Assembly (NCBI RefSeq): GCF_002270055.1
Contig: NZ_NIBG01000018.1
Span: 1-64,000, forward strand
Length of the DNA: 64,000 bases
Source of the DNA: Anaeromicrobium sediminis
GTDB taxonomy: Bacteria; Bacillota; Clostridia; Peptostreptococcales; Thermotaleaceae
Direction: 5' to 3'
The notes under the pieces are model-generated. The model made no database searches. It was not told where the DNA came from and saw only the letters and a program-made list of their open reading frames with translations. The position numbers and the translations under genes were made by a program. How positions within the stretch are numbered: position 1 is the stretch's first letter; every line of letters starts with the position of its first letter. Of this stretch, positions 1 to 64,000 are shown piece after piece.

Positions 1-35
1 TTGGAGCAGGAGTAGTTGCTACAATTATTGAGTAA
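1..35 (+). CDS. tuf: Elongation factor Tu, 3' end only
   Basis: The first bases read in frame as GAGVVATIIE followed by TAA. This is the usual C-terminus of EF-Tu, the GTPase that delivers aminoacyl-tRNA to the ribosome. Only the last eleven or so codons lie in the window. Position directly upstream of rpsJ is the common str-S10 arrangement in Firmicutes. Identification rests on the short tail plus this synteny. Confidence 0.85.
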   Translation, partial: GAGVVATIIE

Positions 36-55
36 TCAATCATTTAGATTTTAAC

Positions 56-97
56 AATATAGCCGAGTTTAACTCGGCTATATTTTAAAAATTTTTT
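56..97 (+). terminator. Intrinsic terminator after tuf
   Basis: A perfect inverted repeat AATATAGCCGAG / CTCGGCTATATT (56-67 with 73-84) is followed by a T-rich run. It separates the str operon from the S10 operon, so rpsJ needs its own promoter. Confidence 0.85.
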
Positions 98-124
98 ATA
101 ACTTAAAAAAAGTTAAATAAGTAC

Positions 125-153
125 TTGCCAAAATCAAAAAGATGCACTATACT
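125..153 (+). promoter_or_regulatory. Sigma-A type promoter of the S10 operon
   Basis: TTGCCA at 125-130 and TATACT at 148-153 are separated by exactly 17 bp. Transcription would start near 160, giving an untranslated leader of about 210 nt before rpsJ. The same hexamer pair and spacing recur at 23096-23124. Confidence 0.7.
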
Positions 154-159
154 ATAATA

Positions 160-370
160 GTGTGTTTGCAGGACTGCAATGAAATGAAAGGTTGCCTGCT
201 AATAATGAGGGGAAATTTTCATGGAGAATGTCCGTTCAATGAAATGGGCGACAGGATTTCGTGAGCTCTTCGTTTCTTTAAAAGAATAAGAAACACCTGG
301 GAGAGTGTACCGAGGTTCTCGTTGTACGTTTTGAGCAAAAAATGCGTGCGATGAAAAGGAGGGAAATAAC
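160..370 (+). other. Long 5' leader of the S10 operon
   Basis: About 210 nt separate the predicted start of transcription from rpsJ. No convincing reading frame is visible. The stretch is less AT-rich than other intergenic DNA here and has several short self-complementary segments, which fits a structured leader. I cannot name a known leader family. A good ribosome binding site, AGGAGGG, lies just before the rpsJ ATG. Confidence 0.4.
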
Positions 371-691
371 ATGGCAAACAGCAAGGGAAAGCAAAAAATC
401 AGAATCAGATTAAAAGCATATGATCACAAAATATTAGATCAATCTGCTGAGAAGATTGTTGAAACAGCTAAGAAGACAGGTGCTGAGGTATCTGGTCCAG
501 TGCCACTACCAACAGAAAAGCAAATTATTACTATTTTAAGAGCTGTTCATAAGTACAAAGACTCTAGAGAGCAATTTGAACAAAGAACTCACAAGAGATT
601 AATTGATATTTTAAGCCCAACACCTAAGACTGTAGACTCTTTAATGAGATTAGATTTACCAGCTGGTGTTGATATTGAAATAAAATTATAG
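371..691 (+). CDS. rpsJ: 30S ribosomal protein S10
   Basis: S10 is a small-subunit head protein and, as NusE, a transcription antitermination factor. The 106-residue product has the family length and features, including [12 protein letters not shown] near the N-terminus and the conserved GPVPLPTE loop. It is the first gene of the S10 operon. The ATG follows an AGGAGGG site by seven bases. Confidence 0.98.
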
Positions 692-702
692 TAAAAGTGT
701 GA

Positions 703-745
703 ATACTAAGATATAGGTTTATATAGATTTGCCTCTACTTAGTAT
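703..745 (+). other. Intercistronic hairpin between rpsJ and rplC
   Basis: ATACTAAG (703-710) is exactly complementary to CTTAGTAT (738-745), enclosing a 27-nt loop. The loop contains the 13-mer GGTTTATATAGAT (716-728), which recurs in the rplB-rpsS gap. It is not followed by a U-tract, so it is not an intrinsic terminator; a processing or regulatory role is inferred. Confidence 0.5.
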
Positions 746-796
746 GATTGCATGAAAAGGTGTAATCCGCTGTAAGAAAACTAGGAGGTGTAACAA

Positions 797-1426
797 ATGA
801 AACAAATTTTAGGAAGAAAATTAGGAATGACTCAAATCTTCACAGAAGAAGGAGTTGTAATTCCTGTAACAGTTGTTGAAGCTGGTCCAGTTCATGTTAC
901 TCAGGTAAAGACTGTTGAAGCTGATGGTTACAACGCTATTCAAATTGGATTTGAAGAGAAGAAAGAAAAGAAAGCTATAAAGCCAGAAAAAGGACACTTT
1001 GAGAAGGCTGGAGTAGCTGTTAAGAGTGTTGTAAGAGAAGTTAGAGTTGATGATGTAACAGGATATGAAATAGGACAAGAAATCAAAGCTGATATCTTCG
1101 AAGCTGGAGCTAAGATTGACGTAGTTGGAACTTCTAAAGGTAAAGGAACACAAGGTCCAATTAAGAGACATAACCAATCAAGAGGACCTATGAGTCATGG
1201 TTCTAAGTACCACAGAGGACCAGGATCATTAGGAGCAGGTTCGTCTCCATCAAGAGTATTCAAAGGCATGAAAATGGCTGGAAGAATGGGAAATGAACGT
1301 GTTACTGTTCAAAATTTAGAAGTGGCTAAAGTGGATGTTGAAAGAAATCTAATTTTAGTTAAAGGTGCAATTCCAGGACCTAAAGGTGGAGTTGTGACAA
1401 TAAAAGAAAGCGTAAAAGCTAAGTAA
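797..1426 (+). CDS. rplC: 50S ribosomal protein L3
   Basis: L3 is an early-assembly large-subunit protein near the peptidyl transferase centre. The 209-residue product begins [14 protein letters not shown] and carries the conserved [10 protein letters not shown] and HRGPGSLG segments of the internal loop that reaches the catalytic core. The start has an AGGAGG site. It follows a 105-nt gap holding a hairpin, unusually long for this tightly packed operon. Confidence 0.98.
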
Positions 1427-1456
1427 TAAATCTGGCTACAGAAGGGAGGAATTAAA

Positions 1457-2080
1457 ATGCCAAAGGTTGATATAATCAATGTTTCAGGTCAACAAGTAGG
1501 TGATGTTGAATTAAGTGAAAACATCTTCGGAGCTGAAATAAATGCAAGTGTATTACATGAGGTTGTTAAGAACTACTTAGCAAACCAAAGACAAGGTACT
1601 CAATCTGCTAAGACTAGAGCGGAAGTTAGAGGTGGCGGAAGAAAGCCTTGGAGACAAAAAGGAACTGGTAGAGCTCGTCAAGGAAGTACTAGATCTCCTC
1701 AATGGGTTGGTGGTGGAGTTGTATTCGCACCAAAGCCAAGAGATTACAGATATACATTACCTAAGAAAGTTAAGCGTCTTGCAATGAAGTCTGCTTTAAG
1801 TTCTAAGGTTAAAGAAAATGAAATGATAGTTTTAGATGAGTTAGCATTAGAAACATTTAAGACTAAAGATATGATTAACATTTTATCAAATGTTAAAGCT
1901 GGCAAGAAGGCATTAATCGTATTACCAGAAGTGGACGAAAAGGTAATCAAATCTGCTAGCAACATTCCTGGAGTGACTACTACAATAGTAGGAGCATTAA
2001 ACGTATATGATATCTTAAATCATAACAACTTCATTGTTACTAAAGAAGCTGTTGCAAAGATAGAGGAGGTGTACGCATAA
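1457..2080 (+). CDS. rplD: 50S ribosomal protein L4
   Basis: L4 lines the polypeptide exit tunnel. The 207-residue product has the Arg/Gly-rich tunnel loop ([20 protein letters not shown], residues about 60-80) typical of the family. In Gammaproteobacteria L4 represses its own operon; nothing here shows whether that applies. Its stop codon overlaps the rplW start (TAATG), implying translational coupling. Confidence 0.98.
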
Positions 2081-2373
2081 TGAGAACTCCATATGATGTA
2101 ATTAAAAAGCCTGTTATCAGTGAAAAAAGTATGGATGGCATGGCAGATAGAAAGTATACTTTTGAAGTAGACATGAGAGCTAACAAAACAGAAGTAAAGC
2201 AAGCTGTTGAGGCTGTATTCGGAGTTAAAGTTGCTAAAGTTAATCTTATTAAGGTAGTTGGTAAGGTTAAGAGACAGGGTAAATACATTGGTAAGAGAGC
2301 TGACAGAAAGAAGGCTGTTATTACATTGACTCAAGATAGTAATGGAATTGAATTCTTCGAAAGCATGATGTAA
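2080..2373 (+). CDS. rplW: 50S ribosomal protein L23
   Basis: L23 sits at the tunnel exit and docks trigger factor and SRP. The product is 97 residues, normal for bacteria, opening with the family pattern [14 protein letters not shown]. It is translationally coupled to rplD by a one-base overlap of stop and start. Confidence 0.97.
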
Positions 2374-2406
2374 TAGTAAACCGTTAAGAAAAAGGAGGGA
2401 AAAAGC

Positions 2407-3240
2407 ATGGGTATCAAAAGTTTTAGACCGACTTCTCCAGCGGTAAGACATATGACTGTTTCAACTTTTGAAGAAATAACTAAAAAAGAGCCAGAAAAGT
2501 CATTGTTAGTACCACTTAAGAAAACTGCTGGAAGAAATGCACATGGTAAGATCACAGTTCGTCATAAAGGTGGCGGAGCTAAAAGAAAATATAGAATTAT
2601 AGATTTCAAGAGAAATAAAGATGGTATCCCTGCAAAGGTAACTGCAATTGAGTATGATCCAAATAGAAGTGCTAACATTGCATTATTAACATATGCAGAT
2701 GGAGAAAAGAGATATATCGTTGCTCCAAACAAGTTAGTAGTAGGAAGCACAATAGTATCTGGACCAGAAGCAGATATCAAAGTAGGAAATGCATTACCAC
2801 TTAAAAATATACCAGTAGGTACAATTATCCATAATATCGAAATGAAGCCAGGAAAGGGAGCTCAGTTAGTAAGATCAGCTGGAAACTCTGCTCAATTAAT
2901 GGCTAAGGAAGATAAATATGCGCAAGTAAGATTACCATCCGGTGAAGTTAGATATATTAGCGTTAATTGTAAAGCTACAATAGGTCAAGTAGGAAACTTA
3001 GACCATGAAAACATCACAATCGGTAAAGCTGGACGTAAGAGACATATGGGTATCAGACCTACAGTTAGAGGTTCTGTAATGAATCCTAATGATCATCCAC
3101 ACGGTGGTGGTGAAGGTAGATCACCTATCGGTAGACCTTCTCCTGTTACTCCTTGGGGTAAACCAGCTCTTGGATATAAGACAAGAAAGAAAAACAAAGC
3201 TTCTGATAAATTTATCGTTAAGAAAAGAAATCAAAAGTAA
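2407..3240 (+). CDS. rplB: 50S ribosomal protein L2
   Basis: L2 is needed for subunit association and peptidyl transfer. The 277-residue product has the conserved C-terminal block with [17 protein letters not shown], which contains the histidine implicated in activity. An overlapping Ser/Leu-rich reading frame at 3089-3283 is a shadow and was discarded. Confidence 0.98.
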
Positions 3241-3249
3241 TAGAGGGAA

Positions 3250-3306
3250 AGAGGTCATGGAAAGATGGACCTTGGCCTCATAGTCCTCGGTTTATATAGA
3301 TACCGA
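3250..3306 (+). other. Intercistronic hairpins between rplB and rpsS
   Basis: Two potential stem-loops fill this gap. One pairs GGTC near 3253 with GACC near 3268. The other pairs TCGGT (3287-3291) with ACCGA (3302-3306). The second loop contains GGTTTATATAGAT (3289-3301), identical to the 13-mer in the rpsJ-rplC gap. No U-tract follows. Confidence 0.4.
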
Positions 3307-3320
3307 AGGGAGGATTAACA

Positions 3321-3605
3321 ATGGGTAGATCACTTAAAAAGGGACCTTTTGTAGAAGTAAAACTTTTAAAGAGAATAGAAGAAATGAATGCGGCTGGCGA
3401 CAAGAAAGTAATAAAGACTTGGTCAAGAGCATCGACTATATTCCCACAAATGGTTGGGCATACTATTGCAGTTTATGATGGAAGAAAGCACGTTCCTGTA
3501 TATGTTACAGAGGATATGGTTGGACACAAATTAGGAGAATTTGCTCCAACTAGAACTTTCAGAGGACACGCTGGTGATGAGAAATCATCAAAAGTTAGAA
3601 GATAG
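3321..3605 (+). CDS. rpsS: 30S ribosomal protein S19
   Basis: S19 binds 16S rRNA in the 30S head with S13. The 94-residue product starts [10 protein letters not shown] and contains the conserved [20 protein letters not shown] and [10 protein letters not shown] segments. Standard operon position between rplB and rplV. Confidence 0.98.
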
Positions 3606-3628
3606 ATAAACGGAAGGAGGTTATCCAA

Positions 3629-3964
3629 GTGGAAGCTAGAGCTATAGCAAAATATGTACGTATATCTCCAAGAAAATTAAAGCCTATTACGGACATGGTT
3701 AGAGGCATGAATGCTGATGAGGCATTAGCAGTTTTAGAATATACACCAAGAGCTGGTGCTGCTGTACTTGCTAAGGTTATTAAGTCAGCTAAGGCAAATG
3801 CTGAGAATAACCACGAAATGGATGCAGATAAATTATATGTAGCTGCAGTTAACGCTAACCAAGGACCTACAATGAAGAGATGGAGAGCAGGTTCTATGGG
3901 ACGTGGAATGAGAATATTAAAGAGAAGTAGTCACATAGATGTTGTATTAAAAGAAAGAGCTTAA
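3629..3964 (+). CDS. rplV: 50S ribosomal protein L22
   Basis: L22 contacts all 23S domains and its beta-hairpin lines the exit tunnel. The 111-residue product begins MEARAIAKYVRISPRKLKP and ends with the tunnel hairpin (GPTMKRWRAGSMGRG), the usual site of macrolide-resistance changes. The start codon is GTG behind GGAGG. Confidence 0.97.
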   Translation: MEARAIAKYVRISPRKLKPITDMVRGMNADEALAVLEYTPRAGAAVLAKVIKSAKANAENNHEMDADKLYVAAVNANQGPTMKRWRAGSMGRGMRILKRSSHIDVVLKERA

Positions 3965-3980
3965 AAAGGAGGGATAACGC

Positions 3981-4781
3981 ATGGGTCAAAAGGTAAATCC
4001 AAACGGATTAAGAGTTGGAGTTATTAAGGACTGGGACTCAAAGTGGTATGCGGATAAGAAAAACTTTGCAGACCTTTTAATCGAAGATAACAAGATTCGT
4101 AAGTTTGTAAAAAACAAACTTTATACATCTGGAATTTCTAAAGTTGTAATCGAAAGAGCAGCTAATAACAAGGTTAAAGTAAATATTTTCACAGCTAAGC
4201 CGGGAATGGTTATCGGAAAAGGCGGTTCTGGAGTAGAAACTTTAAGAAAAGATATTGAGAAGTTAGTTAACAAGTCTAGCGAAGGAAAAACAGTTTTCAT
4301 TAATGTTAACGAAGTAAGAAGATCAGAAAAAGATGCTCAATTAGTAGCAGAAAACGTAGCATTCTCATTAGAGAGAAGAGTATCTTTCAGAAGAGCTATG
4401 AAGCAAGCTATTCAAAGAGCTATGAGAGCTGGAGTACCAGGTATCAAGGTGATGGTATCAGGAAGACTTGGTGGAGCTGAAATGGCTAGAAATGAAATGT
4501 ACCATGAAGGAAATGTTCCTCTACACACAATTAGAGCTAACATTGACTATGGATTTGCGGAAGCAAATACAACTTACGGAAAAATAGGTGTTAAAGTTTG
4601 GATAAATCATGGAGAAGTTCTTCCTCAAACTGCTGAAGAAGTAAAAGCACAAAGAAGAGCTAACAGAAGCAAAGACTTTAACAGAGACAATAGAAAGCCA
4701 AGAAATGACAAAAGAAATAACAGAAACGATAAAAGAAATAACTTCAAGAGAAGAGAAAATAACGGACAACAAAACAAGTAA
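3981..4781 (+). CDS. rpsC: 30S ribosomal protein S3 with basic Asn-rich tail
   Basis: S3 forms the mRNA entry channel. The first 215 or so residues are a normal S3 with a KH RNA-binding domain (motif [10 protein letters not shown], residues about 77-86). The product is 266 residues, some 45-50 longer than many homologues. The extra tail is built from Asn, Arg, Lys and Asp with imperfect repeats of the type RNDKRNN. Such tails occur in several clostridial S3 proteins. Confidence 0.97.
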
Positions 4782-4811
4782 ATTTGAAGCTAGGGAAGGA
4801 GGATACAGACG

Positions 4812-5252
4812 ATGTTAATGCCTAAAAGAGTTAAGCGTCGTAGAGTGCACAGAGGCAGAATGACAGGTGTTGCGCAAAGAGGTAATAAAGTAACATACGG
4901 TGATTTTGGAATAATGGCATTAGAACCGGCATGGATTACGTCAAGACAAATAGAAGCTGCCAGAGTTGCTATGACGAGATACATTAAAAGAGGGGGAAAA
5001 GTTTGGATTAAAATATTCCCTCATAAGCCAGTAACACAAAAACCTGCAGAAACTCGTATGGGTGCTGGTAAAGGTTCACCAGAATATTGGGTTGCAGTTG
5101 TAAAGCCAGGTAGAATTATGTTTGAATTAGCAGGAGTTCCAGAGGATACAGCTAGAGAAGCTATGAGACTTGCTATAAACAAATTACCTATAAAGTGTAA
5201 ATTTGTGACACGTCAAGAATTGGAAAAGGGTGGTGAAGCTAATGAAAGCTAA
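4812..5252 (+). CDS. rplP: 50S ribosomal protein L16
   Basis: L16 organises the A-site tRNA binding region. The 146-residue product opens [17 protein letters not shown] and has the conserved [20 protein letters not shown] block. Its 3' end overlaps rpmC. Confidence 0.98.
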
Positions 5253-5442
5253 TAAGCTTCATGATATGACTGTACAAGAGTTAAATGGTAAGTTAATAGA
5301 GCTAAAAAATGAGTTATTTAACTTAAGATTCCAATTAGCTACAGGTCAATTAGAGAATCCTATGAAAGTTAAATCTGTTCGTAAGGAGATTGCTCGTACT
5401 AAGACCATCCTTAGAGAAAAAGAACTAAATATGGAAAAGTAA
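5242..5442 (+). CDS. rpmC: 50S ribosomal protein L29
   Basis: L29 is a small helical-hairpin protein at the tunnel exit. I use the ATG at 5242 ([10 protein letters not shown], 66 residues), because the GGGTGG sequence just upstream is a usable ribosome binding site and the length is then normal. A GTG at 5230 would add four residues. The gene overlaps the end of rplP by 11 bp, suggesting coupling. Confidence 0.95.
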
Positions 5443-5472
5443 TTATAGATAGTCGAAAGGAGGGCTTAACTC

Positions 5473-5727
5473 GTGGAAAGAAATAGAAGAAAGACTAGAG
5501 TAGGTCGTGTAGTAAGTGACAAGATGGAGAAAACTATCACTGTTGCAGTAGAAGATTTCGTACGTCACCCAATATACGGAAAAGCCGTTAAAAGAACTAA
5601 GAAGTTCAAAGCTCATGACGAAAATAACCAATGTAATATTGGAGATAGAGTAAGAATTATGGAAACTAGACCATTAAGCAAAGATAAGAGATGGAGATTA
5701 GTTGAAATTATGGAGAGAGCTAAGTAA
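5473..5727 (+). CDS. rpsQ: 30S ribosomal protein S17
   Basis: S17 is an OB-fold primary 16S rRNA binder. The 84-residue product contains [17 protein letters not shown] and [16 protein letters not shown], characteristic of the family. GTG start with an AAGGAGGG site. Confidence 0.97.
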
Positions 5728-5753
5728 GTTAAAAGCGGAGGGAGGTATACCAT

Positions 5754-6122
5754 ATGATACAACAAGAAACTCGCTTAAAAGTTGCAGATAACTCAGGTGC
5801 TAAGGAATTACTATGCATTAGAGTTTTAGGTGGATCAAAGCGTAAGTACGCTAACATAGGTGATGTAATTGTTTGTGCCGTTAAACATGCAACACCAGGC
5901 GGAGTTGTTAAAAAAGGTCAAGTAGTTAAGGCTGTAGTTGTTAGAACAGTAAGTGGAGCTAGAAGAAACGACGGAAGTTATATAAAATTTGATGAGAATG
6001 CAGCGGTTGTAATCAAAGAAGATAAGAACCCTGTAGGAACTCGTATTTTCGGACCGGTAGCAAGAGAGTTAAGAGAAAAAGATTTTATGAAAATCGTTTC
6101 ACTTGCACCAGAAGTATTATAG
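5754..6122 (+). CDS. rplN: 50S ribosomal protein L14
   Basis: L14 forms an intersubunit bridge and is the docking site of RsfS. The 122-residue product begins [19 protein letters not shown], a highly conserved start, and ends [11 protein letters not shown]. Confidence 0.98.
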
Positions 6123-6140
6123 TTCGAGGAGGTGTAATAG

Positions 6141-6446
6141 ATGCACGTTAAAAAAGGTGATACAGTAGTTGTTATTACTGGAAAAGATAAAGGTAAAAAG
6201 GGAAAAGTATTAGAAGCTCTTCCTAAGAAAAGCAGAGTAATCGTTGAAGGTGTTAACATTCAAAAGAAACACCAAAAGCCAAATGCTAAGGTTCAGCAAG
6301 GTGGAATCATGGAACAACCTGGAGCAATTCACGTATCTAACGTAATGCTTTGGGATGAAAAGGCAAAAGCTCCTACAAGAGTAGGATTTAAAATAGAAAA
6401 CGGAAAAAAAGTAAGAGTATCTAAAAAGTCCGGAGAGATTATATAA
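6141..6446 (+). CDS. rplX: 50S ribosomal protein L24
   Basis: L24 initiates 50S assembly. The 101-residue product has an N-terminal KOW motif ([20 protein letters not shown]) followed by [12 protein letters not shown], both diagnostic. Confidence 0.97.
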
Positions 6447-6475
6447 TACTAAGTAGTTGAAGGGAGGTTAACGAG

Positions 6476-7018
6476 ATGACAGCTAGATTAAAGGAAAAGT
6501 ATAAAAATGAATCTACTAAAGCATTAATGGAGAAGTTCAACTACTCTAATGTTATGGAATTACCAAAAGTAGAAAAAATAGTAATCAACATGGGTTTAGG
6601 AGAAGCTAAAGACAACTCTAAGATTATGGAAGTTGCTGTAGAGGAATTAGCTACTATAGCGGGACAAAAGCCAGTTATAACTAGAGCTAAGAAATCTGTT
6701 GCCAACTTTAAAATTAGAGCAGGTATGCCAATTGGAGCGAAAGTAACTTTAAGAGGCCAAAAAATGTATGAGTTCATGGATAGATTATTCAATGTAGCGT
6801 TACCAAGACTTAGAGACTTCAAAGGTGTTAAGAAGAACGCATTTGATGGAAGAGGTAACTATGCATTAGGACTTAAGGAGCAATTAATATTCCCTGAAAT
6901 AGAATATGATAAGGTTGATAAAGTAAGAGGAATGGACATTATATTTGTAACGACTGCCAACACTGATGAAGAATCTCGTGAGTTATTACAATCATTAGGA
7001 ATGCCATTCGCTAAATAG
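6476..7018 (+). CDS. rplE: 50S ribosomal protein L5
   Basis: L5 binds 5S rRNA and contacts P-site tRNA. The 180-residue product shows the conserved [19 protein letters not shown] and ends [14 protein letters not shown], as usual for the family. Confidence 0.98.
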
Positions 7019-7033
7019 TTAGGAGGGAACACT

Positions 7034-7219
7034 GTGGCTAGAAAAGCTCTTGTAGTTAAACAGCAAAGAAAGCAAAAGTACTCAACAAGAGAATACAATA
7101 GATGTAGAATATGCGGAAGACCACATGCTTATTTAAGAAAATTTGGTATTTGCCGTATTTGCTTTAGAGAATTAGCTTATAAAGGTGAAATACCAGGAGT
7201 AAGAAAAGCAAGCTGGTAG
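7034..7219 (+). CDS. rpsZ: 30S ribosomal protein S14, zinc-binding type Z
   Basis: The 61-residue product is the short S14 form with two Cys pairs (RCRICGRPH and CRICF) that bind zinc, rather than the about 90-residue zinc-free form. GTG start behind AGGAGGG, 15 bp after rplE. Confidence 0.97.
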
Positions 7220-7244
7220 GAATATAGGGAAGGAGGTACACACC

Positions 7245-7643
7245 ATGACTATGACAGATCCAATCGCGGATATGCTGACTCGTATTAGAAATGCTAACGT
7301 TGTTAAACATGATACTGTTGACGTTCCAGCTTCTAAGATGAAGAAGGCTGTTGCTGAAATATTATTAAATGAAGGTTTCATCAAAGGATATGATGTAATC
7401 GAAGACGGATTACAAGGAATTGTAAGAATCCAAATGAAGTACGGACCACAAGGTGAAAAAGTTGTAAGTGGATTAAAGAAAATATCAAAGCCAGGATTAA
7501 GAGTATATGCTAAGAAAGATCAAATACCAAAGGTATTAGGAGGGCTAGGAATCGCAATCCTTTCTACTTCTAATGGTATTATTACAGATAAACAAGCTAG
7601 AAAATTAGGAACTGGTGGAGAAGTTATCTGCTACGTTTGGTAA
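7245..7643 (+). CDS. rpsH: 30S ribosomal protein S8
   Basis: S8 is a primary binder of the central domain of 16S rRNA. The 132-residue product begins [17 protein letters not shown] and ends with the conserved [10 protein letters not shown] second ATG two codons in is a possible alternative start. Confidence 0.98.
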
Positions 7644-7673
7644 TAGATATCTTTAGGTATAGGAGGTGCAGCA

Positions 7674-8213
7674 ATGTCAAGAATAGGTAAACAGCCGATT
7701 ACTATCCCAGCAGGTGTAGAAATTACAGTAAGCGACAAGAATCTTGTTACTGTAAAAGGACCTAAGGGAGAATTATCTGAGCAAATTAATGAAGCTATTA
7801 AGATTAATATAGAAGAAAATACTGTAACTGTTGAGAGACCAACAAACAACAAAGTACACAGATCATTACACGGACTTAGCCGTACGTTAATTAGTAACAT
7901 GGTGACTGGTGTAACTAAAGGATACGAAAAGAAGTTACAAATTGTTGGAGTTGGATACCGTGTTGCAAAACAAGGTAAGAAATTAAACTTATCTTTAGGT
8001 TTCTCTCATCCTGTAGAAATGGTAGATCCAGAAGGTCTTACTACAGAAGTTAACGGAACTAACGAGATTATCGTAAAAGGAATAAACAAGCAAGCTGTAG
8101 GAAACTACGCTGCTAAGATTAGAGCTTGGAGAGAGCCTGAGCCATACAAGGGTAAGGGAATCAAGTATGCGGATGAAGTAATTCGTCGTAAGGAAGGTAA
8201 AACAGGTAAATAG
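7674..8213 (+). CDS. rplF: 50S ribosomal protein L6
   Basis: L6 lies near the factor-binding site. The 179-residue product starts [16 protein letters not shown] and has the signature [10 protein letters not shown] near its C-terminus. Confidence 0.98.
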
Positions 8214-8230
8214 GAAAGGAGTGAAATAAA

Positions 8231-8587
8231 GTGAGCAAGAATAAAATTCGTCAAACAAGACATGCCAGAGTACGTAAGAAAGTATCTGGAACTCCTGAAC
8301 GACCAAGATTAAATGTATTTAGAAGTTTAAACAACGTTTACGCTCAAGTTATTGATGATGTAGCTGGAAACACTTTAGCTTCTGCTTCTACTTTAGATAA
8401 AGAAATTAAAGAAAAAGTAGCTAACACTGCTAATAAAGAAGCTGCTAAACTAGTTGGAGAATTAGTTGCAAAGAGAGCTATCGAAAAGGGAATCAAAGAA
8501 GTAGTTTTCGATAGAGGTGGATACATTTATCACGGAAGAGTTAAAGAACTAGCTGAAGGTGCAAGAGAGGCTGGACTACAATTCTAG
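8231..8587 (+). CDS. rplR: 50S ribosomal protein L18
   Basis: L18 helps attach 5S rRNA to the large subunit. The 118-residue product contains [20 protein letters not shown] and ends [15 protein letters not shown] start. Confidence 0.97.
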
Positions 8588-8603
8588 TAAAGGAGGGAAA
8601 AGA

Positions 8604-9110
8604 ATGCGCCGTCAAATGATAGATGCGAGCAATTTAGACTTACAAGAAAAAGTTATCAACATAAGCCGTGTAACTAAGGTTGTTAAAGGTGGTAGAACTT
8701 TCAGATTCAGTGCTACTGTAGTAGTTGGAGATGGAAACGGTCATGTTGGTATGGGTACTGGAAAAGCACAAGAAATTCCAGAAGCCGTAAGAAAGGCTAT
8801 TGAAGCTGCTAAGAAGAATTTAATCTTTGTTCCTAGAGTTGGAACAACGATTCCACATAGAATAAGAGGTATATTCGGAGCTGGAAATGTTTTATTAATG
8901 CCAGCTGGAGAAGGTACAGGAGTTATCGCTGGAGGACCAGTACGTGCAGTATTAGAATTAGCAGGAATTAAAGACGTAAGAGCTAAGTCTTTAGGAACTA
9001 ACAATTCTAGAAACATGGTAAATGCTACTATGGCTGGATTAAAAGAATTAAAGTCTGCTGAACAAGTTGCTAAGCTTAGAGGTAAGACTGTAGAAGAATT
9101 ATTAGGTTAG
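8604..9110 (+). CDS. rpsE: 30S ribosomal protein S5
   Basis: S5 contributes to decoding accuracy and mRNA helicase activity. I start at the ATG at 8604, giving [17 protein letters not shown], because AGGAGGG precedes it at the right distance. An upstream in-frame start would overlap rplR and lacks a site. The 168-residue product has the S5 double-stranded RNA-binding domain and the [20 protein letters not shown] motif. Confidence 0.96.
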
Positions 9111-9124
9111 AGGAGGGGAAGACC

Positions 9125-9307
9125 TTGGCTAAAATGTTAAAAATAACATTAGTAAAGAGTACTATCGGGTCCAAGCCTCAACATAGAAAGAACATAGAAG
9201 CGCTAGGACTAAGAAAATTACATCAAACGGTTGAAAAACCAGATAATCCTCAAATGAGAGGTATGATTGCGAAAGTAGATCACTTAGTAAAAGTTGAAGA
9301 AATATAG
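9125..9307 (+). CDS. rpmD: 50S ribosomal protein L30
   Basis: The 60-residue product has the L30 pattern LKITLVKSTIGSKPQHRKN and GLRKLHQTVEKPDNPQ. The start is TTG with GAGGGG upstream; there is no ATG earlier in the frame. Confidence 0.95.
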   Translation: MAKMLKITLVKSTIGSKPQHRKNIEALGLRKLHQTVEKPDNPQMRGMIAKVDHLVKVEEI

Positions 9308-9325
9308 AACTAAGGAGGTGTAACC

Positions 9326-9766
9326 ATGAAGCTACATGAATTAAAACCAGCACAGGGTTCCACTAAGAACAGAAAGAGACTTGGAAGAGGTACTGCCACA
9401 GGACAAGGTAAAACAGCTGGACGTGGTCAAGACGGACAAAAGTCTCGTAGCGGTGGAAACATCAAGGCTGGGTTCGAAGGTGGACAAATGCCTTTATATA
9501 GAAGACTACCGAAGAGAGGTTTCACTAACCCATTCAAGAAGGTTTGGGCTATTATAAACGTTGAGACTCTTAATAAGTTCGAAGAAGGAACTATCGTAAC
9601 TCCAGAATTATTATTAGAAACTGGTACAATCAGCAAGGTTGTAGATGGTGTTAAGGTTCTAGGAGATGGAAACTTAGAAAAGAAAATAGAAGTACGTGCT
9701 CATAAATTCAGTAAGTCTGCAATCGAAAAGATTGAAGCTGCTGGAGGAAAGGCAGAGGTGATCTAG
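9326..9766 (+). CDS. rplO: 50S ribosomal protein L15
   Basis: L15 is a late-assembly protein. The 146-residue product begins [20 protein letters not shown] and has the Gly/Arg-rich [13 protein letters not shown] segment. It ends one base before secY. Confidence 0.97.
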
Positions 9767-9767
9767 A

Positions 9768-11045
9768 TTGCTTACTACCCTAAAGAATGCTTGGAAAATT
9801 CCTGATTTAAGAAGAAGAATAGTATTTACTCTAATGATGCTACTTGTATTTAGATTAGGTTCTGTTATACCAGTTCCTGGTATGAAAGTAGAAGTAATTC
9901 AGCAAATGTTTGGAAACTCTGAGAGTGGATTGTTTGATTTATTCAATCTGTTCTCAGGTGGTGCTTTCGGTAAATTTACAATATTTGCTTTAAGTATTAC
10001 TCCATACATTACAGCATCTATTATAATGCAACTTTTAACCATAGCTATACCGAGTCTTGAAGTATTAGCTAGAGAAGGCGAAGAAGGAAGAAAGAAAATT
10101 GCTCAGTATACTAGATACGGAACTGTAATATTAGCTTTAGTTCAAGCTACAGGAGTTAGTGTTGGTCTATTTAGACAAGCATTAATTGATACTAGTTTCT
10201 GGTCTGTTGCTGTAGTAGTTGTTACTTTAACAGCTGGAACTGCGTTCTTAATGTGGTTAGGAGAACAAATAACTGAAAATGGCATTGGTAATGGTATTTC
10301 TTTAATTATCTTTACTGGTATAGTTTCTAGAATTCCATTAGGAATAGCTCAAACATATGCTAAGTGGGATGCCAATGAAATTTCCATAATTTCTTTAGTA
10401 ATATTTGCTGTATTAGCAGTATTCGTTATAGCAGGAGTAGTAGCAATTCAACAGGGAACTAGAAAGATCCCAGTACAATATGCAAAGAGAGTTGTTGGCA
10501 GAAAAATGTACGGAGGTCATTCAACTCATATACCATTAAAAGTAAATCAATCAGGAGTTATCCCAGTAATTTTTGCTGTATCATTACTACAATTTCCACT
10601 AACGTTAACTTATTTTTTCCAAGGTGGAGCTTTTAGTGCGTTTGTGCAAAAATGGTTATCTCCAGCGGGTTCGCCTGGTGTGTGGATATACTCAGTTTTA
10701 AATATATTATTAATCATATTCTTCACATACTTCTATACGGCTGTTACATTCAACCCTGTAGAAGTTGCAGATAATATGAAAAAGCAAGGTGGATTTATTC
10801 CAGGTATTAGACCAGGAAAGCCTACTGCTGAGTACTTAAATAGAGTGTTAACAAGAATCACTTTAGCAGGAGCTATTTTCCTTGCAGTTATAGCAGTAAT
10901 GCCTACATTAGTTATGCAGTTTACAAATTTCAATATGCAATTTGGTGGAACTTCATTATTAATCGTAGTTGGTGTTGCTTTAGAAACTAGTAAACAAATA
11001 GAAAACCAAATGATGATGAGACATTATCAAGGTTTCTTAAAATAA
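9768..11045 (+). CDS. secY: Preprotein translocase channel subunit SecY
   Basis: SecY forms the membrane channel for protein export with SecE and SecG. The 425-residue product has ten predicted membrane segments. Diagnostic motifs include FSGGAFGKFTIFALSITPYI near residues 62-82 and the cytosolic loop around GTRKIPVQYAKR. The start is TTG, two bases after the rplO stop, with GAGGTGA upstream. Location inside the spc operon is standard. Confidence 0.97.
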   Translation: MLTTLKNAWKIPDLRRRIVFTLMMLLVFRLGSVIPVPGMKVEVIQQMFGNSESGLFDLFNLFSGGAFGKFTIFALSITPYITASIIMQLLTIAIPSLEVLAREGEEGRKKIAQYTRYGTVILALVQATGVSVGLFRQALIDTSFWSVAVVVVTLTAGTAFLMWLGEQITENGIGNGISLIIFTGIVSRIPLGIAQTYAKWDANEISIISLVIFAVLAVFVIAGVVAIQQGTRKIPVQYAKRVVGRKMYGGHSTHIPLKVNQSGVIPVIFAVSLLQFPLTLTYFFQGGAFSAFVQKWLSPAGSPGVWIYSVLNILLIIFFTYFYTAVTFNPVEVADNMKKQGGFIPGIRPGKPTAEYLNRVLTRITLAGAIFLAVIAVMPTLVMQFTNFNMQFGGTSLLIVVGVALETSKQIENQMMMRHYQGFLK

Positions 11046-11101
11046 GGAAGATACAATGGGGATGTCTCCCCATGTAACTTCAATTCTAGGAGATGATGTT
11101 T

Positions 11102-11746
11102 GTGAGACTAATATTATTAGGACCTCCAGGTGCAGGAAAAGGAACGCAGGCTGCAGGCATAGTCGAAAAATATAATGTACCACATATATCTACTGGAGAT
11201 ATTTTCCGAAAGAATATAAAAGAGAAAACAGATCTAGGTGTAAAAGCCAAAGAATATATAGATAAAGGTCTACTAGTTCCTGATGAAATAGTAGTAGCAA
11301 TTGTTAAAGACCGACTAGAAGAAGCGGATTGTAAAGAAGGGTTCTTACTTGATGGATTCCCAAGAACGGTAAATCAAGCTGGAGCTTTAGATGAAGCACT
11401 TACTAATATGGAGGTTAGCTTAAATAAAGTAGTTAACATCAACGTAGATAAGGAAGTGTTAGTTGGAAGAGCTGTAGGTAGAAGAATCTGTAAAGAATGT
11501 GGAGCTACATTCCATATTGAATTCAATCCATCTAAAGAAGAAGGTGTATGTGACAAGTGTGGCGGAGCGCTTTATCAAAGAGCTGATGATACGGCAGAAA
11601 CTGTATCTAAGAGAATTGAGGTTTACATCAATGAAACTCAGCCACTAATTGACTATTATAAAGACAAAGGCATACTAGTAACTATTGATGGCCAACAGGA
11701 CATTAATAAGGTATTTGATGATATAGTAAAGGCTTTAGGAGCTTAG
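11102..11746 (+). CDS. adk: Adenylate kinase (zinc LID type)
   Basis: Catalyses ATP + AMP to 2 ADP in the cytosol. The P-loop [10 protein letters not shown] lies at residues 7-16. The LID has four Cys (CKEC near 130 and CDKC near 150) that bind structural zinc, as in many Gram-positive enzymes. I choose the GTG at 11102 ([10 protein letters not shown], 214 residues), because AGGAG at 11088-11092 abuts the two upstream ATGs but is nine bases from this GTG. Following map starts two bases later. Confidence 0.95.
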
Positions 11747-11748
11747 AT

Positions 11749-12495
11749 ATGATTATTATAAAATCAAAAAAGGAAATTGAGTATATGAAGGAAGCGGGTA
11801 AAATCGTAGCATATACTCATGAACTTTTAAGAGAGTATATAAAGCCTGGTATTACTACTAAAGAATTAGATCATATTGCAGAAAATGAAATTCGAAAGCA
11901 TGGCGCCATACCGGCTTTCAAAGGATATCATGGATTTCCAGCAACTATTTGCGCATCTATAAATGAAGAAGTAGTTCACGGAATACCTGGATTAAAAACT
12001 TTAGAAGATGGCGATATTATAAGTATAGATATTGGTGCTGTTATTAATGGTTACTATGGTGATGCGGCAAGAACACATGCAGTCGGAAATGTAAGTGAAG
12101 AAGCTTCTAGGCTGATTCAAGTTACAAAACAAAGCTTTTATGAAGGTTTGAAGTTCTGTAAAGAAGGCTATAGATTATCTGATATTTCCCATGCTGTTCA
12201 AAAGTATGTGGAGGAAAATGGATTTTCAGTGGTGAGAGACTTTGTAGGACATGGAATCGGTCAAAATATGCATGAGGACCCTCAAATTCCTAACTATGGA
12301 TTACCAGGGAAAGGGCCAAGATTAAAATCAGGAATGGTTTTAGCTATTGAGCCTATGGTAAATATGGGATCATATCATGTAAAAACTTTGTTAGACAACT
12401 GGACTGTAGTTACTATAGATGGTAAGTATTCTGCCCATTATGAACATTCAGTAGCTATAACAGAAGATGAACCAATAATATTAACCACTATTTAA
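11749..12495 (+). CDS. map: Methionine aminopeptidase, type I
   Basis: Removes the initiator Met from nascent proteins. The 248-residue product keeps all metal ligands of the family: two Asp in [19 protein letters not shown], His in [14 protein letters not shown], Glu in LAIEPM and Glu in HYEHSVAI. The substrate-binding His is in [10 protein letters not shown]. It is short and lacks an N-terminal zinc extension, as usual for type Ia. Confidence 0.97.
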
Positions 12496-12516
12496 AGTCA
12501 GGTAGGTGAGAGCATC

Positions 12517-12795
12517 ATGAATAAAATTGATGAACTTTCCGTGGGTCAAATAGTTAAGTCAAAAGCTGGAAGAGACAAGGATAGAAACTTCATTGTAATC
12601 AAGAAAGTTGACTGTCAATATGTACTAATAGCAGATGGCGATTTGCGAAAAGTAGATAACTTAAAAAGGAAAAAGGTTAGGCACTTATTAATATATAATT
12701 TAATAAGTGAAGAAGTCAGAAAAAGAGTTCTAAATGACGACAAAATAACTAATTTGCTTTTACGCAAAGAACTTGAGAAACTGGGTCTAAATTGA
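12517..12795 (+). CDS. KOW-domain RNA-binding protein (L14e-like)
   Basis: A 92-residue protein with an N-terminal KOW-like segment (SVGQIVKSKAGRDKDRNFIV) and a Lys/Arg-rich middle. Proteins of this kind, related to eukaryotic L14e/L6e, sit between map and infA in many Clostridia. Its function is unknown; a ribosome or translation role is inferred from position. Confidence 0.8.
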   Translation: MNKIDELSVGQIVKSKAGRDKDRNFIVIKKVDCQYVLIADGDLRKVDNLKRKKVRHLLIYNLISEEVRKRVLNDDKITNLLLRKELEKLGLN

Positions 12796-12823
12796 TTCAG
12801 AAAATAGGAGGTAGAAAGTTCCT

Positions 12824-13048
12824 ATGGCTAAAAGCGATGTAATAGAAGTGCAAGGTACGGTTGTTGAAGCTTTACCTAATGCTATGTTCAAAGTAAAATT
12901 AGAAAATGGCCATGAAATATTGGCTCATATTTCGGGAAAATTAAGAATGAATTTCATCAGAATTTTACCTGGTGATACTGTTACTATAGAATTGTCACCT
13001 TATGACCTGACAAGAGGAAGAATTACCTGGAGAGGCAAGGGTAAGTAA
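12824..13048 (+). CDS. infA: Translation initiation factor IF-1
   Basis: IF-1 occupies the A site of the 30S subunit during initiation. The product has 74 residues, a single OB fold, and begins [20 protein letters not shown]; the core motif [17 protein letters not shown] is intact. Confidence 0.98.
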
Positions 13049-13065
13049 TCTAAGGAGGGATAACA

Positions 13066-13179
13066 GTGAAGGTAAGAGCGTCAGTTAAGCCTATTTGTGA
13101 AAAATGTAAGATCATAAAGAGAAAAGGTAAAGTAATGGTAATTTGTGAAAACCCAAAACATAAACAAAAACAAGGTTAA
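13066..13179 (+). CDS. rpmJ: 50S ribosomal protein L36, zinc-binding form
   Basis: A 37-residue reading frame starts with GTG behind AAGGAGGG and reads [18 protein letters not shown] at its N-terminus. The Cys-x2-Cys, a later Cys (VICENPKH) and the His complete the zinc site of the C+ form of L36. Synteny infA-rpmJ-rpsM is standard. Confidence 0.95.
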
Positions 13180-13182
13180 TAG

Positions 13183-13211
13183 TAGCAAATTACAATAATA
13201 ATTGATATAAT
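13183..13211 (+). promoter_or_regulatory. Possible promoter of the alpha operon part
   Basis: TATAAT at 13206-13211 is preceded at 17 bp by a weak TAGCAA (13183-13188). It would give rpsM-rplQ an internal promoter with a leader of about 115 nt. Confidence 0.35.
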
Positions 13212-13222
13212 AGTAAAAGTGT

Positions 13223-13284
13223 TTAGTTAGGATATAAGTGCGGCTGATGTTTGGCAAGGTCCAAATTTACTTATGCTTAATTAA
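13223..13284 (+). other. Candidate structured leader upstream of rpsM
   Basis: The 153-nt gap before rpsM can fold. ATAAGT (13234-13239) pairs with ACTTAT (13269-13274), the flanks continue as an imperfect helix (TTAGTTA with TTAATTAA), and TTTGG (13250-13254) pairs with CCAAA (13261-13265) inside. In E. coli the leader before rpsM binds S4 to control the alpha operon. Equivalence here is only inferred. Confidence 0.35.
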
Positions 13285-13332
13285 TATAGAAGCCTTTTTA
13301 AGGAGTATAACATATTTAGGAGGTGTAACATA

Positions 13333-13704
13333 ATGGCAAGAATCGCAGGTGTTGACTTACCAAGAGACAAGAGAGTCGAAATTGGATTAACATACATTTA
13401 TGGTATAGGAAGAAATTTATCTAATGATATTTTAGAAGCTGCTGGAATCAATGCTAATACAAGAGTTAGAGACTTAACTGAAGAAGAAGTAGGTAAGTTA
13501 AGACAAATCATTGATAATGAATATACAGTTGAAGGTGATTTAAGAAGAGAAATCTCTTTAAATATTAAGAGATTACAAGAAATCGGATGCCAAAGAGGAA
13601 TCCGTCATAGAAAAGGTCTTCCAGTGAGAGGTCAAAAGACTAAGACTAATGCAAGAACTAGAAAAGGACCTAAGAGAGCTGTAAGCCGTAAGAAGAAGAA
13701 GTAG
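13333..13704 (+). CDS. rpsM: 30S ribosomal protein S13
   Basis: S13 lies in the 30S head and contacts P-site tRNA. The 123-residue product starts [20 protein letters not shown] and has the basic C-terminal tail ([17 protein letters not shown]). Confidence 0.98.
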
Positions 13705-13722
13705 GAAAAGGAGGTAAAAGGC

Positions 13723-14109
13723 ATGGCAAAAAAAGTTCGTAAAAAAAGACGCGAGCGTAAGAATATAGAACGTGGTCAAGCGCATATTCAATCTACATTC
13801 AACAACACTATCGTAACTCTTACAGATTTACAAGGAAATGCTCTTTCTTGGGCTAGTGCTGGTGGATTAGGATTTAAAGGATCAAGAAAATCTACTCCTT
13901 TTGCTGCACAAATGGCAGCTGAAGCAGCTTCAAAAACTGCTATGGAGCATGGATTAAAGACTGTAGAAGTTTACGTTAAGGGACCTGGTTCAGGACGTGA
14001 AGCAGCAATTAGAGCATTACAAACAGCAGGACTTGAAATTACATTAATTAAGGATGTAACTCCAATTCCACATAACGGTTGTAGACCACCAAAGCGTAGA
14101 AGAGTTTAA
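13723..14109 (+). CDS. rpsK: 30S ribosomal protein S11
   Basis: S11 forms part of the platform near the mRNA exit. The 128-residue product has [16 protein letters not shown] and the conserved C-terminus [15 protein letters not shown]. Confidence 0.98.
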
Positions 14110-14132
14110 TTAGATTAGGAGGTGTAATAATA

Positions 14133-14753
14133 ATGGCAAGATATACAGGACCATCTTGTAGACTTTGTCGTCGAGAAGGACAAAAGCTATATTTAAAAGG
14201 TGAAAGATGTTATTCAGATAAATGTGCAGTTTCTAAAAGAGCATATGCTCCAGGACAACACGGACAAAGAAGAACGAAATTATCTAACTATGGATTACAA
14301 TTAAGAGAGAAGCAAAAGGTTAAGAGATACTATGGATTACTAGAAGGACAATTCAGAAAGTATTTCGATCAAGCTGAAAAAATGGAAGGAATCACTGGTG
14401 AGAACTTCTTATCGGTTTTAGAAACTAGATTAGACAATGTAGTTTTTAGAATGGGATTTGCTTCATCTAGAAAAGAAGCTAGACAATTAGTAAGACATGG
14501 ACACTTTACAGTAAATGGTAAGAAGGTAGATATTCCTTCATACTTAATTTCTGTAGGAGACGTAATCGGAGTAAAAGAAAAGAGTTTAAGCTCAGCTAAG
14601 TTTAAAGCTTTAGCAGAAGAAGCTAAGACTGTACCTGCATGGGTAGAATCAAACTTCGAGAAGTTAGAGGGAAAAGTAGTTGCACTTCCAAACAGATCAG
14701 ATATTGATCTTCCAATAGAAGAGCACTTAATTGTCGAGTTATACTCTAAGTAA
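14133..14753 (+). CDS. rpsD: 30S ribosomal protein S4, zinc-binding form
   Basis: S4 nucleates 30S assembly. The 206-residue product has an N-terminal four-Cys zinc site (CRLCRREG and CYSDKC), as in the C+ form, and an S4 RNA-binding domain from about residue 97. In B. subtilis rpsD is monocistronic with its own leader; here it lies inside the alpha operon. Confidence 0.98.
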
Positions 14754-14816
14754 TAGAAGGTAGAATCAGTTACCCTCATATATTTATGAAAAAAAATTTC
14801 AAGGAGGGTTAAGTTA

Positions 14817-15764
14817 ATGATTGAAATAGAAAAGCCAAAAGTTGAATGTGTTGAATTAAACGATGAATATACTTATGGAAAGTTTATCGTTGAACCTCTT
14901 GAGAGAGGTTATGGAATAACTTTAGGTAATAGTTTAAGAAGAATTTTATTATCTTCATTACCTGGTGTAGCCGTTAGATGGGTTAAAATTGATGGGGTTT
15001 TACATGAGTTCTCAACAATTCCAGGTGTAAAAGAAGATGTAACTGAGATCATTCTTAATTTAAAATCTTTAGCAGCTAACTTAAGTTCTGATGAAGAAAA
15101 GGTAGTCAGAATTGATATGGAAGGACCAGGACCAGTAACTGCAGGAGATATCATTGTAGATGCTGATGTAGAAATACTAAACACTGACCTTCATATTGCA
15201 ACTTTAGAAGAAGGTTCTAAGTTAGCTATGGAAATAGCTCTTGCTAAAGGCAGAGGATATGTTCCAGCTGAAAATAATAAAACAGATAATATGCCAATTG
15301 GTGTACTACCAGTTGACTCTATCTATACTCCTGTTAAAAAAGTTAGCTATCATGTGGAAAACACAAGAGTTGGTCAAGTAACTGACTTTGATAAGCTTAC
15401 TCTAGAGGTTTGGACGGATGGAAGTATAAAACCTGATGAGGGAGTTTCTTTAGGTGCTAAGATAATGAATGATCACTTAAGACTATTCATTGATCTAACT
15501 GACCATGTGGAAAATGTAGAAATCATGGTAGAAAAAGAAGAGGACAAGAAGGAAAAAGTTATGGAAATGACTATTGAAGAGCTTGAACTATCTGTTAGAT
15601 CTTATAACTGCCTAAAGAGAGCTGGAATAAATACTGTACAAGAGCTTACTGAGAAATCAGAAGAAGATATGATGAAGGTAAGAAACCTAGGTAAGAAATC
15701 CCTTGAAGAAGTTCAACATAAATTGCATGAACTAACGCTAGGATTGAGACCTAGTGATGAATAG
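14817..15764 (+). CDS. rpoA: RNA polymerase alpha subunit
   Basis: The alpha dimer scaffolds core polymerase assembly and its C-terminal domain contacts upstream DNA and activators. The 315-residue product has the N-terminal assembly domain ([20 protein letters not shown]) and the C-terminal domain ([16 protein letters not shown], residues about 255-310). Confidence 0.98.
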
Positions 15765-15787
15765 CATAGCTAGAAGGAGGGAAAGAA

Positions 15788-16129
15788 ATGGCAGGACATC
15801 GTAAATTAGGCCGTCCAACTGGTCACAGAAAGCTTATGTTAAGAAACTTAGTAACAAGCTTACTTAGAGACGGTAAAATAACAACTACTATCACAAGAGC
15901 TAAAGAAACTCGTAAGCTTGCTGAGAAGATGATCACTCTTGGAAAAAGAGGAGATCTTCATGCTAGACGTCAAGCAGAATCTTTTGTTTTAGACAAAGAT
16001 GTTACTAAAAAAGTATTCGATGAGATCGCACCAAAGTATGCTGAAAGAAATGGTGGATACACTAGAATAATGAAATTAGGACCAAGAAGAGGCGACGCTT
16101 CTGAAATGGTTATTCTTGAATTAGTATAA
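15788..16129 (+). CDS. rplQ: 50S ribosomal protein L17
   Basis: The 113-residue product opens with [19 protein letters not shown], diagnostic for L17, and ends [11 protein letters not shown]. It is the last gene of the supercluster and is followed by a terminator. Confidence 0.98.
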
Positions 16130-16137
16130 TAGATTGA

Positions 16138-16166
16138 GGGATTAAGTGTGAACTTAGTCCCTTTTT
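16138..16166 (+). terminator. Terminator of the ribosomal supercluster
   Basis: GGGATTAAG and CTTAGTCCC pair around TGTGAA and are followed by TTTTT. The hairpin lies just after rplQ, so the downstream ECF genes probably have their own promoter. A TATAAT at 16246-16251 is present but lacks a convincing -35 hexamer. Confidence 0.8.
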
Positions 16167-16294
16167 AGTATATAATTATAGGAATTAAGTGTAATAATAC
16201 CATATAAATTCTACTTCTCATAAAGACTTTTTCAGTATTTGTTGATATAATTGTTAAGGAAAGAATACTAAACCCATAGGGAAGGAAAGAAACA

Positions 16295-17125
16295 ATGGAA
16301 AATATTATAGAAATTAAAGAACTAGTCCATAAATATGGAGAAGGAGAAGGGGAAACCATAGCACTAAATGGAGTAGACTTAGATGTTAAAAAAGGGGAAT
16401 TTCTCGTGGTCATAGGACATAATGGATCTGGGAAATCTACCATGGCTAAGCATACTAATGGCTTACTATTGCCAAGTAGTGGAAAAGTCTTTGTAAATGG
16501 TTTAGATACTTCAGACTACAATAACGTATGGAACATAAGACAGGATGCTGGCATGGTATTTCAGAACCCAGACAATCAGATTGTGGCCACAGTTGTAGAA
16601 GAAGATATAGCCTTTGGTCTCGAAAATCTAGGGGCAGAACCAAAAAAAATAAGGGAAAGAGTTGATAAAGCTCTAAAGACAGTAGGCATGTATGAGTTTC
16701 GAAAAAAAGGTCCCCATTTACTTTCGGGAGGACAAAAACAAAGAATTGCCATAGCTGGCGTTATTGCTATGAAACCCCAATGTATAATCTTCGATGAGCC
16801 TACAGCCATGCTAGACCCTTCTGGTAGAAAAGAAGTCATAGAGACTATGGTAAAGCTAAATAAAGAAGATAAGATAACTATAGTTAACATTACTCACTTT
16901 ATGGAAGAAGCCGTATATGCAGATAGAGTAATTGTTATGGAAAAGGGAAATATAATAATTGAAGGTACACCTAAAGAAGTATTCTCACAAGTAAAAAAAC
17001 TAAAGGAATTAGGATTAGATGTACCACAAGTAACTGAATTAGTTTTTGAATTAAATAAAGAAGGAATGCATATTCCTAAGGATATACTTACAGTAGATGA
17101 GTTGGTGAATTATTTATGTCAATAA
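16295..17125 (+). CDS. ecfA1: Energy-coupling factor transporter ATPase EcfA1
   Basis: One of two ATPases that power group II ECF vitamin and metal importers. The 276-residue product has Walker [10 protein letters not shown], a Q-loop [11 protein letters not shown] typical of EcfA1, signature [14 protein letters not shown] and Walker [12 protein letters not shown]. It overlaps ecfA2 by 10 bp. No substrate-binding S component is encoded nearby, as expected for a shared module. Confidence 0.95.
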
Positions 17126-17970
17126 AGGTGGAAAATTTAAAACATATATATAATCCTAATACTCCCTTTGAAACTATAGCATTAAATAATGTGAGTTTTA
17201 ATATTGAAAAGGGAGAATTTATAGGTCTTATAGGACATACTGGTTCAGGAAAATCCACTTTAGTTCAACATTTAAATGGTATATTAAAGCCCCATAGTGG
17301 CAAAATCATTATAAATGGAGTGGATATTACAAAACCTAAGATGAATTTAAGGGAAATTCGTCAAAAAGTAGGATTAGTATTTCAATACCCAGAGCATCAA
17401 CTATTTGAAGAAACAGTCCACAGAGATGTGGCTTTTGGTCCCATGAACTTAGGGTTAGATGAGGATGAAGTAAATAGTAGAGTTAAAGAGGCCATAAAAT
17501 GGGTAGGCCTTAACTATGAAGAAATAAAAGATAAATCTCCCTTTGAACTAAGTGGAGGACAAAAAAGAAGGGTTGCAATAGCTGGTGTTGTGGCTATGAA
17601 ACCAGAAGTATTAATATTAGATGAACCTACAGCAGGCCTTGATCCAAAAGCAAGGGATGATATTTTAAATCAAATAAAGAAGCTTCATAATGAATATAAA
17701 ATGAATATAATATTAGTGTCCCATAGTATGGAAGACATATCTAGGTTAGTAGATAGAATTATAGTTATGCATAAGGGACAAGTGGCTCTTATGGGAAGGG
17801 CTAAGGAAGTGTTTAAGGAAAGTAAATTATTGACAGAGATTGGTTTAGGTGTTCCTCAAATAACTGTACTAGTTAATAAACTTAATGAAAAGGGAATTAA
17901 TATAAAAGATGATATATTCACTATAGATGAGGCTAAAGAAGAAATATTAAAATGGATGAGGAGTAAGTAA
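17116..17970 (+). CDS. ecfA2: Energy-coupling factor transporter ATPase EcfA2
   Basis: Second ATPase of the ECF module. The 284-residue product has Walker [10 protein letters not shown], the EcfA2-type Q-loop [12 protein letters not shown], signature [14 protein letters not shown] and Walker [14 protein letters not shown]. It is coupled to ecfA1 by overlap and lies one base before ecfT. Confidence 0.95.
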
Positions 17971-17971
17971 T

Positions 17972-18772
17972 ATGTTAAGGGATATAACCATAGGGCAATA
18001 TTACCCTATAGATTCATCTGTCCATAAAATGGATCCAAGAGTTAAAATAATTATTACCTTTGCCTATATTATGTCTTTGTTTTTAGTAAAAAACTTTGTG
18101 GCATATGCATATGTAATTGGATTTTTAGTAGTTACTATAGGATTATCAAAGGTACCTGTAAAGTTTATTGTTAGAGGATTAAAGCCTTTATTTCTGATTA
18201 TAACTTTCACATTTTTAATAAATATGTTTATGACTAAGGGAGAAATACTATATGAAATAGGACCCCTTAATATAACTAGAGAAGGTCTAAGACAAGCCAT
18301 ATTTATGGCTACTAGACTAATACTATTAATAATAGGTACGTCTATGTTAACCTTAACCACATCTCCAATAGAGTTAACTGATGGTATAGAAAAATTATTA
18401 AACCCATTTAAAAAAATTGGAGTACCTGCCCATGAACTGGCCATGATGATGACCATAGCCCTTAGGTTTATTCCTACCTTACTTGAGGAAACGGATAAGA
18501 TAATGAAGGCACAAATGGCAAGGGGAGCAGATTTTGAAAGTGGAAATTTAATGAAGCGTGCAAAGAGTTTAGTACCTTTATTAGTACCTCTATTTATAAG
18601 TGCATTTAGACGAGCTGAGGAGCTAGCTATGGCCATGGAAGCTAGGTGCTATAGGGGTGGAGAAAATAGAACTAGAATGAAGCAATTATCCATTAATACT
18701 AGAGATTATGTGGCGTCTTTTGTCACTGTGATCATGATAGGTGCAGTTATACTAGATAGAGTTATGTATTAA
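17972..18772 (+). CDS. ecfT: Energy-coupling factor transmembrane protein EcfT
   Basis: The scaffold that joins EcfA1/A2 to interchangeable S components. The 266-residue product has about five or six membrane helices and the two Ala-Arg coupling motifs, AQMARGADFE and MEARCYRGG, that dock into the ATPases. The order ecfA1-ecfA2-ecfT-truA-rplM-rpsI is common in Firmicutes. Confidence 0.95.
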   Translation: MLRDITIGQYYPIDSSVHKMDPRVKIIITFAYIMSLFLVKNFVAYAYVIGFLVVTIGLSKVPVKFIVRGLKPLFLIITFTFLINMFMTKGEILYEIGPLNITREGLRQAIFMATRLILLIIGTSMLTLTTSPIELTDGIEKLLNPFKKIGVPAHELAMMMTIALRFIPTLLEETDKIMKAQMARGADFESGNLMKRAKSLVPLLVPLFISAFRRAEELAMAMEARCYRGGENRTRMKQLSINTRDYVASFVTVIMIGAVILDRVMY

Positions 18773-18790
18773 ATAATTAAGGGTGAAAAT

Positions 18791-19525
18791 ATGAAAAATG
18801 TAAAGTTAACTGTGGAATATGATGGTACTTTATTTTATGGATGGCAAAGACAAAAAAATGATAGATCTGTTCAAGAAGAAATTGAGAAAGCTCTATCTAA
18901 AATAATGAAAAAGAATGTGAAGATAAATGGATCTGGTAGAACAGATGCAAGGGTTCATGGACTTAGACAGACTGCCAACTTTAGAGAAGAGTTTACCATA
19001 CCTATAGAAAGAATACCAATTGCCTTAAATTCCATACTTCCAGATGATATTGCCGTAATAAATGCAGAATTAGTAGATGAAAATTTTCATGCAAGATATG
19101 ATGCTGTTGGAAAAAAATATGTATATAAAATTTATAATGGACAACATAGAAGCCCCTTATGGCGAAATTATGCATATTATGTTCCTGGGTCATTAGATTT
19201 GGATAAGATGAGACAAGCTTCAAAGGCATTTGTAGGAACCCATGACTTTATAGGATTTATGGCCTCTGGCAGTTCTGTAGTAGATACGGTGAGAACTATC
19301 TATGACTTGAAAATCCATAAGGAAGGTCCTTTAATAACCATAGAAGTTAAAGGAAATGGATTTTTATATAATATGGTTAGAATTATGGTAGGTACCATTG
19401 TGGAAGTGGGAAAAGGTAAGAAATCCGTCAATGAAATAGGTCCTATTATAGAATCCAAGAATAGGAAGAGTGCTGGACATACGGCACCAGCCCAAGGCCT
19501 GTATTTAAGCAAGGTTTATTATTAA
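18791..19525 (+). CDS. truA: tRNA pseudouridine(38-40) synthase TruA
   Basis: Isomerises uridines 38-40 in the tRNA anticodon stem-loop. The 244-residue product has the family N-terminus VEYDGTLFYGWQRQ and the catalytic Asp in GSGRTDARVHG. The start has a weak site (AAGGGTG). Confidence 0.96.
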   Translation: MKNVKLTVEYDGTLFYGWQRQKNDRSVQEEIEKALSKIMKKNVKINGSGRTDARVHGLRQTANFREEFTIPIERIPIALNSILPDDIAVINAELVDENFHARYDAVGKKYVYKIYNGQHRSPLWRNYAYYVPGSLDLDKMRQASKAFVGTHDFIGFMASGSSVVDTVRTIYDLKIHKEGPLITIEVKGNGFLYNMVRIMVGTIVEVGKGKKSVNEIGPIIESKNRKSAGHTAPAQGLYLSKVYY

Positions 19526-19532
19526 AAACTCC

Positions 19533-19561
19533 TTGACATTAAAATGCAGTTATATTAAAAT
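19533..19561 (+). promoter_or_regulatory. Strong promoter of rplM-rpsI
   Basis: A consensus TTGACA (19533-19538) and TAAAAT (19556-19561) are spaced by 17 bp. Transcription should begin near 19568, just before the leader hairpin. Confidence 0.75.
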
Positions 19562-19567
19562 ATATAG

Positions 19568-19620
19568 GTAATGTGAATATTAGTAAATCCACTAGCCCCG
19601 GATTTCTAAAAATAGATTAC
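19568..19620 (+). ncRNA. Ribosomal protein L13 leader
   Basis: The leader between the promoter and rplM folds into an extended hairpin. GTAAT near 19568 pairs with ATTAC near 19616, TTAG with CTAA, and AAATCC with GGATTT, with an ACTAGCCCC loop. A leader of this kind upstream of rplM is known in low-GC Gram-positives (L13 leader) and is thought to mediate autoregulation by L13. I assign it on position and shape. Confidence 0.6.
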
Positions 19621-19661
19621 GAGAGTTAAAGAGTGTTAAAGTAGTGATAGGAGGGAAATCA

Positions 19662-20090
19662 ATGAAATCGTTCGTTGCTAAGCCACAAGAGATTGAAAGA
19701 AAGTGGTATGTAGTGGATGCGGAAGGTAAGACATTAGGTCGTTTTGCGTCAGAAGTAGCTGCTATATTAAGAGGAAAAAGAAAGCCAATTTATACTCCAC
19801 ATGTTGATACTGGAGATAATGTAATTGTTATAAATGCTGAAAAAATAAAGGTAACTGGTAAGAAGTTTGAAAACAAAATGTACAGACATCACACTGGTTA
19901 TATAGGAAACTTAAAAGAGTTTACTTTCAAAGAAATGATGGAAAGAAAGCCTGAAGCTATTATTGAATTAGCTGTTAAGGGAATGCTTCCAAAGAATTCT
20001 TTAGGAAGACAAATGTTCAAAAAATTACACGTATACGTTGGTGCTGAGCACAAGCATGAAGCTCAAAAGCCAGAAGTTTTAGATATATAA
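19662..20090 (+). CDS. rplM: 50S ribosomal protein L13
   Basis: L13 is an early-assembly large-subunit protein. I start at the ATG at 19662 ([20 protein letters not shown], 142 residues), which follows GGAGGG. An upstream in-frame start at 19644 would place that site inside the gene. The product contains the conserved [13 protein letters not shown]. Confidence 0.96.
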
Positions 20091-20119
20091 ATAGGTTCTG
20101 AAAGAAGGGAGGATGCACA

Positions 20120-20512
20120 ATGGCTAAAGTACAATACTATGGTACAGGAAGAAGAAAGAAGTCTATCGCTAGAGTAAGACTAGTTCCTGGACAAGGAAAT
20201 ATAACTATTAATGGAAGAGACGTAGAAGAATATTTCAACTACGAAACATTAAGAAGAGAAGTAAGAAGACCTCTTACTTTAACTGAAACAGAAGGAAAGT
20301 TTGATGTTATCGCAAAGGTACACGGTGGTGGATACACTGGTCAAGCTGGAGCTTTAAGACATGGTATCTCAAGAGCTTTATTAAAAGCTGATGGAGAATT
20401 TAGACCTACTCTTAAGAAAATTGGTTTCTTAACAAGAGACCCAAGAATGAAGGAAAGAAAGAAGTACGGATTAAAGAAAGCAAGACGTGCTCCACAATTC
20501 TCAAAGAGATAA
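20120..20512 (+). CDS. rpsI: 30S ribosomal protein S9
   Basis: S9 has a C-terminal tail reaching P-site tRNA. The 130-residue product has [18 protein letters not shown] at the start and ends [12 protein letters not shown] with the conserved terminal Lys-Arg. Confidence 0.98.
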
Positions 20513-20532
20513 TATTTTCTATAGAGAAATTA

Positions 20533-20569
20533 AAACACTATTCAGTTTTAAACTGGATAGTGTTTTTTT
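20533..20569 (+). terminator. Terminator after rpsI
   Basis: AAACACTATTCAGTTT pairs with AAACTGGATAGTGTTT with one mismatch and is followed by a run of T. It ends the rplM-rpsI transcript. Confidence 0.85.
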
Positions 20570-20620
20570 ACTTACTAGGAAATTATAACATTCACAAAAC
20601 TGTAAATAAGTAAAAAATAA

Positions 20621-20740
20621 GGGGGTGTGGGGGAAGAATTCCCCTGCCTCTTTAAAGGAAGGTGCTCAGATTGCGTTAGCATACGCCTGCGGCAACCATA
20701 GGGTTCCATAACGAATCATAGGTCGTATGATTTTTTTATT
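20621..20740 (+). other. GC-rich structured intergenic element
   Basis: A 120-nt patch, clearly richer in G and C than the flanks, sits between rpsI and the next gene. It contains GGGGAAGAATTCCCC, GCGT-TAGCAT-ACGC and AACC-ATA-GGTT type hairpins. It ends in AATCATA-GGTCG-TATGATT followed by a T-run (20714-20737), which looks like an intrinsic terminator. No reading frame is credible. It may be a small RNA or a dispersed repeat copy. Confidence 0.4.
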
Positions 20741-20830
20741 TTGTACTAAATGAAAAAAATTATATATATAATAGTAAAAATGTACAAACTAATTAGAGTT
20801 ATATTATTAAAAAAATAAATGGGTGGTATT

Positions 20831-21994
20831 ATGAGATTGAATAATAGAAAATATTCTATAAAGGGCTACATGAACTTATTAATTGTAATATTAATAGCCA
20901 TTACATACTATAAATTTGTAGATAATTTAGATTCTATGTATAGAAATATAAGTGCCATAATAAACAAAGTATTAAGTATATTAAAGCCATTTTTGGGAGC
21001 ATTAATAATAGCATATATATTAGATCCATTAGTTAAGTGGATAGAATTTAAAGTATTAAGTAGAATAAATAATATTAAAGATAAATATAAGAGACCTATA
21101 AGTATAGGTTTAGTTGTAGTGTTCATTGGAGGACTTGTTACTATTATACTTATTCTAATAATACCAGCTACCATAAGTAGTATTAAAGATTTAGTTAATA
21201 ACCTTCCAAGTTATATAAATAAGACTGAAGATAAAATTTTAGAGTTAATTAACCTAATAGACAAAAAAGACTCATATAATTTTGTGCAAATATTAAATGA
21301 AAATATAAAAGAAATGTTTAATAGATTAGGACATATGGCAACTAATGGTATAAATAACATATTAGATGGAGTAGTTATATTTACATCTAAAACATTAAAT
21401 ATAGTATTAGCAGGTATAGTATCCTTTTATATGCTCATGTATAAGGATAGAATAATAAGTTCAACTAGACGTATATTAAGAGCCTATTTAGATGATGATA
21501 CTGTGGATGGAATTGAGAAGTTTGTAATAGAAGGGGATAAAATATTTGTTAAATATGTTATAGGGAAATCTATTGATTCTTTAATCATAGGGATTATGGC
21601 ATTTGTAATTTTAACTATTATTAAAAGTCCCTATGTATTATTAATTAGTATAATAGTTACTATTACAAATATGATTCCCTATTTCGGTCCATTAATAGGA
21701 ATGATAGTAGGATTTATGTTTGTATCTTTTTACAGTAGCACTAAAGCTTTATGGGTACTCATATTATTATTCTTCTTACAACAGTTTGATAGTTTTTATC
21801 TAACTCCCAAAATTTTAGGAAATAAAATTGGAATAAATCCCATATGGATTATATTTTCTATCATATTAGGAGGAAGTTTGTTTGGTATAGTTGGCATGTT
21901 TTTGGGCGTTCCTGTCGTATCTGTAATGCTTATTACCTTTGACAAAGTAGTGGAAAAGAGATTGAAGAATAAAAATAAATTTAAAAAAGAATAG
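20831..21994 (+). CDS. AI-2E family transporter (DUF20 membrane protein)
   Basis: A 387-residue polytopic membrane protein with the family layout: two N-terminal helices, a soluble segment near residues 110-200, then a C-terminal helix bundle containing NMIPYFGPLIGMIVG and FLGVPVV. Named family members include autoinducer-2 exporters and Na+/H+ antiporters, so the substrate is unknown. I start at 20831, since GGGTGG at 20821 serves as its ribosome binding site. Confidence 0.8.
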   Translation: MRLNNRKYSIKGYMNLLIVILIAITYYKFVDNLDSMYRNISAIINKVLSILKPFLGALIIAYILDPLVKWIEFKVLSRINNIKDKYKRPISIGLVVVFIGGLVTIILILIIPATISSIKDLVNNLPSYINKTEDKILELINLIDKKDSYNFVQILNENIKEMFNRLGHMATNGINNILDGVVIFTSKTLNIVLAGIVSFYMLMYKDRIISSTRRILRAYLDDDTVDGIEKFVIEGDKIFVKYVIGKSIDSLIIGIMAFVILTIIKSPYVLLISIIVTITNMIPYFGPLIGMIVGFMFVSFYSSTKALWVLILLFFLQQFDSFYLTPKILGNKIGINPIWIIFSIILGGSLFGIVGMFLGVPVVSVMLITFDKVVEKRLKNKNKFKKE

Positions 21995-22101
21995 TAGACT
22001 AGATTATAATAGTTTAAATATAATACCTCTCATATATTTGTAAAAGGCGAATAAAATATATTAGTATGGTTCGGGAAAAGGCAAATATGTGAGGTGATAG
22101 T

Positions 22102-22806
22102 TTGATATTAATTGTAAGAAAAAGGTATATATATTTATCATTAATTATTATCATACTTATAGGTACATTGTTATTATTAATGCCAGATAAATTTATAAGT
22201 ACTTTTAAATTTAATGTGAGTAAAGTAATAATATTAGATGCAGGCCATGGAGGAATAGATGGAGGGGCTGTGGGTAAAAATGGAACCACTGAAAGTAAGG
22301 TTAATTTACAAATAGCTTTAAGATTAAGGGAGTTATTAGAAGAACAAGGAATTATTGTGATCCTTACACGGGATGAAGATGTGGGATTATATTCTGATTC
22401 TGGAACCATAAGAAAGAAAAAAAATGAAGATTTAAGAGAACGCAGAAAAATGATGAATGGAAATAATGCTGACTTATTTATTAGTATCCATATGAATAGT
22501 TTTCCTGAATCTAAGTATTATGGGGCTCAAACCTTCTATCCAGAAAATTCTGAAGAAAGCGAATTGTTAGCTAAGTATATTCAAGAACAATTAAAAAAGG
22601 TTTTAAATAACAAAAATCATAGGGAAGCTAAATGTAAAAAGGATGTATACATATTAAAAGAATGTAGTATTCCAACGGTATTGGTAGAATGTGGTTTTTT
22701 AAGTAATTCACAGGAAGAAAAATTACTTTTGAACAATACATATCAAGAGAAGGTGGCCTGGGCCATGTATGTGGGTATATTAAAGTACTTTGAAGAAATA
22801 GATTAG
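22102..22806 (+). CDS. cwlD: Germination-specific N-acetylmuramoyl-L-alanine amidase CwlD
   Basis: CwlD helps form muramic-delta-lactam in the spore cortex. The 234-residue product has one N-terminal membrane anchor (residues about 8-28) and an Amidase_3 domain. Zinc ligands are His in DAGHGGIDGG, Glu in TESKVNL and His in ISIHMNS; the catalytic Glu is in VECGFLSN. The start is TTG behind GAGGTGA. The short length and single domain favour CwlD over secreted autolysins. Confidence 0.85.
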   Translation: MILIVRKRYIYLSLIIIILIGTLLLLMPDKFISTFKFNVSKVIILDAGHGGIDGGAVGKNGTTESKVNLQIALRLRELLEEQGIIVILTRDEDVGLYSDSGTIRKKKNEDLRERRKMMNGNNADLFISIHMNSFPESKYYGAQTFYPENSEESELLAKYIQEQLKKVLNNKNHREAKCKKDVYILKECSIPTVLVECGFLSNSQEEKLLLNNTYQEKVAWAMYVGILKYFEEID

Positions 22807-23095
22807 GATACTTGTGGATAAAATGTGAACAAAAAAACTAAAAACTGCTAAAAGTCAGAAAATTACACGTATATAGAATATTATGTTTATCCACAATTTA
22901 TACACTATGGAAATTAACATGTGTATGAATATGTGGATAAACATAGGTTACATTTATAAAATAATAGATTCAGGAATGTTTAGAAAATTAACATTTATAA
23001 ATATAGATTATCCATAAAGGAAAAGCTATGTTTGTAAATGTCTTTTTTTGTAGATTTATTATGACAAAAAATTATCAAAATTATTAATTTAATCG
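22807..23095 (+). other. Gene-free region with a DnaA-box cluster
   Basis: Three exact DnaA boxes occur within 130 bp: TGTGGATAA at 22813-22821 and 22932-22940 (reverse) and TTATCCACA at 22887-22895 (forward). One-mismatch copies lie at 22898-22906 (TTATACACT), 22920-22928 (TGTGTATGA) and 23008-23016 (TTATCCATA). AT-rich DNA follows. No gene is visible. dnaA and dnaN are not in the window, so this is more likely an accessory DnaA-binding locus than oriC. Confidence 0.65.
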
Positions 23096-23124
23096 TTGCC
23101 ATGTGAGGACGAGGATAGTATACT
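23096..23124 (+). promoter_or_regulatory. Promoter of the hydrogenase-sensor operon
   Basis: TTGCCA (23096-23101) and TATACT (23119-23124) with a 17-bp spacer, identical in hexamers and spacing to the S10 promoter. It lies immediately downstream of the DnaA boxes and gives a leader of about 35 nt. Confidence 0.65.
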
Positions 23125-23164
23125 GTTTATGAATATAACTGGATAAAAAAAGGGTGATATAATT

Positions 23165-23404
23165 ATGGAGATTAGTGTATGTGTTGGAAGTGCCTGTCAT
23201 TTAAAAGGATCCCAAAAGGTAATAAAGAGATTACAAGAACTTGTTAAGATGAAAAACCTTGAAGATGAGATAGTTATAAAAGCATCATTCTGCTTAGGTC
23301 AATGTAATGATTATGTATCTGTAAAGGTGGAAGATGTAATAAGTTCTGTAAATGAAAGTACTGTGGATAAGTTTTTTAATGAAAATATTTTAGGGAGGCT
23401 TTAA
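23165..23404 (+). CDS. Thioredoxin-like [2Fe-2S] ferredoxin (NuoE-type)
   Basis: A 79-residue protein with Cys residues spaced as in the small [2Fe-2S] thioredoxin-fold domain: VCVGSACHLKGS near the N-terminus and FCLGQCND in the middle. Such proteins pass electrons to flavin or iron-sulfur enzymes. It is the first gene of the operon and ends two bases before the hydrogenase-like sensor, so it probably serves as its redox partner. Confidence 0.8.
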   Translation: MEISVCVGSACHLKGSQKVIKRLQELVKMKNLEDEIVIKASFCLGQCNDYVSVKVEDVISSVNESTVDKFFNENILGRL

Positions 23405-23406
23405 GG

Positions 23407-25107
23407 ATGAACATTTTAAACTTTTCAAAAGCCAATTGTAAGAATTGTTATAAATGCTTAAGAAGCTGTCCTGTAAAAGCTATTAAAATTAAAAATGAAC
23501 AAGCGGAAATTGTGAGTGAAAAATGTATTGGTTGCGGAAATTGCTTTAGGGTATGTCCACAAAATGCACGAAAAATTAAAAGTGATTTAGAAAAGGTTAA
23601 AGATGCTATTAAAGATGGTAAAAAAGTAATAGCTAGTGTAGCCCCTAGTTATGTAGGTGCTTTTAATATGAAGACTGTAGGACAATTTGCAACAGGGTTA
23701 CTTAAACTTGGATTTAGTATAGTAGAAGAAACTGCTATTGGAGCTGAAATAGTATCAGAAATATATAAGAATAAGATAGAAAAAAATGATAAAAGAATAC
23801 ATATCACTACTTGTTGTCCAGCAGCCAATGACCTGATAGAAAACTATTATCCAAAACTAGTAGACTTTATGTTACCAGTAGTGTCACCTATGATAGCCCA
23901 TGGAAAAATTATAAAAGAAAAGCATGGAAGGGATTCTTATGTAGTATTCATAGGTCCCTGTATTGCAAAGAAGTTAGAGGCTGTAGATTTTCGACATAAT
24001 GATACAGTGGATGCAGTAATAACTTTTGATGAATTAGAAGAGTGGTTTCATAATAATAAAATAGAACTTGATCATTTAGATGAAAGTGATTTTAATAAAG
24101 GTTCATTCAAAAGGGGTAGAGCTTATCCCTTAGAATCAGTTTTAAATGATGAAAATGTATCTAGGGAGTACGAAATACTTAAGGTAAGTGGCATTGAAAA
24201 TTGCATAGAAACTTTAGAATCTATCGAAAATAACTATTTAGATAAGGTCTGTTTAGAAATAAATACTTGTAATGGTAGCTGTATAAAAGGTCCAGCTATG
24301 ACTGGAAAAAATTTTTACAAAGTAAAAAATGCAGTAAAGGACTATGTGAATGAAGCTAAAGAGAAAGAGACCTTTGAAAATTTTAATTGTAAAAATTTCA
24401 ATAAAAAATTCTTAGATAAGAGTCCTATGAAAAAAGAAGCATCAGAAGAGGACATAAATGAAATACTTAGAAAAATAGGTAAGTATGAAAAAAATGATGA
24501 ACTAAATTGTGGAGGATGTGGCTATAACACCTGTAGGGAAAAGGCTCAAGCCGTATATGAAGGTATGGCAGAGCTAAATATGTGTCTTCCATTCATGAGA
24601 AGTAAGGCAGAGGGACTTACTAATGTGATCTTTGAACATTCGCCTAACGGAATAATATTGATAAATAATGACTTAAAAATTAAAGAGCTTAATAATAAGG
24701 CTGAAAAATTATTTCATATAAAGGCCCATGAAGTAAAGAATAAGCCTGTTCAAGTGATTTTAGAAGATGAATTATTTAGAAGAGTTCTTAATACGAAAGA
24801 GAGTATTATAGGTAAGAAAATCTATTATAAGGAATACAATATTGTATTATTTCAAAGTATTATATATTTAGAAAAGGAAAATATACTACTTGCCATTATG
24901 ACAAACATAACAGAAGAAGAAAAACACAAACAAGAGTTAACCCTAGTAAAGGAAAATACCATAGATGCGGCACAAAAGGTAATAGAAAAACAGATGAGAG
25001 TGGCCCAAGAGATTGCCAGTTTACTTGGAGAAACCACAGCTGAGACTAAGGGAATACTTACTAAGTTAAAGAAGATAGTTCTTCAAGAAAATGGTGATTA
25101 CAGATGA
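23407..25107 (+). CDS. Putative sensory [FeFe] hydrogenase with PAS domain (HsfB/HydS type)
   Basis: 566 residues. Domains in order: two 4Fe-4S ferredoxin motifs (CKNCYKCLRSCP, residues 11-22, and CIGCGNCFRVCP near 40), an H-cluster-type domain with TTCCPA (about 134), GPCIAKK (about 184) and CNGSCIKGP (about 289), a 4Fe-4S CGGCGYNTC motif (about 369), a PAS domain (about 405-510) and a C-terminal coiled coil. Compared with catalytic hydrogenases the three H-cluster motifs are altered, as in the sensory group C. There is no kinase domain. The stop overlaps the phosphatase start (ATGA), suggesting that signal output passes to it. Confidence 0.8.
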   Translation: MNILNFSKANCKNCYKCLRSCPVKAIKIKNEQAEIVSEKCIGCGNCFRVCPQNARKIKSDLEKVKDAIKDGKKVIASVAPSYVGAFNMKTVGQFATGLLKLGFSIVEETAIGAEIVSEIYKNKIEKNDKRIHITTCCPAANDLIENYYPKLVDFMLPVVSPMIAHGKIIKEKHGRDSYVVFIGPCIAKKLEAVDFRHNDTVDAVITFDELEEWFHNNKIELDHLDESDFNKGSFKRGRAYPLESVLNDENVSREYEILKVSGIENCIETLESIENNYLDKVCLEINTCNGSCIKGPAMTGKNFYKVKNAVKDYVNEAKEKETFENFNCKNFNKKFLDKSPMKKEASEEDINEILRKIGKYEKNDELNCGGCGYNTCREKAQAVYEGMAELNMCLPFMRSKAEGLTNVIFEHSPNGIILINNDLKIKELNNKAEKLFHIKAHEVKNKPVQVILEDELFRRVLNTKESIIGKKIYYKEYNIVLFQSIIYLEKENILLAIMTNITEEEKHKQELTLVKENTIDAAQKVIEKQMRVAQEIASLLGETTAETKGILTKLKKIVLQENGDYR

Positions 25108-26276
25108 GATATTTTATAGATGTATCATCAAATAGTCTAAACAAGTATGAGGAAGAATTGTGTGGAGATAAGGTTGAAATAATAAGAAATGAAGATAGTG
25201 TAATTATAGTTGTAGCAGATGGTTTAGGCAGCGGAGTAAAGGCAAATATACTAGCTACACTAACTTCAAAAATAGCAGCGACCATGCTAAATGAAGGCAT
25301 TAGCATAGAAGAGACTGTAGACACCATAATAAATACACTGCCTGAGTGCAAAGTAAGGAAATTAGCTTATGCTACCTTTACAATGATAAAGATAAAGGAT
25401 GATGGTAGTGTTTATATAGCAGAATATGATAATCCTCCATTCATATTAGTTAGTGGAAATAAACACTTAGAAGTGGTAAAGAGAAAAAAACAATTACAGG
25501 GAAAAATAATAAAGGAAAGTGATTTTACATTATCTCCTGGAGATACTCTTACTGTAGTTAGTGACGGAGTTATTCATGCAGGAGTAGGGGCCTATTTAAA
25601 TTTAGGTTGGCAATGGGATAATGTAAGGGATTACTTAGTAAATATAAACTTGAAAGAAAAATCAGCAGATAGTATAGGAAAGAATTTAATAGATGTATGT
25701 GAAAATTTATATGGAGGAAAACCTGGAGATGATACTACAGTAGTATCCGTAAAGGTTAGAGAGCCTGAAATAATAAATATGTTAATAGGACCACCACAGG
25801 ATAAAATGAAGGATAAGGAAGTTGTATACGATTGGATAAGGGGAAATGGTAAAAAGATAGTATGTGGTGGAACGGCAGCTAATGTGGTAGCTAGAGAACT
25901 AAATAGAAAAATGAAAGTAAGTATGGACATAATAGACCATGAAGTACCACCTATAGGATATATAGATGGAGTAGACTTGACTACAGAAGGAGTTCTTACT
26001 TTAAATAATGCATTAAAAAGAATAGAATATTATAGGGAAAAGGGAGAATTAGCTTTTAAAAAGTCCTTTTATAATAAAAAAGATGGAGCATCCATATTGG
26101 CTAAAACCATAATAGAAGATTGTACCCATCTAAATGTTTGGATTGGTTCAGCAGTGAATCCTGCTCACCAAAAATCGGATTTTCCTATTAATTATTCTAA
26201 TAAATTAAAAATAATAAATGACATGATAAAAGTTATAAGAGAAATGGGAAAAGTTGTGACTAAAAAAAGTATATAA
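25104..26276 (+). CDS. SpoIIE-type PP2C serine phosphatase
   Basis: 390 residues. The first about 220 form a PP2C domain with metal-binding motifs VVADGLGSG, VVSDGVIHAG and GDDTTVVSV. The remaining 170 residues, including GGTAANVVARELN, are an accessory domain I cannot name. It is translationally coupled to the PAS-hydrogenase gene. PP2C phosphatases next to group C hydrogenases are known; the target phosphoprotein is not identified here. Confidence 0.82.
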   Translation: MRYFIDVSSNSLNKYEEELCGDKVEIIRNEDSVIIVVADGLGSGVKANILATLTSKIAATMLNEGISIEETVDTIINTLPECKVRKLAYATFTMIKIKDDGSVYIAEYDNPPFILVSGNKHLEVVKRKKQLQGKIIKESDFTLSPGDTLTVVSDGVIHAGVGAYLNLGWQWDNVRDYLVNINLKEKSADSIGKNLIDVCENLYGGKPGDDTTVVSVKVREPEIINMLIGPPQDKMKDKEVVYDWIRGNGKKIVCGGTAANVVARELNRKMKVSMDIIDHEVPPIGYIDGVDLTTEGVLTLNNALKRIEYYREKGELAFKKSFYNKKDGASILAKTIIEDCTHLNVWIGSAVNPAHQKSDFPINYSNKLKIINDMIKVIREMGKVVTKKSI

Positions 26277-26287
26277 CGAGGTGACCT

Positions 26288-27739
26288 ATGATTAAATTTC
26301 AAAGTAATGTACAAGTAATAAAGTTTGAAGTATTAAAAGAAGTAGCAAAAGCAGCTATGGAAGATAGATTATTACAGGATTATAAAAAACTGCCAAAAAA
26401 AATAATAAAAGGTCCAAAGCCTAGAACTAGGTGTTGTATATATAAGGAAAGGGCCATAATGAAACAAAGGGTAAGAGCAGCTATGGGAGGAAAAAGCAAT
26501 AATAAAAATATTATAGAGGTATTGGATATAGCTTGCGATGCCTGTCCTATAAATAGATTTACAATAACAGAAGCCTGTAGAGGATGTTTAGCCCATAGAT
26601 GTTCAGAAGCATGTCCCGTAGGAGCCATATATCATGTGGGACAAAGGGCATACATTAATCAAAATATATGTATAGAATGTGGTAAGTGTAGGGATGCTTG
26701 TCAATACAATGCCGTATCAGATGTAATGAGACCTTGTAGAGGATCTTGTCCTACAGGAGCCTTAACATTAGATGAAGATAAAACTGTTGTAATTAACGAT
26801 GATTTATGTGTACAGTGTGGTATATGCATTGTACAATGCCCATTTGGTGCCATAATGGATAAATCATTTATAGCAGATATAATAGATATTATAAAACATT
26901 CAAGGGGAAATACTAAATATAAAACCTATGCTGTAGTAGCACCAGCCATAGTAAGTCAGTTTAATACAGAGTTTTTTAAGGTTGTAGAAGCCATAAAGAA
27001 ATTAGGATTTTATGATGTGATAGAAGCAGCAGAGGGAGCTGATTTAGTAGCCCATTATGAAACAGAAGAATTTTTAGAAAAGTCAAAGGAAGATGGGGTA
27101 ATGACTACATCCTGTTGCCCGGCCTTTGTAAAGTATGCAGAAATAACATATCCACAATTTAAGGATAATATATCTTCTACTGTATCACCTATGATAGCCA
27201 TAAGTAGACTTATAAAGGAAAAGGATGAAAAGGCAAAGGTAGTATTTATTGGACCTTGCGTTGCAAAAAAAGCAGAGGCTATGAGGGAAGATGTAAAAGG
27301 GGATACGGACTTTGTAATGAGTTTTGAAGAATTATATGCCATGTTAGTTGCTAAAGATATTAAGATTGAAGATTGCCAAGGTGATTTTAATAGTAAGGCA
27401 ACACCTAATGCTAAGATGTTTGCCAGAAGTGCAGGAGTAACAGAGGCAATAAAAAATGTAATAGATAAGGAAAAAATAGATGTGGACTTTAAACCAGTCA
27501 CTTGTAATGGATTAAAAGAATGTGACAAGGCATTTAAAATGTTAAAAGTGGGACGTTTAAATGGAAACTTTGTAGAAGGTATGGCTTGCGTTGATGGTTG
27601 TATTGGAGGGCCTGTTAATTTAATCAGAAGAAAACAAAATGCTAAAAAAGTAAATGATTATGCAAAAGAATCTAAGAATGTTAATGGGGATTATATTGTA
27701 GGTGAAAGTAAAAAAATAGATTTACATATGCATAGATAA
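26288..27739 (+). CDS. [FeFe] hydrogenase, group B type
   Basis: 483 residues. The N-terminal half is rich in Fe-S ligands (CDACP near 83, CRGCLAHRCSEACP, CIECGKCRDAC, CVQCGICIVQCP). The catalytic domain has TTSCCPA (about 274), GPCVAKKAEA (about 323) and GMACVDGCIGGP (about 432), which place it in group B rather than the classical group A (TSCCPxW, GGGQP). It presumably interconverts protons and hydrogen with ferredoxin. Last gene of the operon, followed by a terminator. Confidence 0.82.
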   Translation: MIKFQSNVQVIKFEVLKEVAKAAMEDRLLQDYKKLPKKIIKGPKPRTRCCIYKERAIMKQRVRAAMGGKSNNKNIIEVLDIACDACPINRFTITEACRGCLAHRCSEACPVGAIYHVGQRAYINQNICIECGKCRDACQYNAVSDVMRPCRGSCPTGALTLDEDKTVVINDDLCVQCGICIVQCPFGAIMDKSFIADIIDIIKHSRGNTKYKTYAVVAPAIVSQFNTEFFKVVEAIKKLGFYDVIEAAEGADLVAHYETEEFLEKSKEDGVMTTSCCPAFVKYAEITYPQFKDNISSTVSPMIAISRLIKEKDEKAKVVFIGPCVAKKAEAMREDVKGDTDFVMSFEELYAMLVAKDIKIEDCQGDFNSKATPNAKMFARSAGVTEAIKNVIDKEKIDVDFKPVTCNGLKECDKAFKMLKVGRLNGNFVEGMACVDGCIGGPVNLIRRKQNAKKVNDYAKESKNVNGDYIVGESKKIDLHMHR

Positions 27740-27751
27740 AAAAAATAGATT

Positions 27752-27786
27752 AAAAGAGTAGACTTTATTAAAGTTTACTCTTTTTT
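27752..27786 (+). terminator. Terminator after the hydrogenase operon
   Basis: AAAAGAGTAGACTTT pairs with AAAGTTTACTCTTTT around a short ATT loop, with one G-U pair, and ends in a T-run. Confidence 0.85.
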
Positions 27787-27787
27787 C

Positions 27788-27817
27788 GTATAGACATGTA
27801 TTTAAAAGTAAATACTA
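27788..27817 (+). promoter_or_regulatory. Possible forespore sigma-G promoter of the ger operon
   Basis: GTATA (27788-27792) and AATACTA (27811-27817) are 18 bp apart. Both agree with the sigma-G consensus (GHATR, CATNHTA) except the first base of the -10. Forespore expression is expected for germination receptors. Confidence 0.4.
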
Positions 27818-27849
27818 ATATTTGTAATAATAGGTTAAGGAGTTAGAGT

Positions 27850-29328
27850 ATGGATAAAGATAAAGTGTTATCATTGTCATTAAAAGAGAATATAGAAATA
27901 TTTGACAAGGGTTTTAATAAGGACGTTACTATAAAATATAGAAAATTTAAATATAGAAATGAAATAGACTGTTGTCTAATATATGCAGGAGACATGATTG
28001 ATGGAGAAACCATATATGAAACCATATTAAGACCTATGCAATCGGATAGGAAATTTCCAGAAGCTGATTTGATTCCATATTTAATACAAAATGTAATAAT
28101 TAGCCATGATGTTAATGTTAAAAATAAAGTAAATGATATGATTGGAGATATACTTTATGGCTTTGTGGTATTTTTAATAGATGGAGAAAATGAAGGTATA
28201 GTAATGCCAGCTCAAGGTTGGGAGGAAAGAAGCATAAGTGAGCCCATATCAGAGCAGGTAGTAAGAGGTCCTAGAGAGTCATTTAATGAAGCTATAATGA
28301 CAAATGTAGGACTCCTTAGGAGAAAAATTAAAAGTCCAAATTTGAGATTTAAATTTAGAGAAATTGGCAAAGAAACTAGAACTAGGGTGTGTATCAGTTA
28401 TCTAGAAAATGTAGCAGAAATTAAGATTGTAAAAGAAATAGAAAAGAGATTAGATACCATAGATATAGATGGAATACTAGAAGGCGGTTATATAGAAGAA
28501 TTAATAAGAGACGAACCCCTATCTCCCTTTGCTACTATAGGTGGAAGTGAAAGGCCTGACACCATAGCAGGCAAATTATTAGAAGGGAGAGTCGCCATAT
28601 TTGTGGATGGTGCCCCCTATGTGCTTACTATGCCCTATGTGTTTATAGAATATTTTCAAACTAATGAAGATTATTATAATGGGTATATGTATTCATCTTT
28701 TAATAGGATGTTAAGGCTTTTAGGTTTTTTCCTATCTACCAGTGTACCAGCAATTTATGTGGCCTTAGTAACCTTTCATCAGGAGATGGTTCCAACTCCT
28801 TTGATACTTAGTATATCAGCAGCTAGGGATGGTGTTCCTTTCCCTACTATTGTGGAGGCCCTACTTCTCTTGTTAGCCTTTGAATTATTAAGAGAGGGTG
28901 GAATTAGATTACCTGCTCCTATTGGTTCTACAATAAGTTTTGTTGGAGCTATTATATTAGGACAGGCCGCAGTAGATGCAAAGTTTGTTAGTGCCCCAAT
29001 TGTAATAATAACGGCCCTAACGGGAATAACAAATTTTTTATTACCTAACATGATAGGCCCCCTTAATGTGGTAAGATTAACATTTTTAATATTGGCCTCT
29101 TTCTTAGGTCTATATGGATACATCTTTGGAGTTATGGGACTCATAATACATTTAGTGTCTATGAAGTCCTTTGGAATACCTTATATGCTAGATATTGGAG
29201 AATTAAAGTTCCAAGAAGTAAAAGATACGGCCATAAGAGCACCTTGGTGGTATATGACCTTAAGGCCAACCTTGATAGGTAAGAAAAATAGAGTTAGGCA
29301 AAGAAAAAAATCACATAAAAAAAGGTGA
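27850..29328 (+). CDS. Spore germination receptor A subunit (GerA family)
   Basis: 492 residues: a soluble N-terminal region to about residue 240, then about five or six membrane helices, as in GerAA/GerKA. The conserved segment PFATIGGSERPDTIAGKLLE and GRVAIFVDGAPYVLTMPYVF are present. It acts in the inner spore membrane with the B and C subunits to sense nutrients. First gene of the operon; ends with a basic tail. Confidence 0.93.
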   Translation: MDKDKVLSLSLKENIEIFDKGFNKDVTIKYRKFKYRNEIDCCLIYAGDMIDGETIYETILRPMQSDRKFPEADLIPYLIQNVIISHDVNVKNKVNDMIGDILYGFVVFLIDGENEGIVMPAQGWEERSISEPISEQVVRGPRESFNEAIMTNVGLLRRKIKSPNLRFKFREIGKETRTRVCISYLENVAEIKIVKEIEKRLDTIDIDGILEGGYIEELIRDEPLSPFATIGGSERPDTIAGKLLEGRVAIFVDGAPYVLTMPYVFIEYFQTNEDYYNGYMYSSFNRMLRLLGFFLSTSVPAIYVALVTFHQEMVPTPLILSISAARDGVPFPTIVEALLLLLAFELLREGGIRLPAPIGSTISFVGAIILGQAAVDAKFVSAPIVIITALTGITNFLLPNMIGPLNVVRLTFLILASFLGLYGYIFGVMGLIIHLVSMKSFGIPYMLDIGELKFQEVKDTAIRAPWWYMTLRPTLIGKKNRVRQRKKSHKKR

Positions 29329-29333
29329 TTTAG

Positions 29334-30476
29334 ATGAAAAAAATACTTATAATACTTATAATTTCCACCCTATTAACAGGGTGTTGGAACTATATTGAAG
29401 TTGATGATTTGTCTATTATAACGGGGATAGGTCTAGATTATGATGGGGATAGTGATGAGATTATACTAATAACTGAAGTTGCCAAGCCTGTTAGACAACA
29501 AGGCGGAACTATTATTCGGTCACAAATTATAAAGTCCAGAGGAAAGAATATGACTGATGCCATAAGAAATCTAGTTAAAATCACTGGTAGAGAGATCTTT
29601 TGGGGACATGCTAAAATGGCCATATTGGGGCCCAAATTAATAAAGAATAAGGAAAAGTTCATGTCCTGTATAGATTACATGAAGCGAAGTAGTAATTTTA
29701 GGGACAACATATGGTTAGTGGTAGCTGAGGAAAGTAGCCCATTAGACATATTATCTAGTGAAAAGATTCTTCAAAATATATTGAGCTTTCAAATAGAGGA
29801 TACATTCAAAAATGAAAAAGAAATATCTAAGTACCTGGGAGTTGAATTATACGAATTTGTAGATAAATTGGCAACAAAGGGCATATCACCTCTCCTCCCC
29901 TTGATTACAGTGAAAGAGGGAAACAAAGGAAAAGAAATAAGAGTATGGGGAATGGCCATATTTAAAGGCATGAAATATGTTGGGAACATAGGGGGAGAAG
30001 ATACTAAATATCTCTTGTTTTTATTAAATAAATTAGAGGGTGGAGCCTTAAATGTAGATTTGAAAGAAAAAAATCAAAAAGCTACCTTAGAGATAAACGG
30101 TAGTAAAACAGAGTTAAAGCCCAATTACGAAGATGAGAGCTTATCTATGGATATCCACATTGAGACAAAAGTAGATATAGCAAACATAAACAAGGAAATA
30201 CCTATAAATGATGAAGAAATTCAAAACAAAATAAAAAATAGGGCTCAAGAAATAATTGTGGCTAATTGTGAAAAAGTAATTGATTTATTTCAAAATGAGT
30301 ACAAAAATGATAATCTAGGATTTTCATATGAATATAAGAAGGAGTACCCTAAAGAGTGGAAAAAACTAGAAAATAATTGGAATGAAGTATTTAGCAATAT
30401 AGAGGTAAAAGTAACCTCAGAGGTAATTATTGAGGGGACTGCACTAAGGTCCGGACCAATCAAGGTGGTGAGATAG
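29334..30476 (+). CDS. Germination receptor lipoprotein, Ger(x)C family (first copy)
   Basis: 380 residues with a lipoprotein signal peptide (lipobox LLTGC, Cys about residue 17) followed by the family motif WNYIEVDDLSIITGIG. The C subunit sits on the outer face of the inner spore membrane. Five bases separate it from the A gene. Confidence 0.92.
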   Translation: MKKILIILIISTLLTGCWNYIEVDDLSIITGIGLDYDGDSDEIILITEVAKPVRQQGGTIIRSQIIKSRGKNMTDAIRNLVKITGREIFWGHAKMAILGPKLIKNKEKFMSCIDYMKRSSNFRDNIWLVVAEESSPLDILSSEKILQNILSFQIEDTFKNEKEISKYLGVELYEFVDKLATKGISPLLPLITVKEGNKGKEIRVWGMAIFKGMKYVGNIGGEDTKYLLFLLNKLEGGALNVDLKEKNQKATLEINGSKTELKPNYEDESLSMDIHIETKVDIANINKEIPINDEEIQNKIKNRAQEIIVANCEKVIDLFQNEYKNDNLGFSYEYKKEYPKEWKKLENNWNEVFSNIEVKVTSEVIIEGTALRSGPIKVVR

Positions 30477-30477
30477 T

Positions 30478-30693
30478 ATGCTTTTTTTAGTCTTAATAGT
30501 ATATGGAATTATAGGAATAATAGAAATTACTCCTTTGGTAAAGAAGAAGAAAAAGAAGGATTTAGTCGTTTATTTAGTCCTATATACATCAGCCTTAGTT
30601 TTAAGTGTACTAATTTCAATTGGAGTAAAAATACCATCACCAGCCATACCTATACAAAAAATGGTGGAATCTATCATTGGGAAGCAGGGATGA
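30478..30693 (+). CDS. Small two-helix germination protein (GerD-subunit type)
   Basis: 71 residues with two hydrophobic segments (about 2-20 and 29-49) separated by a run of seven Lys with charged neighbours. Small two-helix D proteins are encoded in several Bacillus ger operons and modulate receptor activity; size, topology and position match. Sequence similarity could not be tested. Confidence 0.6.
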   Translation: MLFLVLIVYGIIGIIEITPLVKKKKKKDLVVYLVLYTSALVLSVLISIGVKIPSPAIPIQKMVESIIGKQG

Positions 30694-30696
30694 TTT

Positions 30697-31830
30697 ATGG
30701 TGAAAAAATACATAGCAATCCTATTTATCCCAATAATATTATGTGGTTGTTGGAACTATAGGGAAATAAATGATAGGAGACTTATATCTGGCGCTGCTGT
30801 AGATTATAATCCTAGTACAAAAAAATATATAGTAACCTTTGAAGCTATAGACCCTATGACTGAAGAGGGGGAAGAAAACAGAGGGGAGATATTTACTATA
30901 GAAGGAGATTCGCCCTTTGATGCGGTAAGAAACATAGTAAGTAAGTCTGGGATAAAATTTTATTGGCCCCATGCAAAGGTTATAATACTTAGCGAGGAAT
31001 TGGCTAAAAAGGATATTTTACCTATCTTAGACTATATATATAGGGATGGTGAAATGAGAAATGACATATGGATACTTATTTCTAAAGAAAAAAGTGCAGC
31101 AGACATATTAAAAGTAAAAGAAAAGGAATATATGCCCATACCTTCCTTTCGAATAGACAGAATTCTTAAGATGGAAAGTCAAAATAGTTTAATAGGACTA
31201 CGTGCTGTTCCTATGGATGAGTTCATACAAAGGCTATATGAGCCTAATCAAAATCCTTCATTACCAGGAGTAAAAATAGAAAAAAATAATGGAACAGAAA
31301 CTATTATAGTAACAGGATTAGCTGTATTTAAAAAGGATAGGTTATTAGGGTGGTTGAGTGACGATGAATCTAGAACACTATTAACTATAGAAGATAATGT
31401 TAAAAGGGGATATGAATATTATGATGGAGAAATTCCTGTAGGCCTTAAAATATTGAGCAGTAAAACTAGAACAAAAGTAAAACTGGTGGATAATGAAATA
31501 AATATTTATATGGATATAGACATAGAGGCAAATATAATTGAGCTAGGTGGAAATGTGGATTATATAAAGGAAAAGAGAAGAGTTCTTATGAAAGAATTAG
31601 AAGAAAAGAAAAAGAAGGATATAGAAGATTTAATAAAAAAGGTTCAAAATGAATTTGGAGTAGATATATTTGATTTCTCTAGATATGTGAAGGCTCAACA
31701 ACCTGAATTATGGAATAAAGTTAAAGGGGATTGGGATAAAGTGTTTGATGAAGTAAAATTTAACATAAATGTGGATGTTTTAATAAAGGGGAGTGAAAAG
31801 AAAGATAGTCCTATTATGGTTAATAATTAG
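30697..31830 (+). CDS. Germination receptor lipoprotein, Ger(x)C family (second copy)
   Basis: 377 residues with lipobox ILCGC and the motif WNYREINDRRLISGAAVDYN. It is a second, clearly diverged C subunit in the same operon. It may partner the same A and B subunits alternatively, or widen ligand range. Confidence 0.92.
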   Translation: MVKKYIAILFIPIILCGCWNYREINDRRLISGAAVDYNPSTKKYIVTFEAIDPMTEEGEENRGEIFTIEGDSPFDAVRNIVSKSGIKFYWPHAKVIILSEELAKKDILPILDYIYRDGEMRNDIWILISKEKSAADILKVKEKEYMPIPSFRIDRILKMESQNSLIGLRAVPMDEFIQRLYEPNQNPSLPGVKIEKNNGTETIIVTGLAVFKKDRLLGWLSDDESRTLLTIEDNVKRGYEYYDGEIPVGLKILSSKTRTKVKLVDNEINIYMDIDIEANIIELGGNVDYIKEKRRVLMKELEEKKKKDIEDLIKKVQNEFGVDIFDFSRYVKAQQPELWNKVKGDWDKVFDEVKFNINVDVLIKGSEKKDSPIMVNN

Positions 31831-31847
31831 AGCGGAGTGCTGTTTTT

Positions 31848-32942
31848 ATGAGTAATGACAAAATAAATGAAGTACAGGGTAGTTGTATAGTAATATTGTT
31901 CATATTGTCATCAGGGTTTATACTTCCCTTGGGGGCTCAAGCCAAGGAAGATATATGGATAGCCATATTTATGGGAATGGTACTATGTGTAGGAATAGTA
32001 AAAGTATATTCTCATATAATAGGTAAATATAATAATAAAAGTTTTTTTAAAATAATAGAAACAGTTTTTGGTAAATTTATTGGAAGTATAATAAATATAT
32101 TATATATATGGTACAGCATACATTTATGTGGATTAACTGTGAGAGATTTTGGAGAATTTCCCACATCAACCACATTAAATAATACACCATTATTTATTTT
32201 TATGATAGGAATAATACTCCTTGCTATAGTAGCAGTAAAAGAAGGTCCTGGTGCAATAGGTAAATCTGCAGTAATAGTAGTATTTTTCACATCACCTATA
32301 CCCATATTTACCATATTAATATTAATACCTAGGATGGATTATTTAAATATAATGCCCATATTACATTGTGGCATTTCAAATCTTATGAAGGCAACATTAA
32401 GTACCTTTACTTTTCCCTTTGCAGAAACCTTGTTGTGTATAGTTTTAATAGAAGAAATTAAAGATAAGAAAAATGCGTATAAAAGTTATGCTAAAGGTAT
32501 ATTGATAGGTGGAATGACTTTAGTTGGAGTTACAGTTGCTGAACTATTAGTAATTGGTCATAACATATATGCAAATACATATTTTCCCGTATACGTGGTG
32601 GCTAGCCAAGCTAACTTAGGAGAGTTTTTAGAAAGGATGGAAATTGTCACCATCTTAGCAACGAGTCTAGCCACATTTGTGAAAGTGGCTACTTGCATAT
32701 ATTTTGCAGCTAAGGGAATAAGTACTGTGTTAAATATGAAAAGATATAATCATATAGTGACACCCATAGGCCTATTAATATTGGGTGTTTCCTATATTGT
32801 TTATCCTTCAGTTATGGCCATTATAGGTTGGAGTACTAAAATATATCCCTATTATGGTTTAGTATTTGAAGTATTTTTACCCTTAATAATACTTGTAGGA
32901 ATATATATTAATAAAAATAAAAAGACAAACGTAAGAAATTGA
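31848..32942 (+). CDS. Spore germination permease, B subunit (GerAB/GerKB)
   Basis: 364 residues with about ten membrane helices, of the amino-acid permease-like B subunit family that forms the nutrient-binding pocket of Ger receptors. Conserved features include the N-terminal SGFILPLGAQAKEDIWIA and GEFPTSTTLNNTPL. Last gene of the A-C-D-C-B operon. Confidence 0.92.
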   Translation: MSNDKINEVQGSCIVILFILSSGFILPLGAQAKEDIWIAIFMGMVLCVGIVKVYSHIIGKYNNKSFFKIIETVFGKFIGSIINILYIWYSIHLCGLTVRDFGEFPTSTTLNNTPLFIFMIGIILLAIVAVKEGPGAIGKSAVIVVFFTSPIPIFTILILIPRMDYLNIMPILHCGISNLMKATLSTFTFPFAETLLCIVLIEEIKDKKNAYKSYAKGILIGGMTLVGVTVAELLVIGHNIYANTYFPVYVVASQANLGEFLERMEIVTILATSLATFVKVATCIYFAAKGISTVLNMKRYNHIVTPIGLLILGVSYIVYPSVMAIIGWSTKIYPYYGLVFEVFLPLIILVGIYINKNKKTNVRN

Positions 32943-33019
32943 ATTATATAGCAGTTATAATAGGTACTTATTTTACTTGTAATCTATAGTAAAGAAAAAA
33001 GTTAAGGCATTATGTACTA

Positions 33020-33063
33020 CCCCTATTCATATAATGTATAAATTATGTGAGTGGGGGTTTTTT
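33020..33063 (+). terminator. Terminator-like hairpin that also holds a ribosome binding site
   Basis: The 15-nt arms at 33020-33034 and 33043-33057 pair fully (with three G-U pairs) around TGTATAAA and are followed by TTTTTT and directly by an ATG. It should terminate the ger operon. The GGGGG of its 3' arm is also the only ribosome binding site for the next gene. Confidence 0.75.
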
Positions 33064-34122
33064 ATGAATACAGAGTTTCATTATTATATGACCTATCTAA
33101 TAGCTACCCGAGCGGGATTTAGACCAGAATCAGCTAAAATAATAAGTATAGCTTCTCAATATGTGGATAATAATAATATGATTTTTACCATAAATAAAGG
33201 AACTGTAGAAGAATATACAAATCATATTAGTCAGACTATGAATATAATCAAACCTAAGAAGAAATTATTTAGAATATACCCATTATTTCATTTTATCCCT
33301 GGAGATCCCCTGGCTGTATCTGCAAGAAGGAAAGATGGGAAATTACATATGTTAAATACTACACCAAATAGTACGAATGCTAATAACATATTTGATGCGG
33401 CAATTTATAGCAAAAATCTATATAGGATTGGAATAGCTACCCATTCCTTTGCAGATACTTGGGCACATCAAAACTTTATTGGACTTTATGATACATTTAA
33501 TTCTGTGGATGGAGGAGTAGAAAAGGTTATACCATTTATAGGTCATGCTTCTGCCTATTTTTATCCTGATTGGCCAGCCCTGATTTGGAAAGACAGTAGA
33601 TTAGTGGGAAAATATATTAAAGTAAATAATAAGGAACGATCTTTGCAAGCAGCAAGGGAAATATTTAGGAAACTTTATTTGTTCTTAAATCCAAATGGAA
33701 CTGCAGAACATGTACATTGGGAATCTAAAAAATTATTAGAGGATTTAAGTAATGCCATAGGGAAAATGGACCAAGGAAATGACGAAAAAGAAAATCGCAT
33801 AAAAAGATATAAAGAATTGGCTATGAAAAAAGAGTATGGAGGAGTGGCATTAGAGGATTATAAAAAGGACACATGGTTTGATGAGGTAGTAAATGAAGAA
33901 ATTTTAGGAATAAGGGATAGGAGTGTAATATCTGTAAATGGAGTTAGTGTAGGGTTAAATAGATATGATCCCCTAACAGATATATATACCTGGAAAAATC
34001 CTAAGACTTATAAAAAAAGTCATTGGTATAAATTTCAAGAAGCAGTCAAGTCACACCAAAAGGTGGCCTTTAATATATTAAGCAAGAAGAACTTTTCTTA
34101 TTTAGATCTAAAAGACTGGTAA
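33064..34122 (+). CDS. DUF6765 family protein
   Basis: 352 residues beginning MNTEFHYYMTYLIATRAGF, with the His/Asp-rich segment GIATHSFADTWAHQNF and HASAYFYPDWP that resemble metal-binding zinc phospholipase C-like helices. No signal peptide or membrane segment is seen. The function is unknown. I start at 33064 rather than at an ATG inside the hairpin loop at 33034, because only the former has a G-rich site at the right distance. Confidence 0.75.
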   Translation: MNTEFHYYMTYLIATRAGFRPESAKIISIASQYVDNNNMIFTINKGTVEEYTNHISQTMNIIKPKKKLFRIYPLFHFIPGDPLAVSARRKDGKLHMLNTTPNSTNANNIFDAAIYSKNLYRIGIATHSFADTWAHQNFIGLYDTFNSVDGGVEKVIPFIGHASAYFYPDWPALIWKDSRLVGKYIKVNNKERSLQAAREIFRKLYLFLNPNGTAEHVHWESKKLLEDLSNAIGKMDQGNDEKENRIKRYKELAMKKEYGGVALEDYKKDTWFDEVVNEEILGIRDRSVISVNGVSVGLNRYDPLTDIYTWKNPKTYKKSHWYKFQEAVKSHQKVAFNILSKKNFSYLDLKDW

Positions 34123-34189
34123 AAGAATATTGGCATATGAGACAATGGGGTCTATATAAAAAGTTAAATAATTTTATAATCTATAGACC

Positions 34190-34218
34190 TTTACAAGGTA
34201 AGATAAAAAAAGTATACT
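34190..34218 (+). promoter_or_regulatory. Promoter of the thiC-purF operon
   Basis: TTTACA (34190-34195) and TATACT (34213-34218) at 17-bp spacing. Transcription would start some 20 nt before the riboswitch. Confidence 0.65.
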
Positions 34219-34241
34219 TAAATTGTAAAAAATAATATTAA

Positions 34242-34331
34242 GACAAGGGGAGGCTATAAGGATAGCCTGAGAGAGAAATGTTATTTCTGACCCTCATAAC
34301 CTGATTTTGGATAATGCCAACGTAGGGATGT
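34242..34331 (+). ncRNA. TPP riboswitch (THI element)
   Basis: The conserved blocks are all present: GGGGAGGC, CTGAGAG (34267-34273), GACCCTCATAACCTGAT and GGATAATGCCAACGTAGGGA. It binds thiamin pyrophosphate. The terminator just downstream shows transcriptional control of thiC and purF. Confidence 0.95.
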
Positions 34332-34370
34332 TTATATTTAGTATGGGATAATTGTGTACCATTCATATAA

Positions 34371-34400
34371 AATAGACTCGTTACGAGTCTATTTTTTTAT
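34371..34400 (+). terminator. Riboswitch-controlled terminator
   Basis: AATAGACTCG and CGAGTCTATT form a perfect stem with a TTA loop and are followed by seven T. It is the expression platform of the TPP riboswitch. The next 165 nt up to thiC contain no other recognisable element. Confidence 0.9.
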
Positions 34401-34565
34401 ATAAAAATACAGTTTAACCTACTAATTTTATAAATAAATATGTCTATATTTAGTTCTATGTGTATAGTTATTCCATAATTTTAAAATCAGATAGCTTTAT
34501 GAGAGTCAGCCATAACCCTACCCTTTAAAACTTTAATTATTTAATAAATCATAAGGGGGAGAATT

Positions 34566-35879
34566 ATGAAATATAATACTCAAATGGAAGCGGCTAAAGC
34601 TGGTGTAATAACAAAGGAAATGGAAATAGTATCGGAAAAGGAAAATATGGATATACACAAATTAAGAGACTTAGTGGCAAAAGGATTAGTAGTAATACCA
34701 GCTAATAAGAATCATGAAAGTATTAGTCCAGAAGGAATTGGTAGTGGACTTAGAACTAAAATAAATGTAAATTTAGGAATATCGAAGGATTGTCCTAGCA
34801 TAGAAAAAGAAATTGAAAAGGTAAAAATGGCCATAGATATGAAAGCAGAAGCCATAATGGATTTAAGTTCATTTGGAAAAACAGAGGAATTTAGAAAAAA
34901 AATAGTAGAAATTTCTCCAGCTATGATAGGAACTGTACCAATTTATGATGCAGTTGGTTTTTATGATAAGGAACTGAAGGATATAAAGGCAGAAGAGTTT
35001 TTAGATGTGGTAAGAAAGCATGCAAAGGATGGTGTGGACTTTGTTACTATCCATGCTGGGTTAAATAAAGAAACTGTAAATACATTCAAAAGAAATAAAA
35101 GATTAAATCATATAGTATCTAGGGGTGGATCATTAACATATGCATGGATGGAATTAAATAACATGGAAAATCCTTTTTATGAATACTATGACGAACTTTT
35201 AGATATATGTAGAGAATACGATGTTACCTTAAGTTTAGGTGATGCATTAAGACCAGGAAGTATAAATGACTCTACTGATGCAAGCCAAATTAAAGAATTA
35301 ATAACATTAGGAGAACTTACTAAGAGGGCTTGGGAGAAGGATGTACAAGTTATGATAGAGGGTCCAGGTCATATGGCAATAAATGAAATAGAGGCAAATA
35401 TGCTACTTGAGAAAAGATTATGTCATGGAGCTCCATTTTATGTATTAGGTCCTATAGTTACAGATGTGGCACCAGGATATGACCACATAACAAGTGCCAT
35501 AGGAGGTGCTATTGCAGCTAGCTCAGGAGCAGACTTCTTATGCTATGTAACTCCTGCAGAACATCTTAGATTACCAAACTTAGAGGATATGAAGGAAGGA
35601 ATTATAGCATCTAAAATAGCAGCCCATGCAGGAGATATTGCTAAAAATATACCGGGAGCAAGGAATTGGGATTTTGCAATGAGTGAAGCTAGACAAAATT
35701 TAGACTGGGAAAAAATGTTTAAATTGAGTATGGATCCAGAAAAAGCAAGAAGATATAGGGAAGAATCTATGCCACATGATGAAGATAGCTGTACCATGTG
35801 TGGAAAAATGTGTTCAATGAGAAACATGAACAAAGTAATGGCTGGGAAAGATATAAACATATTAAGAGATGATGATTAA
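34566..35879 (+). CDS. thiC: Phosphomethylpyrimidine synthase ThiC
   Basis: Radical SAM enzyme converting 5-aminoimidazole ribotide (AIR) into HMP-phosphate for thiamin. The 437-residue product is the short anaerobe form. It has [31 protein letters not shown] and [17 protein letters not shown], and the C-terminal cluster motif CTMCGKMC (Cys-x2-Cys-x4-Cys) near residue 415. Good AGGGGGAG site. It is followed after two bases by a purF paralogue. Confidence 0.97.
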
Positions 35880-35881
35880 TC

Positions 35882-37186
35882 ATGAAAATAGATGAGTTTA
35901 ATGATAAATTCAAAGAAGAATGTGGAATATTGGGAGTATTTTTTAATAAAAAAGAAAATATGGAAACAAAAGTATACTCAGGCCTATTGGCCCTACAACA
36001 TAGGGGTCAAGAAAGTTGTGGTATATCCTATAGAAATGATAATGAAATTGAAAATATTAGGAAGATGGGATTAGTAGATAACTTATTTGAAGGACTTCAG
36101 ATTGATACTAATCTATTGATAGGCCATGTAAGATATTCCACATGGGGGGAGAGTACTATTAAAAATAGTCAACCCCTCCTTAGTAATAATATTAGTTTAG
36201 CTCATAATGGAACCCTAACAAATGGAGAGGATATTAAAAAAATTCTTGAAAAAAAGGGAAGAAAATTTAGTACGGATACGGATTCAGAAGTAATATTAAA
36301 AGTATTTGAAAAAGATGGTATAAGGGGGATTTACAATAATATAAAGGGTGCATATGCAGTAGTTATTATAAAAGATAATGAATTAATAGCCATGAGGGAC
36401 CCTTTAGGAATTCGCCCCATATGTATAGGAAAGATCCAGAACGGGTACATAGTAGCATCAGAAAGTTGCGCCATAGAGGCTATGGGAGGCTCATTTATAA
36501 GAGACTTAATGGCAGGAGAAGCAATAAAAATAGATAAAAATGGAGTTTCCGTAATAAGAAAAGGAAATGAAGTATGCAATACATGTGCCTTTGAATATAT
36601 ATACTTTGCTAGGGAAGACTCTAAGATAGACGGAATTTGTGTAGGGCAAATAAGAAGTAAATTAGGAAAAATTTTAGGAAAAGAAGACTTTAGTAAGGCT
36701 CATATGGTCATGGGAGTGCCAGACACAGGAACTTTACCATCCATAGGTTATGCTGACCAATCTAATATTAAATATGAACCAGGAATCCTCAGAAATAAAT
36801 ATGTAGGAAGAACCTTTATAGCTCCAAAGAATAGGAAAAACAAAGTAAATGATAAGTTTTTTATATTAAAGGATAAAGTAAGAGGAAAAGATATAGTTGT
36901 AATAGATGATTCCTTAGTAAGTGGAACTACAAGTAAGGAATTAATAGGTAAGTTAAAAAAAGTAGGTGCTAATAGGATACATTATAGGATAGCTTCTCCT
37001 ATTATAAGGGGGAAATGTGACCTGGGAATAAATATGAAGAATGAAAATATAATAGGTCACTTTAAAAATCTAGAAGAAATAAGAGATGAAATAGGTGCGG
37101 ATACATTAAAATATATAAGTATAGATAATTTAATAAGGGTATTAGGGAAAAATATTTGTACGCTATGTTTTACTAATAAAGTATAA
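35882..37186 (+). CDS. Amidophosphoribosyltransferase PurF paralogue in the thiamin operon
   Basis: Makes phosphoribosylamine from PRPP and glutamine. The 434-residue product has a short propeptide before the nucleophile Cys (ECGILGVF, Cys14), a glutaminase domain, and a PRTase domain. Fe-S ligand Cys (FEYIYFARED region, RGKCDLG, CTLC) match the Bacillus type. The PRPP loop reads VIDDSLVSGTT instead of the usual VDDSIVRGTT, and the flexible catalytic loop differs. Co-transcription with thiC suggests it feeds the AIR branch for thiamin rather than bulk purine synthesis. Confidence 0.85.
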   Translation: MKIDEFNDKFKEECGILGVFFNKKENMETKVYSGLLALQHRGQESCGISYRNDNEIENIRKMGLVDNLFEGLQIDTNLLIGHVRYSTWGESTIKNSQPLLSNNISLAHNGTLTNGEDIKKILEKKGRKFSTDTDSEVILKVFEKDGIRGIYNNIKGAYAVVIIKDNELIAMRDPLGIRPICIGKIQNGYIVASESCAIEAMGGSFIRDLMAGEAIKIDKNGVSVIRKGNEVCNTCAFEYIYFAREDSKIDGICVGQIRSKLGKILGKEDFSKAHMVMGVPDTGTLPSIGYADQSNIKYEPGILRNKYVGRTFIAPKNRKNKVNDKFFILKDKVRGKDIVVIDDSLVSGTTSKELIGKLKKVGANRIHYRIASPIIRGKCDLGINMKNENIIGHFKNLEEIRDEIGADTLKYISIDNLIRVLGKNICTLCFTNKV

Positions 37187-37217
37187 AGGGAGATGGTAAT
37201 TATATCATCTCTTTTTA
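37184..37217 (+). terminator. Terminator after the thiC-purF operon
   Basis: GAGATG and CATCTC pair around a short loop and are followed by TTTTTATTTT, directly after the purF-type stop codon. Confidence 0.7.
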
Positions 37218-37271
37218 TTTTATGGATCAAAATATTCCACATAAATTAAATTTAAAAGTGGAAAAAAGTAG

Positions 37272-37300
37272 TTGAAAGTTTATTATAAAGATGATATAAC
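37272..37300 (+). promoter_or_regulatory. Promoter of the arsR operon
   Basis: TTGAAA (37272-37277) and TATAAC (37295-37300) with a 17-bp spacer. The downstream edge overlaps the palindromic operator, so repressor binding would block polymerase. Confidence 0.7.
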
Positions 37301-37325
37301 TATATTAGAATATTCTAATATAGTT
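37298..37325 (+). promoter_or_regulatory. Perfect 28-bp palindromic ArsR operator
   Basis: The sequence is an exact palindrome with core ATTAGAATATTCTAAT, the kind of site bound by ArsR/SmtB dimers. It covers the -10 end and likely start of transcription, 15 bp before the arsR ATG. Autorepression released by a metalloid is inferred. Confidence 0.75.
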
Positions 37326-37340
37326 AAAAGGAGGATATGA

Positions 37341-37661
37341 ATGAATAATTTATATTATGATTTATCTGCTTCCTTTATGAAGGCATTAGCTCATCCCACT
37401 AGGGTTAAGATAATAGAGAGATTAAAGGGAGAAGATGAACTTTGTGTGTGCCACATATATGAGGATCTAGAATTAGAGCAATCTAATGTATCACAACATT
37501 TGAAAATACTAAAGGATAAGGGGATTTTAGAGAGTAGAAAAGACGGATTAAAAGTTATGTACAAAGTTAAATATAAGGAAACAATAGAAATATTAAATCT
37601 AGTAAAGAATATATTGGCAACGGAACTAAAAGAAGCGCAAGAAAACTTAAGGGGGGATTAG
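37341..37661 (+). CDS. arsR: ArsR-family metalloid-responsive repressor
   Basis: 106 residues with a winged helix-turn-helix (SNVSQHLKILKDKGILESRK). The motif ELCVCHI (Cys35 and Cys37) at the start of the recognition region is the As(III)/Sb(III)-binding site of classical ArsR. First gene of a four-gene operon with a permease and two thioredoxin-like proteins. Confidence 0.9.
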   Translation: MNNLYYDLSASFMKALAHPTRVKIIERLKGEDELCVCHIYEDLELEQSNVSQHLKILKDKGILESRKDGLKVMYKVKYKETIEILNLVKNILATELKEAQENLRGD

Positions 37662-37662
37662 G

Positions 37663-38610
37663 GTGTTAAAACAATTTGCTGACTTCATGGTTAGGGATTT
37701 ATTTAAATTAAATTTAGAATCCCATTTAGGTTCAAGTGCACAGTTTTTCATATACGATACATTAAAGATTATAATACTTTTAAGTTTTATGATCTTTACC
37801 ATATCCTATGTGAGAAGTTATTTTCCACCAGACAAGGTTAAGAATCTTTTAGGTAAAATTGGTGGAGTAGGAGCTCATGTTCTAGCTTCTATTTTAGGTG
37901 TATTATCACCATTCTGATCTTGCTCTACTGTGCCTATATTTATAGGTTTTGTGGAATCGGGTATTCCACTGGGAGTTACTTTTACATTTTTAATAACGTC
38001 ACCTATAGTAAATGAAATAGCAATAGGTTTTTTATTTATAACCTTTGGTGCTAAAATAGCAATAATATATACATTGGCAGGGATGATTATAGGTGTTGTG
38101 GCAGGAATAGTAATAGAGAAGATGAACTTAACCCATTTGGTAGAAAGTTATGTATATGAAATGCATATGGGAGAAGCAGAAAGTGAGAGATTAGATTTTA
38201 ATGGAAGAATAAAATTTTCACTTATAGCAGTAAGGGATATTGTAAAGAGAGTATGGTTATATATTATAATAGGAATAGGAATTGGAGCTGCTATCCACGG
38301 ATATGCACCAGAAGGTTTTATGGTTAAATATGCGGGGCCTAATAATCCTATAGCCGTATTTGTGGCAGTTGTTTTAGGAATTCCCCTTTACTCTAATGCA
38401 GTAGGGACTATTCCTATAGTAGAAGCACTAATTAATAAAGGGGTAGGTGTTGGAACAGCTTTAGCCTTTATGATGTCTGTAGTAGCCCTATCTTTACCAG
38501 AGATGATTTTGTTAAAGCAAGTAATAAAACCTAAATTAATTGCCATATTTGTGGCAATAACAGGTACTAGTATAATATTAGTAGGATACTTGTTTAACAT
38601 TATTTTATAG
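37663..38610 (+). CDS. DUF318/ArsP-type permease, predicted selenoprotein (Sec85)
   Basis: A 315-codon frame (GTG start, AAGGGGGG site) interrupted once, by TGA at 37915-37917. Before it the frame reads LGVLSPF and after it SCSTVPIFIGF. The family motif is LSPFCSCSTVPIF, so the TGA replaces the first Cys exactly. About eight membrane helices and the second repeat motif GIPLYSNAVGTIP are intact on both sides. Relatives export trivalent organoarsenicals or metals. I read the TGA as selenocysteine. From memory, similar selenoprotein permeases have been grouped in a proposed selenocysteine-assisted organometal system (SaoE-like); I could not check this. Confidence 0.8.
37932..37947 (+). promoter_or_regulatory. 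Candidate SECIS hairpin of the permease
   Basis: GCCTAT and ATAGGT pair around ATTT, starting 15 nt after the TGA, the distance at which bacterial SECIS elements occur. The stem is short and the loop lacks the usual G, so this is only suggestive. Confidence 0.3.
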
Positions 38611-38626
38611 TAAAGGAGGAGAATTT

Positions 38627-38857
38627 ATGAAAATAAAAATATTGGGAACTGGCTGTAAAAATTGTAATACTTTATATGATTATACTTGTGAAGTAGTGGA
38701 AAAACTAAATCTAGATGCACAGGTAGAAAAAGTAACGAATTTAAAGGATATATTATCTTATGGTGTGATGAAACCACCTGCATTAGTGGTAGATGAAAAG
38801 GTAGTAGTATCTGGAAGAGTTCCTAGCAAAAACGAAATAGAAAAAATATTAAAGTAA
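38627..38857 (+). CDS. Thioredoxin-like protein (redox-active disulfide protein 2 type)
   Basis: 76 residues with a thioredoxin fold and active site GTGCKNCNTL near the N-terminus, then PPALVVDEKVVVSGRVPS, typical of the small MTH895-like family. Such genes often sit beside DUF318 permeases. It keeps the ordinary Cys-x2-Cys. It may supply electrons to the permease or to its substrate. Confidence 0.88.
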   Translation: MKIKILGTGCKNCNTLYDYTCEVVEKLNLDAQVEKVTNLKDILSYGVMKPPALVVDEKVVVSGRVPSKNEIEKILK

Positions 38858-38871
38858 GGGGATTGTTATTT

Positions 38872-39114
38872 ATGGAAATTAGATTATATGAGCAAGTGTG
38901 TTGAGGACCATCAAAACTTGCTATCATCGTGGATGAGGCTTTAACAAAGCTAAACTTAAATGAAGAATTTGAAATGGTTGGAGATTTAGCTCAAATGGTT
39001 GAAGAAGGTGTAACAGAAGTACCTGCCTTAAAGGTAAATGGTAAAGTAATGGTGGAAGGCAGACTACCAGAAGTAGATGAGGTTATGAACATATTAAAAG
39101 AAGAGCTAGCGTAA
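38872..39114 (+). CDS. Thioredoxin-like protein, predicted selenoprotein (Cys10-Sec11)
   Basis: An 80-residue frame starting at the ATG at 38872 reads EIRLYEQVC, then TGA (38902-38904), then GPSKLAIIVDEALTKL and on to a thioredoxin-fold C-terminus (VPALKVNGKVMVEGRLP) like that of the preceding gene. The TGA falls in the active site, giving Cys-Sec-Gly-Pro-Ser. No start codon suits the shorter downstream frame. A Sec reading is therefore favoured over a nonsense mutation. It resembles small selenoprotein thioredoxins I recall as SaoT-like, unverified. Confidence 0.8.
38924..38936 (+). promoter_or_regulatory. Candidate SECIS hairpin of the thioredoxin-like selenoprotein
   Basis: TCATC and GATGA pair around a GTG loop 19 nt after the TGA. 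Distance and the G/U in the apical loop fit bacterial SECIS elements; the stem is only five base pairs. Confidence 0.4.
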
Positions 39115-39117
39115 AGT

Positions 39118-39142
39118 AAAAGGGCCCCTTAAAGGGCCTTTT
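39118..39142. terminator. Bidirectional terminator between convergent genes
   Basis: AAAAGGGCCC pairs with GGGCCTTTT (one bulge) around a short A-rich loop, with T-runs on both strands. It ends the arsR operon and the convergent MBL-fold gene. Confidence 0.75.
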
Positions 39143-40220
39143 ATTTTGGATAATTATATGAACCTGGTGTTACATTAAAAGTAATCTCATTACCATTAGA
39201 TGTACTAATTATTGTACCAGATTCGTCTGTTCTATATACAGGTATTCCCCTTAGTCTAAGCCTTTCTATAGTTTCCTTATGGGGATGCTTGTAATCATTT
39301 TTCCTTCCACAGGATATGACAGCATATTTAGGAGATACCTCACCTAAGAAGGCCTCACTAGTGGAAGATCTACTTCCATGATGACCTACCTTTAATACAT
39401 TAGATTTCAAACTAATTCTACTTCTTACCAAATCTTCCTCAGAGTCCTTTTCAGAATCTCCCGTAAATAGATAGGAAGTGTTTCCAAATAGGACTTTAAT
39501 TACTATGGAATAATCATTGAGATTATCATATTTTTTATCCTTTGGAGCCAGTACAACACAAGTGGCATCACCAATGTTAAAAGTATCTCCAACCTTAGGT
39601 TTTGTTGCTTTAATATTTTTTGTTTTTATTGCCGTTATTACGTCCCTATAGGTCTTTGTAGTATGAATTATATCTGGTAACAATACTTTTCCAATTTGAA
39701 AGTTATTTATTACCGTATCTAAAGAACCTATATGATCTTCGTGGGGGTGAGTTCCTACTACATAATTTAGTTTTTTAATATTATTTTTTCTAAGATAATC
39801 TAATAATAATTTAGAATCAGAATTATTACCAGCATCAATGAGCATAGATTCTCCATTATTTTCAATTAATATGGAATCAGCTTGCCCCACATCTATAAAA
39901 TGAACTCTTAGTTTTCCACTATAATCTTGAGATACATTAACTTCCTCTGATAGGGCTGGAGTATCTTTTTTTATTTTATCCTTTAAAGATGATAAAAGGG
40001 AAGAAACATTAAAATTCTTTACAGGAATCCTTTGAACTTCTTCGCCTAAAGGGAAAAGATATGTGGATGTTAGAAAAAATATTAAAAATAAAGAACCATA
40101 ATACTTAATAACATTAATGCGTCTTTTGTTTTTAGTCCAAATTACATATTTTGGTTCTACTAAGCCTAGGACAAAGAGCGCTAGAAAGAAAAAAGCTACA
40201 AAAGAAAATAAAATATCCAT
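39141..40220 (-). CDS. ComEC-like MBL-fold metallohydrolase, membrane-anchored
   Basis: 359 residues: two N-terminal hydrophobic segments, a linker, then a metallo-beta-lactamase domain from about residue 105. Motifs: FIDVGQADSILIE, the metal site THPHEDHIGSLD, LFTGDSEKDSE and KVGHHGSRSSTSEAF. It matches the C-terminal domain of ComEC, thought to act as an extracytoplasmic nuclease, but lacks the ComEC channel. AAAGGAG site on the minus strand. Confidence 0.85.
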   Translation of the reverse strand: MDILFSFVAFFFLALFVLGLVEPKYVIWTKNKRRINVIKYYGSLFLIFFLTSTYLFPLGEEVQRIPVKNFNVSSLLSSLKDKIKKDTPALSEEVNVSQDYSGKLRVHFIDVGQADSILIENNGESMLIDAGNNSDSKLLLDYLRKNNIKKLNYVVGTHPHEDHIGSLDTVINNFQIGKVLLPDIIHTTKTYRDVITAIKTKNIKATKPKVGDTFNIGDATCVVLAPKDKKYDNLNDYSIVIKVLFGNTSYLFTGDSEKDSEEDLVRSRISLKSNVLKVGHHGSRSSTSEAFLGEVSPKYAVISCGRKNDYKHPHKETIERLRLRGIPVYRTDESGTIISTSNGNEITFNVTPGSYNYPK

Positions 40221-40432
40221 ATAATTGCTCCTTTAATATTTATATAAGTCTAAATAAAATTTTATCACATTTTGTCAAATTAGTTTATAGGATTAAGATA
40301 GGATTAATAAATTAAATAATAAGATGGTAGGAAAATTTCAATAATTCCACAACGGATAAAGAATAGAAATTATAGGATCATAAAAATAAGGGCATAATTA
40401 CTAATATAATCACAGGCAGATAGGAGGATTAT

Positions 40433-41284
40433 ATGGATAAGAAGGTAGCATTAGTTTTAGAAGGTGGTGGCCTAAGGGGGAATTTTACCTCGGGTGTATT
40501 AGACTATTTTTTAGATAATGATATACATATTCCATACGTAATAGGAGTTTCTATGGGAGCTTGTAATGGGTCCACTTATGTATCAAAACAAAGGGGAAGA
40601 AATTACAGGGTAAATACGGAGTTTCTAAGGGATAAGAGGTATTTTAGTTATAGAAATTTAATAACTAATGGAGAATTATTTGGAATGGACTTTATATTTG
40701 GAGAGCTACCTAAAAATATAGATCCTTTTGATATGGATACATTTATGAATTCAGAGAAAGAGTTCATAGCTGTGGCCACAGATTGTCGTACGGGAGAGGC
40801 CACATACTTTAAAAAGAATGATCCAGAGGATATATATGAGGTGTGTAAAGCATCTAGTAGTTTACCTCTCATATCTAATATAGTCGAAATAAATGGGAAA
40901 AAATATTTAGATGGAGCTATTGCTGATGCAATTCCAGTTAAAAAGGCCCTAGAAGATGGAAATGATAAAATTGTACTAGTTCTCACAAGGCCCATCTCCT
41001 ATATTAAAAAACCTTTAAGATTTGGGAAATTAATAGAGTATAAGTATAGGGAATATCCTAATTTGGTAAATTCTTTGCTAACAGGACATATGGCATATAA
41101 TGAAACTGTGGAGTACATAAGACAATTAGAGGAAGATGGAAAAGCCTTTGTTATTCGACCAAATGAACATCTACAAGTTGGAAGAATAGAGAGAAATAGG
41201 ACGAAAATAGATGGGATTTACAAAATAGGATATGAAATTGCAAAAGAAAGTAAGGATAAATTAATCGAATTTATAAATGTGTAA
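40433..41284 (+). CDS. Patatin-like phospholipase
   Basis: 283 residues with the complete catalytic set: oxyanion loop EGGGLRGNFTSG, nucleophile elbow GVSMGA and the catalytic Asp in YLDGAIADA. No signal peptide, so probably a cytosolic acyl hydrolase acting on membrane lipids. Flanked by its own terminator. Confidence 0.9.
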   Translation: MDKKVALVLEGGGLRGNFTSGVLDYFLDNDIHIPYVIGVSMGACNGSTYVSKQRGRNYRVNTEFLRDKRYFSYRNLITNGELFGMDFIFGELPKNIDPFDMDTFMNSEKEFIAVATDCRTGEATYFKKNDPEDIYEVCKASSSLPLISNIVEINGKKYLDGAIADAIPVKKALEDGNDKIVLVLTRPISYIKKPLRFGKLIEYKYREYPNLVNSLLTGHMAYNETVEYIRQLEEDGKAFVIRPNEHLQVGRIERNRTKIDGIYKIGYEIAKESKDKLIEFINV

Positions 41285-41333
41285 AAAATGTTCACATTTC
41301 CTGGGAAATTATCTAAATATGTATATTAATATG

Positions 41334-41360
41334 AAGACATGAAAAACATGTCTTTTTTTG
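41334..41360 (+). terminator. Terminator after the patatin gene
   Basis: AAGACATG and CATGTCTT pair around AAAAA, followed by a T-run. Confidence 0.8.
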
Positions 41361-41478
41361 TGTAAAAATAAAAATAGGACTACAGACTCATGGCCTAAAT
41401 GTGGTAGAATAGGAAGGAAAATGAAGAAAGATGTAGAAGTATTTAGTAAAATAAGACTATTTAGGAGTTGAGATATAA

Positions 41479-41943
41479 TTGGTAGATGGAGCTAAAATAG
41501 TATTAATTATCAGGCAGCTGTTAGAGGGCATATTGGTAATATGGGGAGTATATATATTGTCTAGTAAAAAACTAGATAAAAAGGTAATATATACGGGTGT
41601 TTTGCATGGAATATTTATAAATATACTTAGGGCATTGCCAATAAGTTTTGGTGTACATACTATACTATCTTTAATTATTACTATATGTTTAATAAGTATA
41701 ATTACTAAAGAAATGATGATTAAAGTGATATCAAATGTAATGGGAGCATTCATAATCGTAGCATTTTGTGATTGGGCATCCTTATTTGTGTATACAAATA
41801 TATTCAATGTAGGAGTAGAACAATTATTAGATGGAAGTGTAATAAGTTCATTATATAGCTTAGGACCACTTTTTATGATGATAACAATTTTATTATTAAT
41901 AAAATATATAAAAGGAAGAACTTTAGATGGATATAATAGGTAA
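41479..41943 (+). CDS. Agr-associated membrane protein of unknown function
   Basis: 154 residues, almost entirely hydrophobic, with about five membrane helices. The pattern (LLEGILVIWGVYILSSKKL, then LRALPISFGVHTILSLIITI) recalls the membrane sensor half of AgrC-type kinases, but no kinase domain follows. Start is TTG, 11 bases after AGGAG. It overlaps agrB by 17 bp. I cannot assign a function. Confidence 0.7.
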   Translation: MVDGAKIVLIIRQLLEGILVIWGVYILSSKKLDKKVIYTGVLHGIFINILRALPISFGVHTILSLIITICLISIITKEMMIKVISNVMGAFIIVAFCDWASLFVYTNIFNVGVEQLLDGSVISSLYSLGPLFMMITILLLIKYIKGRTLDGYNR

Positions 41944-42541
41944 AATATCAAATCATATAGGTGAAATAATTGGAAATGAAATGAATCATGATGATGATCA
42001 AAAGGAAGTGATAAAATATGGAGTATTCGTAGGATTGCAGATTGTATATTCCATAATTGCATGTTTTGTTGTGGGTCTAGTTTTTGGTATGCTAAAAGAA
42101 ATTTTAATAGTATCCTTTTCATCATCTATCTTAAGAAAATATTCTGGTGGAACCCATGCCAGTTCTTTAAATAGGTGTGTAATAATAGGGACTATCGCAT
42201 TTGCCTTGATGGCTTTGTCTATGAAGTATATTTTATTAGATTTACATATGAAGGTATGTGTAGTAGGGATTATATTTATATATGCTTATCTTTTAATATA
42301 TAAAAGGGCTCCAGTAGATACGGGGACAAAGAGAATAAAAAATGAGATAAAGAGAAAAAAATTGAGAAATAAATCTCTTGCACTTTTGTGTATATATGCA
42401 ATAATTACAATTATATATATTAATAACAATATATCTACAGGCATAACTATGGGAGTTGCGTTTCAAATTTTCACATTGACAAAAATTGGACATGTCATTT
42501 TATCAAAAATTGATGAGAGCTTGTCTAATATAATAAATTAA
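41927..42541 (+). CDS. agrB: AgrB-type autoinducer peptide processing protease
   Basis: 204 residues with several membrane helices. The catalytic His77 and Cys84 lie in GGTHASSLNRC, at the same positions as in staphylococcal AgrB. It cuts the AgrD C-terminal tail and forms the thiolactone. agrD follows 13 bp downstream. Confidence 0.93.
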   Translation: MDIIGKISNHIGEIIGNEMNHDDDQKEVIKYGVFVGLQIVYSIIACFVVGLVFGMLKEILIVSFSSSILRKYSGGTHASSLNRCVIIGTIAFALMALSMKYILLDLHMKVCVVGIIFIYAYLLIYKRAPVDTGTKRIKNEIKRKKLRNKSLALLCIYAIITIIYINNNISTGITMGVAFQIFTLTKIGHVILSKIDESLSNIIN

Positions 42542-42554
42542 AGGGAGTGTTTAT

Positions 42555-42692
42555 ATGAAAAGTAAATTATTTAGATGGACAGTTGTAGTTGGATGTGCAT
42601 TATGTACTTTCTTAGCAACTGTTACATCAGCATCTGCATGTGCATGGGGAACTTATCAGCCAGAAGAACCTAAACTTTTAAGAGAAGAATAA
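42555..42692 (+). CDS. agrD: AgrD-type cyclic lactone autoinducer prepeptide
   Basis: 45 residues: a basic N-terminus, an amphipathic/hydrophobic leader, the segment SASACAWGTYQPEEPK, and an acidic tail. The Cys29 and following AWGT would form a five-residue thiolactone ring, by analogy with the C. perfringens AgrD (SACLWFT then QPEEP). Preceded by AAGGGAG. Confidence 0.92.
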   Translation: MKSKLFRWTVVVGCALCTFLATVTSASACAWGTYQPEEPKLLREE

Positions 42693-42725
42693 AATATAAG
42701 AGATTTCTATCTCTTATATTTTATT
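42693..42725 (+). terminator. Hairpin after agrD
   Basis: A perfect 12-bp stem (AATATAAGAGAT with ATCTCTTATATT) has a TTCT loop and a short interrupted T-tract. It could be a weak terminator allowing some read-through into the GGDEF gene. Confidence 0.55.
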
Positions 42726-42742
42726 ATGAGTAGGAGTGAAAT

Positions 42743-44395
42743 ATGAAGACAACAAGGGAAAGAGAAATTCGAATACATGAAATTGTTTCTATAGTAAAAG
42801 TGTTGACAATATTACAGGCAGCTATTATTTTATTTGTAGGCTTAGAGTTTAATGTAGGTATAGGAGTAGTACGAAGTTCACAATATAATATATTGTTATT
42901 AATGCTTATTACGATGGGAGTATTAGTGGTAGCATATAAATTTTTTATAAATAGAAATAAAGGAAAGTTATTTCATATAATTGAAACACTATTTCTTGTG
43001 ATTTTTTTTACTACGTTAATAAATATAACTGGGGGATACTTGAGTTTATATAAGCCGGTTTTTATATTTCTGATTATAGTATCATCTATACAACATGGAA
43101 AAAAATTTGGCTTAAATGTTGCTAGTATTTGCTCAATTATAATATTAGGTATGGATTTAATACAAGCAGGATACAGTGGAATAAATTCATATTTTGAAAG
43201 TGATTTAATATTATCAGGCATATTTATATTGACGGCTTGGCTATTAGGCCATTATATAGAGCTTGAAAATGAGTATAGAGACAATATTATGGAGTTGGCA
43301 GTAAAAGATGAATTAACAGACCTTTATAATCATAGATATTTTCAGGAATACCTTCATAAGGAAATAAAAAAGGCTGAAGAGGAAAAAAATGTAGTATCAT
43401 TACTACTACTTGATATAGATTATTTTAAAAATTATAATGACTGCTATGGACATACAGAGGGAGATAAAGTATTAACAGAAATAGGACATATATTAAAAAA
43501 AGAAGTTGGAGATAATGGTATGGTGGCTAGATATGGCGGAGAAGAATTTACCGTAGTGTTGCCAGGAAAGACTTTAAATGAAGCTGTTGCCATAGGTGAA
43601 AACTTAAGATTTGCTGTGGAGAAAAATCATTTTGATGGAGAGGAAGCTCTTCCATATGAAAAATTAACCATATCAGTAGGTGTATCATCTTATCCAGAAA
43701 AATCTATAGGAAAAGATGAGCTTATAAATAGTGCTGATGACGCATTGTATAGAGCTAAGTTTTTTCATAAAAATAGGGTAGAATCATATGTATCTATTTT
43801 AGAGGAACTAAAGAAAGAAATTGAAGATAAACATATAGATCTAATAAGTTCTATAAAGACTTTAATTAGTGTTATAAATGCTAAGGATAGATATACTTAT
43901 GCTCATACGGAGAGAGTAGTAATGTATTGTGATATGTTAGGTAAAAGGCTAGGATTAAGTGAAGATGATGCTAAGAAACTTAAGTATGCAGCATACTTGC
44001 ACGATATAGGGAAGATAAATGTATCTAAAGCTGTTTTAAATAAAAAGACTAAACTTACAGATGAAGAATGGTCTAGTATGAAAATGCATCCAAATTATGG
44101 AGTGGATATTATAAAACCTGTAGAGAGTTTAAAGGACATAATACCTCTTATATTACATCATCATGAGAGATATGACGGAAGAGGATATCCTAGTAGTCTT
44201 AAAGGCAAGAATATTCCCTATTTATCAAGGATTTTAACTGTAGTAGATAGTTTTGATGCAATGACCTCCAATAGACCTTATAAAATGGCTAAGACCTTTG
44301 ATGAGGCCATTGAAGAACTTTTAAAATATAAAGAAAGTCAATTTGATCCACATATTACAGATGAATTTATAGAAATTATAAAAGAGAAATTATAA
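42743..44395 (+). CDS. Membrane GGDEF / HD-GYP cyclic-di-GMP enzyme
   Basis: 550 residues: about six membrane helices (15-170), a GGDEF domain with active motif RYGGEEF (about 264), and an HD-GYP domain with YLHDIGK (about 417) and HHERYDGRGYP (about 481). It could both make and break c-di-GMP. The inhibitory RxxD site that normally precedes GGDEF is not visible. It lies directly after agrD, which suggests a link between peptide signalling and c-di-GMP, but no direct evidence is seen. Confidence 0.92.
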   Translation: MKTTREREIRIHEIVSIVKVLTILQAAIILFVGLEFNVGIGVVRSSQYNILLLMLITMGVLVVAYKFFINRNKGKLFHIIETLFLVIFFTTLINITGGYLSLYKPVFIFLIIVSSIQHGKKFGLNVASICSIIILGMDLIQAGYSGINSYFESDLILSGIFILTAWLLGHYIELENEYRDNIMELAVKDELTDLYNHRYFQEYLHKEIKKAEEEKNVVSLLLLDIDYFKNYNDCYGHTEGDKVLTEIGHILKKEVGDNGMVARYGGEEFTVVLPGKTLNEAVAIGENLRFAVEKNHFDGEEALPYEKLTISVGVSSYPEKSIGKDELINSADDALYRAKFFHKNRVESYVSILEELKKEIEDKHIDLISSIKTLISVINAKDRYTYAHTERVVMYCDMLGKRLGLSEDDAKKLKYAAYLHDIGKINVSKAVLNKKTKLTDEEWSSMKMHPNYGVDIIKPVESLKDIIPLILHHHERYDGRGYPSSLKGKNIPYLSRILTVVDSFDAMTSNRPYKMAKTFDEAIEELLKYKESQFDPHITDEFIEIIKEKL

Positions 44396-44439
44396 AGGAT
44401 ATGATAAAGGCAAATTAGATCCCATTCATATCCTTTTTA
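44394..44439 (+). terminator. Terminator after the GGDEF/HD-GYP gene
   Basis: AAGGATATGA and TCATATCCTT pair around a 21-nt loop, followed by TTTTT. Confidence 0.75.
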
Positions 44440-44492
44440 CCTTTGTTAAAAATTAATTTAAAAGAGTATTAATAATATGAAGAGGTGATAAT

Positions 44493-44864
44493 ATGCATGA
44501 AAAAAATATGAAGGACCATATAAAAATAATAGGTATAGCTTATATGATATATAGTGGATTAGCATTAGTACTAGTGGCATTTGTAGGCTTATTTGCATCG
44601 GGATTGAGTCTGTTTACTGGAGAGATGGGAGTAATACTTCCCGTAGCAGCCATGAGCAATATTATAATAGTCATCTTATTAATAGTATCTTTACCAGGTA
44701 TATTAGGTGGTTATTATTTAATGAAAGGAAAAAGCTGGGCTAGAATATTAATAATAGTATTGTCCATATTTAACTTAGCTAATTTCCCTTTAGGAACCAT
44801 ACTAGGAGCTTATAGTATCTATATACTTTTAATAAAACATGAGTGGAAATTTTACTTTAAATAG
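44493..44864 (+). CDS. Small four-helix membrane protein, unknown function
   Basis: 123 residues with four hydrophobic segments (about 13-35, 45-70, 85-100, 100-118) and few charges. Contains KGKSWARILIIVLSIFNL, a pattern common in small uncharacterised membrane proteins. AGAGGTGA site. No function can be proposed. Confidence 0.7.
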   Translation: MHEKNMKDHIKIIGIAYMIYSGLALVLVAFVGLFASGLSLFTGEMGVILPVAAMSNIIIVILLIVSLPGILGGYYLMKGKSWARILIIVLSIFNLANFPLGTILGAYSIYILLIKHEWKFYFK

Positions 44865-44895
44865 ATATTTATGAAGTTTTTTTGCTTAAAAGAAT

Positions 44896-44950
44896 AAGTC
44901 ATTGTTAAAGGCTGTGCAATTACACAGCCTTTAACAATGACTTTTTTTAT
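44896..44950. terminator. Strong bidirectional terminator
   Basis: A perfect 21-bp stem (44896-44916 with 44923-44943) with loop CAATTA and T-runs on either strand. It serves the upstream membrane protein gene and the convergent zinc-ribbon gene, whose last codons it overlaps. Confidence 0.85.
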
Positions 44951-45233
44951 ATTCAGTTAAGTCTATTGGAGGGTTTATAAGACGTCTTTTGCAATGGGGA
45001 CAAGTATACATATCTTGTATACTTATTTTAAATAATGGGAACTCTTTGCCACATCTTGGACATTTCCAATATAGTTTAGACAAAACAAAGAAGGTAACGA
45101 AAAACAATACAGCTATATTAAAAAATATTATATTAAACAAAGTGAGGAATAAAAATACTATACTAATGTATAGGCACGTGACGGTGTGCTTCCTTATTTT
45201 GAATGTAGTTTTAATTTCTTTTCTTATATTCAT
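44931..45233 (-). CDS. Zinc-ribbon membrane protein, unknown function
   Basis: 100 residues: a basic N-terminus, two adjacent hydrophobic segments (about 17-52) and a zinc ribbon with KCPRCGKEF and TCPHCKRRL. Starting at MNIRKEIK places AGAGGTG six bases upstream. An overlapping plus-strand frame at 44989-45255 lacks family features and was rejected. Confidence 0.75.
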   Translation of the reverse strand: MNIRKEIKTTFKIRKHTVTCLYISIVFLFLTLFNIIFFNIAVLFFVTFFVLSKLYWKCPRCGKEFPLFKISIQDMYTCPHCKRRLINPPIDLTEYKKSHC

Positions 45234-45337
45234 TAACCTCACCTCTTCATATTAAAATTATTTTAACTCCTAATCAAGTAGGTTATAATTAGAGTGTATA
45301 GAAAAAACGCATAATTCAGAAAATTAGGAGGATTCAA

Positions 45338-48235
45338 GTGGACAGAAAGAAAATAAAGAAATTTAGTTCAACCATATATGAAATAATATGTAAATCCTCA
45401 TTAAAGGATGAACATATATACAACTTATTTTACTGGATTGTAATAATAAAATTTTTATATTTTAACCCTAAATATATTCATAATATACTCTCTAATGAAG
45501 AAGCCTCACTCCTTTATAATGTTGTAAAAAAACATGATGAAAAATCATTAATAAAAATTACTCATATTCTTCATGAAAAATATGATGAGTATTTTGTAAA
45601 CCCCCTAGAAGATTATTATATCCATAATATACCTATAAAAAACTTGATGAACATAAATTATATTCATTTAAATGATTGGAATAATCCGGAAATCTTAGGT
45701 TGGATATACCAATATTTCATAAAATTATTTAACAATAATATATATTCAAAAACTCAAATATTTACCCCTAGTTGGTTAGTAAAATATATGACAGACAATA
45801 CTTTAGGAAGAATATTGAAAAAACAAGATATACATATGGAATTAAAATATTATATTCCTTCAGAAGAAGAATCTAATTATGAGGGTAAAATTGAAAATTT
45901 GAAAATATTAGATCCAGCCTGTGGAACGGGACACATATTATCCTATGTATTTGAACTACTATATGAATTTTATAGTAAATTAGACTATGATAAAGAAAAA
46001 AGCATGAGATTAATATGTGAAAATCTATATGGTTTAGACATTGATTCAAAAGTAACTAATATGGCAAAATTAATTTTAATGTTTAAAGCATTAAATTTAG
46101 ATGAAAAATTTCTAACTTATAAACTAATTTTCAATATAGAAAACTTTATTTGTGAGAATATTCAGAAAAATATCTCTAATAATATTATATATGATTTTTA
46201 TAATAAAATACAATATGGTTCTCTAGTTAAAAGCAAAAAAATAACAAATATAAATATAAAAGATAATGAGAAGATAAATAGATTATTTAACATGGTCAAT
46301 GGAAAATATGACATAGTTATAACTAATCCTCCGTATTTGTCTACAAGGGCTATGCCAGAAGAAATGAAGACTTATTTAAAAAAAAATTATTATGGATATC
46401 ATAGGGATTTATTTGCAGCATTCATAGTAAGATGTATGGAATATGGAAAGGAGGATGCATATATAGGCCTTATGACTCCCTTTGTGTGGATGTTTATAAA
46501 TAGTTATGAAGATTTAAGGGAAAATGTTATTAAGAACAAGACAATTTTATCCTTAGTCCAGTTAGAATATTCTAGTTTTCAAGATGCTACTGTACCCCTT
46601 TGTTCTTTTATTTTAAAAAATAAAAGAGAAAGTATAAATAGTACCTTTGTAAGATTATCTAATTCCAAAGGAGAAGTAAATCAAGATTTAAATTTGCTAA
46701 AGGCTATAAATAATAATGTGGACTATAAATATATAATGAGTCAAAATAAATTTTTAAAGATTCCTAAAAAAAATATAGCCTATTGGGTAGAAGATAATAT
46801 GGTACAAGTCTTTGAAAAGGGAGAAGAACTAGGCAATATGGCAGCTTGTAGAGTAGGCCTTCAAACCAGTGATAATAATAGGTTTGTGAGATTTTGGTAT
46901 GAAGTAGACATTAACCATGTGGCATTTAATATAAGAAATAAAAGTGAAGCTATAGAGTCTCAAAAAAAGTGGTTCCCTTATAATAAGGGTGGCAATTTTA
47001 GAAAATGGTATGGAAATTTGATTCACGTGGTAAATTGGTACAATGACGGAGAAAATATAAGATCATACAATAATTATTTAAATAAAAATAGAAAATCTAA
47101 TATAGGCATAGCTAATACCCAGTATTATTTTAAAAAGGGTATAACCTGGTCCTTTGTAAGTTCCTCATACTTTGGTGCACGAATTAATCCGCCTGGATTC
47201 ATATTTGATACGGCTGGTTCCTGTATTTTTTTAGATGAAAGTTTAATAAATTATATGACTGGTTTTTTATGTTCTAAAGTGTGTGATAAAATTATGAAAA
47301 TAATAAACCCCACTTTAAATTTCCAGCCTAAAGATATAGGTAAGATTCCCATAGTGATTAAAGAGAAGGAAAAGGTAGAGAGATTGGCTCAAAGGGCCAT
47401 AGATATATGTAGAAAAGATTGGGAAGAAAGAGAAATCTTTTGGGGTTTTAAATACCATCCCCTTTTAAAATATAGGGAAGAAAAGTTGGAAAATGCTTGT
47501 GACTACTACTTAGGCCAAAAGGATAAAGAGGTGGAAAAATTAGCTAAGATAGAAGAAAATATAAATAAAATATTTATAAAAAACTATGGATTAAATTTAG
47601 ATTATAGGGTTAAGAAAGAGGATGTAATATTATCACAAGTGGATAAGGAAGGCTTAATAAAATCATTAATATCCTATTTTGTAGGATGCATTATGGGTAG
47701 ATATGATATAAACAAAGAAGGAGTAATCTTTGCAGGAGGACAATTTTATGAAAATATATACCAATTTAAACCTAGTGAATTTGAAATAATAGAAACTAGT
47801 AGATTATGCGAAGAGTTAATAAATATTATAAAGTTTGTATTTAAAGAAAAATACTTTCATGAGAATATAGAGTTTATTGGAAATTTATTAGGAAAAGACA
47901 AGGATCCAATGAAAAATATAAGAAAATATATAATGAATGGATTTTACAAGGACCATATAAAAAAATATAAAAAAAGACCCATATATTTCAAATTATCTTC
48001 TGGAAAGAGAAATTCATTTGAAGGGTACTTGTACATCCATAGATATAAAAACGTCACCTTCCATAAGTTAGTAAAAGAAATAAAAAGCATATTAAAATAC
48101 AAAGATGAAGAAGAAAAAATTGAACTCATAAATTACATAAAGAAAATAGAAGATATAAGGGATTTGAAAATTAATTTAGATGATGGAATAAAAAATAATT
48201 ATGAGTTTATGGGTAAAATATTAAAAAAAATATAA
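45338..48235 (+). CDS. Orphan PglX-like adenine-specific DNA methyltransferase
   Basis: 965 residues. SAM-binding motif I LDPACGTGHIL (about 190), GLDID after it, and catalytic motif NPPY (about 330) identify an N6-adenine methyltransferase. Features such as FTPSWLVKYMTDNTLGR and RVGLQTSDNNRFVRFWYEV resemble BREX PglX and type IIG enzymes. It is shorter than the about 1200-residue PglX, and no brxA, brxB, brxC, pglZ, brxL or restriction gene lies nearby. It could be a solitary methylase or a single-chain restriction-modification protein. GTG start. Confidence 0.82.
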   Translation: MDRKKIKKFSSTIYEIICKSSLKDEHIYNLFYWIVIIKFLYFNPKYIHNILSNEEASLLYNVVKKHDEKSLIKITHILHEKYDEYFVNPLEDYYIHNIPIKNLMNINYIHLNDWNNPEILGWIYQYFIKLFNNNIYSKTQIFTPSWLVKYMTDNTLGRILKKQDIHMELKYYIPSEEESNYEGKIENLKILDPACGTGHILSYVFELLYEFYSKLDYDKEKSMRLICENLYGLDIDSKVTNMAKLILMFKALNLDEKFLTYKLIFNIENFICENIQKNISNNIIYDFYNKIQYGSLVKSKKITNINIKDNEKINRLFNMVNGKYDIVITNPPYLSTRAMPEEMKTYLKKNYYGYHRDLFAAFIVRCMEYGKEDAYIGLMTPFVWMFINSYEDLRENVIKNKTILSLVQLEYSSFQDATVPLCSFILKNKRESINSTFVRLSNSKGEVNQDLNLLKAINNNVDYKYIMSQNKFLKIPKKNIAYWVEDNMVQVFEKGEELGNMAACRVGLQTSDNNRFVRFWYEVDINHVAFNIRNKSEAIESQKKWFPYNKGGNFRKWYGNLIHVVNWYNDGENIRSYNNYLNKNRKSNIGIANTQYYFKKGITWSFVSSSYFGARINPPGFIFDTAGSCIFLDESLINYMTGFLCSKVCDKIMKIINPTLNFQPKDIGKIPIVIKEKEKVERLAQRAIDICRKDWEEREIFWGFKYHPLLKYREEKLENACDYYLGQKDKEVEKLAKIEENINKIFIKNYGLNLDYRVKKEDVILSQVDKEGLIKSLISYFVGCIMGRYDINKEGVIFAGGQFYENIYQFKPSEFEIIETSRLCEELINIIKFVFKEKYFHENIEFIGNLLGKDKDPMKNIRKYIMNGFYKDHIKKYKKRPIYFKLSSGKRNSFEGYLYIHRYKNVTFHKLVKEIKSILKYKDEEEKIELINYIKKIEDIRDLKINLDDGIKNNYEFMGKILKKI

Positions 48236-48317
48236 TAAAACATATATTTTTCGCCTAGGACTAGCACAAAGCACATATAATTTTATGAAAGATTTTTTCT
48301 ATGCAGGGGGAAAATAT

Positions 48318-49403
48318 ATGTTTTATTTTTTAAAAAAATATAAATTAATATTTATAATTGTTATTGCAATTATTTTGGGTAATATGTTTTCTAAGGATAT
48401 AGTGACCATATTTGTTGAAAAGGAATTAAATTTTCAGCTGTCCCATCTACTAAAGGATAGAAATAGGGCTATTTTGAATGAGGATAAGGCTAGTCTTAAA
48501 TCATATTATGACCTAAATACTACCTATGGAAAATGGGCATATTACCATGAAATTAAGAAGATGAAATATCTTCATAATTGGTCTGAAAAACAAGGTGTTA
48601 CATTTACTGAAATAAATTCAGATGTGGATGTGAAATGGATAAAAGGAAAATATAACGGCTTTATGGCAAACTTAGCAGTGTCTACTGAATATATATACAA
48701 ATATAATATAGGTAGTGAAAAAGCTAACTCTTTTAGAATTGGAACTTATCATTCCATTTACATAAAGGAAACGGATGAGGGATTTGTAATTGCAAAAGAA
48801 TGGTATAAGGATCCCTTTGCCGATTCATTAAATATGGAAGAAGTAAAGAGTGATGAAATAAGGAAATATATAGAAAGCCAGAAGGAAAGAGACCTAGAAA
48901 AAATATCCGATAGAAGGAAAAAGGCAATAGAATATGCAGATAAATATTGTGGTGCAGCTGGAGTAGAGAATAGGAGCTATAATAAAAAATATAGAAATTT
49001 CAATCCTTTAGGTGGAGATTGTGCTAACTTTGCCTCTCAGATTCTTCATGAAGGTGGAAAATTCAAAAAAACTAGTAGCTGGAATTATAGTAAGGGAAAT
49101 GGTAGTAGGAGTTGGTTAAATGCCCAAGGATTTAAAGAATATATGCTTTATTCAGGAAGGGCTTCTTTAGTAGCTTACGGTGACTATAATAAAGTCTATA
49201 AGGCTGCTTATAAATTACTTCCTGGCGATTTTGTAGCCTATGAAAAAAAAGGGAAAATAACTCATATATCAGTAATTTCAGGGGCTGATTCTAAGGGGTA
49301 TTCACTAGTTAATTGTCATAATACAGACAGGTATAGGGTACCTTGGGATTTAGGATGGAGTAATAAAGGGATTAAATTCTATTTAGTCCATGTACATTTT
49401 TAA
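48318..49403 (+). CDS. Amidase-domain protein (Amidase_6), membrane-anchored
   Basis: 361 residues: an N-terminal membrane anchor (about 8-26), an undefined middle region, and a C-terminal Amidase_6 domain with DCANFASQILHEGG (catalytic Cys), HISVISG (His) and VNCHNTDRYRVPW. Family members are extracytoplasmic Cys hydrolases of Firmicutes, often induced in sporulation. I start at 48318, seven bases after CAGGGGG. Confidence 0.82.
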   Translation: MFYFLKKYKLIFIIVIAIILGNMFSKDIVTIFVEKELNFQLSHLLKDRNRAILNEDKASLKSYYDLNTTYGKWAYYHEIKKMKYLHNWSEKQGVTFTEINSDVDVKWIKGKYNGFMANLAVSTEYIYKYNIGSEKANSFRIGTYHSIYIKETDEGFVIAKEWYKDPFADSLNMEEVKSDEIRKYIESQKERDLEKISDRRKKAIEYADKYCGAAGVENRSYNKKYRNFNPLGGDCANFASQILHEGGKFKKTSSWNYSKGNGSRSWLNAQGFKEYMLYSGRASLVAYGDYNKVYKAAYKLLPGDFVAYEKKGKITHISVISGADSKGYSLVNCHNTDRYRVPWDLGWSNKGIKFYLVHVHF

Positions 49404-49445
49404 AATTATGCTTAGGTCCTATTATCGCAGGACATTATAAGAAGA

Positions 49446-49475
49446 AAAAAGCATCTGATTTTTCAGATGCTTTTT
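49446..49475. terminator. Bidirectional terminator between amidase and sspH genes
   Basis: GCATCTGA and TCAGATGC pair around TTTT with A5 before and T5 after, so it works on both strands. Confidence 0.85.
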
Positions 49476-49644
49476 AGTGTTCATTTAATTCTCTTATGGG
49501 GACTATTATCTCTTCATCGAAGGTAGTAATCAAAGCTGTATTAGTTTTAGGATCTATATTTTCTATCCATATGGATTCTCCACTATATAATACGGTAACA
49601 TTTCCAGTGCCCTCTAAAATTTGTTTTGCACGTTTATAGTTCAT
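49474..49644 (-). CDS. sspH: H-type small acid-soluble spore protein
   Basis: A 56-residue frame on the minus strand begins MNYKRAKQILEGTGNVTVLY and continues GESIWIENIDPKTNTALI, ending VPIRELNEH. It matches the H-type SASP pattern (KRAKEI...V.Y.G..V.IE.VD...TA.....VPV.EL). An AAAGGAGGT site lies upstream. It is a minor spore-core protein made in the forespore. Confidence 0.85.
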   Translation of the reverse strand: MNYKRAKQILEGTGNVTVLYSGESIWIENIDPKTNTALITTFDEEIIVPIRELNEH

Positions 49645-49783
49645 ATAAATACCTCCTTTCTTAATATATAATTCCCAAATAAGAAAAAATAATTATGAAA
49701 AATCTTTATAAAGTAATTAATGGATGATTTGACTAAAATATATAAGTGTATATATAATAAAGAAAATTGTTTTCAATAAATTT

Positions 49784-49812
49784 TTGTAAAAAACTGAAAC
49801 GTTTGCTATAAT
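49784..49812 (+). promoter_or_regulatory. Promoter and operator of the LacI-type regulator gene
   Basis: TTGTAA (49784-49789) and TATAAT (49807-49812) are 17 bp apart. Between them GAAACGTTTGC (centre 49800/49801) is a copy of the AAACGTTTGC palindrome seen before other genes of the region, so autoregulation is likely. Confidence 0.6.
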
Positions 49813-49851
49813 TATAACAATATACTGAAAAATGGAGTTGAGTAAGTTGGG

Positions 49852-50841
49852 GTAACGATAAAAGACATAGCAAGAGAGTTAGGTATATCATATTCTTCAG
49901 TTTCTAGAGCTTTGAGTAACAAAGAGGGTGTTAGTAAAGAAACTAGAAAGAAAGTATTAAAAGAAGCTAAGAGAATTGGATATCGGCCTAATCAACTTGC
50001 TAGAGAACTAGTGACGAAACAATCAAACACAATTGGAGTAATTATACCGGATATATTAAATCCCTTTTTTGCTGAGATAGCAAAGGGGATTTTAGAAGAA
50101 GCTAGTATTAAGGGCTACACAGCATTATTATGTGTAACCAATTGGGATGTGCAATTAGAGAAGAAATATATAAAAAATTTAGAGGAAAAAAGGGTAGAGG
50201 GAATAATAATAAAGCCCTGTGAGGATGAACAAAAATTAGAAGACAGCATAAATACTCCTTATGTAATATTAGAGGGAAATAATGTGAATAGTGCACATAG
50301 CTGTGTAGAGGTAGATAATGAAAAGGGCGGATATATAGGTACAAAGCACCTTATAGAGTGTGGCTATAGAAAAATTGCATATGTAGGTGGAAAGAAATAT
50401 GCCTATTCTAATGAAAAAAGACTAAAGGGGTATAAAAGAGCCTTAGCAGAAAATAACATTGACCTAGATGAAAATCTCATATTATCAGGGGAATTTGATT
50501 CTAAGAGTGGTTATGAATTAGCTAAAACGGCATTGGCTGATAATCCCCATATTGATGGCATATTTTGTGGTAATGACGTAATGGCCTTAGGTGTGTTACA
50601 CTATGCAAATCAAGCTGGAATAAATATACCAGAAGAATTGGGTGTAGTTGGATTTGATGATATATCCTATGCATCACTTCCACAAATAGAATTAACTACT
50701 GTATATCAACCTAAGTATAATTTAGGTAAACTAGCTGTAAATACCCTTTTAGATGACATAAAAGAGGGAAAAGAAAAAACTTTAAAACGCATAATATTAC
50801 AACCGGATTTAATTAAGAGAAAGACTACTAGAAAAATTTAA
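49852..50841 (+). CDS. LacI-family sugar regulator, start codon apparently disrupted
   Basis: The open frame encodes a whole LacI repressor: helix-turn-helix VTIKDIARELGISYSSVSRA, hinge NQLARELV, then a periplasmic-binding-protein-like domain ending KRKTTRK. No ATG, GTG or TTG precedes the helix-turn-helix in this frame. A TTG at 49847 (and an ATG at 49832) with GGAG upstream is out of phase by one base and runs into TAA in TTG GGG TAA. One extra G, or two fewer, in the GGGG run would restore the gene. The next in-frame TTG (49912) would remove most of the DNA-binding domain. Possible mutation, sequence error or unusual start. Confidence 0.75.
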   Translation, partial: VTIKDIARELGISYSSVSRALSNKEGVSKETRKKVLKEAKRIGYRPNQLARELVTKQSNTIGVIIPDILNPFFAEIAKGILEEASIKGYTALLCVTNWDVQLEKKYIKNLEEKRVEGIIIKPCEDEQKLEDSINTPYVILEGNNVNSAHSCVEVDNEKGGYIGTKHLIECGYRKIAYVGGKKYAYSNEKRLKGYKRALAENNIDLDENLILSGEFDSKSGYELAKTALADNPHIDGIFCGNDVMALGVLHYANQAGINIPEELGVVGFDDISYASLPQIELTTVYQPKYNLGKLAVNTLLDDIKEGKEKTLKRIILQPDLIKRKTTRKI

Positions 50842-50852
50842 TTTATGAATGG

Positions 50853-50886
50853 AAAAAGCTTCTATCAAATTGATAGAAGCTTTTTT
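50853..50886 (+). terminator. Terminator after the LacI-type gene
   Basis: AAAAGCTTCTATC pairs with GATAGAAGCTTTT around AAATT, then a T-run. Confidence 0.85.
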
Positions 50887-51133
50887 ACTTCCTAGGGAAT
50901 TACAATTTTTTCAAATAATGTATACAATATTATGTTAAAAATAAAACGAAAACGTTGTCTAAGTCTAAAAAACGAAAAATTTCGACAAAATAGAAATTTA
51001 TAGCAAAAATGAAAAAATAAATTTAATCATAAAAAAAGGAGAACTGTTGTAAATACTTGTATGGTAGAAAAATTCCCATAGTATAGGAGGTTACAAAAAT
51101 CAATTAAATATTCTGAAGATTGTAAATAAAGCA
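50887..51133 (+). other. Gene-free AT-rich stretch upstream of the ABC operon
   Basis: No credible reading frame. It holds a weak half-palindrome GAAAACGTTGTC (centre 50953/50954) and an AGGAGG near 51087 with no start codon behind it, possibly debris of a lost gene. Confidence 0.3.
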
Positions 51134-51200
51134 TTGACTTCTGATTCGAATTGATATAACATAAAAAATAACTACAACAAACGTTTGCGGAAAACGTTTT
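51134..51200 (+). promoter_or_regulatory. Promoter and double operator of the sugar ABC operon
   Basis: TTGACT (51134-51139) is followed by GATATAACAT, giving a -10 at either 15 or 17 bp. Downstream are two palindromes: CAACAAACGTTTGCGG (51175-51190) and GAAAACGTTTTT (centre 51195/51196). The layout closely copies the iolG promoter at 57274. Confidence 0.6.
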
Positions 51201-51345
51201 TTAAAAGATGTAAAGTTGCATAATTATGGAACTTTACAAAAATTACTACTGAAAAAAAGTGAAAAATGAATCTTTTGCGATATGAAGTTGCAATTGTCTA
51301 TTGCAGTTTTATATAAACCATTTTTATTTAAGGGGGAATTTTCTT

Positions 51346-52311
51346 ATGAAGACTAAAAGACTTTTAGCTCTTGGTCTAGTACTAGTATTAGTTTTATCCA
51401 TGTTCGTAGGATGTGGACAATCAACAGATACTTCAAGTGAAGAAGGAAAAAAGGAAGATGACAAAATTGTAATAGGTGTAGCTGCATCTAGTTTCTCTGA
51501 TAAGTGGCAAACTTATCTTTATGATGCAATAAAGGCTGAAGCTGAAAAGGCTGAAAATGTAGAAGTAGTATTTACTGATGGTAAAGATGATTCTGCTACT
51601 CAATTAGCTAATGTTGAGAACTTAGTAGCTCAAGGAGTTGACGCTATTATATTAGTAATCGTTGATACAGATGCTCCACAACCATACGTTAACCTTTGTA
51701 AAGATGCTGGAATTCCATTAGTAGGAGTTAACCGTATATTTGAAGGCTCAGATGTATATGTAGGATCTGAATCTATTGATGCAGGTATAGTACAAATGGA
51801 AAAGGTTGTTGAATTAATTGGTGAAAAAGGAAACATTGGTATATTAAGAGGTATGGCAGGACAAGAGGCTGAAATTAAGAGAACTGAAGGAAATAATCAA
51901 ATTGCAGATAAGTATGAAAATGTAAACGTTATTAGAACTGATATTGGAATGTGGGATAGAGCAAAGGGAATGGAAATTACTGAAAACTGGTTACAATCAG
52001 GTGATGAATTTGCTGCTATCGTATCTAATAATGATGAGATGGCAATAGGTGCCATAAGAGCGTTAGAAGCTGAAGGTAAACTTGATGATGTTGTTGTAGC
52101 AGGTGTTGATGCTACTATGGATGCCCTTGAATATGTTAAAGACGGAAAATTAGATGTAACTGTATTCCAAAGTCCATTTGGTCAAGGTGGAGAATCATTA
52201 AAGGCAGCTGTTAAGCTTGTTAAAGGTGAAAAAGTAGAAAAGAACGTTTGGGTTCCTTTTGAATTAGTAACTAAAGAAAATGTAGAAGAGTACATAGCTA
52301 AGTGGCAATAG
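51346..52311 (+). CDS. Sugar ABC transporter substrate-binding lipoprotein
   Basis: 321 residues with a lipoprotein signal (lipobox MFVGC, Cys about 24), a Ser/Glu-rich linker and a type 1 periplasmic-binding-protein fold of the ribose/inositol class (IVIGVAASSFSDKWQ; VSNNDEMAIGAIRALE). The neighbours suggest myo-inositol or a related cyclitol. The ATG at 51346 follows AAGGGGG. Confidence 0.9.
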   Translation: MKTKRLLALGLVLVLVLSMFVGCGQSTDTSSEEGKKEDDKIVIGVAASSFSDKWQTYLYDAIKAEAEKAENVEVVFTDGKDDSATQLANVENLVAQGVDAIILVIVDTDAPQPYVNLCKDAGIPLVGVNRIFEGSDVYVGSESIDAGIVQMEKVVELIGEKGNIGILRGMAGQEAEIKRTEGNNQIADKYENVNVIRTDIGMWDRAKGMEITENWLQSGDEFAAIVSNNDEMAIGAIRALEAEGKLDDVVVAGVDATMDALEYVKDGKLDVTVFQSPFGQGGESLKAAVKLVKGEKVEKNVWVPFELVTKENVEEYIAKWQ

Positions 52312-52341
52312 ACATGAACTAATAGTAGTAAAAATAAATAG

Positions 52342-52370
52342 GGAAGAAGAGTTGTAAAGACTTTTCTTCC
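52342..52370 (+). other. Intra-operon hairpin after the binding-protein gene
   Basis: GGAAGAAGAGT pairs with ACTTTTCTTCC (one G-U pair) around a 7-nt loop. Such hairpins stabilise or partly terminate the binding-protein mRNA so that it is made in excess over the membrane subunits. Confidence 0.5.
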
Positions 52371-52393
52371 TTAATTAAAAGAAGGTGAAGTCT

Positions 52394-53893
52394 GTGACGG
52401 ATAATTGTATCTTAGAGATGAGAAATATTGTAAAAGAGTTTCCAGGGGTAAAAGCCCTAGATGGAGTAAACCTAAAGGTAAGAAAAGGGACAGTTCATGC
52501 ACTAATGGGAGAAAATGGTGCAGGTAAATCTACCCTTATGAAAATATTAATGGGCATATACGAACCAAATGGTGGAGAAGTAATATTTAAAGGGAAACAG
52601 TTAGTTTGCAAAGGAACAAAAGCTGCTATTGAAAGTGGTATATCAATGATTCATCAGGAGTTAAGCCCAATACCTGATATGACAGTGGCAGAAAATATAT
52701 ACCTAGGAAGAGAACCTGTAAAGGGATTCATTGTTGATGAGAAAGAATTGTATAGAAAAACAGAAGAATTATTTAAAGAATTAGACATTAAAATTGATGT
52801 AACTAGTAAGATGCGAGATTTATCTACTGCATATACTCAAATGGTAGAGATTGCAAAGGCTATTTCATATAATGCGGATTTGATTATTATGGATGAACCT
52901 ACTTCTGCAATAACAGAGAAGGAAGTAGACCATCTGTTTACTATAATAAATAAATTGAGGGATAAAGGCGTTGCCATTATTTATATAACTCATAAAATGG
53001 AAGAAGTTTTTCAAATAACAGATGAAGTAACTGTACTTAGGGACGGTCAATATGTGGGAACTGAACTTGCTGAAAATATAGATAATAATAAACTAATTGA
53101 AATGATGGTTGGAAGAGAATTGAAGGAAATGTTTCCAAAGACCATTGTAGATATTAAGGAAGAAATATTAGCAATTAAGGATTTCACATTAGAAGGAAAA
53201 TTTCAAAATGTAAGCTTCAATGTAAGAAAGGGAGAAATCCTAGGTCTAGCAGGTCTTATGGGAGCAGGTCGCTCTGAAGTGGTAGAGAGTTTATTTGGAA
53301 TTAATCTTCCGGATTCAGGTGAAGTTTATATTAATGGAAAGAAAGTAAATATAAAGTCACCGGCAGATGCAATTAAAAATGGTATAGGCCTACTTACAGA
53401 AGATAGAAAACTAACAGGATGTTTCTTGCCCCTAGCTTTAACTGATAATATGATAATGCCTATTGTTGATGATTACACTAATGGCTTATTAATATCAGAT
53501 AAAAAGGTTAATGATGACTGTCAAGAACAAAGGATAAGCTTAAATGTAAAAACACCTAATTTAGAACAGATAATAGGAAACTTAAGTGGTGGAAATCAGC
53601 AAAAGGTATTATTGGCAAGATGGATGTTAACAAGCCCAGATATACTTATAGTAGATGAACCTACAAGGGGGATAGACGTAGGAGCAAAATCTGAAATTCA
53701 TAAATTAATGTGCAAATTAGCAGGAATGGGTAAGGCAATAATCATGATTTCATCAGAAATGCCAGAAGTTTTAGGTATGAGCGATAGGGTTGTAGTAATG
53801 CATGAAGGTAAAAAGACAGGAGAGCTTATGAGAGAAGAGGCTACTCAAGAGAAGGTCATGGAGTTAGCTACAGGTATTGTATCTGCAAAATAA
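52394..53893 (+). CDS. Sugar ABC transporter ATPase (two fused ABC domains)
   Basis: 499 residues, RbsA/XylG/MglA type. First domain: Walker A GENGAGKST and Walker B IIMDEPTSAI. Second domain has a degenerate Walker A (GLMGAGRSEV), signature LSGGNQQKVLLARW and Walker B ILIVDEPTRGIDVGAK. I use the GTG at 52394, six bases after AGAAGGTG. Confidence 0.93.
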   Translation: MTDNCILEMRNIVKEFPGVKALDGVNLKVRKGTVHALMGENGAGKSTLMKILMGIYEPNGGEVIFKGKQLVCKGTKAAIESGISMIHQELSPIPDMTVAENIYLGREPVKGFIVDEKELYRKTEELFKELDIKIDVTSKMRDLSTAYTQMVEIAKAISYNADLIIMDEPTSAITEKEVDHLFTIINKLRDKGVAIIYITHKMEEVFQITDEVTVLRDGQYVGTELAENIDNNKLIEMMVGRELKEMFPKTIVDIKEEILAIKDFTLEGKFQNVSFNVRKGEILGLAGLMGAGRSEVVESLFGINLPDSGEVYINGKKVNIKSPADAIKNGIGLLTEDRKLTGCFLPLALTDNMIMPIVDDYTNGLLISDKKVNDDCQEQRISLNVKTPNLEQIIGNLSGGNQQKVLLARWMLTSPDILIVDEPTRGIDVGAKSEIHKLMCKLAGMGKAIIMISSEMPEVLGMSDRVVVMHEGKKTGELMREEATQEKVMELATGIVSAK

Positions 53894-53922
53894 ATTTAGA
53901 CCTGGCGAAAGGAGAATCAAAT

Positions 53923-54894
53923 ATGTCAGAAAGTGCTGTTATTAAACAAAAAGATAATAAATTTGATTTTAGGAAATTTGCAAATAAATATGGTATTATG
54001 GTTATTTTATTACTTATGGTTATAGGAATGTCTTTATTGACACCAGCCTTTTACAACCCTAGAAACTTAATAAATATAGTTAGACAAGTTTCCGTTATCG
54101 GAACTATAGCATTTGGTGTTACGTTAATAATCATAACGGGAGGTATAGACCTTTCATCTGGTTCTACATTAGCATTAGTAGGGGTTATTGTTGCTAACTA
54201 TGCTTCACCAGAAGGAAGTATATTTCTTGCTATAGTTATGGGTATTATAGTTGGGGGTATATGTGGTTTTATAAATGGAGGAACTTTAGCTACTACAGGT
54301 ATACCACCTTTCATAGCAACACTAGGTATGTTTACAGCAGCTAGAGGTGCAGCGCTACTTTATAGTGGAGGAAGGCCTATAAGTAATTTATCAGATTCAT
54401 TCCTAGTAATAGGTGGAGGTAGTGTAGGATTTATACCTATTCCTGTTATATTATTCTTAACTATGGGATTTTTAACACATGTGTTACTTAAAAAGACTAA
54501 GTTAGGTAAATACATATATGCCATAGGTGGAAATGAGCAAGCGGCCATGGTTTGTGGTATTAATGTTAAAAAAGTAAAGATACTTATATACACATATGCA
54601 GGTATGATGTCAGCTGTAGCTGGTATAATACTTACTTCAAGGGTGAGTTCAGGGAATCCAACAGCAGGTATTGGATACGAGCTAGATGCTATTGCATCAA
54701 CAGTTATTGGTGGAACTAGTTTAACTGGTGGTATTGGTACTATTGGAGGAACTATAGTAGGTGCCCTAATAATCGGAGTACTTAACAATGGACTTAGTCT
54801 ACTTGGCGTATCTCCTTATTGGCAACAGGTAATAAAGGGTGGAATTATAGTTGGCGCCGTTGTACTAGACGTTTATAAGCATAAAAAGAAATAA
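53923..54894 (+). CDS. Sugar ABC transporter permease (RbsC type)
   Basis: 323 residues, about ten membrane helices, with the family motif GVTLIIITGGIDLSSGSTLA and the ATPase-coupling region GGNEQAAMVCGINVKKVK. Completes the importer with the two preceding genes. Confidence 0.93.
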   Translation: MSESAVIKQKDNKFDFRKFANKYGIMVILLLMVIGMSLLTPAFYNPRNLINIVRQVSVIGTIAFGVTLIIITGGIDLSSGSTLALVGVIVANYASPEGSIFLAIVMGIIVGGICGFINGGTLATTGIPPFIATLGMFTAARGAALLYSGGRPISNLSDSFLVIGGGSVGFIPIPVILFLTMGFLTHVLLKKTKLGKYIYAIGGNEQAAMVCGINVKKVKILIYTYAGMMSAVAGIILTSRVSSGNPTAGIGYELDAIASTVIGGTSLTGGIGTIGGTIVGALIIGVLNNGLSLLGVSPYWQQVIKGGIIVGAVVLDVYKHKKK

Positions 54895-54920
54895 ATTGTA
54901 TATTAGAGGAAAAAAAAATA

Positions 54921-54953
54921 AAAGGTTGCTAAATGATAGGATTATCATCTAGC
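54921..54953 (+). terminator. Hairpin after the ABC operon
   Basis: AGGTTGCTA and TAGCAACCT pair, extended by ATGAT/ATCAT. It lacks a T-tract but is the only strong hairpin after the permease gene. Confidence 0.5.
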
Positions 54954-54995
54954 AACCTCTACTCTATACATAAAAGAACAGTTAATAAATGGGAA

Positions 54996-55028
54996 AATAT
55001 AAAGGGGTTAACTAACCCCCTTTATATT
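54996..55028 (-). terminator. Terminator of the symporter gene
   Basis: AATATAAAGGGG and CCCCCTTTATATT pair with one bulge, just beyond the minus-strand stop codon. A modest U-tract follows on the minus strand. Confidence 0.6.
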
Positions 55029-55037
55029 GACTGATTA

Positions 55038-56672
55038 TTAAGCAGCTATACCTATTTTAGAGAATACTACGTAAAGTAATAACATTAAAGTTGTTATTAT
55101 CACAGAAACAGTTTTAGCATGTTTCCAAGGAACTATATCTACTTGCTTTGTATAAGTTTGTACAAAGTCCGTGTCTCGAGGAGCAATCTTTCCAACAAAA
55201 AGCATTATTAATACATTTAGAGGGAATAACACTCCTAATACATATAAGAAATGTACATCAGCTGCTACAAACTTAGATGCTCCATATAAAAGAATATGGG
55301 ATAAAAGTGCAATCTTAGGCGCAATTGCAGGTACTCGCTTAGTATAGAACCCAACTATTATGGATGCTAATATGGGAACATTGTAAAAACCAAAGCATTC
55401 TTGTAAATATCCATATAATCCGCTAGGTGCATATATTATAAATGGAGCAATAATCATAGAAAGAATTGCTAAGCATATACCAAAACGTTTTCCTACTACA
55501 ACTAAATCTTTATCAGATATTTCTAGTGTGGCTGCTACCTCACTGGCATTTGCAACTTTTGCCTTAATTCTAGGTTTATAAATATCTAATGTAAATAAAG
55601 TTACAGAGCTGTTAAGTGCGCTATTGAATGAACTTAATATGGCTCCAAATAATACTGCTGCAAAGAATCCTAATAAAGGTTTTGGCAATACATTTCTAAC
55701 TATAACTGGATATGCCATGTCACCATTTGTTAGAGTGTCGCCATATAAATGGAATGCGATAATCCCTGGTAGTACTAAGAAAAATGGTCCTAGGAGTTTT
55801 AATAAACCAGCTCCTAATACACCCTTTTGACCTTCAGCTAAATTTTTAGCTCCAAATGTTCTTTGAACGATGGATTGGTTTGTACACCAGTAAAATAAAT
55901 TGTTAAAGAATAATCCTGTAAATAATACGGGCCATGGGAGTAAAGGTGCTTTAGCACTTGCAGGTGCAATAGCATTTAATTTCTCTGGATGTTGTGTGAT
56001 CAAAGTATTTAAACCTTCAGAGAAACTTCCATCTCCTAAAACTATTAAACCAAAAATAGGTATTAGTAATCCACCTATTAATAAACCTACACCATTTAAT
56101 GTATCAGAAACGGCTACGGCCTTTAAACCACCAAATATAGCATATATAGATCCGGCAATACCAATAGCAAAAACAGTAATCCATAAAGCTTGGAACTCAC
56201 TAATTCCAAAAACCGTTGGAATATCAAATATTCCATTTAATACAAGAGCTCCAGAATATAGAACTGTTGGAAGATAAGTCAATACATAACCAATTAAGAA
56301 TAATATGGATATGATCTGTCTTGTGTTAGAATCATAACGTTCTTCCAGAAAATCAGGTATAGTAGTTATACCGCTTTTTAAATACTTAGGCAAGAATATT
56401 AAAGCCATACATACAAGTGCAAATGCGGCAGTAGCTTCCCAAGCCATTACACCCATATTTGTAATATAACTTTGACCATTTAGACCTACCATTTGCTCTG
56501 TAGATAAATTTGTAAGCATCAAAGAGCCAGCTATGACTATACCAGTTAAACTTCTTCCTCCTAGGAAGTAACCATCTTGTGTATCCAGGTCATCGCTACG
56601 AGTCATCCACCAAGATATGACTGCAACTAGTCCGGTGAAAAATATAAAAGACACTATTGCTAATAAATTCAT
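55038..56672 (-). CDS. Sodium/solute symporter (SSS, SLC5 family)
   Basis: 544 residues with 13-14 membrane helices. Typical features are GYFLGGRSLTGIVIAGSLML and YSSGALVLNG-like helices, with similarity to sodium/galactose or inositol symporters. I start at MNLLAIVSFIFF (56672), behind AGGAGG; an upstream ATG would add nine residues and bury the site. A perfect AAACGTTTGC palindrome lies upstream. Inositol is the likely substrate from context. Confidence 0.88.
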   Translation of the reverse strand: MNLLAIVSFIFFTGLVAVISWWMTRSDDLDTQDGYFLGGRSLTGIVIAGSLMLTNLSTEQMVGLNGQSYITNMGVMAWEATAAFALVCMALIFLPKYLKSGITTIPDFLEERYDSNTRQIISILFLIGYVLTYLPTVLYSGALVLNGIFDIPTVFGISEFQALWITVFAIGIAGSIYAIFGGLKAVAVSDTLNGVGLLIGGLLIPIFGLIVLGDGSFSEGLNTLITQHPEKLNAIAPASAKAPLLPWPVLFTGLFFNNLFYWCTNQSIVQRTFGAKNLAEGQKGVLGAGLLKLLGPFFLVLPGIIAFHLYGDTLTNGDMAYPVIVRNVLPKPLLGFFAAVLFGAILSSFNSALNSSVTLFTLDIYKPRIKAKVANASEVAATLEISDKDLVVVGKRFGICLAILSMIIAPFIIYAPSGLYGYLQECFGFYNVPILASIIVGFYTKRVPAIAPKIALLSHILLYGASKFVAADVHFLYVLGVLFPLNVLIMLFVGKIAPRDTDFVQTYTKQVDIVPWKHAKTVSVIITTLMLLLYVVFSKIGIAA

Positions 56673-56839
56673 TTTAACTCCTCCTATGGTATTGAGCATG
56701 TGATCTTACATAGGGTATGTAATGTAAAATCAATACTAAGATATTTGTATATGTATAACTTTGAATAGAGTATTTCAAAGAATTAAGAGGGTAGATTCAA
56801 AACTCCATAATAATATGATGTTTTAATTGAATTATCTCT

Positions 56840-56855
56840 TAGCAAACGTTTGCTA
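56840..56855. promoter_or_regulatory. Perfect 16-bp operator upstream of the symporter gene
   Basis: TAGCAAACGTTTGCTA is an exact palindrome of LacI-family type, the best copy of the motif repeated across this region. It lies about 170 bp upstream of the symporter start. Confidence 0.75.
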
Positions 56856-57104
56856 CAAAAAAATAAAAAATAAAAACTGCAAAAACTTATAGTTAAAGTT
56901 AAATACAGGTTAAAAAGTGGCCTTTAAAGGGTAATATGCAATGAAAATGCTTATATCATAAAGAAGTATAACATTATATTACAGATAAATCAAATAGAAT
57001 ATTTAGAAAATTGTCAAATGTTATAAAATAGTACTCTTTTTTTTGTGATTTTCTTATAACATAATAAAGAAAAAATAATTATGTTGAAGCTGGAAAAATA
57101 TTCA

Positions 57105-57120
57105 TAGATAACGTTTGCTA
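57105..57120. promoter_or_regulatory. Operator copy between symporter and iolG
   Basis: TAGATAACGTTTGCTA differs from the perfect palindrome at two positions. Confidence 0.55.
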
Positions 57121-57273
57121 TACATAGTGGTTTTGGAAAATTTCAAAAAATTTAATATATTACTTTCACTTATAAAGTATTTAAAGCATAGATAAATACT
57201 AATGAAGGTGAAAACCAGTAATAAAGTAAAATTATAAAAATAAAATAAGATGTGAAAAAAGGGAAATGAAATA

Positions 57274-57328
57274 TTGACTTAATATAAAAAGTGATATACT
57301 ATAAAAAAAAGAATACAAACGTTTGCGA
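57274..57328 (+). promoter_or_regulatory. Promoter and operator upstream of iolG
   Basis: TTGACT (57274-57279), then GATATACTAT (-10 at 15 or 17 bp), then ATACAAACGTTTGCGA (57313-57328). The operator would cover the start of transcription. The arrangement matches the ABC operon promoter almost base for base. Confidence 0.65.
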
Positions 57329-57469
57329 AAAAAATGGTGAAAAGGGCAACATATTTAAGTTACTATCTACATAAAGGGTATGGAGATAAATATGAAAAAT
57401 CATCAGAATAATCTGTGATTTACAAAAGGGTGAAGTAAAAGTACATAAATGTAAGGAGGAAGAAGGAAG

Positions 57470-58483
57470 ATGAAAAAGGTTAAAGTAGGAATAGTAGGAT
57501 TAGGAAGACTAGGAATAGAGCACGCTAGAAATTTAGCATTTAAAATTCCAAATGCAGAATTAATTGCTGTTTGTAGTGTGGTACAAGATGAAGTAGATAA
57601 GGTACAAAAGGAATGGGGAATCCCATATGGATATACGAATTATGATGAAATGATTAAAAATGAAGAATTAGAGGCAGTTGCCGTATTATCTCCATCTCCA
57701 TTCCATGTAAAGCAAATAGTATCAGCGTTAGATGCGGGATTACATGTATTTGTAGATAAGCCTCTAGGAGTTACTGTTGAAGAATGTAAGGAAGCTGAAA
57801 AGGCTGTAGAAAGAAATGAAGATAAAGTATTCATGGTAGGATTCATGAGACGATATGACCCTTCTTATGCTTATGCTAAGAAATTAATTGACGAAGGTAG
57901 AATAGGAAAACCTTTCCTTATCAAGTGCACTAGCTGTGACCCAGAACATACTATAGATGGAGCTATAAGATTTGCTGCTACTAGTGGTGGATTATTCATA
58001 GATATGGCTGTTCATGATATAGATTTGGCAAGATGGTATTTAGGTTCAGAAGTTGATCAAATTTATGCTATTGGTGGAAGTTATGTTCATGAAGAGTTTG
58101 CCAAGTATGGGGACGGAGATAATGTATGTTCACTAATGAAATTTAAAGATAACTCTATGGCCCTATTCTATGCAGGAAGAGATGCAGCCCATGGATACCA
58201 AGTTGAAACTGAAATAGTTGGTACTAAGGGATCTTTAAGAATTGCAGCAGAACCTGCTAAGAACATGTGTAAGATATTTGATAATAATGGAGTGGTAAGT
58301 GAATGTTCTCAAAGTTTCCAAGAGAGATTCTCAGAAGCTTATGTTATTGAAATGCAAGAATTTATTAATTGCATAGTAGAAGGAAGAAAGCCAGACATTA
58401 CTGTATACGATGGTACTAAGAATACAGAAGTTGCCTTTGCTGCCACAAAGGCATTTCAAGAAAATACAGTTGTACACTTATAG
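57470..58483 (+). CDS. iolG: Inositol 2-dehydrogenase (Gfo/Idh/MocA family)
   Basis: Oxidises myo-inositol to 2-keto-myo-inositol with NAD. The 337-residue product has the Rossmann motif GIVGLGRLGIEHARN, the active-site Lys in VDKPLG and the catalytic pair in DMAVHDIDLARW. The iol context supports this assignment over other sugar dehydrogenases. AAGGAGG site. Confidence 0.88.
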   Translation: MKKVKVGIVGLGRLGIEHARNLAFKIPNAELIAVCSVVQDEVDKVQKEWGIPYGYTNYDEMIKNEELEAVAVLSPSPFHVKQIVSALDAGLHVFVDKPLGVTVEECKEAEKAVERNEDKVFMVGFMRRYDPSYAYAKKLIDEGRIGKPFLIKCTSCDPEHTIDGAIRFAATSGGLFIDMAVHDIDLARWYLGSEVDQIYAIGGSYVHEEFAKYGDGDNVCSLMKFKDNSMALFYAGRDAAHGYQVETEIVGTKGSLRIAAEPAKNMCKIFDNNGVVSECSQSFQERFSEAYVIEMQEFINCIVEGRKPDITVYDGTKNTEVAFAATKAFQENTVVHL

Positions 58484-58490
58484 GAAATTA

Positions 58491-58538
58491 TATAGGTTGC
58501 CAAATTGCCAAAGAAAAACATTTGGCAGCCTATAATTT
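58491..58538 (+). terminator. Hairpin after iolG
   Basis: TATAGGTTGCCAAA pairs with TTTGGCAGCCTATA (one G-U pair), followed by a short T-tract. It may partly terminate transcription before iolD. Confidence 0.55.
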
Positions 58539-58836
58539 TATACCAGAAGAATGTGAATTTCCAGTTTGTAACAGGGATAATTAAAAAGTTTTAATCAAGG
58601 ATGTATACACCAGATAATTGTGTCATAGGAATGAGATGGAAGGGACAAAAAATTTTATAGATTTTATCTAAATAATAGTTTTGGATTATTAAGATCATTA
58701 GACGATTAGAGCAAAACACTATGGTGAGAATATTACCAGATCTAGTGCAACTTCTAAGAAGAACATTTGTGGTTTGAAAAAGAGGATGCATAGATTTGGA
58801 GAAATAGATAAAAATCAAATATAAGGGGGAGGCAAT
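58539..58836 (+). other. Gene-free gap before iolD
   Basis: No intact gene. One frame reads short coding-like pieces broken by several stops, so degraded coding sequence is possible. The minus-strand frame at 58591-58818 has no recognisable features. A strong AAGGGGGAGG site for iolD ends the gap. Confidence 0.3.
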
Positions 58837-60771
58837 ATGGCAAAAACAGTGAGATTAACAGTAGCTCAGGCTCTTGTGAAGTTTTTAAACAATCAATATG
58901 TAGAGTTTGACGGCAAAGAATATAAATTTGTAAATGGTATATTTACAATCTTTGGACATGGAAATGTGGTAGGACTTGGGCAGGCATTGGAAGAAAACCC
59001 AGGCCATTTAGTAGTACATCAGGGGCGTAATGAACAAGGAATGGCCCATGCGGCTATGGCTTATGGTAAGCAAAAGCATAGAAAACAAATTTATGCTGCC
59101 ACATCTTCTGTAGGACCAGGAGCAGCTAACATGGTAACTACAGCTGCAACGGCAACTGCTAATAATATTCCTGTGTTGTTATTACCAGGAGATACATTTG
59201 CTACTCGTCAACCAGACCCAGTATTACAGCAAGTGGAGCAAACTCATGATTTGACAATTAGTACAAATGATGCCTTTAGAGCAGTAAGTAAATATTGGGA
59301 TAGAGTAAGTAGACCAGAACAATTAATGACAGCTATGATAAATGCCATGAGAGTTTTAACTGATCAAGGTGATACGGGAGCTGTAACTATATGTTTACCT
59401 CAAGATGTACAAGGAGAAGCTTACGATTATCCAGAGTATTTCTTTAAAAAGAGAGTTCATAGAATTGAAAGAAGACCTGCAGCTATGGAAGCTATAGCGG
59501 ATGCAGTAGATCTAATTAAAATTAAGAAAAAGCCTGTAGTTGTATGCGGTGGAGGAGTAAGATATTCAGAGGCAGCTGAAAGCTTAAAACTATTCTGTGA
59601 AAAATTTAATATACCATTTGGTGAAACTCAAGCAGGAAAGAGTGCTATAGAGTGGGATCATGAGCTGAATTTAGGTGGAATTGGTGTTACAGGAACACTA
59701 GCTGCTAATCTTATTGCTAAAGAAGCAGATTTGGTAATTGGAGTAGGTACAAGATTTACTGACTTTACTACAGCATCAAAATCATTATTTAAGAATGAAG
59801 ATGTGGACTTCTTAACTATAAACGTATCTGACTTCCATGCACAGAAACTGGATGCAACTAAAGTAGTATGCGATGCAAAGTTAGGTCTTGATGCAATTGG
59901 GTCAGAGTTAGAGAAAATTGATTATAAGTCTAGCTATACAAATGAAATTAAAGAAGCTAAGAATAAGTGGAATGAAGAAGTAGAAAGATTATTTAATTGT
60001 GAATATAAAGAAGGATTTGAGCCTGAAAATCCAGGTCACTTAGATCATGTATTAGAAGAATTTTATAAACAAACTGGTTCTTGTTTGACCCAGACAAAAG
60101 TTATCGGTGAACTCGATAAATTATTAGACAAGGATGCCATAGTAGTAGGGGCTGCTGGTAGTTTACCAGGGGACTTACAAAGATTATGGAGACCTAAATC
60201 ACCTAATACTTATCATATGGAATATGGATATTCTTGTATGGGATATGAGGTTCCAGCAGCATTAGGAGCAAAAATAGCTGAACCAGAAAGGGAGGTATAT
60301 GCTTTCTTAGGTGATGGTAGTTATATGATGCTACACTCAGAGCTTCCAACTAGTATCCAAGAAAAGAAGAAAATAAATATAATTCTATTTGATAATATGA
60401 CTTTTGGTTGTATCAACAACCTACAAATGTATCAGGGCATGGGAAGTTTTGGAACTGAATTTAGATTTAGAAATGAAGATACAGGAAAATTAGATGGAGG
60501 TTTAGTTCCAGTGGACTTTGCCATGAACGCAGCTTCTTACGGAGCTAAAACTTACAAGGTTAACACTTTAGAGGAACTTAGATTTGCCATAGAAGATAGT
60601 AAAAAGCAAAGTGTGAGTACTCTGATAGATATAAAAGTGCTACCTAAGACTATGACTCATGGTTATGAGAGCTGGTGGAGAGTAGGTACAGCACAAGTTG
60701 CTAAGAAGCCTGAAATAGAAAAGGCAGCAGAGAGCATTAAGGAAGAAGCAGCAAAGGCAAGACAATACTAA
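58837..60771 (+). CDS. iolD: 3D-(3,5/4)-trihydroxycyclohexane-1,2-dione hydrolase
   Basis: ThDP-dependent ring-opening hydrolase of inositol catabolism, giving 5-deoxy-glucuronate. The 644-residue product has the ThDP-enzyme layout. The N-terminal domain has [18 protein letters not shown] with the cofactor Glu, and the C-terminal cofactor site runs from GDGSYMM to the Asn of LFDNMTFG. Length is normal for IolD. Confidence 0.95.
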
Positions 60772-60797
60772 TAAATAGAAGAAAGTAGGGATTAAAT

Positions 60798-61697
60798 ATG
60801 TTAGATAGAGATAAAGTGAGATTAGGAATAGCGCCAATAGCTTGGACAAATGATGATCTACCAGAATTAGGTGCAGGAAATACTTTTGAGCAATGTGTTA
60901 GTGAAATGGCTTTAGCTGGGTTCACTGGAAGTGAAGTTGGAAACAAATATCCAAAAGATACTACTGTATTAAAGGAAGCTTTAGACATGAGAGGTGTTCA
61001 AATTTGTAATGCATGGTTTAGTTGTTTCTTTGCAATAGACAAAGAGGAAGAAACTATTGCAGAATTTATTAAGCATAGAGATTTTTTATATGAAATGGGA
61101 GCAAAAGTTATTGGATGTTCAGAGCAAAGTCATTCTATTCAAGGATTAGATAAGCCTATATTTGATGCAAAACCAGTATTTACAGAGGAAGAGTGGGAAA
61201 AACTTGCTGCTGGTATGAATAAATTAGCTGTCCTTGCTGCAGAAAAGGGTATGAAAGTATCTCTACATCACCATATGGGAACTGGAGTACAAACTCCTGC
61301 AGAAGTGGATAAATTTATGGAAATGACAAATGATGATGTATATTTACTATTTGACACAGGTCATATGTATTTCTCAGAAGGCAGCCAAGAAGCGGTAGAC
61401 GCTATTATTGAGAAATATGCAGATAGAATAGTTCATGTTCATTTAAAGGACGTACGTGAAGATGTACTTGCAAAATTAAAAGAAGAAAAATGGTCTTTCT
61501 TAGAAGGTGTTAAAGCTGGAGTGTTCACTGTTCCTGGGGACGGTGCAGTTAAGTTTGACAGAACTTTTGAAGTTTTAAAGGATACTAATTATGAAGGATG
61601 GATGGTTGTTGAAGCAGAACAAGATCCAGCTGTAGCTAATCCATTTGAATATGCGAAAAAGGCAAGAGGCTTCATAAGAGAAAAGACTGGATTATAA
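60798..61697 (+). CDS. iolE: Myo-inosose-2 dehydratase
   Basis: Dehydrates 2-keto-myo-inositol to the dione used by IolD. The 299-residue product is a xylose-isomerase-like TIM barrel with metal-site segments [24 protein letters not shown] and [11 protein letters not shown]. It begins with [16 protein letters not shown], typical of IolE. Lies 26 bp after iolD. Confidence 0.94.
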
Positions 61698-61730
61698 AAA
61701 TAAGATGGCTCGAAAGAGCCATCTTAAAAA
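61696..61730. terminator. Terminator between iolE and the DeoR-type gene
   Basis: TAAGATGGCTC and GAGCCATCTTA form a perfect stem with a GAAA loop. The U-tract is best on the minus strand, but it also ends the iolG-iolE direction. Confidence 0.8.
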
Positions 61731-61746
61731 ATATAAAAATTTTAAA

Positions 61747-62499
61747 TTAGTATAGTACTGTAACATTATTTTCTTTGAAGAAGTTTTTGTACTCAGGAGG
61801 CACATCGCTATTAGTAACATAATAGTCGATTTCAGCAAGATCGCAATATTTCATAAAGGATGAACAACCAAGCTTTGTGTCATTGGCCATTAAAACTACT
61901 TTATTACTAATATCTACTACAGTACGTTTGATTTCCGACTCTAGGTAGTTAGTATTAGTAACGCCCTTATCTATGGAAAATCCCGTAGATGCCATAAATG
62001 ATTTGTCTATGTTTATCTTTTTTAGAAATGTAATACTATCCACACCTACAAAGGAATTAGTATCCCTTTGTAATATTCCTCCTGTGGAGATTAAATTCAA
62101 GTTTTCATATAAGCATGATTCGCCAATTATATTTAAACTATGAGTTATTATGGTTATTCCTTTTTTATGAATTAAGTTAGGTAATAGGTGAATAGTAGTA
62201 GAACCGGAATCAATGAATATGGTGTCATTATCTTCTATCAGTGAACTGGCTAAAAGGCCAATTTGTGCTTTTTCATCAGCGAATTGTTCTTGTCTCTTTG
62301 GGTAGGGAGTAGCTTTTTCTGGTTGACTTAAGATAATCCCTCCATAAACTTTCTTTATAAAACCTTTATCTTCTAATTCATTAATATCACGTCTGATAGT
62401 GTTTTTAGACACATTAAAAACGGTACACAATGTATCTAAAGATGCAGACTGATGGTCAATGAGATAGTCTTGTATTTTTTTTATACGTTCTAGTTTCAA
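61747..62499 (-). CDS. DeoR-family repressor, probable IolR
   Basis: 250 residues: N-terminal DeoR helix-turn-helix (LDTLCTVFNVSKNTIRRDI) and a sugar-phosphate sensor domain (TIFIDSGSTTIHLLPNL). TTG start behind GGAGGT. It faces away from iolB. Tandem 11-mers in the intergenic region match the B. subtilis IolR operator, which supports the role of iol repressor released by 2-deoxy-5-keto-gluconate-6-phosphate. Confidence 0.85.
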   Translation of the reverse strand: MKLERIKKIQDYLIDHQSASLDTLCTVFNVSKNTIRRDINELEDKGFIKKVYGGIILSQPEKATPYPKRQEQFADEKAQIGLLASSLIEDNDTIFIDSGSTTIHLLPNLIHKKGITIITHSLNIIGESCLYENLNLISTGGILQRDTNSFVGVDSITFLKKINIDKSFMASTGFSIDKGVTNTNYLESEIKRTVVDISNKVVLMANDTKLGCSSFMKYCDLAEIDYYVTNSDVPPEYKNFFKENNVTVLY

Positions 62500-62608
62500 T
62501 AGAATACCTCCATCATCTTTTAGTCAAAGCAATTTATAAAATAAAAGCTAGGAAAACTTTAGTTTAGATATTTTTTTAAGTTTCTATGTATATTATAAAA
62601 AAAAATAT

Positions 62609-62636
62609 TGAAGAATGCAATAGTAAATGGTACAAT
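62609..62636 (+). promoter_or_regulatory. Possible iolB promoter
   Basis: TTGAAG (62609-62614) and TACAAT (62631-62636) with a 16-bp spacer. The operator repeats begin two bases downstream. Confidence 0.45.
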
Positions 62637-62637
62637 A

Positions 62638-62670
62638 TAATCAAAAGATACTCAAAACATACTCAATAAA
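62638..62670 (+). promoter_or_regulatory. Three tandem 11-mers resembling IolR operators
   Basis: TAATCAAAAGA, TACTCAAAACA and TACTCAATAAA follow one another without gaps. The IolR consensus as I remember it is WRAYCAADARD; the first copy fits at all 11 positions, the others at 9 and 10. The 11-bp period puts them on one face of the helix. Confidence 0.6.
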
Positions 62671-62736
62671 AATATGAATCATAAATAAATATAACAAAAA
62701 CATTACCAAAACAATACAAAACGGAGGTGGAGAATC

Positions 62737-63528
62737 ATGCTACATAAAACAGGTGGACTAAAATATGGATACAATGAAATTTGTAATATGGATGAACTTT
62801 ATAGCTCCATGCTTATGGATGTGGGAGTATACAAGTTAAAAAAGGATCAAAATCAAGTCTGTCTAGACAAGGAAAAGGAATCAGCTTTTTTAATATTAGA
62901 TGGAAAGATATTAATAAAGTGGCAAGATAGAGAAGAAGTAGTGGAAAGACGTTCGGTCTTTGACGAAGAGCCTTGGTGTTTACATGTCCCTAAGAATGTG
63001 GAAGTTACTATAGAAGCAATGGATGATTGTGAAGTTTTAGTAGAGAAAACTACTAATGACAAGGTCTTTGAATCTAAGGTATATGATCGATCTAATTGTA
63101 GAAGTGATATATTTGGAGATGGAGTACTTGGAGGAACATCAAGAAGAGTAGTTCGTACTATTTTCGATTACTCTAATGCACCATATTCTAACTTGGTAAT
63201 AGGTGAGGTAATAAATTATCCAGGTAAGTGGTCAAGTTATATACCACATCATCATCCACAACCAGAAGTTTACTATTATAAGTTCAGTAAACCTCAAGGT
63301 TTTGGTTGTTCAATAATTGGTGATGATGTATATAAAATTGAACAAGACAGTGCAGCTATCATAGAAGGCGGTCTTGTACATCCACAAGCTACAGCTCCTG
63401 GTTATGCCATGTATTATTGCTGGATGATAAGACATTTAGATAACAACCCGTGGACTGACAGAATAAATGAAGAAAAACATGAGTGGTTACTAGAGAAGGA
63501 TGCTGTAATCTGGCCAGATAAGGAATAA
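62737..63528 (+). CDS. iolB: 5-deoxy-glucuronate isomerase
   Basis: Converts 5-deoxy-glucuronate to 2-deoxy-5-keto-gluconate. The 263-residue bicupin has the metal-binding segment IPHHHPQPEVYYYKFSKPQG. Starts with ATG behind GGAGGTGG. Confidence 0.94.
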   Translation: MLHKTGGLKYGYNEICNMDELYSSMLMDVGVYKLKKDQNQVCLDKEKESAFLILDGKILIKWQDREEVVERRSVFDEEPWCLHVPKNVEVTIEAMDDCEVLVEKTTNDKVFESKVYDRSNCRSDIFGDGVLGGTSRRVVRTIFDYSNAPYSNLVIGEVINYPGKWSSYIPHHHPQPEVYYYKFSKPQGFGCSIIGDDVYKIEQDSAAIIEGGLVHPQATAPGYAMYYCWMIRHLDNNPWTDRINEEKHEWLLEKDAVIWPDKE

Positions 63529-63590
63529 AAATAACAGTTAAAACTGTTTAAAATATAAAGAATTTTTAAATAAACGAGGGGGATCATTTT

Positions 63591-64000
63591 ATGGAAATGT
63601 CAATTAGTGCAAAGGATTTTGTATCAGAATTAATAGATAGAGCAAAAGTTGCTCAAAAGGAAATTGAAAACTATACTCAAGAACAAGTAGATACTTTAGT
63701 GAAGGCTATTGCTTGGAACATAGTTAAGGAAGAAAACGCAGTGAAAGTTGCTGAGCTTGCAGTAGAAGAATCTGAACTTGGAAATTACGATGGAAAATAT
63801 GGAAAGCTTCAAAAGAAGGTTAGAGGAAACCTTAGAGATATGTTAGGAGCTAAGACTGTAGGAGTTATTGAGGAAGATGAAGCTAGAGGAATTATTAAAA
63901 TAGCAAAGCCTGTAGGAGTAATTGGTGCATTAGTACCTTGTACAAATCCAGAGGCAACTCCAGTAATAAAAGCTATGAATGCTATTAAAGGTAGAAATGC
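63591..64000 (+). CDS. CoA-acylating aldehyde dehydrogenase, 5' part
   Basis: About 136 residues are visible, open to the window edge. KPVGVIGALVPCTNPEATPV is the pattern of acylating aldehyde dehydrogenases (EutE, PduP, AdhE, sulfoacetaldehyde dehydrogenase) rather than of IolA/MmsA. It follows iolB after 62 bp and has a GAGGGGG site. It may turn an aldehyde from inositol breakdown into an acyl-CoA; the exact substrate is not clear. Confidence 0.8.
   Translation, partial: MEMSISAKDFVSELIDRAKVAQKEIENYTQEQVDTLVKAIAWNIVKEENAVKVAELAVEESELGNYDGKYGKLQKKVRGNLRDMLGAKTVGVIEEDEARGIIKIAKPVGVIGALVPCTNPEATPVIKAMNAIKGRN

Follow-up and report, generated by a model that had tools for sequence, protein, structure and literature searches.

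The window, i.e. the whole stretch of DNA that was analysed, comprises 64,000 nucleotides of Anaeromicrobium sediminis (contig NZ_NIBG01000018.1). It carries a compact set of four genes in the order ArsR-type regulator, permease with a presumed selenocysteine (Sec, U), ArsE-like thioredoxin, and a second thioredoxin-like protein also presumed to contain Sec. The features of this region are as follows:

37298..37325, no strand: 28-bp perfect palindrome AACTATATTAGAATATTCTAATATAGTT just 5' of the regulator gene, a probable operator
37341..37661, + strand: gene of an ArsR/SmtB-type metalloregulator with an ELCVC motif (HTH_5, 52.4 bits; NF033788, 93.4 bits, cut-off 55)
37663..38610, + strand: ArsP_1 permease gene, 315 aa, residue 85 taken as Sec, residue 87 Cys
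37915..37917, + strand: in-frame TGA of the permease gene, taken as selenocysteine (U85)
37932..37947, + strand: hairpin 1 of the putative permease Sec signal, 6 bp, loop AUUU
37951..37969, + strand: hairpin 2, GUGGAAU-CGGGU-AUUCCAC, 7 bp, G at loop position 2
38627..38857, + strand: gene of a small thioredoxin-like protein of the MTH895/ArsE type, active site CKNC (TIGR00412, 108.5 bits, cut-off 62)
38872..39114, + strand: gene of the second putative selenoprotein, thioredoxin-like, motif C10-U11-GPSK (PF13192, 49.4 bits, cut-off 24.8)
38902..38904, + strand: second in-frame TGA, taken as selenocysteine (U11), conserved in relatives
38922..38939, + strand: site of the second gene's Sec hairpin, with a GUG loop and 5 of 7 consensus pairs formed
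39119..39142, + strand: terminator-like hairpin with a T-rich tail, after the last gene of the operon

The permease gene starts with GTG one base past the stop codon of the regulator gene, and a single transcript for the four genes is proposed because of their spacing. A promoter scan gave results at the chance level (12 found, 12.3 expected). Among 17 upstream regions examined, similar TATTAGAATATTCTAATA palindromes are present in L078, L079, L030, and L082, related imperfect ones in most of the others, and none close to the gene in L091.

The permease reading frame extends from GTG 37663 to TAG 38610, with the TGA counted as one residue. It matches the Pfam model PF03773 (ArsP_1) over model positions 2-293 of 294 with 242.2 bits (gathering cut-off 32.3), and with this near full-length match the claim of the earlier note that the frame is intact on either side of the TGA is borne out. 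The residues around the codon are LSPF-U-SCSTVPIFIGF. Purifying selection persists downstream of the TGA, as pN/pS calculated against nine Sec relatives is 0.16-0.21 3' of the codon and 0.22-0.35 5' of it.

The search for relatives of the permease covered 59 near genomes, 391 genomes of the class, and named genomes, from whose scan the best 80 of 242 were kept; the 137 loci obtained gave 122 distinct proteins after merging identical ones. The codon aligned with the TGA of the window is TGA in 15 of them, TGT in 61, TGC in 46, and no other in any; the aligned stretches of all 122 are free of further in-frame stops. A column limited to these three codons, in a set of homologues with no other stop, argues that the TGA is not there by chance. 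The residue missing from the family motif had been predicted to be Cys, and the column indeed holds only Sec or Cys (15 TGA, 107 TGT/TGC). Weaker or broken matches with several stops or TAA (e.g. G392, G133, G422) lie outside the 137 loci. Also left out were lower-ranked matches to which no locus was assigned; these have no internal stop, except in a few broken ones and in the distant G189, G290, and G251. The latter three were flagged as having one TGA, but their aligned part contains none: the TGA codons either precede this part or come just past the last conserved residue, and thus give no evidence of Sec there. A pseudogene ending at a real stop, or a sequencing error for TGT or TGC, might be thought of in view of the single base by which TGA differs from either codon and of the draft state of the genome (55 contigs), but it is hardly credible given that 15 distinct proteins, encoded in different assemblies that include those of named strains, share this TGA, that selection persists past the codon, and that no aligned homologue has a stop elsewhere, and for the family it is taken as excluded.

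The TGA permeases come from assemblies as different as those of Anaerosolibacter carboniphilus, Sporosalibacterium faouarense, and Desulfoscipio geothermicus. On a quick maximum-likelihood tree the Sec/Cys label changes at least eight times, with five changes forced by starred branches, and none of 500 shuffles matched this. The clade of the window permease (23 rows) includes 12 of the 15 Sec permeases and 11 Cys rows, while the remaining Sec permeases are L116 of D. geothermicus and L148 of Firmicutes bacterium UBA5766, both on long branches, and L062. The genome of A. sediminis itself holds the Sec permease and a Cys paralogue (63% identical). Matches were also found in plasmids: that of Ilyobacter polytropus shows an arsR-permease-thioredoxin layout with an annotated permease gene that is uninterrupted, and the other lies in a stretch of an Acetoanaerobium record that carries no annotation.

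Some further arrangements of ArsP_1 genes were noted. In D. geothermicus a second, uninterrupted ArsP_1 permease gene (L116 7678-8604, 195.8 bits) is located ca. 1.7 kb downstream of that of the Sec permease. Adjacent pairs of half-size genes occur at L208 2468-3558, L201 73-1084, and L081 3451-4462; at L208 each of the two genes corresponds to the first half of the ArsP_1 model (54.4 and 28.0 bits; cut-off 32.3), and the other two pairs resemble this one by eye, so split permeases of the ArsP_1 type may exist.

The Sec machinery, whose absence would speak against the decoding of TGA as Sec, is complete in the genome of A. sediminis. It comprises selB (391.6 bits, cut-off 242), selA (624.9 bits, cut-off 268), and a tRNA-Sec gene with the anticodon TCA (70.8 bits, cut-off 47), situated near each other and near one selD on contig 1; a further selD is located on contig 3. 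An in-frame TGA in an SG-U motif is present in each of the two selD genes (L162 and L163, respectively); a gene for a LysR-type regulator, recognised by eye, adjoins the one on contig 3. The machinery was also checked in all 15 TGA-permease genomes and in 23 chosen Cys-permease genomes. Among the former, selA scores over its cut-off in all 15 and tRNA-Sec in 13; tRNA-Sec falls short in a MAG and in a genome with a listed completeness of 80%, where it reaches 46.7 bits (cut-off 47). Among the latter, selA was found in 21 and tRNA-Sec in 20, and since most of these genomes have both, the machinery does not separate Sec from Cys permease genomes. Insertion of another amino acid at the UGA, e.g. 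Cys or Trp, by reassignment or suppression of the stop codon has nothing to point to beyond the in-frame TGA, and is very improbable beside a complete Sec system, a column that alternates with Cys only, and three long ORFs of the window that end in TGA. The statement of the earlier note that other genes of the window end normally in TGA is true, yet the argument is thin, as among the 45 non-overlapping ORFs of at least 150 aa 29 end in TAA, 13 in TAG, and only these three in TGA.

The UGA of the permease mRNA is followed by two hairpins, located, when counted from the U of UGA as 1, at positions 18-33 (hairpin 1) and 37-55 (hairpin 2). Four of the six pairs of hairpin 1 are largely forced by the peptide PIFIG, which leaves two informative ones, joining the third bases of the Val and Gly codons and of the Pro and Ile codons. 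Both are formed in 14 of 15 Sec rows versus 29 of 107 Cys rows (Fisher p 1.0e-6; hairpin p-values overstate independence, the rows being related by descent). The outermost pair is GC, GU, UA, CG, or AU in different rows. Over the whole alignment of hairpin 1, 98.9% of cells are paired and the covariation is 0.248 versus 0.051 in shuffled alignments, with none of 500 shuffles as high; it decreases once the pairing partners are slid. The number of pairs changed on both sides, one of five measures, is two, a value reached by 76 of 500 shuffles. Hairpin 1 shows compensatory synonymous changes.

Hairpin 2 forms all seven pairs in 13 of 15 Sec rows versus 4 of 107 Cys rows, and among the rows encoding the same peptide, VESGIP, it is complete in 13 of 13 Sec and 4 of 16 Cys ones. 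Both hairpins together are complete in 13 Sec rows versus three Cys rows; the failures among the Sec permeases concern L148 (one pair in hairpin 1 and three in hairpin 2) and L062 (two pairs in hairpin 2). The mean folding energy of the first 48 nt is little better for Sec than for Cys rows (-13.1 vs -10.7), and the gap is clearer for the 57 nt after the UGA (-16.6 vs -12.3). In several single-sequence folds, including the 60-nt fold of the window itself, an extended hairpin 1 beats hairpin 2, and the latter is part of, or an alternative to, this extended form.

According to a 2026 review, a bacterial SECIS element (bSECIS) has a loop of 3-9 nt with a G in its first two positions, a stem of 4-16 bp, a distance of 16-37 nt from UGA to the loop, and an MFE of -7.5 or lower, and a subset of bSECIS departs from this model (PMC13188914). 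Hairpin 1 fits in loop (4 nt), stem (6 bp), distance (20 nt), and MFE (-12.9 in a 48-nt window), but the G in the first two loop positions is absent, while hairpin 2 has the loop G, but its loop starts 40 nt after the UGA; hairpin 1, when folded, brings it nearer to the UGA. In the search for a bSECIS just after the codon a covarying hairpin was found, although neither hairpin follows every published rule. The permease Sec signal may be a unit made up of both. An Rfam scan of positions 35000-41000 reported nothing at E ≤ 5.

The same pairs bear on the permeases that have Cys in place of Sec. In Candidatus Petromonas tenebris (L080, the same protein as L023) the codon is TGC, yet both Sec hairpins are kept, and the genome retains selA, tRNA-Sec, and the second selenoprotein gene with its TGA. 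This could perhaps be a recent Sec-to-Cys change with a leftover signal, an explanation that is only suggestive since the Cys rows L111 and L131 of Halanaerobium likewise form both hairpins.

A UGA read by the Sec machinery might also serve as a conditional switch, the cell making an 84-residue N-terminal piece without selenium and the full permease with it. Such a role follows from the general behaviour of Sec UGA codons, and the genome keeps its Cys paralogue beside acr3, but the 84-residue piece ends inside the permease core and bears no sign of being a functional unit, and the switch is considered improbable. With the machinery present, the column restricted to Sec and Cys, and a covarying hairpin downstream, the suggestion of a probable selenocysteine made in the earlier note is strengthened: to judge from the sequences compared, decoding of the UGA at 37915 as Sec is nearly certain.

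The TGA at 38902-38904, found in the same operon, was absent from the earlier finding. Of 297 genomes of the order searched for the second selenoprotein, 51 gave matches, many of them to the CxxC paralogue, and in 20 of the 297 the match holds exactly one in-frame TGA. The TGA occupies the same position in all 21 rows checked, after C10 or G10, and the motif is mostly C-U-x-x-S-K or G-U-G-x-S-K; in the homologue L176, Cys-Cys stands in place of Cys-Sec. Copies of this family, mostly with TGA at the C-U or G-U position, are found at 38872-39114 of the window and in L166, L168, L170, L173-L175, L200, and L205-L208. The Sec hairpin of this family, derived from 20 of the 21 rows (L177 was left out as a near copy of L208), has a GUN loop and 7 bp and lies 24 nt from the UGA. 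Changes on both sides occur at three pairs, and the covariation is 0.232 versus 0.132 in shuffles, none of 500 reaching the observed value; in the number of pair types the alignment does not exceed the shuffles. The copy in the window forms five of the seven pairs, with a 48-nt MFE of -6.7.

With TIGR00412 the second selenoprotein scores 51.7 bits, below the cut-off of 62, and its relatives lie on both sides of this value (L166, 68.3 bits; L200, 41.5; L208, 37.8). None of the NCBIfam selenoprotein models reported it, and no match to it was found in plasmids at E 1e-5. As recognised by eye in translated frames, its copies in L199, L200, L201, L205, and L207 have as neighbour a gene of the ArsR type, one for an ArsE-like thioredoxin, or one for a permease; other copies sit among unrelated genes. 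Some copies are situated apart from any permease, for instance near a gene for an iron- or cobalamin-type substrate-binding ABC protein, noted at L200 and L207 (scores under the cut-off) and L205 (by eye). Selenoproteins with PF13192 are listed in Table 1 of PMC13188914 in CxU and UxC forms only, and no row of the whole table corresponds to the CU protein of ca. 80 aa. PF13192 is shared with the Brachyspira proteins Sec.1 and Sec.2, in which, as described in PMC5330540, Sec is situated in an extension before the domain, whereas here U11 stands beside C10 in the motif CU. The CU thioredoxin of the permease operon is likely an undescribed selenoprotein family.

A neighbour encoding a CxxC thioredoxin-like protein was found at 14 of the 15 Sec permease loci, and an arsR-like one at 13 of 15 (tblastn, E ≤ 1e-3). 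Arsenic genes surround some of the relatives. The surroundings of the Sec permease L148 include an arsM-type methyltransferase gene (344.5 bits, cut-off 263) as well as a piece resembling the C-terminal part of acr3 (222.7 bits, under the cut-off), and those of the Sec permease L062 include genes of the arsA and arsD families (354 and 145 bits with Pfam models). An ORF between these arsenic genes and the L062 permease (L164 3180-3782) matches NF049942, 'DF family (seleno)protein', with 56.5 bits (cut-off 70), and has no in-frame TGA. The Cys permease L201 has arsM-type (301.6 bits) and arsA (352.5 bits) genes in its vicinity, an arsD-like gene recognised by eye, and an arsenate reductase-like gene (114 bits, under the cut-off). 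In A. sediminis the Cys paralogue (contig 3, L157 1956-4376) is followed by a thioredoxin-like gene, recognised by eye, and acr3 (380 bits, cut-off 283), a run which is likely an arsenic operon in the same cell. The only arsenic-type enzyme found near a Sec permease of the window's clade is an arsC-like one, under its cut-off, ca. 2 kb from L081; no arsenic enzyme gene adjoins the operon in the window, where the neighbours are thiC, an amidotransferase-domain gene, and a gene for a protein of the metallo-beta-lactamase fold.

A metalloid is indicated as the cargo by the ArsR-type regulator and by the arsenic genes round some of the relatives, and on these grounds export of a metalloid or an organometalloid by the permease is somewhat favoured. 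Cu, Zn, Cd, or Hg is a possible substrate; in PMC3219624, SO_0444 is tied to Cu and Zn through the fitness of mutants.

A structure model of the permease built with 91 aligned homologues has a pLDDT of 80 and a pTM of 0.76, with helix breaks at residues 82-85 and 240-245; an earlier model from 13 close sequences (pLDDT 43) was set aside as poor. The U/C-S-C motif is invariant in all 91 aligned permeases, and residue 245 (N245 in the window) is Asn or Asp in every one of them. Comparison of the two halves of the permease with hhalign gave a weak match (E 0.0058, probability 6%), in which residue n pairs with n+160 and U85 is opposite N245. Among the 50 VIA-align matches listed, ranks 1-46 are elevator-type transporters with Z from 14.3 (NaDC1) to 6.0, ArsB having 9.6, and the unrelated rows have Z of 5.5 and below; the tool cautions that helical proteins may give Z near 13. 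These 46 presumably represent the classes DASS with Pho90 and plant DiT, CNT, TRAP, and ArsB, and one MleN model. Foldseek alone found no match to the model at E ≤ 0.001, and a search of PDB sequences with the permease profile gave six weak matches only, with E of 0.29 or worse, and thus no sequence relation to ArsB or DASS transporters.

The likeness to ArsB of Leptospirillum ferriphilum (10tp) and the DASS transporters consists in the structural match of the model and in its two helix breaks, which resemble two hairpin tips. In ArsB, as described in PMC13381914, the metalloid is recognised mainly by polar residues on two hairpin loops, Asn111 and Asn337 at the tips replace the SNT motif, and weak contacts to the metalloid are stressed. 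Analogy with ArsB would make Sec85 and Asn/Asp245 the paired hairpin-tip residues of the permease and place Sec85 in a substrate-contacting element, as the predicted fold resembles that of elevator-type transporters including ArsB.

Sec might instead serve redox control, U85 and Cys87 forming a selenylsulfide across the intervening Ser that the two small thioredoxins reduce and that switches the permease on and off. The invariance of U/C-S-C and the CxxC thioredoxin-like protein encoded near nearly all Sec permeases are in keeping with it, but the type of the regulator and the neighbours of the relatives point to metalloids, and in the predicted fold the position coincides with the cargo-binding hairpin tip; this role is thought rather unlikely, though less so than the switch, and cargo binding by Sec is preferred.

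As regards known systems, ArsP (PF03773, ArsP_1) is a methylarsenite efflux permease. The window permease belongs to the same Pfam family (242 bits), and arsenic genes are located near some of its relatives, but it has Sec for the first Cys of the CSC motif. Its best NCBIfam match is SaoE (NF040736), with 126.4 bits, below the cut-off of 325; SaoE is, by its name, part of the SAO (Sec-assisted organometal) operon. In the selenoprotein Table 1 of PMC13188914, SaoE is absent, and a selenoprotein form of the SO_0444 Cu/Zn efflux family is listed (NF033936, UxC, WP_014809615.1, 'GenBank annotated'), so that, at the level of annotation, Sec has already been recorded in a relative of the window permease. 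The window permease can be aligned with NF033936, and it has U-S-C where the motif listed for that family is U-x-C; however, the score of 93.2 bits lies far under the cut-off of 300, which places it outside the SO_0444 family, and the operon differs in having the ArsR-type regulator and ArsE-like thioredoxins. The window permease belongs to a subfamily separate from SO_0444 and SaoE, with an operon of its own. In the literature searched, a scope outside which the SAO/Tso papers (PMC9879109, PMC12013261) and the RefSeq annotation of the relatives lie, no printed account of a Sec ArsP-type permease was found, the sole item on point being the SO_0444 row in Table 1 of PMC13188914; the main text of the deep-Sep paper contains no mention of permease, ArsP, transporter, or thioredoxin.

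Taken as a whole, the locus probably, and in our view with good confidence, represents a Sec-decoded elevator-type metalloid exporter within a four-gene metalloid-response operon with two selenoproteins. The UGA at 37915 would be decoded by the genome's own SelA, SelB, SelC, and SelD, guided by the RNA structure just downstream, and insertion of Sec would yield the full-length permease with the motif P-F-Sec-S-Cys-S at a helix break. The permease most likely exports a trivalent metalloid or organometalloid of the arsenic type by an elevator mechanism, with Sec85 and Cys87 at the tip of the first hairpin, where ArsB has a metalloid-contacting Asn. In contrast to ArsB, covalent binding of a soft trivalent centre would be expected of the U-x-C pair, a mode of contact that would fit arsenicals with methyl or aryl groups or other soft metals. 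For the two small thioredoxin-like proteins, a cytoplasmic role in binding or reducing the metalloid, or the Sec-Cys pair of the permease, is most likely. Direct hand-over between the two selenoproteins of the operon is a tentative proposal. Equally tentative is a relay in which a dedicated cytosolic Cys-Sec carrier of the thioredoxin fold would take up a trivalent organometalloid and deliver it to a Sec at the moving tip of an elevator hairpin; this Sec would act within the membrane as a cargo ligand and not as a redox catalyst, and the Sec insertion signal, with its two hairpins, would differ from the classical bacterial type.

A plain annotation pipeline would probably truncate both TGA-containing genes of the operon at the UGA. 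With Sec where the cargo of a membrane pump presumably binds, Cys forms among its close relatives, and several exchanges between Sec and Cys along the tree, the permeases constitute a natural experiment, which asks what selenium gains in the binding of a metal or metalloid, and in A. sediminis a single genome carries both the Sec and the Cys version.
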